From Gemmatimonadales bacterium (GTDB lineage: Bacteria > Gemmatimonadota > Gemmatimonadetes > Gemmatimonadales > GWC2-71-9), in assembly GCA_011772755.1 (NCBI GenBank), contig WVYX01000207.1, positions 8,018 through 47,430 on the forward strand: DNA of 39,413 bases. The letters are read 5' to 3'. Below are positions 1 through 39,413 of this stretch, in pieces. Position 1 is the stretch's first letter. Every line of letters starts with the position of its first letter. The notes beneath the pieces are model-generated. The model searched no databases, was not told where the DNA came from, and saw nothing but the letters and a program-made list of their open reading frames with translations. A program made the translations under genes and the position numbers.

Positions 1-1409
1 TCCCCCCCCACCCAGACCCCTGCGACGTCTCCCGCCAGCACAGTGAGCTCACCCAACTCGCCAGCGATTACCCGCTCGATGAGCCACTGCCCCTCGGGGG
101 TACGCCACGCGATCCGATCCGGGGTGGCGGCAACCAGGGTATCGGCGCTGAAGGTGAGAGCAACGATCGTGCCCCTGAGTACGACGTTCTCGGCGACATC
201 CCGCGGTACCACGATTTCCCTGCTGCCGTGCCAGGTGACGCCCAGCCCCCGCAGGCCGCCCACCCACACCGTGTCACGGGTGGCGGCCAGGGCCAGGATC
301 GGATCCACTACCCGATCATCGATCCGCGTCACGACGCCGTCGTCGCTTACGAACGCGAGGCCACTGCGGGTGCCGACCCACACACCCTGGCTCCCCTGCG
401 CCAGCGCGTAAGCGTCTTCCATGCCCAGTCCGAAGCCGGTCATCATGGACTCGGCGCGGACACGGGGCTCAACCCGCACCACCCCCGCGTCCGTCGCCGC
501 CCACAGCGACCGCCCCCTGGCCGTCAGGTCTCGCACCGCGCGGAAGTTGTATCCGGTCGCGGGAGGACCCTCGTCGTACTCGTACCGCTGCACGTCATCG
601 CTCACGAACGCGAAGCCGACCCGCCTCCCTCGCAGGCCTGTGCCAGTCCACACACCCCCGGGCACCGTCACCACGGCCCCCACGGCTCGGTCGAGGATGC
701 CAAACGGTAGGCGCTCCACCTCTGTCGTCGCCGCGTCCACCCTGAGCACCCCGAGCCCGTCCGTTCCAAAGAAGATCTCGTCCGTGACCGGAGCGACGGC
801 CGCGGCGGTGTAACGGTAGCGGCGCACACGCTCATCCATCAGCGTGAGCGGAGCCCTCGCGAGGGCGAACGGCACTTGCTGCAACACAGCCTCCACCGTG
901 GTCGTGCGCACCTGCCGCCCAGCAGGAGGCAGCGAAGCCGCACCTGTGGGGATGGGGCTCCCTCGCGGGAGGAACTGCCATCCACGTCGCCCCCGCAGGT
1001 AGATCCCCCGGATGGCGTCGTCGCGGTCAAACATCAGATCCCGTGCGCCGCCCGGCAGCGGGATCGATTCGAAGAGGCGAAGGACGGGCTCGTAGCGCAA
1101 GACGGCCTGTCCCGTGCCGAGCCAGGCCGACCGGTCAAGGGGATCCACCAGGGCGGCCAAGACCGGCTCTGTGGGATATCCATCGAGGTGGGTAACGGGC
1201 GGGTTCCACCGCGCGAACCGCCGGTCGTAGATGCCGAGCCCTCCCCGGGTTGCCTGGTACAGCACGTCCTCAGAAACGGCGAGTGCCTCGACGTAGCTGA
1301 AATCGGAGATGATGACCCGCTCGTCAGGCCGCCAGACACGTGACCCGACTTGGGCGCTGAGGGGCTGGGCGCACGCCAGCGCGGCGAGCAGCACCGCCGC
1401 GCCACGCAT
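1..1409 (-). CDS. Secreted beta-propeller protein, 3' end cut by window edge
   Basis: An open frame runs from ATG at 1409 to the left edge without a stop: 469 codons, so the C-terminus is missing. The N-terminus is a signal peptide (RGAAVLLAALACAQPLSAQ). The body repeats short blades of the kind VWVGTRSGLAFVSDDG, LWAATDAGVVRVEP and VWVGGLRGLGVTW. These resemble the regulator-propeller (Reg_prop) blades of periplasmic sensor regions. No kinase or DNA-binding part is visible, so it may be a stand-alone exported propeller or the sensor part of something longer. The start codon overlaps the nnr stop (TGATG), which implies translational coupling. Substrate and role are unknown. It could easily be overlooked because it has no stop in the window. 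Confidence 0.8.
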   Translation of the reverse strand, partial: MRGAAVLLAALACAQPLSAQVGSRVWRPDERVIISDFSYVEALAVSEDVLYQATRGGLGIYDRRFARWNPPVTHLDGYPTEPVLAALVDPLDRSAWLGTGQAVLRYEPVLRLFESIPLPGGARDLMFDRDDAIRGIYLRGRRGWQFLPRGSPIPTGAASLPPAGRQVRTTTVEAVLQQVPFALARAPLTLMDERVRRYRYTAAAVAPVTDEIFFGTDGLGVLRVDAATTEVERLPFGILDRAVGAVVTVPGGVWTGTGLRGRRVGFAFVSDDVQRYEYDEGPPATGYNFRAVRDLTARGRSLWAATDAGVVRVEPRVRAESMMTGFGLGMEDAYALAQGSQGVWVGTRSGLAFVSDDGVVTRIDDRVVDPILALAATRDTVWVGGLRGLGVTWHGSREIVVPRDVAENVVLRGTIVALTFSADTLVAATPDRIAWRTPEGQWLIERVIAGELGELTVLAGDVAGVWVGG

Positions 1410-2950
1410 CAGACCAGTGCCGGCGCGGGCAACTCGAACAGCACAGGCGGGATGAAAGGGCGCGGTACCGCCAGCATGCGCCACAGCTCGGGCACCGCAG
1501 CCAGCACGTCGGCGGGCCGGGTGGACCGCACCGTCAGATCGGCCGCCGCCAGCTCCGCCGCGCGACCCAACGTGAACGCGCCCAGCGCGGCAGCGTCTCG
1601 GGGATCGATTCCCCGTGCCAGAAACGCCGCGATGAAACCGGAGAGGAGATCGCCGCTCCCACCGGTGGCGAGGGCTGGATTGCCCGTTGCTACTACGCGG
1701 AGCGGCCGGTCGCGCACCGCAATGATGGTGGGGACGCCTTTCAGGAGGACGGTGGACGCAGCCGAAGCGCCAGCGGCGGCAGCAGCGGCAGAAGCGGCGG
1801 CGAAGCGGTCCTCCTTGAGTTGCCCCGCGAACTCATGGAAGGCGTCCAGGAATTCGCCGGGATGCGGTGTGAAGACCCGGGGAGCATCACCGCTGGTGAG
1901 TGCTTCCCAGCCGGTGTGCAGGGCGTCGGCGTCCACCACGACAGGCACTCCGGCCCGCTGCAACACCGCTGCCACGAATCGATTCCGTTCCTCGCCGCGA
2001 CCCAGGCCCGGCCCCAGCACCACGGCATGTGCCCAGTCAATCACCTCCTCGAGCTCAGGCTCACACTCGGGCCCGAGTGCGGTGGTAACCGTGAGGGCGT
2101 CGGGGTGCACTGCCTGGGCCGCCTGCACGGTCTGCTGCGAGGCAGCGATCTTCACCAGCCCGGCCCCGGCTGCGAACGCTGCGGAGGCAGCATGGAGAGC
2201 GGCCCCCGCCATCCCTTCGGCACCGCCAATGATGACGACGTGGCCACGCTGGCCCTTGTGCATCGATGCGGAGAATGCGGGGAGCAGCGCTGCCGCCTCC
2301 GAGTCGACCATGAGGACGGGCCAGGAGGGATCGGAGGGCGGAAAGCCGATATCGGCGATGACCACTTTGCCGCACCAGTCGCGCTGGAGCAGGTGACCGC
2401 GGCGCACACCGCCGAACGTCACGGTCACGGTGGCGCGACAGGGACCCCACGCTTGACCAGTGGAGAGATCGAGGCCCGTCGGCCCGTCCACCGCCACCAC
2501 CGGCCCGGGGTACTCCGCCACACGCTGCGCCAGCTCACCAATGGACCCTCGAGGCTCGCCGGACGCCCCGGTGCCCAACAGGGCGTCGATGGCGACCCCG
2601 ACGGACGGCCACGCCCGGCCTGCCGGGAGGAGTTCAACCCCCTCGTCCAACGCCAGGGCACGGTTGGCCTCGCAGTCGGCGGACCGCTCGTGGTCGGTCT
2701 CCACGGCGCAGACGCGGGCCCCGCCGGCGCGGAGCGCCCGGGCAGCCACCCAGCCGTCACCGCCGTTGTTCCCGTGTCCGGCCACGAGCAGCACACCCTC
2801 ACAGAGCGCAGCGGGGAAATCCCGGGCCAGCACCTGGGCCACGGCCCGGCCTGCCGCTTCCATGAGCACCCGGCTGGGAATGCGACTGGCCACGCGGGCC
2901 CGCTCGTCCCACTCGGCTGCCTGTGACGCATTGAGAACAGGAAGGGGCAT
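1409..2950 (-). CDS. nnr: Bifunctional NAD(P)H-hydrate epimerase / ADP-dependent dehydratase
   Basis: Repairs damaged NAD(P)H hydrates in the cytoplasm. The N-terminal YjeF_N epimerase half shows NNGGDG at residues 61-66, then DALLGTGASG and VAVDGPTGLDLSTG. The C-terminal ribokinase-like dehydratase half shows HKGQRGHVVIIGG, VLGPGLGRG, VVDADALHTG, FTPHPGEF and the GSGDLLSG anion-hole motif. The length, 513 aa, suits the fused enzyme. The frame stays open upstream to a GTG at 2992, but those 14 extra codons are translated intergenic repeat (GGCTGATGGCCGAAGGC), so the ATG at 2950 (MPLPVLNASQAAEWDER) is preferred. The stop overlaps the start of the downstream propeller gene. Confidence 0.95.
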   Translation of the reverse strand: MPLPVLNASQAAEWDERARVASRIPSRVLMEAAGRAVAQVLARDFPAALCEGVLLVAGHGNNGGDGWVAARALRAGGARVCAVETDHERSADCEANRALALDEGVELLPAGRAWPSVGVAIDALLGTGASGEPRGSIGELAQRVAEYPGPVVAVDGPTGLDLSTGQAWGPCRATVTVTFGGVRRGHLLQRDWCGKVVIADIGFPPSDPSWPVLMVDSEAAALLPAFSASMHKGQRGHVVIIGGAEGMAGAALHAASAAFAAGAGLVKIAASQQTVQAAQAVHPDALTVTTALGPECEPELEEVIDWAHAVVLGPGLGRGEERNRFVAAVLQRAGVPVVVDADALHTGWEALTSGDAPRVFTPHPGEFLDAFHEFAGQLKEDRFAAASAAAAAAGASAASTVLLKGVPTIIAVRDRPLRVVATGNPALATGGSGDLLSGFIAAFLARGIDPRDAAALGAFTLGRAAELAAADLTVRSTRPADVLAAVPELWRMLAVPRPFIPPVLFELPAPALV

Positions 2951-2971
2951 GGGAAGTGAGGCTAAAGCTAT

Positions 2972-3149
2972 CGGCCTTCGGCCATCAGCCACCAGCCCTC
3001 AGCGGCGCAGTTTGCAATTCGCGATTCGCAGTCCGGGCTCGAAGCGGCCACCCACGAATTGCGAACTGCGAATTGCATGTTGCCGCTTCCACCGTCCCTG
3101 AGCCAGACAAGCGAGTTCGCAGTCTGCTGACGGCTGAGGGCTGACGGCT
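2972..3149. repeat. Nested inverted repeat: GGCTGA-type outer arms, AATTCGC-type inner arms
   Basis: Fills the gap between the zinc-ribbon gene and nnr. The outer arms are 2972-3003 (minus sense: GCTGAGGGCTGGTGGCTGA) and 3126-3149 (plus sense: GCTGACGGCTGAGGGCTGA). The inner arms are 3011-3032 (TTTGCAATTCGCGATTCGCA) and 3054-3077 (GAATTGCGAACTGCGAATTG). The units are about 6-8 nt and degenerate. The right end of the repeat touches the stop codon of the zinc-ribbon gene. As RNA the region could fold into a long hairpin. Confidence 0.75.
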
Positions 3150-3346
3150 TACTTGAAGCTCTGCCCGATGGCGCGGCCGAACGAGATCTCGCCGTTGTCG
3201 ATACGGAGGTTGAAGCCGCAGTCCGGATTCGAGCAGGCCCATGCCTTGTAACGGATCGGAGCCCCGTCCCGCCCGTAGTCGGACAGCGGGATGAGAACGC
3301 CCTTCCCACACTTGAGACATTGAGGCCAGTTCATCACATCGTCCAT
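3149..3346 (-). CDS. Small zinc-ribbon protein, function unknown
   Basis: A 65-aa protein with four cysteines in two knuckles: C10/C13 (CLKCGKG) and C38/C43 (ACSNPDCGF). This is a rubredoxin/zinc-ribbon-like layout followed by a short basic tail. The start is well supported: an AAGGGAG Shine-Dalgarno at 3354-3360 lies 7 nt upstream of ATG 3346. The C-terminal stop (TAA, 3149-3151) sits on the edge of the GGCTGA-type repeat. The role is unknown; similar small proteins often bind nucleic acid or are partners in larger complexes, but nothing here shows that. Its neighbour is a TIGR04138-type protein. Confidence 0.8.
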   Translation of the reverse strand: MDDVMNWPQCLKCGKGVLIPLSDYGRDGAPIRYKAWACSNPDCGFNLRIDNGEISFGRAIGQSFK

Positions 3347-3367
3347 ACAGCTGCTCCCTTCCCCAAA

Positions 3368-3462
3368 GCCTGGAGCTTAAAGCCTTTAGTCCTCAATCGC
3401 CAGCAATCGCGAGCCCCGGCAGGGCGACCTGCAGAGGGGTCCGGATGCTGAGGATTGAGGAC
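3368..3462. repeat. Inverted repeat between two minus-strand genes
   Basis: The perfect 10-bp arms GTCCTCAATC (3389-3398) and GATTGAGGAC (3453-3462) flank a GC-rich loop. The left arm is preceded by GGAGCTTAAAGCCTTTAG, which is itself partly symmetric. The element lies between the TIGR04138-type gene and the Shine-Dalgarno of the zinc-ribbon gene. It has the same small-word character as the other intergenic repeats but a different word. No T-tract follows, so it is not an obvious terminator. Confidence 0.5.
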
Positions 3463-3472
3463 CAGTGGAACG

Positions 3473-3907
3473 CTACACTACCCTGCCCGCACGACCGATG
3501 CCCGCCCACGGGTAGTCGCCCTCGAACGCCTCCGAAAAGTCGTACACGCCCTGGAAGTCTTCAACCCGGTCATTGGGATGGCGGATGAGGAGGCCAATCT
3601 CGATGAGGACGAACACGATGCGGCCGATATCATCGGTCGCCTCGATTCCCCAATGTGAAAGCACGGTGCGCGCGGTTAGGCCGAATTGCTCCAGGGCAAA
3701 ATCTCGGCACGAGTACGCCAGCTCCCCACCCGAAATGTGACCCCGTACCTTCCGCTTCCGCTGGCAGTACTCGAGAGCCGCCAGCACGAACAGGTAGGCC
3801 CGTTCGTGGTAGCGCCCGTCGAGCGCACGGATCCGCGCGAGGATGTCGTCAGCGAGTTGCAGTTCGAACACGTTATCTAAGGTGGAACAGTCGTCCCTGC
3901 TCAGCAA
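3473..3907 (-). CDS. TIGR04138 / Minf_1886-type conserved protein
   Basis: This 144-aa frame matches the pattern I know for the TIGR04138 family of planctomycetes, verrucomicrobia and relatives. It has RYHERAYLFVLAALEYCQ, then HISGGELAYSCRDFALEQFG, TARTVLSHWGI, GRIVFVLIEIGLLIR and a YDFSEAF end. The function is unknown. The long frame starts at a TTG (3907) next to a C-tract with no Shine-Dalgarno. A GTG at 3871 gives 132 aa and begins closer to the usual family start, so the N-terminus is uncertain. The gene lies between glyA and the zinc-ribbon gene, separated from glyA by a large hairpin repeat. Family membership is by remembered pattern, not by a search. Confidence 0.8.
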   Translation of the reverse strand: MLSRDDCSTLDNVFELQLADDILARIRALDGRYHERAYLFVLAALEYCQRKRKVRGHISGGELAYSCRDFALEQFGLTARTVLSHWGIEATDDIGRIVFVLIEIGLLIRHPNDRVEDFQGVYDFSEAFEGDYPWAGIGRAGRVV

Positions 3908-3919
3908 GGGGGGGGCCGG

Positions 3920-4018
3920 AAGCCTTCAGCCTCCAGCCCTCAGCCAGCGAGGCTGTGGCCGAGCCGCATCCTGTTGAAGGCTGGTGGCTGACGGCTGATG
4001 GCTGAGGGCTGAAGGCTA
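3920..4018. repeat. GGCTGA-type inverted repeat at the glyA stop codon
   Basis: Arm 1 (3920-3945) read on the minus strand is GGCTGAGGGCTGGAGGCTGA followed by AGGCTT. Arm 2 (3975-4018) read on the plus strand ends in GGCTGATGGCTGAGGGCTGA followed by AGGCTA. Over the last 25 nt the arms differ at only a few positions, and about 30 nt separate them. The TAG stop of glyA (4016-4018) is formed by the last bases of arm 2. A transcript through this point could form a stem of roughly 25 bp, which could act as a 3'-end stabiliser or terminator. No T-run follows. Confidence 0.75.
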
Positions 4019-5290
4019 CCCCGCCGCCGCCGCCGCCGCCCGGTACAGGGGGAACGCACCCGCCAGGTCCCGGACCTCAGCGCCAATCCGCGCGACAGTG
4101 CCGTCATCCGGCGCCCGGAGCACCGCATCGATGAATCCGGCCACGCGCCGCATCTCGTCTTCCATCATGCCCCGGGTGGTGAGGGCGGAGGTGCCGACCC
4201 GGATCCCGCTGGTCACGAATGGCGACCGGGGATCACCCGGAACGGTGTTCTTGTTCACGTGGATGCCCACCCGACCCAAGGCCTCCTCCGCCTCCCTGCC
4301 AGTCATCCCCTGCGGGCGCAGGTCCACCAGCAGGAGGTGCGTGTCGGTCCCGCCTGAGACCAGGGTACGCCCGTGCTCGATGAGGGTCTCGCCCAGCACC
4401 ACTGCGTTCTTCACTACCTGCGCCGCATAGAGCCGGAACGCCGGCTGCAGGGCCTCCAGGAACGCCACGGCCTTGGCCGCGATCACATGCTCGAGTGGCC
4501 CCCCCTGCGTGCCGGGGAAGACCTGCTTGTCCACCGCCTTCGCCAGCTCCTCACGACAGAGGATGAATCCGCCCCGGGGACCGCGCAGCGTCTTGTGGGT
4601 GGTGCTGGTGACCACGTCCGCGTGAGGAACAGGCGACGGAATGACCTCTGCCGCGACCAGTCCCGCGATGTGGGCCATGTCAACCAGCAGCTTCGCCTCC
4701 ACCTCTTGGGCGATCTCCGCAAAGCTGGCAAAGTCGATTGTCCGCGGGTAGGCACTGCCGCCGCTGATAATCAACTTGGGACGCTCCGCGCGGGCGACCT
4801 CCCGCACCTGATCCAGGTCGATCAGCCCTGTCACCTCATTCACGCCGTACTGCACGGCGTGAAACAACCGACCGCTCGCGTTGACCGGGGATCCATGAGT
4901 GAGATGCCCGCCGTGCGGGAGCTTCATGCCCATGATGGTATCCCCGGGTTCGAGCACGGCCAGGTAGGCGGCCATGTTGGCCTGGGAGCCGCTGTGGGCC
5001 TGGACGTTGGCGTGGTCGGCCCCGAACAGCTCCAGGGCGCGGTCGATGGCCAACTGCTCGATCTCGTCCACCACTTCGCAGCCGCCGTAGTACCGCCGGC
5101 CGGGATAGCCCTCGGCATACTTGTTGGTCAGCACGGAGCCCATGGCCTCCAGCACCGCGCGGCTGACGAAGTTCTCGCTAGCGATGAGCTCGAGCCCATT
5201 CTCCTGACGGGCGACCTCACGCCGGATCAGGGCGTGGATGCAGCCGTCCGCGTCTTCGAGCGCCCGGGCCCGGTCGTGTTGCTCACTCAT
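4016..5290 (-). CDS. glyA: Serine hydroxymethyltransferase
   Basis: A cytoplasmic PLP enzyme that interconverts serine plus tetrahydrofolate with glycine plus 5,10-methylene-THF. At 424 aa it has the family length. Visible marks are [13 protein letters not shown] (residues 31-43), [50 protein letters not shown] and the Schiff-base lysine K233 in [13 protein letters not shown]. The start ATG (5290) has GGTGAG just upstream and lies 12 nt after the leucine dehydrogenase stop, so it is the last gene of the acyl-CoA/amino-acid run. The stop codon is part of a hairpin repeat. Confidence 0.97.
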
Positions 5291-5302
5291 ACGCGCTCAC
5301 CG

Positions 5303-6442
5303 CTACGCCACTCCCTGCTTCGCCGCAGCGGCCTCGGCAATCCGCTCCCCCGCGAGCCGATCCGCGGCACGGTAGCTGGGGATGCCTGCATCGCTCGCGA
5401 TCTGCAGGACCCGGAGGATGGTGGCGTAGATCTCCGACGCCTTCTGACGCGACCGCTCGAGATCCCACCCTTCCACTTCCGCGTTCACGTTTATGAGCCC
5501 ACCGGCGTTTATGGCATAATCCGGTGCGTAGATGATGCCCCGCTCATGCAGCGCATCGCCGTGCCGCTCCTCGTCCAATTGGTTGTTGGCCGCGCCGGCG
5601 ACAATGTCGACCTTGAGCAGCGTTATGGAGTCGTCGTTGACGACGGCTCCCAACGCACAGGGAGCAAAGATGTCCGCATCGACCGCATAGATGTCGTCCG
5701 GTGCCACTCCCGTCGCGCGGAATTCGTCAACCACCTGCTTCACCTTCCGGTCGTCGATGTCGCTAACCACGAGCTTGGCACCTTCCTCGTAGAGATGCTT
5801 GCAGAGGTAGTAGCCGACGTGCCCGCATCCCTGCACGGTCACCGTCTTCCCCGCCAGCGAATCGCTCCCATAGGCGACCTGTGCGCACGCCTTCATCCCG
5901 CGGTATACGCCGAGGGCGGTCATCGGTGATGGATCACCGGACCGGCCGGCCAGCCCCACCACGTACTCCGTCTCCTCCCGAATGAACTCCATGTCGCTCG
6001 TGCTAGTGCCGACGTCCTCGGCGGTGATGTAGCGTCCGGACAGGGACTGCACGTGACGGCCGTGGGCTCGGAAGATCGGCCCCCGATCCGTCTCATTCGG
6101 GTCGCCCACGATCACGCTCTTGCCGCCGCCGAGGTTGAGCCCCGCTACGGCGGCCTTGTAGGTCATGCCCCGTGACAGCCGTAGCACGTCGATGAGCGCT
6201 TCGAGATCGTTCTCGTAGGTCCACATGCGGGTCCCGCCCAAGGCAGGTCCCAGAGTGGTGTTGTGGATCGCGATGATCCCCCGGTAGCCGGCATCTGGGT
6301 CGTGCCAGATGCTGACCTGCTCATGGCGATGCTCTCCGATGAGTTCGAACAAGCCGTCGTCCAGTGACTTAGTGATTTCGGCTCTACTCGGAGTAGAGCC
6401 CCCGTGCAATGACGATTCGCTGGATTTCACTTGTGCCTTCAT
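5303..6442 (-). CDS. Leucine dehydrogenase (Glu/Leu/Phe/Val dehydrogenase family)
   Basis: An NAD-dependent oxidative deaminase of branched-chain amino acids in the cytoplasm. The N-terminal domain has GIIAIHNTTLGPALGGTRMW (residues 55-74) and the catalytic lysine K108 in LNLGGGKSVI. The Rossmann domain shows VQGCGHVGYYLCKHL and VVSDID, followed by GAANNQL and YAINAGGLINV, all typical of leucine dehydrogenases. The ATG at 6442 makes the frame overlap the upstream acyl-CoA dehydrogenase by 59 nt and gives about 30 extra N-terminal residues compared with Bacillus-type enzymes. A later start (CTG or TTG near residues 27-31, after the hairpin at 6380-6400) is possible. Valine or phenylalanine preference cannot be excluded. 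Confidence 0.92.
   Translation of the reverse strand: MKAQVKSSESSLHGGSTPSRAEITKSLDDGLFELIGEHRHEQVSIWHDPDAGYRGIIAIHNTTLGPALGGTRMWTYENDLEALIDVLRLSRGMTYKAAVAGLNLGGGKSVIVGDPNETDRGPIFRAHGRHVQSLSGRYITAEDVGTSTSDMEFIREETEYVVGLAGRSGDPSPMTALGVYRGMKACAQVAYGSDSLAGKTVTVQGCGHVGYYLCKHLYEEGAKLVVSDIDDRKVKQVVDEFRATGVAPDDIYAVDADIFAPCALGAVVNDDSITLLKVDIVAGAANNQLDEERHGDALHERGIIYAPDYAINAGGLINVNAEVEGWDLERSRQKASEIYATILRVLQIASDAGIPSYRAADRLAGERIAEAAAAKQGVA
6380..6400 (-). promoter_or_regulatory. Hairpin at the acyl-CoA dehydrogenase / leucine dehydrogenase junction
   Basis: A perfect 9-bp stem with a 3-nt loop: GGCTCTACT (6380-6388), CGG loop, AGTAGAGCC (6392-6400). It contains the TAG stop of the acyl-CoA dehydrogenase and lies inside the predicted N-terminal codons of leucine dehydrogenase. 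There is no T-tract, so it is more likely an RNA-processing, coupling or translational element than a terminator. Its function is inferred only from its position. Confidence 0.45.
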
Positions 6443-7553
6443 AGATTTCCGTCACCTTTGCGTCGCGAAAGAGCCGCTCGACTGGGTAGTCGCGCATGTA
6501 GCCGTAGCCTCCGAACAGCTGTACCGCCTGGGTGGTCACCCACATGGCAGTCTCGGAAGCAAACAACTTGGCCATGCTCGCGAGTTCGGCTACCGGATCG
6601 CCGCGGTCCTCAGCCCGAGCCGCCTCATACATCAGCGTGCGGGCCGCGGTGATTCGAGTAACCATGTCGGCTAGCTTGAACTGAATCGCCTGAAACTCCT
6701 TGATAGGCCTCTCGAACTGCTGTCGCTCCCCGCTGTACTGTCTCGCATGCTCGAACGCCGCCCGGGCAATGCCAACCGCCTGAGCCGCCACGCCCATCCG
6801 TCCGTTGTCCAGTGCCCGGAGGGCATACATATAGCCCTCACCTTCTTCTCCCAGCAAATGCTCGTCACCCAGCCGTACATCGTTCAACATGAGGGTCGTA
6901 GTCCGGGACGCCCGGAGTCCGAGCTTGTCCTCCGGTTTGCCAGGCTCGACGCCCGGTGTGCCGGCGGGTATGAGAAACGCCGAGATCCCGCGCCGACCTC
7001 GCCAATCCTCCGGGGTATCGGTTCGCACCATCACCATCAGGAGCTCGGCCGTGTCGCCATTGGTGACCCAGGCTTTCTCACCGGCCAGGACCCAGGCGTC
7101 CCCGTCCCGCACTGCCCGCGCCCGAAGGCTCGCCGCATCCGAGCCACTGTCTGCCTCGGAGAGGGAGAACGCGGCCAACACCTCACCCCGGGCCATGGGC
7201 CGCAGCCAGCGTTCCTTCTGCTCCACCGTTCCATGGGCGAGTAGCATGCTCACCGGCAGCGAGTTGTGTACCGAGAGCGAGATGGAGACCGAGGCATCCG
7301 CCGCCGCAATCTCTTCCAGCACCATCATGTAGGTCAGGGTGTCGAGCCCCAGACCGTCGTACTCCTCGGGAATCCGCAACCCGTAGAACCCAAGCTCGCC
7401 CAACTGCCGCATGACCTCTGCGGGGTACTGCTTCGTCCGATCCCACTCGGCAGCGCGGGGCGCGATCTCCTTCTGCGCGAACTCCCGCGCGAGTGCCACG
7501 ATCTCACGTCGCTGCTCGTCAACCTCTTGCAGCAGCGGCTCAGCTATAGTCAT
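6384..7553 (-). CDS. Short-/branched-chain acyl-CoA dehydrogenase
   Basis: An FAD enzyme that makes the alpha,beta double bond in acyl-CoA and passes electrons to ETF. The 389-aa product has the three usual regions: N-terminal helices ([17 protein letters not shown]), the middle beta domain ([28 protein letters not shown]), and the C-terminal helices with [20 protein letters not shown] and [13 protein letters not shown], whose glutamate (about E372) is the usual catalytic base. The frame is open upstream to 7688, but those codons are out-of-frame hbd. The ATG at 7553 ([14 protein letters not shown]) overlaps the hbd stop by 14 nt. The neighbours suggest butyryl-, isovaleryl- or isobutyryl-CoA as substrate, but the sequence does not decide which. 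Confidence 0.95.
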
Positions 7554-8385
7554 AGAATCCACCACCGGTCTTCCGACCCAGACGACCGGCGGCCACCATC
7601 TTTCGCAACAGCGGACACGGGCGGTACTTCGGATCGCCGAGCCCATCGTGCAAGACCTGCAGGATGGACAAGCAGACGTCCAACCCAACGAGATCCGCCA
7701 GCGCCAGGGGACCCATGGGATGGTTCATGCCGAGTTTCATGACCGTGTCGACTGCTTCAGCGCTCGCCACGCCTTCCATCACGCAGTACACCGCCTCATT
7801 GATCATCGGCATGAGCACCCGGTTGGCCACGAATCCGGGGTAGTCACTCACCTCCACCGGCGTCTTACCGAGCTCCCGAGCAGTCTCCATCACTGTCGCG
7901 GTCGTTTCATCTGACGTTCCCAGTCCGCGCACGACCTCGACCAGCTTCATGACCGGGACGGGATTCATGAAGTGCATCCCGATGACCTTGTCAGGCCGCG
8001 CCGTACGGGCCGCGATCTCGGTAATGGAGATTGACGAGGTATTGGTCGCCAGAATCGTGGAATCGGCGGCCACCCGGTCGAGCTGTTCGAAGAGGGAGAA
8101 CTTGACGTCGGGTGCCTCCGTGGCGGCTTCCACCACCAGTCCGGCGTCGCCCACGGCATCGAGACCCGTTGCTTTCGTGATCCGCGCTAGGGCCGCGTCC
8201 CGATCACCCTCGGTAAGGGACCCCTTCTTGATCTGCCGGTCCATATTTCGTCGAATGGTCTCGAGTGCCTGGTCGAGCTGCCGTTCGACGACGTCGACCA
8301 TCGTCACGTTCCAACCGTGCTGGGCGAACACGTGTGCGATCCCGTTCCCCATCGTGCCCGCACCGACCACCGCTACCGCTTTCAC
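7540..8385 (-). CDS. hbd: 3-hydroxybutyryl-CoA dehydrogenase
   Basis: A cytoplasmic NAD(P)-dependent oxidation of 3-hydroxyacyl-CoA to 3-ketoacyl-CoA (or the reverse). The 281-aa length matches Hbd of clostridia. It begins [20 protein letters not shown] (Rossmann glycine loop at 8-13) and continues with [59 protein letters not shown] and GLDVCLSIL...[11 protein letters not shown]. The start is the GTG at 8385, preceded by GAAGGGAG and overlapping the CPBP gene stop as GTGA. The frame is open for 70 more codons upstream, but that stretch is CPBP coding in another frame. No enoyl-CoA hydratase is next to it, so the beta-oxidation set here is incomplete. Confidence 0.95.
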
Positions 8386-9209
8386 GTTGGCTCTCCCTTC
8401 CCGGCCCCCGTCACCCGACGGCTGAGCCAGATCAACGCCGCTCCCATCGCGACCGTGGCTGCCAGGCCGCCCTCTGGGCCAAACGCGCCTCCGGTCACCC
8501 AAGACGGCCCGCCAGTGACGAACTCGAGGATGGGAAGCTGAAACGCGATCCCACTCACCGGCGCATCTGCTCCCAGCCCCAAGCCAGCATTCCACCCGAG
8601 GTGCACTCCCCAGGCGGCAGGCAGCCCGCCGGGGGTGAAGAACGCCGCACTCAGCACCAACGAGGCGAGTCCGATGTTCACTAAGCCCAGCGCCGACACC
8701 TCCGGGTTGCCCAGGTGGAGCGCAGCGAACACCAGTGCCAGCCCCATGCTGGCCCAGACCTTCCCGATCGGCTTCGCCAGCCGAACCAGGGGATATCCGC
8801 GAAACACCAGCTCTTCAGCCAACGCCGCCATCACCAGCCCGATGCCCACCGGCGCCGCGGCCGAGAGGTAGGCACCCAGAGGCTCGCCCGTGAGCTCCAG
8901 TCGGGCGGTGCCCAAGGTCATGGCGGCCAGCAGCGCCACCGCCGCCATGACGACGCCGAGCCCCACACCGAGCCCGAAGGACGCCGCATCCCGGGTGCCG
9001 CCCTGCCACCCGAGGGTCCGCCAGCTCGACCAGCCCCGGGCCACCACCACGCCGTTGACCACCAGCGCCGCGATCATGACGGGCAGCACACCCACCAGCA
9101 GCCCGTACCGCCCCGCTGCCCATGACGCTGGTACGACGATGGTGATCGCCACTGCGATCACCGCCACCGCACCATAGAACGCCAGCAGCGCGGCGACAGC
9201 CAAAAACAC
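8382..9209 (-). CDS. CPBP-family intramembrane glutamic endopeptidase
   Basis: A multi-pass inner-membrane protein of 275 aa (CAAX protease / bacteriocin-processing family, also called Abi). The three family motifs are present: EELVFRG at 132-138, H165 in [10 protein letters not shown], and GVHLGWN with H203 and N207. It is rich in Ala, Val, Gly and Leu, with about seven likely membrane segments. The substrate is unknown; it could process a membrane or secreted protein. It sits between bioY (11 nt upstream) and hbd (GTGA overlap). Its proposed GTG start lies on the 3' flank of a strong hairpin with no room for a Shine-Dalgarno, so a start further in (GTG codons at residues 15-20) is possible. 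Confidence 0.9.
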
Positions 9210-9238
9210 GACGCGCGCCCTTAGAGGAGCGCGCGTGT
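9205..9238 (-). terminator. Terminator-like hairpin between bioY and the CPBP gene
   Basis: On the minus strand a perfect 8-bp stem, ACGCGCGC (9236-9229) with GCGCGCGT (9218-9211), surrounds a 10-nt loop holding the bioY TAA. It is followed by CGTGTTTTTG, a run of five T. This is the classic shape of an intrinsic terminator or attenuator, yet the T-run is also the first codons of the CPBP gene (GTG TTT TTG). Partial termination within the operon is a reasonable inference. Confidence 0.55.
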
Positions 9239-9790
9239 CTTCGAACGAAGCCGCCAGATAAGGAGACCGGCGACCAGGACCTTAACCACGTCCAACAACA
9301 GGAACGGCAGCGAGCCCAAGCTGACCGCAGTCCTCACGTCACCTGTGAGAATCGCGAGTTGGGCTACGCCGCCGACATGGATCACAGCTACACCAGCCAC
9401 CAGGCCCAGAGCCAGGTACAGCCACGACCGCCCGTGCCCGATGATCAGCGCCACCAGCGCTGCCGCCAGCGGGTACGCCAGCAAGTAGCCTCCTGTCGGC
9501 CCGAACAGGCGCGCCACGCCGGGCATCCCCGTCGGGGCGAATACCGGGAGCCCCGCCGCGCCAAAGGCGAGATACACAATCATGCTGGCGGCCCCGAGTC
9601 GCGGCCCGAGCAAGCCGCCCACGATCAGAACAGCCGGCACCTGCAGCGTGATGGGCACCGGGTTTCCCGGAAGTGGAATGGCGACCTGGGCGCTCAGTGC
9701 CACGAGAACGGCACCGGCAAGAATGGCGAGGGACCGCCGAACCACGGCGGTCGGCGTCATGCTCAGGTGTGCCGTGCGAATATCGTTCAT
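9221..9790 (-). CDS. bioY: BioY biotin transporter substrate-binding component
   Basis: The S component of an ECF-type biotin importer: 189 aa, six or so membrane helices. Family marks are SAQVAIPLPGNPVPITLQ near residues 33-50, GLPVFAPTG and RLFGPTGGYLLAYPLAA. The start is ATG 9790, which forms an ATGA overlap with the thiolase stop and has GGAGCGAGG upstream. The open frame reaches back to 9838, but that is thiolase sequence. No EcfA or EcfT gene is adjacent, so it must share a housekeeping ECF module or work alone. The operon context suggests biotin supply for acyl-CoA carboxylases. Confidence 0.95.
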   Translation of the reverse strand: MNDIRTAHLSMTPTAVVRRSLAILAGAVLVALSAQVAIPLPGNPVPITLQVPAVLIVGGLLGPRLGAASMIVYLAFGAAGLPVFAPTGMPGVARLFGPTGGYLLAYPLAAALVALIIGHGRSWLYLALGLVAGVAVIHVGGVAQLAILTGDVRTAVSLGSLPFLLLDVVKVLVAGLLIWRLRSKTRALL

Positions 9791-10980
9791 GATCCTCGCT
9801 CCACGCTCAGAGCTACCGCATTCCCACCACCGAGGCACAGCGTTGCGAGTCCGGTGTTGGCGTCGCGATCCTGCATGGCGTACAGCAGGGTCGTCAGGAT
9901 CCGGGCACCGCTGGCGCCGATGGGGTGGCCGAGGGCAATCGCACCCCCGTTGACATTCACCCGATCCCAGTCCCAGCCCAGGCCGCGACCGTCGGCCAGG
10001 GCCTGGACCGCGAACGCTTCGTTGGCCTCAATCAAGTCATACGACCCGATCTCGGTCTCAGTCTTTTGCATCAGGTTTTGCACCGCATTGATCGGCGCAA
10101 AGAACAGCTCCCGCGGGGGCCCACCCCCCGTCGCATAGCCCGTGATCCGCGCCAGTGCCTTGAGTCCGTGGGCCTCGGCGAACGCCTGTGACGTCACCAC
10201 CAGGGCGCTCGCACCGTCGTTCAGACCGGGCGCGTTTCCGGCGGTCACCGTGCCGTCTTTCTCGAATGCCGGCCTGAGTTTGGCCAGGGCCTCCAACGAG
10301 GTGTCCTTCCGCGGTCCCTCGTCCTTGTCCACGACGGTACTGCCCTTTCGCCCGGGAACCTCCACCGCCACGACCTCCGGCTCGAACTTGCAGTTCTCTA
10401 TGGCCGCCACTGCCTTGCGATGGCTGTCCAGGGCATACTGGTCCTGTTCCTCGCGGGTGATTCCAGCTTTCTGCGCCGTGTACTCCGCGTGGGATCCCAT
10501 CACGTTGTCGCCAAAAGAGCACCAGAGCCCGTCGAACTGCACACCGTCGATCAGCTGCTGATTCCCATACTTGACGCCCCCCCGCATACCGAACACGTAG
10601 TGAGGCGCGTTTGACATGGACTCCATGCCGCCCGCCACAACGCAGTGTACATCACCAGCCCGAACGGCCTGGGCGGCGAGCATGACCGCCTTGAGACCGG
10701 AACCGCAGACCTTATTGACGGTTACGGCCGGCACGGGATCGGGAATACCGCCGGCGATCGCCGCCTGCCGCGCAGGGGCTTGTCCCGCGCCTCCCTGCAG
10801 CACGTGCCCCATGATGACCTCTTCCACCGCCGACGGCTCGATGCCGGCTCGGCTGACGGCCTCCCGTACTACCAGCGCCCCGAGCTGCGTGGCACGCAGT
10901 GGGCTCAGGCCGCCGAGGTATCGTCCGCCGGGCGTTCTCGCCGCGCTGACGATGACCGGGGTTGTCTCTTTACTTGCCAC
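9787..10980 (-). CDS. atoB: Acetyl-CoA C-acetyltransferase (thiolase)
   Basis: Thiolase II type, 397 aa, cytoplasmic; joins or cleaves acetoacetyl-CoA and acetyl-CoA. The nucleophilic cysteine C92 lies in VNKVCGSGLKAV. The other catalytic motifs are NGGAIALGHPIGASGAR (His) and the C-terminal CLGGGNAVAL (Cys). GMESMSNAPHY is the usual loop. The start is GTG 10980 with GGGAGG 9 nt upstream. It is the first gene of the seven-gene acyl-CoA run; the 122-bp gap to thrS could hold a promoter, but I see no clear one. Confidence 0.96.
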   Translation of the reverse strand: MASKETTPVIVSAARTPGGRYLGGLSPLRATQLGALVVREAVSRAGIEPSAVEEVIMGHVLQGGAGQAPARQAAIAGGIPDPVPAVTVNKVCGSGLKAVMLAAQAVRAGDVHCVVAGGMESMSNAPHYVFGMRGGVKYGNQQLIDGVQFDGLWCSFGDNVMGSHAEYTAQKAGITREEQDQYALDSHRKAVAAIENCKFEPEVVAVEVPGRKGSTVVDKDEGPRKDTSLEALAKLRPAFEKDGTVTAGNAPGLNDGASALVVTSQAFAEAHGLKALARITGYATGGGPPRELFFAPINAVQNLMQKTETEIGSYDLIEANEAFAVQALADGRGLGWDWDRVNVNGGAIALGHPIGASGARILTTLLYAMQDRDANTGLATLCLGGGNAVALSVERGS

Positions 10981-11102
10981 CTTGTAGATCCTCCCGTCGT
11001 TCCCATCAATCCCAACTCGTTTGCCGCGCTCAACTTAACGGCGCGCACCTAGCCGCTCAACCCAGACAAACACTCACGTGACTGCTCGCGGGCTTGCCGG
11101 TA
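10981..11102. other. Intergenic gap between thrS and the thiolase gene
   Basis: A gap of 122 bp between two minus-strand genes. It contains the GGGAGG ribosome-binding site of the thiolase gene and two similar words, CCGCGCTCAAC and GCCGCTCAACC. I see no T-tailed hairpin, so whether thrS and the acyl-CoA run are separate transcripts cannot be told. Confidence 0.4.
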
Positions 11103-13055
11103 CTATCTCTCTGGCCAGACCGTGAGCGCGCGGCTGCGGATGATCTCCCGCGCCCGCTCGACGAACTCATCGACCGGCACAATCTCCTGTTTCTTCTTCG
11201 CACCGCGCGCCCGAAGAGCGATGGTTCCCTGCTCCACTTCTCGTTGCCCGACCACGGCCATATAGGGCACCTTCATCAGCTCGGCATCCCGCACGCGGTA
11301 GTTCAGCGTCTCATTGCGGTCGTCGACCGACGAGCGGATGCCTGCGTCGCGACATCGCCGGTGGACAGTACAGGCCGCCTCGGCCTGGCCATCTGTGATG
11401 GGAACGACCCGCACTTGCTCGGGTGCAAGCCAGACTGGAAACGCGCCAGCAAAATGCTCGATGAGACAGCCGACGAAGCGCTCCAACGTACCGTAGATCG
11501 CCCGGTGTATCATCACCGGCTGATGCGGTTTGTTGTCCGAGCCGGCGTATTCGAGACCCAAGCGCTGCGGCATCTGATAGTCGAGCTGAATCGTGGTACC
11601 CTGCCACTCACGCCCGATGGCGTCTCGCAGTTTGATGTCAATCTTCGGCCCGTAGAACGCGCCGCCGCCCTCATCGATACCGTACGTCACCTTGCGCCGA
11701 TCGAGCGCCGCCTGGAGCGCCCTCTCGGCAACTTCCCAGGCCGCATCACCGCCGATCTTCTTCACCGGGCGCGTCGCCAGATCGATGCGATACTCGAACC
11801 CAAAGGTCCGGAGCACGAGCTCGGTCAGGTCGAGCATGTCGAAGATCTCTTCTTCGATCTGGTCCTCGCGGCAGAAGATGTGCGCATCGTCCATCGTGAG
11901 CATGCGCACCCGAAGCAAGCCATGCAGCGTGCCCGACAGCTCGTTCCGATAGACGTTGGCGACCTCCGCAAGCCGAACGGGGAGATCTCGATAGGAGCGC
12001 TGCCGCGATGCGTAGATTACCGCGTGCATCGGGCAGTTCATTGGCTTCACCCGATACCGTACGGTCTCCGCTTCTCCCCCCGCCGCACCCATCGCCGGAA
12101 ACTGCTGGTCTTCGTACAGTGGTAGATGGCCCGACCGAATGAAGAGGTCCTCGCGAGTGACGTGGGGCGTGTAAACGAGCTCGTATTCCCGCCGCAGCAA
12201 CTCATCCTCAATGAATCGCCGTAGCTCGTACTGGACGATCGCCCCACGGGGATGCCACAGGATCATCCCCGGCCCGACGTCCTCCTGGACGCTGAACAGA
12301 TCCAACTGCTTGCCGAGTACCCGGTGATCCCGCCGCTCGGCCTCCTCCAGTTGGTGCAGGTAGGTGTCGAGATCCGACTTGTTGAACCACGCGGTCCCAT
12401 AGATGCGCTGCAGCATCTGCCGGCGAGAGTCACCGCGCCAGTAGGCCCCTGCGGCGTGCAGCAACTTGAAATGGCTCAGGCGCCCGGTGCTGGTGAGATG
12501 CGGGCCACGGCACAGGTCGACGAACGGCCCGCTGGTATAGACCGATATCACCTCCCCCTCCCCGAACTCCTCGAGTCGCTCGAGCTTCAGGGGGTCATCC
12601 CTGAACCGTTGCTGGGCCTCGTCGCGCTCCACCTCCTCACGCACGAACCGATGGTCAGCCTCAATCACCTCCCGCATCTTGCGCTCGATGGCCTGCAGAT
12701 CCTCGGGAGTAAAGGGCCGCGGCACCTCGAAGTCATAGTAGAACCCGTCCTGGATAGCCGGGCCGAAGCCGATGTTCGCCTCGGGGAACAGCTGCCGTAC
12801 TGCCGTCGCGAGCACATGCGCCGCCGAGTGGCGCAGGACTTCGAGGGCCGCAGGGTCATCTTGCGTGATGATCTCGAGGGTCGTATCCCCGTGCATAGGA
12901 CGGTCGAGATCCCACACGGCACCGTTCACCCGCGCCGCGACCGCGGCCCGCGCCAGTCGCGACCCAAGCGCCTCGGCCACGGCGCGGGCCGTCACACCGG
13001 CGGGCTCGTAACGCACTGAGCCGTCGGGCAGGGTGATCGCGATCTGCTCACTCAT
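11103..13055 (-). CDS. thrS: Threonyl-tRNA synthetase
   Basis: Charges tRNA-Thr; 650 aa with the full bacterial layout. The TGS domain is at 1-64. The editing domain has HSAAH (76-80) and DLCRGPH with C182 and H186. The class II core has MNCPMH (zinc ligand C341), YRNELSGTLHGLLRVR (motif 2), DDAHIFC (zinc ligand H392), AFYGPKIDIKL and MIHRAIYGTLERF (third zinc ligand and motif 3). The C-terminal anticodon domain begins near LAPEQVRVVPI. Residue 388 is Met where the E. coli enzyme has Gln381 (FTQDDAH becomes LTMDDAH). The ATG at 13055 overlaps the stop of a small upstream reading frame by 8 nt. Confidence 0.97.
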   Translation of the reverse strand: MSEQIAITLPDGSVRYEPAGVTARAVAEALGSRLARAAVAARVNGAVWDLDRPMHGDTTLEIITQDDPAALEVLRHSAAHVLATAVRQLFPEANIGFGPAIQDGFYYDFEVPRPFTPEDLQAIERKMREVIEADHRFVREEVERDEAQQRFRDDPLKLERLEEFGEGEVISVYTSGPFVDLCRGPHLTSTGRLSHFKLLHAAGAYWRGDSRRQMLQRIYGTAWFNKSDLDTYLHQLEEAERRDHRVLGKQLDLFSVQEDVGPGMILWHPRGAIVQYELRRFIEDELLRREYELVYTPHVTREDLFIRSGHLPLYEDQQFPAMGAAGGEAETVRYRVKPMNCPMHAVIYASRQRSYRDLPVRLAEVANVYRNELSGTLHGLLRVRMLTMDDAHIFCREDQIEEEIFDMLDLTELVLRTFGFEYRIDLATRPVKKIGGDAAWEVAERALQAALDRRKVTYGIDEGGGAFYGPKIDIKLRDAIGREWQGTTIQLDYQMPQRLGLEYAGSDNKPHQPVMIHRAIYGTLERFVGCLIEHFAGAFPVWLAPEQVRVVPITDGQAEAACTVHRRCRDAGIRSSVDDRNETLNYRVRDAELMKVPYMAVVGQREVEQGTIALRARGAKKKQEIVPVDEFVERAREIIRSRALTVWPER

Positions 13056-13212
13056 GAACGGCGGTGGTTGGGCTTTCGGCGGAAGGTAGCAGCGGTTCGG
13101 CGCGATCCGCGAACGCGAAGAACAATACGATGCCGATCAGGATGACCGCCACCATGGCTGCGGAGGCCCACACCATCCTGCGACTGACCGTCTCTCGCGC
13201 CGTGCTCTGCAT
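13048..13212 (-). CDS. Putative 54-aa single-pass membrane peptide upstream of thrS
   Basis: A short frame, ATG 13212 to TGA 13048, too short for usual length cut-offs. The product has a basic N-terminus (STARETVSRR), one hydrophobic helix (VWASAAMVAVILIGIVLFFA, about residues 14-33) and a short acidic/proline tail. That profile is typical of real small membrane proteins rather than random frames. It overlaps the thrS start by 8 nt, so it could couple translation or act as a leader ORF. It contains two Thr codons near the start and two near the end, not a run as in attenuation leaders. No strong Shine-Dalgarno is seen. Confidence 0.55.
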   Translation of the reverse strand: MQSTARETVSRRMVWASAAMVAVILIGIVLFFAFADRAEPLLPSAESPTTAVHE

Positions 13213-13239
13213 ACGTCGCTATACCAAAGGGTTTCGTTG

Positions 13240-13256
13240 CATCGTATAATTGTACC
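13240..13256. promoter_or_regulatory. AT-rich island between divergent genes, possible promoter
   Basis: The only A+T-rich stretch between the divergent thrS side and the BON gene. On the plus strand it holds a perfect TATAAT (13245-13250), about 40 nt before the BON gene; on the minus strand it holds TACAAT (13254-13249). Neither has a convincing -35 box at 16-18 nt. A divergent promoter here is likely from gene layout but not proven by sequence. Confidence 0.35.
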
Positions 13257-13327
13257 CAGGACCATAGTCGGGTGCCACGGGAGGGAATCTGATTCGCGTC
13301 AAACGGCAGGAGAGCGATTGGCTGGGG

Positions 13328-13726
13328 TTGGCACTGTCGACCGCCGCCGGCCTGGCGATGGGTGTGATGGCCGGCTTAGTGGCTGGCGCGTCCGTCGGAC
13401 GTGTCAGCTCGGACCGGGTGCGGCGGGTCGTCGGGAGGCTCCGATCCGCCAGGTCGGCGGAGCCGCCACAGGATCCGGGCACGGTGGAACGCGCGGTCTC
13501 GGCCGCACTGGAAGAGAACCCCACGACGCGGGACCTGACCATCAGCGTACGGGGACTCGGTGACGGCGTGGTCGAGCTCACGGGGACCGCGCCCGACCCA
13601 ACGGCGAGACGGCTGGCGGGCAAGCTCGCCCGTGGCGTCCCCGGCGCCGACGTCGTCGTCAATCGCGTCCTGGTCGAGGGGGACGACGTGCCCCGCCGAA
13701 AGTCGGCACCCTCGAGCGCGAGCTGA
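13328..13726 (+). CDS. BON-domain protein with N-terminal hydrophobic segment
   Basis: At least 132 aa. A glycine- and alanine-rich hydrophobic segment (STAAGLAMGVMAGLVAGASV) precedes a basic linker and a C-terminal BON domain (about 53-117: TVERAVSAALEENPTTRDLT, GVVELTGTAPDP, RLAGKLARGVPGADVVVNRV). BON domains bind membranes and occur in OsmY-like and other envelope proteins; the location here is likely envelope-facing. TTG 13328 is the first standard start, but it has no ribosome site and would cut into the hydrophobic segment. A GGGAGGG at 13279-13285 instead precedes CTG 13289, which would add 13 basic residues. The true start may be this unusual codon. Confidence 0.8.
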   Translation: MALSTAAGLAMGVMAGLVAGASVGRVSSDRVRRVVGRLRSARSAEPPQDPGTVERAVSAALEENPTTRDLTISVRGLGDGVVELTGTAPDPTARRLAGKLARGVPGADVVVNRVLVEGDDVPRRKSAPSSAS

Positions 13727-13795
13727 CACGCATCTGCGCCGCTACGCCGCTCGGATCCCACTGACCGGGTTTACCCAATACCCCACGACCGGTAC

Positions 13796-16528
13796 ATGAC
13801 GAAGACGGCACTGGCTCCCAAGTACGATCCGTCTGCGATCGAACAGCACACCTATCGACGCTGGATCGACGGCGGCATCTTCACCGCGTCCGTGGACTCG
13901 GGCCGGGACCCGTACGTCATCGTCATCCCGCCGCCGAACGTCACCGACGTGCTGCACATGGGGCACGGGCTCAACAACACCATCCAAGACGTCTTGATTC
14001 GGTTGCAGCGGATGCGCGGGCGCGAGGTGCTGTGGCTGCCGGGAACCGACCACGCCGGGATCGCAACGCAGAACGTGATCGAGCGGCTCATCGCACAGGA
14101 TGGCCTCCGACGGCAGGACCTGGGTCGCGAGGCGTTCGTGGAGCGGGTATGGACGTACGTCAGGGAGACCGGCGGCACCATCCTCGAGCAACTCAAGGCC
14201 ATCGGCAGCTCCTGCGATTGGTCCCGCACCCGCTTCACCCTCGACGAGCGGTACATCAGAGCTGTCTTGGAGACGTTCGTGCGGCTGTACCACGAGGGAC
14301 TGATCTACCGGGGCCATAGGATCATCCACTGGTGTCCCCGGTGCCACACGGCGCTGTCAGACGAGGAGGCCGAGTTCCGGGAGCGGGACGATTTCTTGTA
14401 CTACATCCGGTATCCCTACTCGGCGGCGGGGGGCGCAAGGGGGCAGCAGGGAGCACAAGAGAGCGGCAGCGGGCGGCAGGAAGCCGCCGCCGGGGTCATT
14501 GTCGCAACCACGCGCCCCGAAACCATGTTCGGGGACATTTGCCTGGTGTATCACCCAGAGGACCGACGGTACCGGGGGATGGAGGGGAAGACCGTGGAGA
14601 TTCCCCTCTCGAAGGTTGGCATCCCTATCGAAACCAGCACCGTGGTCGAGCGCGATTTCGGCACCGGCGTCCTCAAGGTGACGCCGGCCCACGACGCCAA
14701 CGACTTTGAGATCGCCAATGAGCTGAAAGGCGACTACGACACCCCGGTGATCATGACCGCGGAAGGGCGCATGGCCGAGGGACCCCGAGTTCCCACCGGA
14801 CTCCAGGGCATGGATCGGGACGACGCCCGCAAGTACGTCCTCGAGCTGCTGCGCGCCGAGGGCCTCCTGGAAAAGACTGAGCCCTACCAGCACGCCGTGC
14901 GCCATTGCTACCGCTGCCACACGATCGTGGAGCCGCGGCTGTCGGACCAGTGGTTCGTACGAATGCAGCCCCTGGCCAAACCGGCGTTGGAAGCGTACCG
15001 GTCAGGTCAGGTCCGCTTCATTCCCGAGCGCTGGGGCAAGGTGTACGAGAACTGGCTGGAGGAGATCCGCGACTGGAACATCTCCCGCCAGCTGTGGTGG
15101 GGCCACCGCATCCCGGCATGGTACTGTGACGCGGACGGCTGCGATCACATCACCGTCTCGATCGAGCCGCCGGCGTCTTGCGAGGCGTGTGGCGGACCAG
15201 TGCGTCAGGATGAGGACGTGCTGGACACCTGGTTCTCGTCGTGGCTGTGGCCGTTCGCTACCATGGGTTGGCCCGAGCGGACGCAAGACCTGGGGCGATT
15301 CTATCCGGGGCACACGCTAGTTACCGGGCCGGACATCATCTTCTTCTGGGTGGCCCGGATGGTCATGGCTGGATACCACTTCCTGGGCGAGCGGCCGTTT
15401 CAGACGGTCTACCTCAACGGCATGGTCCGCGACCCCCTGCACCGGGCGTTCTCCAAGTCCCTGGGCAACGGGATTGATCCGCTGGAGGTGGTGGAGCTCT
15501 ATGGCGCAGACGCACTGCGGTTCACGATGGTGGCGGGAGCAGCACAAGGAACCGACATCATCATGGATCGCGGCGATCTAGAATCCACTTTCGCGGTGGG
15601 CCGCAATTTCGCGAATAAGCTGTGGAACGCCGCTCGGCTCATCCTGGCCAACCTGGACACGCTGCCGACCGCGGTCACTGCCCTGGACCCGGCCCAGTTC
15701 GAACTGGCCGATCGATGGATCCTGTCGCGCTGCCAGCGGGCGATCGATGAGATCGGCGACGCGCTGGATCGCTTCCGATTGAACGAGGCGGCGAACCTCA
15801 TCTACCACTTCGTGTGGGACGAGCTCGCCGATTGGTACCTCGAGCAAGTCAAGCCTCGCCTCTACGGGAACGCACCGGGCGGAGAGGTAGCCCGGGGCAT
15901 TCTCAGCTACGTGTTGGAAACCGTGCTCCGGCTGCTGCACCCGTTGATGCCGTTCATCACAGAGGAGTTGTGGCGGCATTTGCCCGGGGAACGGGAATCC
16001 TTCTTGGCCGGGGCGGCGTGGCCCAAGTCCAACGGCGCGTTGCTCGACACGGAGGCGGAAGACCAGTTCGCCCACGTGCAGGCACTGGTGAGTGCGGTGC
16101 GCGGGATGCGCGCCGAGTACGGCGTGCCACCTGGCAGGACGGTGCGGACCGTCGTGCAGCCGGCGAGTAGCGCCGCGCTTCAGGGATTCAACGCCGAGCA
16201 ACGTACCATCGAGCGTCTGGCAAAGATCTCGCAGCTCTCCGTGGCTGGCGGAGCCGGAGGTATCGGAGCTCACGCGGTGCTGCCGGACGGGTCAGCGGTC
16301 TTTGTCCCCCTGGGAGATGCCATCGATGTGCGCCGTGAGTGTGAGCGCCTAGCCACGGAGCTCGAGCGGTTAGACACCCAGCTCACCGCGGTGACGAACA
16401 AGCTCGCCAACCAGCAGTTCGTAACTCGGGCGCCCGCCGACGTGGTGGAGCGCGAGCGGGAGAAAGAGCGGTCGTGGCGCGAGCAGCGCAAGACCCTCGC
16501 CGCCAAGCTGCGCTCCTTGGGCTGCTAG
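13796..16528 (+). CDS. valS: Valyl-tRNA synthetase
   Basis: Charges tRNA-Val; 910 aa, class I. Seen in order: PPPNVTDVLHMGHGL (HIGH motif as HMGH, 54-57), LPGTDHAGIATQ, the editing domain with VATTRPETMFGD (236-247) and TPAHDANDFE, WNISRQLWWGHRIPAWYC, DVLDTWFSSWLWPF, the KMSKS loop as AFSKS (551-555), the anticodon helical domain, and a C-terminal coiled-coil arm ending KTLAAKLRSLGC. Two oddities: the first two KMSKS residues are changed, and residues about 209-233 are an AGQSRE-rich insert encoded by a GGCAG-type repeat (14428-14481), placed just before the editing motif. Its end overlaps the next gene by 55 nt. Confidence 0.97.
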   Translation: MTKTALAPKYDPSAIEQHTYRRWIDGGIFTASVDSGRDPYVIVIPPPNVTDVLHMGHGLNNTIQDVLIRLQRMRGREVLWLPGTDHAGIATQNVIERLIAQDGLRRQDLGREAFVERVWTYVRETGGTILEQLKAIGSSCDWSRTRFTLDERYIRAVLETFVRLYHEGLIYRGHRIIHWCPRCHTALSDEEAEFRERDDFLYYIRYPYSAAGGARGQQGAQESGSGRQEAAAGVIVATTRPETMFGDICLVYHPEDRRYRGMEGKTVEIPLSKVGIPIETSTVVERDFGTGVLKVTPAHDANDFEIANELKGDYDTPVIMTAEGRMAEGPRVPTGLQGMDRDDARKYVLELLRAEGLLEKTEPYQHAVRHCYRCHTIVEPRLSDQWFVRMQPLAKPALEAYRSGQVRFIPERWGKVYENWLEEIRDWNISRQLWWGHRIPAWYCDADGCDHITVSIEPPASCEACGGPVRQDEDVLDTWFSSWLWPFATMGWPERTQDLGRFYPGHTLVTGPDIIFFWVARMVMAGYHFLGERPFQTVYLNGMVRDPLHRAFSKSLGNGIDPLEVVELYGADALRFTMVAGAAQGTDIIMDRGDLESTFAVGRNFANKLWNAARLILANLDTLPTAVTALDPAQFELADRWILSRCQRAIDEIGDALDRFRLNEAANLIYHFVWDELADWYLEQVKPRLYGNAPGGEVARGILSYVLETVLRLLHPLMPFITEELWRHLPGERESFLAGAAWPKSNGALLDTEAEDQFAHVQALVSAVRGMRAEYGVPPGRTVRTVVQPASSAALQGFNAEQRTIERLAKISQLSVAGGAGGIGAHAVLPDGSAVFVPLGDAIDVRRECERLATELERLDTQLTAVTNKLANQQFVTRAPADVVEREREKERSWREQRKTLAAKLRSLGC
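14428..14481 (+). repeat. GGCAG-type repeat inside valS
   Basis: A purine-rich stretch built of GGGGGCAGCAGGGAGC, GAGCGGCAGC and GGGCGGCAGG words. It has the same composition and spacing as the intergenic GGCAG repeats at 19104, 22375 and 27156. It is in frame and encodes a small polar loop (GGARGQQGAQESGSGRQE) in the editing domain. ValRS proteins I know have a short link here. Confidence 0.6.
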
Positions 16529-17757
16529 CAGCCCTTGGCATCGCCTGCGCGGTGGTGCAGGAGCCGCCAGGCGGCCCTCCTGACTTCACACCGCCGGTCA
16601 TCGTCGCGATCACGCCAGACTCCGGTGCCGTAGCCGAAGAGTTGGACGACCCACTGCGGATCCAGTTCGACGAAGTGATCAGCGAACAATCGGGCGGTGG
16701 CCTCGCCAACCTGGTGCAGCTGTCCCCCCGGGTCGAGGAGCTGAAAGTCTCGTGGAAACGCATGGCCGTGACGATCGAGCCGAAAGGCGGGTGGCGTCGC
16801 GGCGTGGTGTACCACGTGGTGCTGTTGCCCGGGATCGCTGACCTGCGGAACAACCAGACCACGGAAGGCCGCACCGTCGTTATCTCCACCGGTGGAGCGA
16901 TCCCCGACACACGCCTGACAGGCACCGTGCTCGACTGGGAGAGTGGGCAGGTGGCACGCAACGCAGTGGTCGAAGCAGTCCTTCTTCCGGACTCCTTGGT
17001 GTACTTCACCCAGTCGGACTCCATCGGGGATTTCGCCCTCGGTTCCATCCCCCGTGGCACCTATCTAGTCATCGCCGCGGTAGACGGGAATTCCAATCGC
17101 CAACGGGAGCCTCGCGAGCCGTTCGATTCCGTAACCGTCAGTCTCGACTCCGTCGCGGCGCACGTCTTCTGGACCTTCACCCACGACACGCTAGGACCAC
17201 AGATGCGGCAGGCCACCCTAGTGGACAGCGTGACGTTTCGCGTGGAGTTCAACCAGAAGCTGACGCCTGGGGCACCAGACTCCGAGGCCGTTCGGGTGTG
17301 GGCCCTGCCTGACACGACCCCGGTGGCCATCGCGGCAATCTGGCAGGAGGCCACATGGGACTCGGTCACCGCGGCACAGGCAGCTGCGGCCGACACTGGG
17401 GCTGCGGCGGATACGGCTGGGGTGGGGGCAGATACGGCAGCAGTGGGCGGGAGACAGCGGCAGAGGGCGGCAGGGGCGGACACGCTTCGGGCGGCGGCAG
17501 AGGGCGGCAGAGTCAGGCAGCGGGTGGCAGAGGAGGCGCTGCAGCAAGACACGGCGGTGGTTCAGGCCGACACGAGCCGCATTGCGAGTCTGCTGGCTGA
17601 GCGACCGCGGCTCAGCGCCATCTGGTACGTGCGGCTGCTCCAGCCGCTGGCACCGGGTGCCCGTTACCTGGTTGAAGGACGGGCGCAGAATCTCTCCGGT
17701 GTGACTGCGGAATCCCTCACCGTGCTCACCACGCCGGCACCGCAAGACTCGACATGA
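16474..17757 (+). CDS. Ig-like (Big_5) domain exported protein, probable lipoprotein
   Basis: The 427-aa product begins at GTG 16474, inside the end of valS (55-nt overlap), with GGAGAAAGAG upstream. The N-terminus is basic then hydrophobic (ALLGLLAALGIAC) with C25 as a possible but imperfect lipobox cysteine, followed by a proline/glycine linker. Residues about 37-130 look like a bacterial Ig-like Big_5 domain (DFTPPVIVAITPDSGAVAEE, LRIQFDE). A carboxypeptidase-regulatory-like fold follows (LTGTVLDWESGQVARNAVVE, SIPRGTYLVIAAVD). Residues about 324-354 are a low-complexity Arg/Ala/Gln region made by a GGCAG-type repeat. Similar proteins in Bacteroidota and Gemmatimonadota are annotated only as Ig-like domain proteins. 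The stop overlaps the selA start (ATGA). Confidence 0.85.
   Translation: MARAAQDPRRQAALLGLLAALGIACAVVQEPPGGPPDFTPPVIVAITPDSGAVAEELDDPLRIQFDEVISEQSGGGLANLVQLSPRVEELKVSWKRMAVTIEPKGGWRRGVVYHVVLLPGIADLRNNQTTEGRTVVISTGGAIPDTRLTGTVLDWESGQVARNAVVEAVLLPDSLVYFTQSDSIGDFALGSIPRGTYLVIAAVDGNSNRQREPREPFDSVTVSLDSVAAHVFWTFTHDTLGPQMRQATLVDSVTFRVEFNQKLTPGAPDSEAVRVWALPDTTPVAIAAIWQEATWDSVTAAQAAAADTGAAADTAGVGADTAAVGGRQRQRAAGADTLRAAAEGGRVRQRVAEEALQQDTAVVQADTSRIASLLAERPRLSAIWYVRLLQPLAPGARYLVEGRAQNLSGVTAESLTVLTTPAPQDST
17443..17533 (+). repeat. GGCAG-type repeat inside the Ig-like protein gene
   Basis: Words such as GCAGAGGGCGGCAGGGGCGG and GGCGGCAGAGGGCGGCAGAG follow each other within the frame, interrupted by a few ordinary codons. 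They match the intergenic GGCAG copies closely. The encoded stretch (GGRQRQRAAGADTLRAAAEG and onward) is low-complexity and has no domain character. Confidence 0.7.
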
Positions 17758-19097
17758 ACGACCGGCGCCGATCCCTCCCCGCGGTGAGTACCCTCCTCGA
17801 GCAGGCGGTGGACGCCGGCCTCACCACTCGCGCTCCCCGGAGCGTCGTGGTGGACGCCATCCGTGCCACGCTACAACAGGCACGCCAGCGGAGCGGTGAG
17901 CCACCACCGGAGGGATGGCTCGCCGCCGTCGAGCAGCGGGTCATCGAGCAGAGCCGTCGTTCCCTGCGGCGAGTAGTCAATGCCACCGGAGTCATCCTGC
18001 ATACCAACCTTGGTCGCGCGCCGCTCGCCCGGGCTGCCAGGCAGGCTGTGGATGCTGCGTTGGGCTACAGCGCCCTCGAATTCGACGTCGCGGCCGGCAC
18101 CCGGGGCTCCCGGCAGGCCCACACCCGCTCCCTGCTGCAGCAACTCACTGGAGCGGAGGATGCGTTGGTGGTTGTGAACGCCGCAGCGGCGGTATTCCTG
18201 GTACTCAACACCCTCGCGGGTGGTGGCGAGACTCTCGTCTCACGGGGCGAGCTCGTCGAAATCGGAGGCCGCTTCCGGATTCCGGAGATTCTCTCGAAGA
18301 GCGGCAGCATTCTCGTGGAGGTCGGCACCACCAACCGCACGCGCCTGCGTGACTACGAACTCGCCATCAGCCCCCGCACGCGGCTGATCCTCAAGGTCCA
18401 TCGCTCGAACTTCCAGCTCACCGGCTTCGTGACCGAAGCCTCCACCGCGGAGCTCGTGGCGCTGGGCCGCGTCCGCGGCATCCCCGTCGTCCACGACGTC
18501 GGCAGCGGACTCTTGATCTCACTGGAAGAGTATGGGCTTGGCGGAGAGCCCCTGGTGCAGCACAGTGTCGTGGCGGGAGCGACCGTGGTGTTTTCGGGAG
18601 ACAAGCTCCTGGGGGGCCCGCAGGCAGGAATCATCGTGGGGCCGCGGGACGTGGTTAGTCGAGCCGGGGGCAACCCCATGGCGCGGGCCCTTCGGCCGGA
18701 CAAGACGACCCTGGCCGCGCTCGAGGCGACCCTGGCGCTCTACCGGGACCCCGAGCGCGCCCTCGCCGAAATCCCGGCTCTGACAATGCTGACTGCTGAG
18801 CCACGCGCCCTCAAGCGGCGGGCGCGTCGGCTGGCTCGCCGGATTCCCGGAGCTCACACTGCACCCGGCACCTCGGCCGTGGGAGGGGGAGCGTTCCCCG
18901 GATGCGAGCTCCCCACCACTCTCGTCACTGTGGCGGTCGAGTCATGTGAGGCGTTTGTGGGCGCCCTGCGGCAACATGATCCCCCTGTGATTGCGCGGAC
19001 CAGCGAGGACCGGGTCGTATTCGATGTTCGCACGCTGGGCGATGACGAGGTCGCCGTCGTCGCAGAGGCAGTCCGGCAGGCGAGGGAGAAGGCGTAG
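17754..19097 (+). CDS. selA: L-seryl-tRNA(Sec) selenium transferase
   Basis: A PLP enzyme converting seryl-tRNA(Sec) to selenocysteinyl-tRNA(Sec) with selenophosphate. The 447-aa length is close to the usual value. Motifs: RRVVNATGVILHTNLGRAPL (72-91), EFDVAAGTRGSR, VVVNAAAAVFLVLNTLA, LVEIGGRFRIPEI, VGTTNRT, VHDVGSGLL and the PLP lysine K284 in FSGDKLLGGPQAGII. The N-terminal helical region (SLPAVSTLLEQAVDAGL), used for tRNA binding, is intact. The start ATG overlaps the preceding stop as ATGA. selB, selD and tRNA-Sec are not in the window, so only part of the selenocysteine pathway is seen. A GGCAG repeat begins about 6 nt after the stop. Confidence 0.95.
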   Translation: MNDRRRSLPAVSTLLEQAVDAGLTTRAPRSVVVDAIRATLQQARQRSGEPPPEGWLAAVEQRVIEQSRRSLRRVVNATGVILHTNLGRAPLARAARQAVDAALGYSALEFDVAAGTRGSRQAHTRSLLQQLTGAEDALVVVNAAAAVFLVLNTLAGGGETLVSRGELVEIGGRFRIPEILSKSGSILVEVGTTNRTRLRDYELAISPRTRLILKVHRSNFQLTGFVTEASTAELVALGRVRGIPVVHDVGSGLLISLEEYGLGGEPLVQHSVVAGATVVFSGDKLLGGPQAGIIVGPRDVVSRAGGNPMARALRPDKTTLAALEATLALYRDPERALAEIPALTMLTAEPRALKRRARRLARRIPGAHTAPGTSAVGGGAFPGCELPTTLVTVAVESCEAFVGALRQHDPPVIARTSEDRVVFDVRTLGDDEVAVVAEAVRQAREKA

Positions 19098-19300
19098 CTG
19101 GCTCAGAGGAGCGGCAGAGGGGCGGCAGGGGCCGGCAGAGGGAGGGAGAGGGAGGCAGAGGCCCGCAACAACTTACTAGATGCTGATTGCGAATTGGCGA
19201 CCTCGGTGCCAGATTCCGCGACGCAACGGAGCGCTATTCCTTATACTTAGTTTCTACTAGGCTTTGCCTGCCGCCCCCTCTTCGGTTCTCGGGAGGTACC
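19098..19300. other. Gap after selA: GGCAG-type repeat and a leader region
   Basis: 19104-19163 is a GGCAG-type repeat (GGAGCGGCAGAGGGGCGGCA and so on). It is followed at 19182-19200 by GCTGATTGCGAATTGGCGA, a fragment of the AATTCGC-type family. The remainder is relatively A+T-rich (TTCCTTATACTTAGTTTCTA at 19237-19256) and could carry the promoter of the PPC protein; TATACT at 19242-19247 is the best -10 candidate. The ribosome site GGGAGGT lies near 19290. Confidence 0.5.
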
Positions 19301-20149
19301 TTGGCACGTTTTTCCACCACGCTCGCGGCCGCCGCTTGCACGATCGCATCGGCAGTTTCCGCGCAGGAACCACCGACCATAACCCCTATTGCCTACGGCG
19401 AGACGGTAACCAACTACCTGGCGTCCAGCGACCCGGCTTTCCAGGATTCATCCCGCTACAAGCTGTACGTGTTTGAGGGGCAGGAGGGCGATTCCATCAC
19501 GGTATTTCTCTCGTCGCCGGACTTCAACGCGTACCTCATCCTCGCGGATGTCGATGATAACGTCCTGGCCGGCGATGACGACAGTGCCGGCGGCTGCAAT
19601 GCTCATGTCACGTCGGTGCTCCCGGTCACCGGGCAGTATGTCATTCACGCCGCCGCGGCGACTGCTGGAGAGATCGGACAGTTTCAGCTCACGCTGATGC
19701 AGGGAATGTTGCCGCCGGGAGGCCCGGCGGGGTGCCGCGGCTTCCTGGGTCACATCGGCATCCTCTCGCTGGGCGATTCGGTGCAGCAGACGTTCACGTC
19801 CGGCGATCCCATGCTGAGTGACTCGTCGTACTACCACGTGTGGCTGCTCCCAACCACCGGCGGTAGCCCGTTCACCGCCGACGTCATGTCGGATGCGCTG
19901 GACGCGGTGCTGATACTGGTGCGCGGTATTGCTGACATAGTGGAAGTCGATGATGATGACGGCGGCGCTTGTAACCCTCGCATAGTACACACGCCCACGG
20001 AGCAGCGGCCGTACCGCCTCGTGGTGAGAACCCGAGGGAAGCGCCAGGAGGGAGCCTACACGCTGCTCGTGACGGCAGGTACGAAGCCGATAGTCCAGGA
20101 TTCTCCGTGTCAGAGGGGCGCAGGAGGTTCTTCTCCCGACCACGACTAA
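19301..20149 (+). CDS. Secreted protein with two PPC-like beta-sandwich domains
   Basis: A start at TTG 19301 fits best: GGGAGGT lies just upstream, and the product then opens with a clean signal peptide (STTLAAAACTIASAVSAQE). The frame is open back to 19187, but those residues look non-coding. The mature part, about 260 aa, holds two similar domains, each with a YKLYVFEGQEGDSITVFLSS or YYHVWLLPTTGG strand, an acidic loop (VLAGDDDSAGGCNAHV; VEVDDDDGGACNPRI) and a closing strand (FQLTLMQG; YTLLVTAG). This is the pattern of bacterial pre-peptidase C-terminal (PPC) domains, here with no peptidase attached. The acidic loops may bind calcium. The partner and role are unknown. Confidence 0.8.
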   Translation: MARFSTTLAAAACTIASAVSAQEPPTITPIAYGETVTNYLASSDPAFQDSSRYKLYVFEGQEGDSITVFLSSPDFNAYLILADVDDNVLAGDDDSAGGCNAHVTSVLPVTGQYVIHAAAATAGEIGQFQLTLMQGMLPPGGPAGCRGFLGHIGILSLGDSVQQTFTSGDPMLSDSSYYHVWLLPTTGGSPFTADVMSDALDAVLILVRGIADIVEVDDDDGGACNPRIVHTPTEQRPYRLVVRTRGKRQEGAYTLLVTAGTKPIVQDSPCQRGAGGSSPDHD

Positions 20150-20162
20150 CCCGCACTTGGCT

Positions 20163-20807
20163 ATGCACGTTGCCGTCCTCGCCTCAGGGAGTGGTACCAA
20201 CCTGCAGGCGCTGCTGGATACCTGTCAGGGTCGCGCTCCGGCCCGTGTCGTACTCGTCGCTAGCAACAAGCCGTCCGCCCGTGCCCTCGAGCGGGCCCGT
20301 GCTGCTGGCGTGGCGACCGCCGTGATCGAGGATCCAACCGACGGGCAGAAGATGATCGAGCTGTTGCAGGCGCATCAGGTAGAGCTCGTCGTGTTGGCCG
20401 GCTACCTGAAGCTCGTTCCAGAGTCCGTCGTCGAGGCATATCGCGACCGGATGATCAACATCCATCCCGCACTGCTCCCGTCTTTCGGCGGACACGGTAT
20501 GTACGGACACCGCGTTCACGAAGCCGTACTGGCGTCCGGCGCCACGGTGTCGGGAGCGACCGTCCACCTGGTTTCGGCCGAGTACGACAAGGGGCCCATA
20601 GTGGCACAGTGGCCCGTTCCGGTGGCGGCGGACGACACTGCTGAGTCGCTCGCGGCCCGGATACTCAAAGTCGAACACCAGTTGCTGCCGGCGGTGGTGC
20701 TAGCGGCGGCGCGGGCCGGTCGCGTAGTGCGGCTGGTGGGCCGAAAAGGGGGCTTTGACGGATGCGAGCAGTCACGCTCGGTCGCCGAAGGCCTCGTTTC
20801 GACTTGA
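20163..20807 (+). CDS. purN: Phosphoribosylglycinamide formyltransferase (GART)
   Basis: Transfers formyl from 10-formyl-THF to GAR in purine synthesis. Starting at ATG 20163 gives 214 aa and a clean MHVAVLASGSGTNLQALLD phosphate loop; a TTG two codons earlier is also possible. Catalytic residues are visible: N and H in INIHPALLPSF and D in EYDKGPI. The segment GGHGMYGHRVHEAVLASGA is the form I associate with Bacteroidota-like PurN rather than the E. coli form. purH follows after 33 nt, and the serine hydroxymethyltransferase elsewhere in the window feeds the same folate pool. Confidence 0.95.
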   Translation: MHVAVLASGSGTNLQALLDTCQGRAPARVVLVASNKPSARALERARAAGVATAVIEDPTDGQKMIELLQAHQVELVVLAGYLKLVPESVVEAYRDRMINIHPALLPSFGGHGMYGHRVHEAVLASGATVSGATVHLVSAEYDKGPIVAQWPVPVAADDTAESLAARILKVEHQLLPAVVLAAARAGRVVRLVGRKGGFDGCEQSRSVAEGLVST

Positions 20808-20840
20808 TCTCGCGAGCCAACACCTACTGAAGGAGGAACG

Positions 20841-22370
20841 GTGCCGCGTGCGCTGATCTCTGTATCTGACAAACGTGGCGTGACGCAATTCGCGCGTGAG
20901 CTGGCGGCCATGGGGTGGGAGATCGTGTCCACCGGTGGCACGGCGCATGTGATCACCCAGTCCGGGGTTGCGGTCACCGGCATTGAGGAAGTCACGGGCT
21001 TTCCCGAGATCATGGATGGGCGGATCAAGACCCTCCATCCAGCGGTGCACGCCTCGGTCCTCGCCCGCCGCACCTCGGAGGCGCACATGAGCCAGCTCGA
21101 GGCTCATGGCTTCGCCCCCATCGACCTGGTGGCAGTGAATCTCTATCCCTTCCGCGAGACGATCGGGATACCGGATGTGAAGTTCGAGGAGGCCATCGAA
21201 CAAATCGACATCGGCGGCCCGTCGATGCTGCGGTCGGCCGCGAAGAACCACGCATTCGTGCTGGCGGTGGTGGATCCGGAGGACTATGAGCGGGTGCTCG
21301 CTGCCCTGAGGGAAAACGCGGTGTCCGATGAGCTCCGACTTCAGCTGGCCGCCAAGGTCTTCAGTCACACCTCCGCGTACGATGCGGCCATTGCCCAGTA
21401 CCTTGCCAAAGGCGAGGAAGACCTGCCGGCGATGATGGGCCTCGCACTGGAGCGAGTGCAGGCGCTGCGGTACGGCGAGAATCCGACCCAGCGCGCGGCC
21501 CTCTATGTCACGGGAGAAGGCCGAGGGTTTGACGAGATGTGCCAACTCCACGGGAAGGAGCTGTCATTCAACAACTTGCTGGACATTGAAGGCGCCACTT
21601 CCGCCGTCGCTCCGTGGCCCGATCGCCCCGCCTGCGCCGTCATCAAACACACTACACCGTGCGGGATCGCCGTCGGCGCCACGCCGGAGAGCGCATACCG
21701 CCGGGCCCTCGCCACCGACCCCAAGTCGGCATTCGGATCCGTGGTGGCGTTCAACACGGTGGTGGATGCGGCAACGGCGGAGGCGATGCATGATTTGTTC
21801 GTCGAGGTGGTCGTCGCACCGCGCTTCCATGACGATGCGGTCGCTGTCTACAAACGGAAGAAGAACCTCCGCGTGGTGGAACTCCCACTTGCCGACAGCC
21901 GGCCGGCGCTGGATTTCAAACGGGTGCGGGGTGGGTTCCTCGTGCAAGACCGGTTTGCGGCTTCCCACGACGAGTCAGAGTGGAAGACGGTCACCAAGCG
22001 GGAGCCGACGGAATCCGAATGGTACGATCTACGTTTCGCGTGGGCAGCCGTTGCCAGCGTGAAGTCAAACGCGATCCTCTTGGCCAAAGATGAGGCGGCG
22101 ATCGGTATCGGAGCCGGCCAGATGAGCCGGGTCGACGCCGCCTTCCTTGCGGTCCACAAGGCCCGCGACGCCGGGCATCAGACGCAAGGAGCCGTCCTCG
22201 CCTCCGATGCGTTCTTCCCCTTTGCCGACGGCGTCGAGCAGGCCGCCGAGGCGGGCATCTCGGCAATCATTCAACCGGGCGGCTCCGTCCGTGACCAGGA
22301 GGTCACCGCCGCGGCGGACGCTCACGGGATCGCCATGGTGTTTGCGGGACGACGTCAGTTCCGACACTGA
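20841..22370 (+). CDS. purH: Bifunctional AICAR transformylase / IMP cyclohydrolase
   Basis: The last two steps of IMP synthesis; 509 aa. The N-terminal cyclohydrolase (MGS-like) domain has ALISVSDKRGVTQFARELAA, STGGTAHVI, FPEIMDGRIKTLHPAVH and QIDIGGPSMLRSAAKNH. The transformylase half has ALRYGENPTQRAALY, LSFNNLLDIEGA, VIKHTTPCGIAVG (catalytic lysine-histidine), AIGIGAGQMSRVDA and DAFFPFADGVEQAAEAGI. The start is GTG 20841, placed by a very good AAGGAGGAAC ribosome site. A GGCAG-type repeat begins 4 nt after its stop. Confidence 0.97.
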   Translation: MPRALISVSDKRGVTQFARELAAMGWEIVSTGGTAHVITQSGVAVTGIEEVTGFPEIMDGRIKTLHPAVHASVLARRTSEAHMSQLEAHGFAPIDLVAVNLYPFRETIGIPDVKFEEAIEQIDIGGPSMLRSAAKNHAFVLAVVDPEDYERVLAALRENAVSDELRLQLAAKVFSHTSAYDAAIAQYLAKGEEDLPAMMGLALERVQALRYGENPTQRAALYVTGEGRGFDEMCQLHGKELSFNNLLDIEGATSAVAPWPDRPACAVIKHTTPCGIAVGATPESAYRRALATDPKSAFGSVVAFNTVVDAATAEAMHDLFVEVVVAPRFHDDAVAVYKRKKNLRVVELPLADSRPALDFKRVRGGFLVQDRFAASHDESEWKTVTKREPTESEWYDLRFAWAAVASVKSNAILLAKDEAAIGIGAGQMSRVDAAFLAVHKARDAGHQTQGAVLASDAFFPFADGVEQAAEAGISAIIQPGGSVRDQEVTAAADAHGIAMVFAGRRQFRH

Positions 22371-22374
22371 TGCG

Positions 22375-22402
22375 AGGGCAGAGGGCGGCAGGGGCGGCAG
22401 AG
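22375..22402 (+). repeat. GGCAG-type repeat, short copy between purH and the DUF2723 gene
   Basis: The purest copy of this family in the window (GGGCAGAGGGCGGCAGGGGC then GGCAGAG). It occupies half of the 57-bp gap between the purH stop and the start of the DUF2723 gene and lies 4 nt after the stop codon. Confidence 0.75.
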
Positions 22403-22427
22403 TACGTCTTCCATCCTTGGGACAGCG

Positions 22428-24893
22428 ATGACCGACCAACCCCGGGGCCAGTCCGTCACGGATAGCGGGATCGAGGTACGCGCCGAAGGACCACCGTACC
22501 TTGTGGCGGCACTCGTGTCCGTCGCGGTGCTGGCGCTCTACGTCGCAACGATTGCGCCGAGCACCCAATTCTGGGACACCTCCGAGTACATCGCGGCCGC
22601 CAAGGTGCTGGGTATACCTCATCCCCCCGGGAATCCCCTGTTCGTGATCCTGGCGCGCGTGTGGGGAGAAATCCCCATGGTGGCCCACTACGCCCTCCGC
22701 ATAAACCTGCTGTCTGCGGTGGCCAGCGCTCTCGCCTCCGGGTTTCTCTTTCTGGTGGCCGAGCGGTTCTTGCGAGAGATCGTTCCCCATCCGCGCTGGG
22801 CGCGGCTGAGCGCAGCTTTCGGCGGTGTCCTGGTGGGCGCTACCTCGTTCACCGTATGGAACCAGTCGGTGGTGAATGAGAAGGTCTACACGCTGAGCTT
22901 GTTGTCCATCGCCCTGGTGCTGTGGCTAGTGGTTCACTGGGGAGACCAACCAGCCGGTGAGCGGCGAGATCACTGGTTGTTGCTCATCGTGTATCTAGTG
23001 GCGCTCAGCGCGACGAATCACTTGATGGGTCTCCTGGCGATCCCGGCACTCCTGATCTACGCGGAAGCTGCGGAGGCCGAGGACAACCTCTGGGAGCGCT
23101 TGTTCGGTGCGGCCGGGCTCCTTGGGGCTGCCGGAGTCGCCGGGTACCTGGGGCTCCGCTGGTGGGACGATCACGCAGCTACTGCCTATCTGGTCCTATC
23201 CGTCCTCCTCTTCGCCGGCACACTGTGGCTGGGGTTCCGTCTTCATGCGAGCCAACTCGTGCGGATGGGTCTGGCACTGGCCAGCGCAGGAGTCGCCCTG
23301 CTGTTCGCCGTTGGAGCGTGGCCCGATCGCCAGCCCCTGCCAATGTTGGCCGCCATGCTGCTGCTAGCCCTACTCCTCACGTTCGCATTCCGCTCGGGCA
23401 ACGGAAGGCCCGTCTTGATGGCTCTCGGGGTCGTCGCGGTGGGTGTGAGCGTGTGGGCCGTCTTGCCGATCCGGGCTAGTCACTTCCCGGCGATCAATGA
23501 AGGCGAGCCCACCACACTCGATGCCTTCCTGGCCGTGCTGAGCAGGGAGCAGTACCAGAAGGGGCCTTTGATTCCACGACAGGCCGAGTTGTTGTGGCAG
23601 TACGCGAACTACATCCAGTACTTCACGTGGCAGTTCGCCAACGACTGGGGACTCCGGGCCCGCGACCTGCTGGCACTGTTGTTCGCCGGGCTGGGGATCG
23701 CCGGCGCAGTTCGACACTGGCAGCGGGACCGGCGCGGGGCGCTGGCAATGACGGCACTGATGGTGACCGTCACCTTGCTGCTCGTCTTCTATCTCGACTT
23801 CAAGTACGGCTATTCCGTTCGGCCGGGCGAGAATCTCCTGCGGGAAGTACGCGAGCGCGACTACTTCTTCATTGCGTCGTTCCAGCTTTGGGGCATCTGG
23901 GTGGCCCTCGGACTAGGCACCATCCTGGAGGCCGCGGCGCGGGCACTCCCCAAGCGGATCCATGTCACCCGCCGCTGGGCCTTGTGCGCACCACTCCTCC
24001 TCATCGCTCTCATACCGTTCTGGGGCAACCGCCTGACGGCATCGCGCGCCGACGAGATGTTCCCCAGAGACTTCGCCTGGGACCTCCTCCAGTCGGTTGA
24101 GCCGTACGCGATTCTCATCACCGCAGGTGACAACGACCAGTTCCCTTTGTGGTACATGCAGGAGGTCGAAGGCGTGCGGCGCGACATACTCGTTGCCAAC
24201 ACGTCGCTGATGAACACGCTGTGGCACACTCGGCAGCTCAAGCGCCGCGAGATCTTCCCCTTCGACTCGGCCAACGCGATCCCGTTGTACCGGGATCGCA
24301 CATGGCCGCGACCCACGGAACCGCCCCTGAGCCTGAGTTACGAACAGATCAACGCGCTGCCAGCCCTGCAGCGGACGCCGGAAGGAAGGCTCTTCAACAT
24401 CGGTGGGCTGCGCGTGGCGTTGCCGGAAGTGCTCGAGCGTCAACAGATCGTCACGCTCTGGCTGATCCGCGAGAACCTGGGGAAACGACCCATCTACTTT
24501 TCCCACACCGCCGGTGGGCAGCCTGACGTTCTGGGACTCACTCCGTATCTGCTGGGTCAGGGGCTGGTGCGAAAGCTCATGTCGGACACTATCGAGGCGC
24601 AGGACGGAATCGTCGCCATGCGTGGGTTGGGGTGGGTCGATACGGAACGGAGCAAGACTTTGCTGTTCGATCTCTACCATGCAGAGAGCGCGGCACGCGA
24701 GCGTCCCCGTGGGTGGGTGGACGAGCCGTCCCAGGGCGTTCTTTCGCTATACGCTCTCCTCTACGCCAGTATGGGAGAGCATCTCGCGCTGCAGGCGCTC
24801 ACGTCAACGGTGACGGCAGCAGACACCCTCAACGCCGCCAAGGCCTCACAGCTGGCTGAGCGGATGTTCCGACAGACGAGCGTCTATAGGTGA
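22428..24893 (+). CDS. DUF2723 multi-pass membrane protein (glycosyltransferase-like)
   Basis: An 821-aa inner-membrane protein. After a short cytoplasmic tail come about 10-12 hydrophobic segments and then a soluble C-terminal part from about residue 540. The N-terminal signature FWDTSEYIAAAKVLGIPHPP (48-67), with GNPLFV after it, is the hallmark of DUF2723. This family includes human TMEM260 and resembles PMT-type, lipid-sugar-dependent glycosyltransferases. The acidic residues after the first helix are where such enzymes place their catalytic Asp/Glu. The soluble part contains ITAGDNDQFPLWYMQEVEGV, a conserved block of bacterial members. O-mannosylation of exported proteins is the likely role by analogy; the substrate is not known. 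Confidence 0.9.
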   Translation: MTDQPRGQSVTDSGIEVRAEGPPYLVAALVSVAVLALYVATIAPSTQFWDTSEYIAAAKVLGIPHPPGNPLFVILARVWGEIPMVAHYALRINLLSAVASALASGFLFLVAERFLREIVPHPRWARLSAAFGGVLVGATSFTVWNQSVVNEKVYTLSLLSIALVLWLVVHWGDQPAGERRDHWLLLIVYLVALSATNHLMGLLAIPALLIYAEAAEAEDNLWERLFGAAGLLGAAGVAGYLGLRWWDDHAATAYLVLSVLLFAGTLWLGFRLHASQLVRMGLALASAGVALLFAVGAWPDRQPLPMLAAMLLLALLLTFAFRSGNGRPVLMALGVVAVGVSVWAVLPIRASHFPAINEGEPTTLDAFLAVLSREQYQKGPLIPRQAELLWQYANYIQYFTWQFANDWGLRARDLLALLFAGLGIAGAVRHWQRDRRGALAMTALMVTVTLLLVFYLDFKYGYSVRPGENLLREVRERDYFFIASFQLWGIWVALGLGTILEAAARALPKRIHVTRRWALCAPLLLIALIPFWGNRLTASRADEMFPRDFAWDLLQSVEPYAILITAGDNDQFPLWYMQEVEGVRRDILVANTSLMNTLWHTRQLKRREIFPFDSANAIPLYRDRTWPRPTEPPLSLSYEQINALPALQRTPEGRLFNIGGLRVALPEVLERQQIVTLWLIRENLGKRPIYFSHTAGGQPDVLGLTPYLLGQGLVRKLMSDTIEAQDGIVAMRGLGWVDTERSKTLLFDLYHAESAARERPRGWVDEPSQGVLSLYALLYASMGEHLALQALTSTVTAADTLNAAKASQLAERMFRQTSVYR

Positions 24894-24990
24894 GAATTCT
24901 GCAGCTCGCAATTCGCAGTTCGCAATCCGAGGCGGGCCCTTGCGGCCGCCGAGCGGCAAACGCGTTGCGAATTGCTAATTGCCAATCTCC
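24894..24990. repeat. AATTCGC-type inverted repeat between convergent genes
   Basis: Arm 1 (about 24894-24927: GAATTCTGCAGCTCGCAATT, then CGCAGTTCGCAATC) and arm 2 (24962-24987: GCGTTGCGAATTGCTAATTG, then CCAATC) are mutually inverted. The GC-rich middle, GGCGGGCCCTTGCGGCCGCC, is itself nearly symmetric. It starts at the DUF2723 stop and extends into the last codons of the convergent TonB receptor gene. A structure on both transcripts is possible, so it might serve as a bidirectional 3' end. Confidence 0.7.
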
Positions 24991-27089
24991 ACCCCTACCA
25001 CAAGGCTCCGCCCCGGAGCCGGCTCGAAGAACCTTCCGCCCCGGGCATTGACCACGACTGATCCGGCGTACCGCTGGTCGAACACATTGAGGACGCTGAC
25101 GAAGGGCGCGATACGCCAGTTGCGCACTCCACCTTCCCAGCCGACTCGCACACTGGTCACGAGCCATTCCGCAGCTTCGGTAGTATTGGCATCGTCCACG
25201 TAGAACGACGACGTGTAGGTGTTGTCCACCGCCGCCCAGACACCGCCGAAACCGTCGGCCCGTACGGACCAGTGCAAGCGGTGACGGGGAATGCCGGGAA
25301 TCTCATTCCCATCAAACGTGTCGTCCGTGGTTCGGAACTCCTCGAATCGATAGTCGGCATAGGTGTAGGCAACGATGGCGGCGACGCCAGCAGGCAAGCG
25401 CACCTCCGCGAACGCCTCGAGGCCTCGACGGCGCGCTGAGCCCGCGTTGCGGAAGTACTGCCGGCCCGGCTCGGTGACGGACTCGAACGGTATGAGGGCG
25501 TCCCGCACGTCCACTTGAAAGGCCGCCACCGAGTACCGCAGCCTCCCGTCCGGCGGGCGCCCCCGGAAGCCGACTTCGTATTGCACGGCACGCTGGGGTG
25601 CGAGATCCAGATTGAGACCGCCACCGCCCTCGGGGCGGTTGACCAGTTCCGTCGTCGTCGGTGTCTCGAAGGTGGTGCTCACGCTGGCGTAGGGAACGAA
25701 GGCGGGTGTGAGGCCGGCCGTGATGCCGCCGGATGCAGACACCGCGTCCAGGACCCGATCGCCCGATTGATCGCCGTTCGACAGCAGCCGGTCGTCCACC
25801 ACGAGGCTCACGCGGTCATAGCGCGCCCCAGCGGTGAGGAAAAGCCGGGAGCCCAGCGCCACTACACCCCGGACAAACGGCCCGATCTCGGCCACGCGCT
25901 CGAACTGATCCAGCGTCGTCTGGGTCCCATCGAGCGAGCGGTTGAGCCGATCGTCCCGCTGCCACTGGGCGTCCACTCCCAGCGTGACGACGGGCACAGT
26001 AGGGAGCCCGCTCAGCGGCAGCGTCGTACTCGCCCGCACGCCGTAAGTCCACCGATCCAAGTCGATGGTGGCGAACGGCAGTGGCTCCTCCAGATCCCGC
26101 CGCAGCCCGAACACGGCTACATCGACAGCCCCTCCCTGGGGCAGCTCATGCCTCAGGGCCATTCCGCCCTGAACCTGTGTGACCATCTCGCGGGCGCCCG
26201 TCGCAACGTTCCGGGGAGCTGCCTGAATAGGCAGGGTATCCATCTCGGTCTGGGTCAGTGCACCGGGGTTCAGCGCCTCCGGGCGGTGCGCCACGTGACC
26301 CACCACTGTGAGGCGCGTGCGTGGTGACACTGGCTGTGCGACGCGGAAACTGAAGCGGCGCAGGTCAGCCGAGCTGTGCTCGCGGTGGCCGTCGGTGGTC
26401 GTCCACGAGGCCACCGCCCGGGCGGAGCCGGCACCCATCGGCGCGGCGACGCTAACCAGGCCCTTGCGGAACTTGTGCGCTCCGGCCGTCAACCGCACCG
26501 TCGACTGCAGGTTGGCTGGCCGCTGACTACCGGTGGTCACACTAATCACCCCGCCAGATGCGTTGCCGTACAGGCTCGATGACGCACCCCTCCAGATCTC
26601 GATGCGTTCCACATCGCCCAGCTCCAGGTTGGTGAGCTGCCCCTGCCCGTCGGGTAGCGTTTGAGGGATGCCGTCGAGGAGTATCTTGACCCCGCGAACG
26701 CCGAATGCGGAGCGAGCGCCGAACCCACGGACCGCGATCCGCTGATCCAACGCGTAGTTGTACCGGTTCGCCACCACCACTCCCGGAATGATGGCCAAAG
26801 CCTCATCCAAGCCATCGGTTGCGCGACCCCGACGCAGTTCCCGCTGATCGATGCTCGAGATGGAGTAGGGCAGCGCGGCCAGGGCGGCCTCGGTGCGAGT
26901 CACCGTGACAGTGACCGGGTCCAGAACGGCCCGGGGAAGCGAGTCCTTAGTCGTCGAATCGCGGGCAGGTCGCTGTGCCGCCGCCGCTGCGGGCATTGCG
27001 AACCACAGGAGGAAGGCGGTCACGACCCGGCCCCACCGGGACACGAAGGGCGGTAGAGGACGGGAGTGCCGCCAGTCAGCCTCGCTCAT
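24975..27089 (-). CDS. TonB-dependent outer-membrane receptor
   Basis: 704 aa from ATG 27089 (a TTG three codons earlier is less likely). The signal peptide is near residues 20-40 (VVTAFLLWFAMPAAAAAQ). The plug domain has VTVTVTRTEAALAALPYSIS, GVVVANRYNYALDQRIAVRG, ILLDGIPQTLPDGQGQLTN and ERIEIWRGASSSLYGNASGG. The rest is a 22-strand-type barrel with FFEPAPGRSLVVGVEIGN at the end. Siderophore or ferric-complex uptake is typical for this plug form, but the ligand is not shown. The C-terminus is odd: receptors of this class normally end in an aromatic residue, here the last codons and stop are repeat sequence. It is transcribed toward the DUF2723 gene. Confidence 0.92.
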   Translation of the reverse strand: MSEADWRHSRPLPPFVSRWGRVVTAFLLWFAMPAAAAAQRPARDSTTKDSLPRAVLDPVTVTVTRTEAALAALPYSISSIDQRELRRGRATDGLDEALAIIPGVVVANRYNYALDQRIAVRGFGARSAFGVRGVKILLDGIPQTLPDGQGQLTNLELGDVERIEIWRGASSSLYGNASGGVISVTTGSQRPANLQSTVRLTAGAHKFRKGLVSVAAPMGAGSARAVASWTTTDGHREHSSADLRRFSFRVAQPVSPRTRLTVVGHVAHRPEALNPGALTQTEMDTLPIQAAPRNVATGAREMVTQVQGGMALRHELPQGGAVDVAVFGLRRDLEEPLPFATIDLDRWTYGVRASTTLPLSGLPTVPVVTLGVDAQWQRDDRLNRSLDGTQTTLDQFERVAEIGPFVRGVVALGSRLFLTAGARYDRVSLVVDDRLLSNGDQSGDRVLDAVSASGGITAGLTPAFVPYASVSTTFETPTTTELVNRPEGGGGLNLDLAPQRAVQYEVGFRGRPPDGRLRYSVAAFQVDVRDALIPFESVTEPGRQYFRNAGSARRRGLEAFAEVRLPAGVAAIVAYTYADYRFEEFRTTDDTFDGNEIPGIPRHRLHWSVRADGFGGVWAAVDNTYTSSFYVDDANTTEAAEWLVTSVRVGWEGGVRNWRIAPFVSVLNVFDQRYAGSVVVNARGGRFFEPAPGRSLVVGVEIGN

Positions 27090-27299
27090 AGTACCCAAAC
27101 CTAGTGGAAGGTATCCGGAGTTCCGCTAGTGGCAGGCCGAATCCCCCGGTTTCCCCTTCTGCCAGCCTCTACCGCCCTCCTGCCGCCCCTGCCGCCCCCT
27201 CCCGCTCGCAGTTCCCTCCTTGCCCCGCACCGCTTAGGACCGTAGCCTAGTCAGAGTCCGCACGAGGGGTCACGAAGGGCGCCGGCGAACAATCCACTG
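27090..27299. other. Divergent gap with GGCAG-type repeat (complement strand)
   Basis: 210 bp between the TonB receptor and the first kinase. 27156-27220 read on the minus strand is GGGGGCGGCAGGGGCGGCAG with flanking GGGCGG words, a copy of the same family found after selA and purH. Both genes need a promoter here, yet I find no clear -35/-10 pair. No Shine-Dalgarno precedes the kinase ATG. Confidence 0.5.
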
Positions 27300-30131
27300 A
27301 TGCCATCCATACTCTATCGTCTGTGCGAAGCCCTCCTGCCTGACTACGAGGTCGAGCGCGAGCTGGCGACGGGGGGCATGGGCACGGTGTTTCTAGCCCG
27401 GGACGTGGCGCTCGATCGCATGGTCGCCGTCAAGATCGTGCGCCCGGAGCTGGCGACGGCCGATGCCACTGAGCGGTTTCTCAACGAAGCCCGCGTCCTC
27501 GCCAACCTCAACCACCCCAACGTCGTTCCGGTCCACCGCGCGGGAGAAGCCGGCGGGCTTTCCTACTACGTGATGGATTATGTCGAGGGAGAGACGCTGC
27601 AAGACCGCCTGCAGCAGGGCCCCCTCTCAGCGCAGGAAGTATTGAAGCTCGGGCGCGACTTGCTGGACGCCCTGGAGGCGGTGCACGGCCTCGGAATCGT
27701 TCACCGGGACATCAAGCCGAGCAACATCTTTCTCATACGTGGCCGGGCCCTCCTCGCCGACTTCGGCATCTCGCGCTCGTCGGGACCGCAAACCTCCTCC
27801 GACTCGGGCGTCGTCCGTGTGAGGGGCACACCGGGCTACATGCCGCCGGAACAGGCATTCGGCTGGAGCCTGACGCCGCGCACCGATATCTACGCCACCG
27901 CCATGGTGTTGTACGAGGCTCTGACCGGTCGCCACTGGGAGGCGCTGCACCCGGACCAGCACGGCGATTGGTCCGGTGTGCCGGGGAGCATGGCACGGAT
28001 CCTCCGGCGGGCGTTGGCTTGGGAGCCCGCTGATCGCTGGCCCGATGCAAGGACATTCCGCCGAGCACTGTGGAAGACTCGCACCCGGAAGTACAGGCGT
28101 CGGACCCTCCTGCTCACTGTGTCGGGGCTGATCGTCGGCGCGTTCGTGGCGCAGTTCCTGTTCGCTCCGGGGGGCACTCCACCGGCTGATCTGGCTGTTC
28201 TGCCGTTCAAGGTGGAGGGCGACCTAGACAGCACCGTGGGAGTGGACCTCGCCGTGGCCACACAAGCGAGTATCAGCCTAACGGACCTCGTGCCGCTTCC
28301 CTTCACCACGGACATCCAACCGGACGATGCGATACGTGGCACGCCGGCACAGCTCCTCGAGCAGCTCAACGCACGCTTCTATGTGGACGCAACAGTAAGC
28401 CGAGAGCAGAACGAGCTGGTGGTCAAGCTGCGGGTCTTCGAGTCGGACGGCCCTCCGCTGGAGGCCGGTGAAGTGCGCGGGGGGATGACGGATGAAGGGG
28501 ATCTGGGCTGTCAGCTGGGGCTGGAGGTCGTGCGCTTCATCGATCCCAATCGCCTCGACCAGTACCGCTGCATCCTCAGCGGAACCGAAGCCCAGGCGGT
28601 GAGCGCATGGCTCGATGGCGAGAGGGCGTTTCGGAGCCAGGACTGGCGAGCTGCCGCGGGCCACTTTGAGCAGGCACTGTCCCTGGATTCCAGCTTCGCC
28701 CTGGCGAAGTGGCGTTTGTTTGTCGCTAGTCGGTGGCTGCGAATCCACTCCTTCTGGCGAGATCTGGAACAGCTCTACACCGAGCAGCGCCATCAGTTGG
28801 GGGAAATCGACAGGATGCTCCTCGACGCCTGGCGAACGCCGCTGGGGCACGAGCAGTTCGCCAAGTACGAGAAGGCGGTGACGAAGTATCATCGCGATCC
28901 TTACGCCTGGCTGCTCTACGGTGCCGACCTGCACCACCGCGGCCCCCTCGTGGGCATTCCACTCGATAGCGCTGCCGCGGTGCTCTTGGCAGCCACGCAG
29001 CGGGATTCCTCCCTGGGCCCCGCCTACATGCAGCTCTCGTGGGCGTTGATCCAACTGGGTCGGCGAGAGGAGGCGCGCCAGGCCGTTGACCGACTGTTAG
29101 CCATAGCAGGGCCCGAAGCCATCGTGGACCCGGTGGACCCGCGCGTCTTCCTGTGGGCCTACTTCGAGCGGTTCGCCCCCGACACTGCGTTGGCAGCACG
29201 CGCACAATTCGTCGGCGGTGGCACCTGGACGGAGACGCAGGAGGAGATCTCCACGAAGGCCGTGGGTTGGGCATCATCATTCAACCTGGCTCCGACTCAG
29301 GCTGAAGTCGCGGCTGCTTTGATGGAGCTGCCTGCCGTGCCGGATTCGCACCGGGCTAACGCCCACCAGAGGCTCGCCCTGGCCCTCTTCGCATTGGGAC
29401 GCCTCTCAGAAGCGTTCACGCATTTCGACTCCGCAGCAGCCATCTATGGCACCAGAGAAGTCGAGTTGCAGTCCGCCCAGTGGCGTGTGCTGCCGGGCGC
29501 GTTTGGCATGCAAGGTGTGGACACAGGGGAGGTCTCCAGAGGTCGAGCCCTGTTGGAGGCATTCGCGGAAAGCTCAGACCTGGGGTTGCGCGCGGCCTGG
29601 ACGCTCGCCCTCGAAGCCGATGCGAGAAACGACCCGGTGGCGGCCAACAGGTGGTGGGCACGCGTGCGTCAGAGATCAGGTGACGCGGCACGGGATTTCG
29701 GACTGTTTCTCGAAGCGGTAAACGCCGCGAGACTCGGAGACCACTCGCGAGCGGTTGCCCTATCGGAACCGCTGGTGCCATACGACGCGGAGGCCGCGGG
29801 TCAGACCGATCCGTTCTTTCGTGCCGGCATCTACCTCAAGCGCGGCGAATGGCGAACTGAGTCAGGGGATCGAGACGCGGATGAGGAGTGGCTGTGGTAC
29901 CAAAACACCGACCTGATTGGATGGCCGTCTGGCGCGCTCCACGCGGGAGAGGTCGACTGGGCGTTCGGAACCTACGCCCGGTTCCTCCGGGGACGCGCTG
30001 CACTGGAGCGGCGCGACAGGGCCGGCTGTGAGAATCTCGATCGCGTCCGTGAGCTGTGGGTCAACGCCGATCCCGGGCTGCAGCCCCTGGTCGACCAGGC
30101 CCGCCAGCACCATTCCCGGAGCTGCCGGTGA
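27300..30131 (+). CDS. Membrane Ser/Thr protein kinase with C-terminal TPR region
   Basis: A 943-aa PknB-type kinase. The kinase domain is at about 16-260, with a GGMGTVFLA loop, K45 in VAVKIV, HRDIKPSN (D137), ADFGISR (D154) and YMPPEQA (PPE in place of APE). All catalytic residues are present. A membrane helix follows at 269-288 (TLLLTVSGLIVGAFVAQFLF). Outside it lies a module beginning LAVLPFKVEGD, then TPR-like helices from about 440 (GERAFRSQDWRAAAGHFEQA) to the end. The kinase faces the cytoplasm and the TPR part probably the periplasm. It overlaps the following regulator gene by 4 nt (GTGA), so the two proteins are probably made together. Confidence 0.93.
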   Translation: MPSILYRLCEALLPDYEVERELATGGMGTVFLARDVALDRMVAVKIVRPELATADATERFLNEARVLANLNHPNVVPVHRAGEAGGLSYYVMDYVEGETLQDRLQQGPLSAQEVLKLGRDLLDALEAVHGLGIVHRDIKPSNIFLIRGRALLADFGISRSSGPQTSSDSGVVRVRGTPGYMPPEQAFGWSLTPRTDIYATAMVLYEALTGRHWEALHPDQHGDWSGVPGSMARILRRALAWEPADRWPDARTFRRALWKTRTRKYRRRTLLLTVSGLIVGAFVAQFLFAPGGTPPADLAVLPFKVEGDLDSTVGVDLAVATQASISLTDLVPLPFTTDIQPDDAIRGTPAQLLEQLNARFYVDATVSREQNELVVKLRVFESDGPPLEAGEVRGGMTDEGDLGCQLGLEVVRFIDPNRLDQYRCILSGTEAQAVSAWLDGERAFRSQDWRAAAGHFEQALSLDSSFALAKWRLFVASRWLRIHSFWRDLEQLYTEQRHQLGEIDRMLLDAWRTPLGHEQFAKYEKAVTKYHRDPYAWLLYGADLHHRGPLVGIPLDSAAAVLLAATQRDSSLGPAYMQLSWALIQLGRREEARQAVDRLLAIAGPEAIVDPVDPRVFLWAYFERFAPDTALAARAQFVGGGTWTETQEEISTKAVGWASSFNLAPTQAEVAAALMELPAVPDSHRANAHQRLALALFALGRLSEAFTHFDSAAAIYGTREVELQSAQWRVLPGAFGMQGVDTGEVSRGRALLEAFAESSDLGLRAAWTLALEADARNDPVAANRWWARVRQRSGDAARDFGLFLEAVNAARLGDHSRAVALSEPLVPYDAEAAGQTDPFFRAGIYLKRGEWRTESGDRDADEEWLWYQNTDLIGWPSGALHAGEVDWAFGTYARFLRGRAALERRDRAGCENLDRVRELWVNADPGLQPLVDQARQHHSRSCR

Positions 30132-32026
30132 TCTCGTGCCGCACGCTGGGCCCGGTGGAGGTGACGATCGACGGCGGCGCACCTCCGCCGGAGCTCCTGT
30201 GGCGTAAGAACCTGGCGCTCCTCGTTTACCTCGCCCGCTCACCGAAACGCACCCGCACCCGTGACCATCTCATCGGACTGCTCTGGGCCGACAAACCCGA
30301 GTCGTCGGCGAGGCACTCCCTGCGAGAGGCTATCCGCGTCCTGCGCCGCATCGTGGGGGAAGAGCAACTCCAGACAGAGCACGGTCAGGTGCGGCTGGCT
30401 AACGATGCCGTGCGACTCGACACCGACGAATTCCTCAGCCTTGAGAGTGCTGGGGATTGGAGCAAGGCGGCTTCCCTGATCGGCGGTGAGTTCCTCGAAG
30501 GGTTCAGCGTGCCTGACGCGTCAACCTTTGAGGATTGGCTCGCCGCCGAGCGCCTCGCGTGGCGGCGGCGTGCGGCGAGCGCGTTCGTGCAGCAAGCCGA
30601 AGAGTTCCTGCGCCGTGGCAGCATCCGCGAAGCGGCGGACGCTGCCCTCCGGGCGCTGGATCTGGAAGCCAGCTCGGACGCCGGGATTCGGGCTGCCATG
30701 AAGGCCCTGGCACTAGCCGGTGATCGAGCCGGAGCGCTCACCAGCTACGAGGAGTTTCTCACCCGGCTGGAGCAACTGGGCACCGCGCCTGATCCAGAGA
30801 CCAAGGAACTCGCCCAGCGGGTGCGGCGGGAGCGGGAGTGGCGACTTCCCGATGAAGTACCGGTGGATGCCGCGCGCGGGGCAGAATCGCGCCGGGCTCC
30901 TCTGGTTGGCCGCGAGGCAGAACTGGAGCGGCTGCTCCGTGTGTTCCAGGACTGCGTGCAGCAGCGCCGCGCCGCCGCCTGTGTGATCGAAGGGGATTCC
31001 GGACTGGGGAAGTCACGGCTGGCGGAAGAGCTGCTGGGCCGCGCGCGGCTGGATGGTGCTGCGGCAGCAACGGTGCGGGCGGTGGAGGCAGACCTGCAAG
31101 CTCCGTTGAGTGGCATCCTCGGCTTTGCCAGAGGGGGATTGCTGGAGGCGCCAGGCTTAGCTGCTGCGGCCCCACCTGCGCTCGCCGCGTTCGCTGCGGA
31201 GGTCCCTGAGTGGGCCGATCGGTTCGGCAGAGGCAGGGCAACTCCATCGCCACTCACCGGCGCGCTCAGTGAGGCGCTCCGGGCGATCACTGAGGAGCAG
31301 CCTGTGCTGCTGCTCGCCGACAACGCCCAGTGGCTCGACCGTGACTCCCTGCTGGCGCTGCTCGCGGCGGCGCGGGATCTTGCCGAGTCCTCACTGCTCC
31401 TCGTGTTCACTACACAACCGGAGCCCTCCCGCCCCGAGCTGGATGATCTCCGCTCCCGGATCGGCCGCGACACGGCCGGAACCACGGTGGTGTTGCAGCC
31501 ACTGGCCACCGCCGCGCTGCGACAGCTCGCTCGGTGGGCCGTCCCCACGTACACGGACGCAGAGGTCGACCGCCTGGCCCGCCGGCTGGCTGTCGACTCG
31601 GCCGGCGTGCCTCTCCTCGCAGTGGAGCTGCTTCACGCGGTGGCGCTGGGACTGGATCTGGGCACCATCACCGGCGCCTGGCCCGAGCCGTTCAAGACGT
31701 TGGACCAAACCCTCCCAGGCGAGCTGCCGGACGCCGTCGTCGCCGCCATACGCGTGGGCTTCCGCCGCCTCACCGGAAAAGCGCAGCAGGTGCTCGCGGC
31801 CGCCGCCGTGCTTGGGGACCGGGTGGAGGTCGGGCGCCTGGAACGCTGCACCGGCCAGAGCGGTGACCGGCTATTCTCCGCTCTGGACGAGCTCGAGTGG
31901 CAGCGGTGGCTCACGGCGGACCCCCGGGGCTATTCGTTCGTCGCCCGGATCGTGCGCGACGTGGTGGAGCGTGACATGCTGACCGCGGGGCAGCGGCAGC
32001 GGATACTCGATGCCGACCTCGGCTGA
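30128..32026 (+). CDS. BTAD-type transcriptional regulator fused to AAA/STAND ATPase
   Basis: 632 aa from GTG 30128, which overlaps the kinase stop and has CGGAGC upstream; the frame is open back to 30056 inside kinase coding. Residues 3-100 form an OmpR-like winged helix (CRTLGPVEVTIDGG, LAYLARS-like helix, SARHSLREAIRVLRRIVG). Residues about 100-235 form a BTAD domain (LLGEFLEGF-like GGEFLEGFSVPDASTFEDWL, then TPR helices). An AAA_16-type ATPase begins at VGREAEL (260-266), with Walker A GDSGLGKS (289-296) and Walker B-like VLLLADNAQWLD (393-404). The protein ends soon after the ATPase helical part and lacks the long TPR tail common in SARP/LAL regulators. It probably controls transcription in response to a signal; target genes are unknown. 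Confidence 0.88.
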   Translation: MISCRTLGPVEVTIDGGAPPPELLWRKNLALLVYLARSPKRTRTRDHLIGLLWADKPESSARHSLREAIRVLRRIVGEEQLQTEHGQVRLANDAVRLDTDEFLSLESAGDWSKAASLIGGEFLEGFSVPDASTFEDWLAAERLAWRRRAASAFVQQAEEFLRRGSIREAADAALRALDLEASSDAGIRAAMKALALAGDRAGALTSYEEFLTRLEQLGTAPDPETKELAQRVRREREWRLPDEVPVDAARGAESRRAPLVGREAELERLLRVFQDCVQQRRAAACVIEGDSGLGKSRLAEELLGRARLDGAAAATVRAVEADLQAPLSGILGFARGGLLEAPGLAAAAPPALAAFAAEVPEWADRFGRGRATPSPLTGALSEALRAITEEQPVLLLADNAQWLDRDSLLALLAAARDLAESSLLLVFTTQPEPSRPELDDLRSRIGRDTAGTTVVLQPLATAALRQLARWAVPTYTDAEVDRLARRLAVDSAGVPLLAVELLHAVALGLDLGTITGAWPEPFKTLDQTLPGELPDAVVAAIRVGFRRLTGKAQQVLAAAAVLGDRVEVGRLERCTGQSGDRLFSALDELEWQRWLTADPRGYSFVARIVRDVVERDMLTAGQRQRILDADLG

Positions 32027-32096
32027 GGCCCCACTGCCGCTTGCTGTCAGCACACCCCTCACGCATCTTGAGTCCGGAAGCGCGGTGACGTGAGGA

Positions 32097-35000
32097 ATGG
32101 TCACTCCAACCTCTACCTGTCCCAAGTGTCAGACCCTACTGCCCGACGGGGCTAGCTTCTGCCCCGGGTGCGGCATTCCCACACCCCCCGGCGGCTATCG
32201 GAAGCCCCAAGACGTCGTAACGCGCCGGCTCGCCGAGGGTGAGACCGAGTTCGCGCAGCTCAAGGGAGCGCTCGCCGATCGCTACGTGATCGAGCGGGAG
32301 ATCGGTCGCGGCGGCATGGCGACGGTCTACCTCGCCCAGGATCTCAAGCACCATCGGAAGGTGGCGGTCAAGGTCCTCCAGGCCGAAATCTCATCATTGA
32401 TCGGTAACGAACGGTTCCTGCGGGAGATCGAGATCACTGCTCAACTCCAGCACCCCCACATCCTGCCGGTGCACGATTCCGGGGAAGCCGCCGGATTTCT
32501 CTACTACGTCATGCCGTTCGTGGAGGGAGAGTCGCTGCGGGATCGCCTCAGCCGTGACAAGCGGCTGAGCCTCGAGGATGCGCTGCAGATCGTTCGGGAG
32601 GTGGCACACGCCCTGAGCTACGCCCACTCCCGCGACGTGGTGCACCGAGACATCAAACCCGAGAACATCCTCCTCTCGGCCGGGCACGCGCAGGTCGCAG
32701 ACTTTGGTATCGCTCGAGCGATCAGCGCAGCGGGGACCTCAACTCTGACCCAGACCGGTGCGGTGATCGGCACACCGGCCTATATGGCGCCGGAGCAGGC
32801 CGTCAGTGCTCCCGACGTCGACGGGCGAGCCGATCTGTACGCACTGGCGGCAGTGGCCTGCGAGACGTTGACCGGGACACGCACCGATACGCTGAGCGAC
32901 AGTGAGGCAGCCGAACAGGCGCTGCTCTCGGCAAGGCCTGACATCAAGCCTTCCCTGGCCCATGCTCTGACTGCGCCCCTTGCCCTGGACCGGGACCGGC
33001 GGCCGGCGTCGGTGGACGACTGGCTGGATTCGCTCAAGGCGCCCGAAAGGCGGCTGCCGTCCGTGACCATGCTCGTCACAGCGGCGGTCACCGTGGCGTT
33101 TCTGGTAGCCATAGTAGGCTGGTGGATCTTGGGAAGCCGTCCGGCAAGCGCGCCAACGACTCCGACCATTGCGGTGCTGCCGTTCTCGGTCACAGGCGAA
33201 GTTGAGGGGATCGACCTTGCCAGCGCGTTGCCGCAGGCGTTCCACGACCAGCTGCAGTGGCTGCCAGAGCACAGCGTATTGAGTCCGGAGCGCGTGCGCA
33301 GCGCGATCGTCGACAACTTCGGGACCATCCCCGAGGTCGACACGGCCACCAGCTTTCTCGCTAGCAGGTTCTCGGCCTCGGAGGTGTTGTGGGGCACTGC
33401 CCAGGTGACGCCCGCCGGCGAGCTCCGGTTGTCGGTTCAGGTGCGGGAGGGAGTCACGCAGCGCATCGTGCGGAGCGCGGACACCACAGGCATGCTGGAC
33501 AGCCTTCACGCGTTGGTCAGCGGGATTGTGGTCGAGGCCTTCGCCGAGCACGTGGTGGGCGAGCGCGCTGGGTGGAGCCCGGCACTTCCCCGGGGAATGC
33601 AGGCGATCAACGCCTACTACGCAGGAGAGCAGCACTTCCGACGCGGCGACTACAGCGAGGCGATCCGCCGTCTTGACGAGGTGATCGAGCGAGACTCGAC
33701 CTACGCGCCCGCCTATTTCAAGCGCATGCTCGCGGTGATCCTCCGCACGCAGCCGACGCGGGCTGGGACGGCGATCCGCGATGCCCTGGACGCGGCACGC
33801 CGGTACAAAGACGGCCTCGACCCGACCACCCAGGAACTGCTGGAGGGGTACGAAGTCCTGGTGAGCAGAGGAGACGTCCGGGGAGGTCAGGAGGCGTTCC
33901 GCAGCGTTGTGGACCAGCATCCGGATGCCGTCGATGCCCGCTTCATCCTTGGCTATCTGAAGGTCAACTTCCCAGCATTGATCGGAACCACGCCCACAGC
34001 GGCCCGCCTGGATTTCGAGCAGGTGTACCAACGCGACCCCCTCTTTGCCGCTGCCATCGCACAGCTCGCCCGGACCGCCATCCTTCTGGAGAATCGGGAC
34101 GACGCGCAGCGGTACATCGGCGAGTACGTGGCCCTCGACAGCACGTCGGAGTGGGCGGAGCTGTTGCGATTGGCCGACACGCTGGTGTTCGGGAGTGATC
34201 GGCAGCGGGCAAGTGCCGTTGGCTCCCTCGACGACCGCCCGTCCATCGTGCTGGAGATGATCGGCCTGACTGCCGGAGAGTTTCACCAACCGGGTCAGAA
34301 CCGCATCGTCGCACACGAGGCGATCAGTACGCTGTGGGAGCGTGCTGCCACGGACTTTGAGCGGCGCGTGGCGTTCCGCATGCAGATGGCGAGTCTCCTG
34401 GGCACCGGCCAATCGGCGTCGGCGGAAAGGCTCATGCTCGACGCCCGACGGCGTGGCGTCCCGCGGCAGGAGCTAGACCACTGGACGGTGTTGGCATCCG
34501 TGACGGGTGTCGCCACGCTGGGAGACCCTGAGACAGCTGCTGGCCGCTTGCTCGCGCCAGCTGCCGACAGCGCGACGGCGTGGTGGCTGGCCGCGCGCTG
34601 GTATCGAGCCCGCGATCCACGCGCCGCCACTGATGCCGTGGAGAAGCTGAGTTCCTGGATCGCCGCCACCGACAGACCGTCACCCCTGGCTCTCAGCCTG
34701 CGTGATGACCTCGACGCCGTTGAATTGGCCGTGGCCGGCGATGCGGCCGGCGCGATCGAGAAGTGGCGGGAGGCAACCCAGCGTTACAGCATCGAAGAAG
34801 TCCTGTTCGGCCTGGTCGGCTCGCTCTGGCCGCTGCGCCTGGAGTGGGCCCGAGTCGCAGCCGCGTCAGGCGAGTACGAAGAGGTGATCCTCGCTACGGA
34901 GCCGTTTGCCCAGATGGCCGGCTTCGTGGATCAGGCCGCCTGGCCGGAGGTATGGCTGCTTCGCGCCGACGCCTACGAAGCCACCGGTGATGCGATCGCG

Positions 35001-35102
35001 GCCCAAGAGATCAGGGAAGAGCTCGTAGGCGTTCTGAGTGAGGCCAACGGAGAGGGTGCAGTCCTGCGGGATTCCCTGGCGAACTTACTCCCGGGCGGGT
35101 AG
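32097..35102 (+). CDS. Membrane Ser/Thr protein kinase with N-terminal zinc ribbon and TPR tail
   Basis: 1001 aa. A double-CxxC zinc ribbon opens the protein (C8, C11, C22, C25: CPKCQTLLPDGASFCPGCG). The PknB-like kinase domain is at 63-315: GRGGMATVYLA, K92 in VAVKVL, HRDIKPEN (D185), ADFGIAR (D202), YMAPEQA. A membrane helix lies at about 324-345. After it come TIAVLPFSVTGEVEG, a module like that in the upstream kinase, and TPR-like repeats from about residue 500 (YYAGEQHFRRGDYSEAIRRL). All kinase motifs are intact. The start ATG is directly preceded by TGAGGA. It is the third gene of the cassette, 70 nt after the regulator. Confidence 0.94.
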   Translation: MVTPTSTCPKCQTLLPDGASFCPGCGIPTPPGGYRKPQDVVTRRLAEGETEFAQLKGALADRYVIEREIGRGGMATVYLAQDLKHHRKVAVKVLQAEISSLIGNERFLREIEITAQLQHPHILPVHDSGEAAGFLYYVMPFVEGESLRDRLSRDKRLSLEDALQIVREVAHALSYAHSRDVVHRDIKPENILLSAGHAQVADFGIARAISAAGTSTLTQTGAVIGTPAYMAPEQAVSAPDVDGRADLYALAAVACETLTGTRTDTLSDSEAAEQALLSARPDIKPSLAHALTAPLALDRDRRPASVDDWLDSLKAPERRLPSVTMLVTAAVTVAFLVAIVGWWILGSRPASAPTTPTIAVLPFSVTGEVEGIDLASALPQAFHDQLQWLPEHSVLSPERVRSAIVDNFGTIPEVDTATSFLASRFSASEVLWGTAQVTPAGELRLSVQVREGVTQRIVRSADTTGMLDSLHALVSGIVVEAFAEHVVGERAGWSPALPRGMQAINAYYAGEQHFRRGDYSEAIRRLDEVIERDSTYAPAYFKRMLAVILRTQPTRAGTAIRDALDAARRYKDGLDPTTQELLEGYEVLVSRGDVRGGQEAFRSVVDQHPDAVDARFILGYLKVNFPALIGTTPTAARLDFEQVYQRDPLFAAAIAQLARTAILLENRDDAQRYIGEYVALDSTSEWAELLRLADTLVFGSDRQRASAVGSLDDRPSIVLEMIGLTAGEFHQPGQNRIVAHEAISTLWERAATDFERRVAFRMQMASLLGTGQSASAERLMLDARRRGVPRQELDHWTVLASVTGVATLGDPETAAGRLLAPAADSATAWWLAARWYRARDPRAATDAVEKLSSWIAATDRPSPLALSLRDDLDAVELAVAGDAAGAIEKWREATQRYSIEEVLFGLVGSLWPLRLEWARVAAASGEYEEVILATEPFAQMAGFVDQAAWPEVWLLRADAYEATGDAIAAQEIREELVGVLSEANGEGAVLRDSLANLLPGG

Positions 35103-35130
35103 AGTCCGCCGAACCGCTCAACCACGAATC

Positions 35131-35158
35131 GGCATTCTGATAGGCATCTCGGCATCTC
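35131..35158 (+). repeat. Short direct repeats upstream of the second TonB receptor gene
   Basis: Three copies of an 8-nt word, GGCATTCT (35131-35138), GGCATCTC (35143-35150) and GGCATCTC (35151-35158), lie in the 138-bp gap before the TonB receptor gene. They could be a regulator-binding site, but this is only suggested by position. Confidence 0.3.
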
Positions 35159-35240
35159 GTCCCAGCAATCCGTCAGGCCAATGGCGGTCGATGCACGTCC
35201 CCGCACCGCCCCACCCAACCACGGAAGGGGATGTAAGGCG

Positions 35241-37943
35241 ATGAAGTCTTCGGCGCAGTTCATCGCACTCATAGCGCTGTGTGGGGCCTTCGCCTCCCCC
35301 GGCATCGCGCAGCAGGCTTCCCTGCTCGGCTCGGTGCGAGACTCGATTTCCCGCGAGCCGCTGGAAGGAGTGCAGATCGAGCTTCTTGCCAGGGGTACGG
35401 CAGTCGCTGCTGCCGTTACCGGCCGTGATGGAACGTTCACACTCACGGAGCTGGCACCCGGTCTTTACACCTTAGTGGCACGCCGCGTCGACTACCGGGC
35501 CCACCGGGTTGACGATCTGGAGATCGCCGTCGGCGAATCGCTGGTCATCGTCATCACCCTGAAACCCCACGCCATCACCATCAACCCGATCGTCGTCAGT
35601 GCTTCGCGAACGGAGCAGAAGGCCCTCGACGCCCCGGCCTCGGTTTCGGTAGTAGACGCGCAACAGATCGCGGACCGCACGGCGCTAACGGCCATCGACC
35701 ACGTGCACGGCGTTCCCGCCGTCGACATTGCGACCACCGGACTCACGCAGCACGAGGTCGTCGTCCGGGGATTCAGCAACGTGGCCTCGGGGGCATTACT
35801 TGCCCTGGCGGACAATCGGTACATCTCGGTCCCCTCACTGCGGATCAACGTCTATAACTTCATCCCGACGGCCAATGAAGACGTGGAGCGGATCGAAGTC
35901 GTGCGGGGCCCCGGTTCCGCGCTGTACGGCCCGAACAGCGCCAACGGGGTGCTCCATATCATCTCCCGCTCGCCGTTCGACTCCCCGGGCGCGGTGGTGA
36001 CCCTGGCCGGAGGAGAGCGGTCCCTGTTCCAGGGCTCGATCCGGCACGCCTCCACCTTCGGCCGACGGTTCGGCCTCAAGGTGTCGGCCCAGTACCTCCG
36101 GGGAAGCGACTGGCAGTTCGACGATCCTGATGAGCAGTCCAACCGACTGGTCGCGATCGCCCAGGGGGCGGATGAGGACACGCTGCTCATCGGTCGGCGA
36201 GATCCCACCGTCGAGCGCCTGGCCGGTGAGGCACGGCTAGATTGGCGCTTGACACCGCAGACCTCGCTCGTGACGTCAGTCGGTGCCAACCTGGCCGCCC
36301 GCAATGTGGAGCTAACGCCCCTCGGCGCGGCGCAGGTGCGAGACTGGCGGTACACCTACCTTCAATCCCGACTACGGCACGGTCGGCTCTTTGCCCAAGC
36401 GTTCCTCAACCTGAGTGACGCGGGGGACACCTACCTGCTCCGCTCCGGGAACACGGTGACCGACAACTCCTTCATGGCGGTCGCACAGCTGCAGCACGGA
36501 ACACTGCTGGGAACCCGTGCGGATCTGATCTACGGTCTGGATCTGCAGCGCACTGTTCCCCGCACCGACAGCACGATCACCGGGCGCAACGAGGATGATG
36601 ACGCGATCAACGAGGCAGGAGCCTACGTTCACGGCGAGGTGACAATCAGCTCGGCGCTCCAGCTCGTCGCTGCTACACGGGTGGACTACCACAACCGCCT
36701 CGACGACCTGGTGTTCTCGCCGCGGGCGGCGCTGGTGTACCGAGCGGCACCGTCGCACACCTTGCGGCTCACCTACAACCGGGCGTTCAGCACGCCAACC
36801 ACCAACAACCTTTTCCTGGATCTGTTCGGCGACTCGGTGCGGGCGCCGACGGGTGAGGCCCTACCCTATGCCGTGCGCCTAGTGGGCGTGCCGCGGTCCG
36901 GATTCACCTTCCGGCGGGATTGCGGTGGCCTATGCATGCGCTCCCCGTTCACGCCGGACGACTTGGGTGGTCCCGGCACCTGGCTCCCGGTGGACGCCAC
37001 CCTGGTATGGCCCGCTGTGGTGCAACTCCTGGCGGCCCGTGGCATCGACATCGCTCCCATTCCGCAGCCCACGGCCGCCGACGTGGCCACGAATCTCGCG
37101 CTCATCAGCATCAGTGGCGGTTCCCCCGAGCCTGTGTCCGATGTCGCCAACCTTCCCGTGCTCAGACCTACGATCACGAACGCCGTGGAGTTGGGCTACA
37201 GGGCCGCCATCGGTGATCGGGTGACCCTCGCAGTCGATCTCTATCGCACCTGGAAGAACGACTTCGTTAGCGCCGAGCAGGTGGAGACACCGAACGCGTT
37301 CTTCGATCCGGTTACGCTGGCGGATTACCTGTCTCGCTACATGCCGCGGGACACGGCGTTGTTCCTTGCCGGTCTGATCGCGAGCGCGCCGATGGGCACC
37401 GTCACACCGGAGCAGGCGCGCGACCCCTGGGACATCCTCATCACCTATCGCAACTTCGGAAAGATCACGCAGTGGGGAGCCGACCTCGACGTCGCTGCGT
37501 TTCTCACCCCGTCCATAGCACTGCGGGGCACGTACTCCTGGACCAACCGGAACACGTTCGAGGTAGTGAACGCGTCGGGTAAGGTGGACACCATTCCCCT
37601 CAATGCACCCGCCAACCGGGGGTCGCTAGCGGGCATCTACCGGGATGAGCGTTTGGGGCTCAACGCGGAGGTGCGAGTCCGGGCGGTGGAGGGCTTCCCG
37701 GTCAGGTCCGGTGTGTATGAAGGCGACGTGGAGTCCTACGCAGTGATGGACGCGGCCGCAGGCTACCGCTTGCCGTTCAACCGGAGGCTGACCGTCACGT
37801 TGAGCGCGCAGAATCTCGTGACTGCCGTGCGGCGCACGGAGGACACGGTCAGTAGGTGGAAGTTCCGAGCGCACCACCAGGAGTTCATTGGCGCGCCCAT
37901 GATCGGGCGGCTGGTGACCGTGCGGGTGAGGGCGGAGTTCTAG
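35241..37943 (+). CDS. TonB-dependent receptor with carboxypeptidase-regulatory-like N-domain
   Basis: 900 aa from ATG 35241, which follows GGAAGGGGATGTAAGGCG; the frame open back to 35181 is ignored. Signal peptide SSAQFIALIALCGAFASPGIAQ. Residues about 26-105 are a CarboxypepD_reg-like domain (LLGSVRDSISREPLEGVQIE, FTLTELAPGLYTLVARRVDY). The plug domain has VVSASRTEQKALDAPASVSV, HEVVVRGFSN and ERIEVVRGPGSALYGPNSAN. The barrel ends VTVRVRAEF with the expected terminal Phe. A cysteine-bearing outer loop (FTFRRDCGGLCMRSPF) is visible. The ligand is unknown. It follows the kinase gene by 138 nt in the same direction, so it may be in that operon or separately controlled. Its stop overlaps the convergent VanZ-like gene by 4 nt. 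Confidence 0.93.
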   Translation: MKSSAQFIALIALCGAFASPGIAQQASLLGSVRDSISREPLEGVQIELLARGTAVAAAVTGRDGTFTLTELAPGLYTLVARRVDYRAHRVDDLEIAVGESLVIVITLKPHAITINPIVVSASRTEQKALDAPASVSVVDAQQIADRTALTAIDHVHGVPAVDIATTGLTQHEVVVRGFSNVASGALLALADNRYISVPSLRINVYNFIPTANEDVERIEVVRGPGSALYGPNSANGVLHIISRSPFDSPGAVVTLAGGERSLFQGSIRHASTFGRRFGLKVSAQYLRGSDWQFDDPDEQSNRLVAIAQGADEDTLLIGRRDPTVERLAGEARLDWRLTPQTSLVTSVGANLAARNVELTPLGAAQVRDWRYTYLQSRLRHGRLFAQAFLNLSDAGDTYLLRSGNTVTDNSFMAVAQLQHGTLLGTRADLIYGLDLQRTVPRTDSTITGRNEDDDAINEAGAYVHGEVTISSALQLVAATRVDYHNRLDDLVFSPRAALVYRAAPSHTLRLTYNRAFSTPTTNNLFLDLFGDSVRAPTGEALPYAVRLVGVPRSGFTFRRDCGGLCMRSPFTPDDLGGPGTWLPVDATLVWPAVVQLLAARGIDIAPIPQPTAADVATNLALISISGGSPEPVSDVANLPVLRPTITNAVELGYRAAIGDRVTLAVDLYRTWKNDFVSAEQVETPNAFFDPVTLADYLSRYMPRDTALFLAGLIASAPMGTVTPEQARDPWDILITYRNFGKITQWGADLDVAAFLTPSIALRGTYSWTNRNTFEVVNASGKVDTIPLNAPANRGSLAGIYRDERLGLNAEVRVRAVEGFPVRSGVYEGDVESYAVMDAAAGYRLPFNRRLTVTLSAQNLVTAVRRTEDTVSRWKFRAHHQEFIGAPMIGRLVTVRVRAEF

Positions 37944-38311
37944 CTCGCCCCGGCCTCGCGCCTCACCGCAATCAGTGCGGCCACACCGGCGCCAACGAGT
38001 GCCCCAGCCGCACCCCACAGGAAATCCAGAACGTCGCCACTCCGATAGGGCAGCAAGCCCTGCGCCAGTTCCATCAGCCCCGCCAGCGAGGCGACGACGC
38101 CAACGACCGGCCAGAACCCGCGACGGCTGCCCCGAGGCAGGTTCCAGTAGGCCAACGCACCGAGGCCCAGAAACAGCGCGACATGCACCGCCTTGTCCGA
38201 GTTGCCCGGCACGTAGTCGGGAGTGCTGGGCACCGGAGCCAGCATCAGCGCCAGCAAGACGACCAGGTAGCCCGCCAGCACGGTCCGGCGATGGCGTTCG
38301 ATATCAATCAC
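37940..38311 (-). CDS. VanZ-like small membrane protein
   Basis: 123 aa with about four membrane helices. VanZ-family marks: a helix followed by APVPSTPDYVPGNSDKAVHV, GLGALAYWNLP, and MELAQGLLPYRSGDVLDFLW followed by a glycine-rich helix (GAAGALVGAGVAALIAV). VanZ of vancomycin-resistance clusters gives low-level teicoplanin resistance, but most relatives are of unknown envelope function, and no van genes are nearby. The start is GTG 38311. It is convergent with the TonB receptor gene. Confidence 0.85.
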   Translation of the reverse strand: MIDIERHRRTVLAGYLVVLLALMLAPVPSTPDYVPGNSDKAVHVALFLGLGALAYWNLPRGSRRGFWPVVGVVASLAGLMELAQGLLPYRSGDVLDFLWGAAGALVGAGVAALIAVRREAGAS

Positions 38312-38384
38312 ACTGGTGGAGCGCAGCTGAGATTCGTTTCATCAGCGGCATGCAACGGTGGGTGCCGCAGGGCGCAGCAGTCTG

Positions 38385-38494
38385 CCGCGGATTGACCGAC
38401 AAGCGAACGCGGATTGGTGTCGGTGTAGGGGCGTAGCACGCTACGCAACTACAACTCCTCCACACACCGATCCGCGTCCACAGAATCATCCGCG
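38385..38494. repeat. Nested palindromic element between VanZ-like gene and glnS
   Basis: Three nested inverted pairs: CCGCGGATTGACC (from 38385) with AATCATCCGCGG (ending near 38494); CGCGGATTGGTGT (38408-38420) with ACACCGATCCGCG (38464-38476, one mismatch); and the core GCGTAGC (38431-38437) with GCTACGC (38440-38446), two bases apart. The whole spans about 110 bp of a 286-bp gap. It resembles a REP-like or large folded element. No open frame of credible composition is in it. Confidence 0.65.
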
Positions 38495-38597
38495 GCCGCG
38501 CGAGCCCCCACGGGATCCACCGGTGCGTGCGATATGCAGCGCACTCCTGGGACAGCACACTGGCACCCCGTGCCTGGCGCCGCCCGTGTCGGCGAGC

Positions 38598-39413
38598 TCA
38601 GCCACTCTGTCTGGCCACGATCTTCGCCCAGGTGTCCCTCAGGGTCACGGTGCGATTGAACACCAGGGCGCCCGGGCGGGAGTCCACAATGTCGCTGATG
38701 AAGTACCCCTGGCGCTCGAACTGATACCTCGTCCCCGGCGGATCAGCGGCGACGCTCGGCTCAATCCGGCTCTCCTCCACCACGACTACCGATTCCGGAT
38801 TGAGGTGCTTGGTGAAATCTTCACCCTCCTCCACCTCATCCGGATTGGCCTTGTGAAACAGCCGGTCGTACAGCCGGACCTCAACCGGCAGCGACTGCGC
38901 TGCGGATACCCAATGGATCGTGCCCTTGACCTTGCGCCCGTCGGGAGCGGTGCCGCCGCGGCTTTCCGGGTCATATGTGCAATGAAGCTCAACGACCTCG
39001 CCCGTTTCAGCGTCCTTCACCACATCTACACACTTGATGAGGTACCCGTAGCGGAGCCGCACCTCGCGCCCGGGGGCGAGGCGGAAGTACTTCTTGGGCG
39101 GTTTTTCCATGAAATCGTCTCGCTCGATGTAGAGCGTCCGGGAGAACGGAAGCTTCCGTGATCCCTCCTTGGGGACGTCCCGCGGGTAATACGGCGCATC
39201 GAGCTCCTCCACCTGGTCCTCCGGATAGTTGAGCAAGACCACCCTGAGCGGACGGAGCACGCACAGCACGCGGGGAACCCGCTTGTTGAGATCGTCCCGA
39301 ATCGCGTACTCGAACTTCTCCATGTCGACACGACTGTCCACCTTGGCGACCCCGATCATGTCGCAGAAGTTGCGAATCGCCTCAGGCGTCACGCCCCGCC
39401 TCCGAAGCGCTGA
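38598..39413 (-). CDS. glnS: Glutaminyl-tRNA synthetase, C-terminal 271 residues
   Basis: The frame continues past the right edge, so the catalytic N-terminal half, including the HIGH region, is outside. What remains matches E. coli GlnRS block by block: [21 protein letters not shown] (as in RGYTAASIREFC), [73 protein letters not shown] (with EVRLYDRLF after it), [12 protein letters not shown] and [14 protein letters not shown], ending [14 protein letters not shown]. These are the anticodon-binding beta barrels. GlnRS is found in few bacterial phyla; where absent, GatCAB is used instead. Confidence 0.95.

Follow-up and report, generated by a model that had tools for sequence, protein, structure and literature searches.

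A membrane Ser/Thr kinase gene conserved next to a tail-less SARP/STAND regulator gene in Gemmatimonadota suggests a cognate signalling pair

We analysed a stretch of 39,413 nucleotides from a Gemmatimonadales bacterium (contig WVYX01000207.1), hereafter called the window. Its source genome (4.24 Mb in 351 contigs) holds about 60 Pkinase genes (65 Pkinase matches) and also encodes PP2C phosphatases. At the locus, the membrane kinase genes K1 and K2 bracket REG, the gene of a BTAD-AAA regulator, and are followed by the receptor gene T2; all four are read in one direction with short gaps between them (Table 1). K1 and REG overlap by 4 nt (GTGA), the GTG start codon of REG at position 30128 lying inside the K1 stop, and 70 nt separate REG from K2. 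A preliminary description of the window, made from the sequence alone, had reported this arrangement together with both distances and intact catalytic residues in the two kinases, and it was confirmed by Pfam searches, a residue check and the coordinates. The divergent promoter region between T1 and K1 contains two near-identical 11-nt direct repeats, CTAGTGGAAGG and CTAGTGGCAGG, with a spacing of 25 nt (27101-27136). A promoter scan yielded nothing exceeding shuffled sequences and an Rfam search gave no match.

Table 1 Genes at the K1-REG locus, with positions in the window.
Feature	Position	Strand	Remarks
TMEM260-like protein O-mannosyltransferase homologue	22428-24893		syntenic with T1 and REG in L154
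T1, TonB-dependent receptor	24975..27098	-	divergent from K1
K1, membrane Ser/Thr kinase	27300..30131	+	943 aa; Pfam Pkinase and TPR
REG, tail-less SARP/STAND regulator	30128..32026	+	632 aa; Pfam Trans_reg_C, BTAD and AAA_16
K2, second membrane Ser/Thr kinase	32097..35102	+	1001 aa; Pfam Pkinase, TPR and zinc ribbon
T2, TonB-dependent receptor, possible target	35181..37943	+	3' of K2

K1 consists of a kinase domain (residues ~16-260), a single transmembrane helix (~270-288) and, C-terminal to it, an alpha/beta module starting with AVLPF and a TPR superhelix. K2 begins with a zinc ribbon (residues 8-27) and has one transmembrane helix (~323-341), behind which an AVLPF module and TPR repeats follow as well; the layout first proposed for both kinases was thus correct. 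K1 and K2 retain all catalytic positions of active Hanks-type kinases (VAVK Lys, HRD Asp, the catalytic Asn, DFG Asp and APE Glu). Since K1 has one transmembrane helix, preceded by the basic stretch RTRKYRRR, its kinase domain is predicted most likely to lie on the cytoplasmic side and its AVLPF/TPR part in the periplasm. The outer domain was modelled with a pLDDT of 91, and a fold search matched it to nothing more specific than generic TPR solenoids, at low TM-scores. C910 and C942, which possibly form a disulfide, are present in 37 of 37 aligned K1 homologues having residues there. The preliminary description had highlighted the outer modules shared by K1 and K2. However, a simple motif search found AVLPF or a close variant behind the kinase in 11 of the 32 kinase ORFs examined in the source genome, so that such a start is generic there and sets K1 and K2 apart in no special way. 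With the AfsK equivalog model NF053615 (cut-off 1300), K1 scored 82.8 and K2 84.6 bits, the kinase domain alone matching; neither is an AfsK proper.

REG is a tail-less SARP of the AfsR/EmbR type, in which an N-terminal OmpR-type winged helix (PF00486) is followed by BTAD (PF03704) and a STAND NTPase (AAA_16) with the Walker A motif GDSGLGKS; Pfam found nothing beyond the ATPase region. Its size and its combination of SARP and NTPase without TPR place it among the medium SARPs. It is neither an AfsR proper, which would have TPR after the ATPase, nor an EmbR proper, as Pfam finds no FHA match. The missing TPR tail, already recognised in the preliminary description, is a property of the whole family rather than a truncation, since close homologues share both the GTG start and the stop just past the ATPase; most of the family has a common C-terminus, and two outgroup paralogues are longer. 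Compared with solved structures, the family profile matched EmbR (1.4e-11) and AfsR (6.4e-10) as the only natural proteins, all remaining matches being designed TPR proteins; the REG-EmbR alignment spans residues 5-248. In the AlphaFold model of REG (mean pLDDT 93), the DNA-binding half resembles AfsR/EmbR and the rest STAND/AAA ATPases by fold comparison. Among 47 REG relatives, the Walker A lysine position (residue 295) is occupied by Lys in 39 and by Arg in 8; the position equivalent to AfsR T337, S296 in the window, always carries Ser or Thr (47 of 47). At the second acid of Walker B (residue 399), 42 of the 47 have Asp and the window REG has Asn, which gives D-N in place of D-D. The invariant Ser/Thr residues also occur in REG copies without K1.

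When the REG alignment was used to scan 84,980 species genomes, 77 loci emerged, which were picked by REG similarity, stem mostly from MAGs and carry ORF-based gene calls; together with the window they hold 83 REG copies, 80 of them informative. All loci belong to Gemmatimonadota or candidate lineages within this phylum, save two titled just 'bacterium', and strong REG matches (above ~500 bits) in 395 Gemmatimonadota genomes were found in four families of one class, with none in most others. The preliminary description had named homologues mostly without flanking kinases as the outcome that would refute it; instead, a kinase gene lies beside REG in 72 of the 80 informative copies. In 49 of the 80, a K1-type kinase (at contig edges including the K1 outer domain alone) is found directly upstream on the same strand, and 37 of these 49 pairs have the identical 4-nt overlap. 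Four further copies have a K1-type kinase upstream, separated from REG by a membrane-protein gene in three cases and a broken frame in one. A divergently transcribed kinase, mostly of the K2 type, lies near 17 copies, and for two more a different kinase is located no further than 900 nt upstream. No adjacent kinase was detected in 8 of the 80 copies: L154, L162, L165, L172 and L198, two with less than 1.7 kb of upstream DNA (L211, L219), and L150 from the same genus as the window, in which a scaffold gap of ~100 N at the REG start makes the locus uninformative on K1. A head-to-tail kinase was absent from all 20 control loci, whose BTAD-ATPase proteins are more distant from REG and for the most part longer. 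The membrane protein encoded between K1 and REG has ~220-250 aa (L155, L163, L185, about 9230-10000), and Pfam gave no match for the L155 copy.

The linkage was also followed from the side of the kinases. A search with the K1 outer domain in 101 relatives, a genome set that overlaps in species with that of the REG scan, gave 36 matches above 270 bits before scores dropped to generic TPR kinases; two run off contig ends, and REG adjoins 32 of the 34 informative ectodomains. One exception (G050) is a K1 outer domain without kinase in a genome that has no strong REG match. In the other (G007, locus L154), the block AICARFT-TMEM260-T1-REG-T2 is kept, K1 and K2 are missing from it, and another contig carries a K1 homologue of full length (48% identity) along with a K2-type gene. 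K2-type outer domains, searched in 61 genomes, are located beside a REG-type gene (by coordinates) in 9 of 14 strong matches; the linkage of K2-type kinases to the regulator is thus looser than that of K1.

K2 differs in type from K1, and related kinases are usually divergent from REG copies of a sister clade. A FastTree tree splits the REG copies with a head-to-tail K1 from those with a divergent kinase by a single change. Of the three-gene cassette suggested initially, the two-gene pair K1-REG is widely kept, whereas K1>REG>K2 in one direction was found only in the window among the surveyed loci. At L159, L171, L189 and L180, a K1-REG pair lies beside a divergent K2-REG2 pair, and we infer that the order in the window is a local form of such clusters. 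The kinase partner itself varies. In one sub-clade inside the K1 clade, K1 has given way to a kinase that combines a zinc ribbon and Big_2 Ig-like repeats (L160:5777-9286, L169:6728-9988); directly upstream of another REG, a K1-type chain carries two complete kinase domains (L167:5972-9994); and at L193:7212-10001, K1 is followed by a pseudokinase copy of K1 that overlaps REG and has lost DFG and exchanged the catalytic Lys for Met, with the outer domain retained. This pseudokinase apart, catalytic residues are intact in every complete neighbour kinase. REG and K1 tree distances correlate (r = 0.485, 36 pairs; best of 2000 permutations 0.237), a signal confounded by species phylogeny, as species history alone could suffice for it.

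The source genome also encodes a kinase-AAA_16 fusion (L005:1-3378, minus strand; G000:C252), an ORF of more than 1,100 aa with Pkinase at 44-327 and AAA_16 at 350-533, for which neither a SARP DNA-binding domain nor a TPR match was found.

Homologues of the TonB receptors of the window occur near REG in only 2 of the 77 loci, and we rejected such a receptor as a conserved target in general. In the two nearest relatives, a T2-type receptor follows downstream of REG, as REG-K2-TonB in L150 and as REG-TonB with a gap of 22 nt in L154. As T2 is located behind REG or K2 in these two and in the window, it is still a lineage-level candidate and a possible target of REG in the window's own lineage. 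T1, the synteny of which with REG is kept in L154, probably stands outside the K1-REG unit. No other gene family is widely conserved around REG, the largest occurring in 10 loci. Genes for a cupredoxin, a VIT/VWA protein and an ECF sigma factor recur only at divergent kinase-REG loci and at some K1 loci (e.g. L126:6838-17850).

The preliminary description knew of no characterised system of this kind, which is too strong a statement in view of two kinase-SARP pairs with linked genes, as is the case for K1 and REG. embR and pknH share one operon, and PknH, a membrane Ser/Thr kinase, phosphorylates the OmpR-type winged-helix-BTAD regulator EmbR (PMC9239209). Unlike REG, EmbR has a C-terminal FHA domain and no NTPase, and the gene order is embR, then pknH. 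The outer domain of PknH, unlike that of K1, is not known to be a TPR domain. AfsR is the closest fold match for REG and also matches it in sequence. This SARP-NOD regulator is phosphorylated by AfsK, encoded in the same cluster, at the last Walker A residue (T337) and other sites, which raises its ATPase activity, counteracts ATP binding and activation by ATP and hardly alters transcription activation (PMC10936776). In contrast to REG and K1, AfsR has a C-terminal TPR domain and AfsK PQQ-type repeats (PMC1262709), and afsK lies two genes away from afsR without overlap. Both precedents work by direct Ser/Thr phosphorylation; the split phospho-relay suggested earlier is not supported. The medium SARPs CdaR, CpkO and FdmR1 share with REG a length of ~600 aa and SARP and NTPase domains without TPR tail; they are, unlike REG, described as pathway-specific antibiotic regulators, and the consulted part of the source mentions no dedicated kinase for them (PMC10972967). 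Kinase-STAND fusions (PknK type; TOMM kinase/cyclase TIGR03903) likewise couple a Ser/Thr kinase to an AAA_16/STAND ATPase, but in a single polypeptide. By analogy, K1-REG resembles AfsK-AfsR and PknH-EmbR and would work through phosphorylation of REG. What is new here is the overlapping, near-exclusive K1-REG pairing across one Gemmatimonadota class, along with a predicted periplasmic TPR sensor on the kinase, a tail-less NTPase regulator and the replacement of sensor domains. The literature searched, which misses most subscription journals, did not reveal any account of this pair from Gemmatimonadota.

But, what could an overlapping kinase do for such a regulator? We consider it probable that K1 and REG form a cognate Ser/Thr-kinase/SARP signalling pair that resembles a two-component system, a reading favoured by the fact that EmbR and AfsR, the sole natural solved relatives of REG by sequence, are both Ser/Thr kinase substrates. 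K1 would be anchored in the inner membrane with a cytoplasmic kinase and a periplasmic AVLPF and TPR sensor, a periplasmic cue would alter its activity, and K1 would then phosphorylate REG in the cytoplasm. Homology with AfsR T337 makes S296, the last Walker A residue, the first candidate site, although it is not diagnostic because a Walker A Ser/Thr is kept for nucleotide binding anyway. Phosphorylation may reset an NTPase switch which gates the winged-helix/BTAD domain at putative target promoters. An AfsR-like effect, i.e. increased ATPase activity and countered activation by ATP, is the simplest hypothesis for REG; the outcome is uncertain, since transcription activation by AfsR hardly changes upon phosphorylation (PMC10936776). 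K2 probably provides a second input onto REG or a sister regulator, and with ~60 kinases in the genome, further kinases could act on REG.

Several other explanations have to be weighed against this cognate pair. The operon might serve co-expression only, with REG being controlled by ATP or a protein ligand via its STAND module and K1 acting on other substrates. Precedent for this comes from MalT, a STAND regulator that responds to small ligands, and REG has no known kinase-docking domain, in particular no FHA, the domain by which EmbR meets PknH. However, the near-exclusive reciprocal linkage of K1 and REG, the persistence of the pairing where the kinase has been swapped for the Big_2 type and the kinase-AAA_16 fusion protein of the source genome render co-expression alone unlikely. 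We regard chance neighbourhood as practically excluded. A genome of 4.2 Mb with about 60 Pkinase genes would offer opportunities for it, yet tens of species from several families share neighbour, strand and 4-nt overlap, and no control locus showed a head-to-tail kinase; the neighbourhood survey thus refutes chance adjacency.

Very improbable, too, is the three-gene cassette of the preliminary description, in which the TPR sensor of the regulator was moved onto two kinases and which would control the adjoining TonB receptor. The co-directional genes with short gaps and the REG-K2-TonB and REG-TonB orders of L150 and L154 fit this idea. But by predicted topology the two kinds of TPR belong on opposite sides of the membrane, those of the kinases in the periplasm and a regulator tail in the cytoplasm, the tail-less form of REG is family-wide, and neither the one-direction order nor the receptor is generally conserved. 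The TPR shift is also opposed by the Big_2-ectodomain kinases paired with regulators of the same family.

Returning to the cognate pair, kinases with TPR, Big_2, double-kinase and pseudokinase versions are found paired with SARP/STAND regulators. It is quite possible, if more doubtful than the pair itself, that Gemmatimonadota possess a dedicated Ser/Thr counterpart of two-component systems, in which every SARP/STAND regulator is served by a sensor kinase of its own, encoded by an overlapping gene, sensors can be swapped while the pairing persists and duplication gives rise to K1-REG and K2-REG2 clusters. Bacterial Ser/Thr kinases are usually portrayed, in the consulted part of PMC4601284, as few per genome with pleiotropic targets. 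If true, our hypothesis would imply a clear one-kinase-one-regulator wiring in genomes with ~60 kinases, and the kinase-SARP logic of actinobacterial antibiotic and virulence control would also be found in a second context, in a phylum that has received little study. The periplasmic TPR domain with its invariant cysteine pair would then constitute a testable sensor.

A kinase gene was also observed 366-634 nt downstream of a longer REG paralogue in three genomes (L110 (G000:C265), L104 and L105); those of these kinases that are complete are short and have hardly any outer domain or none at all.
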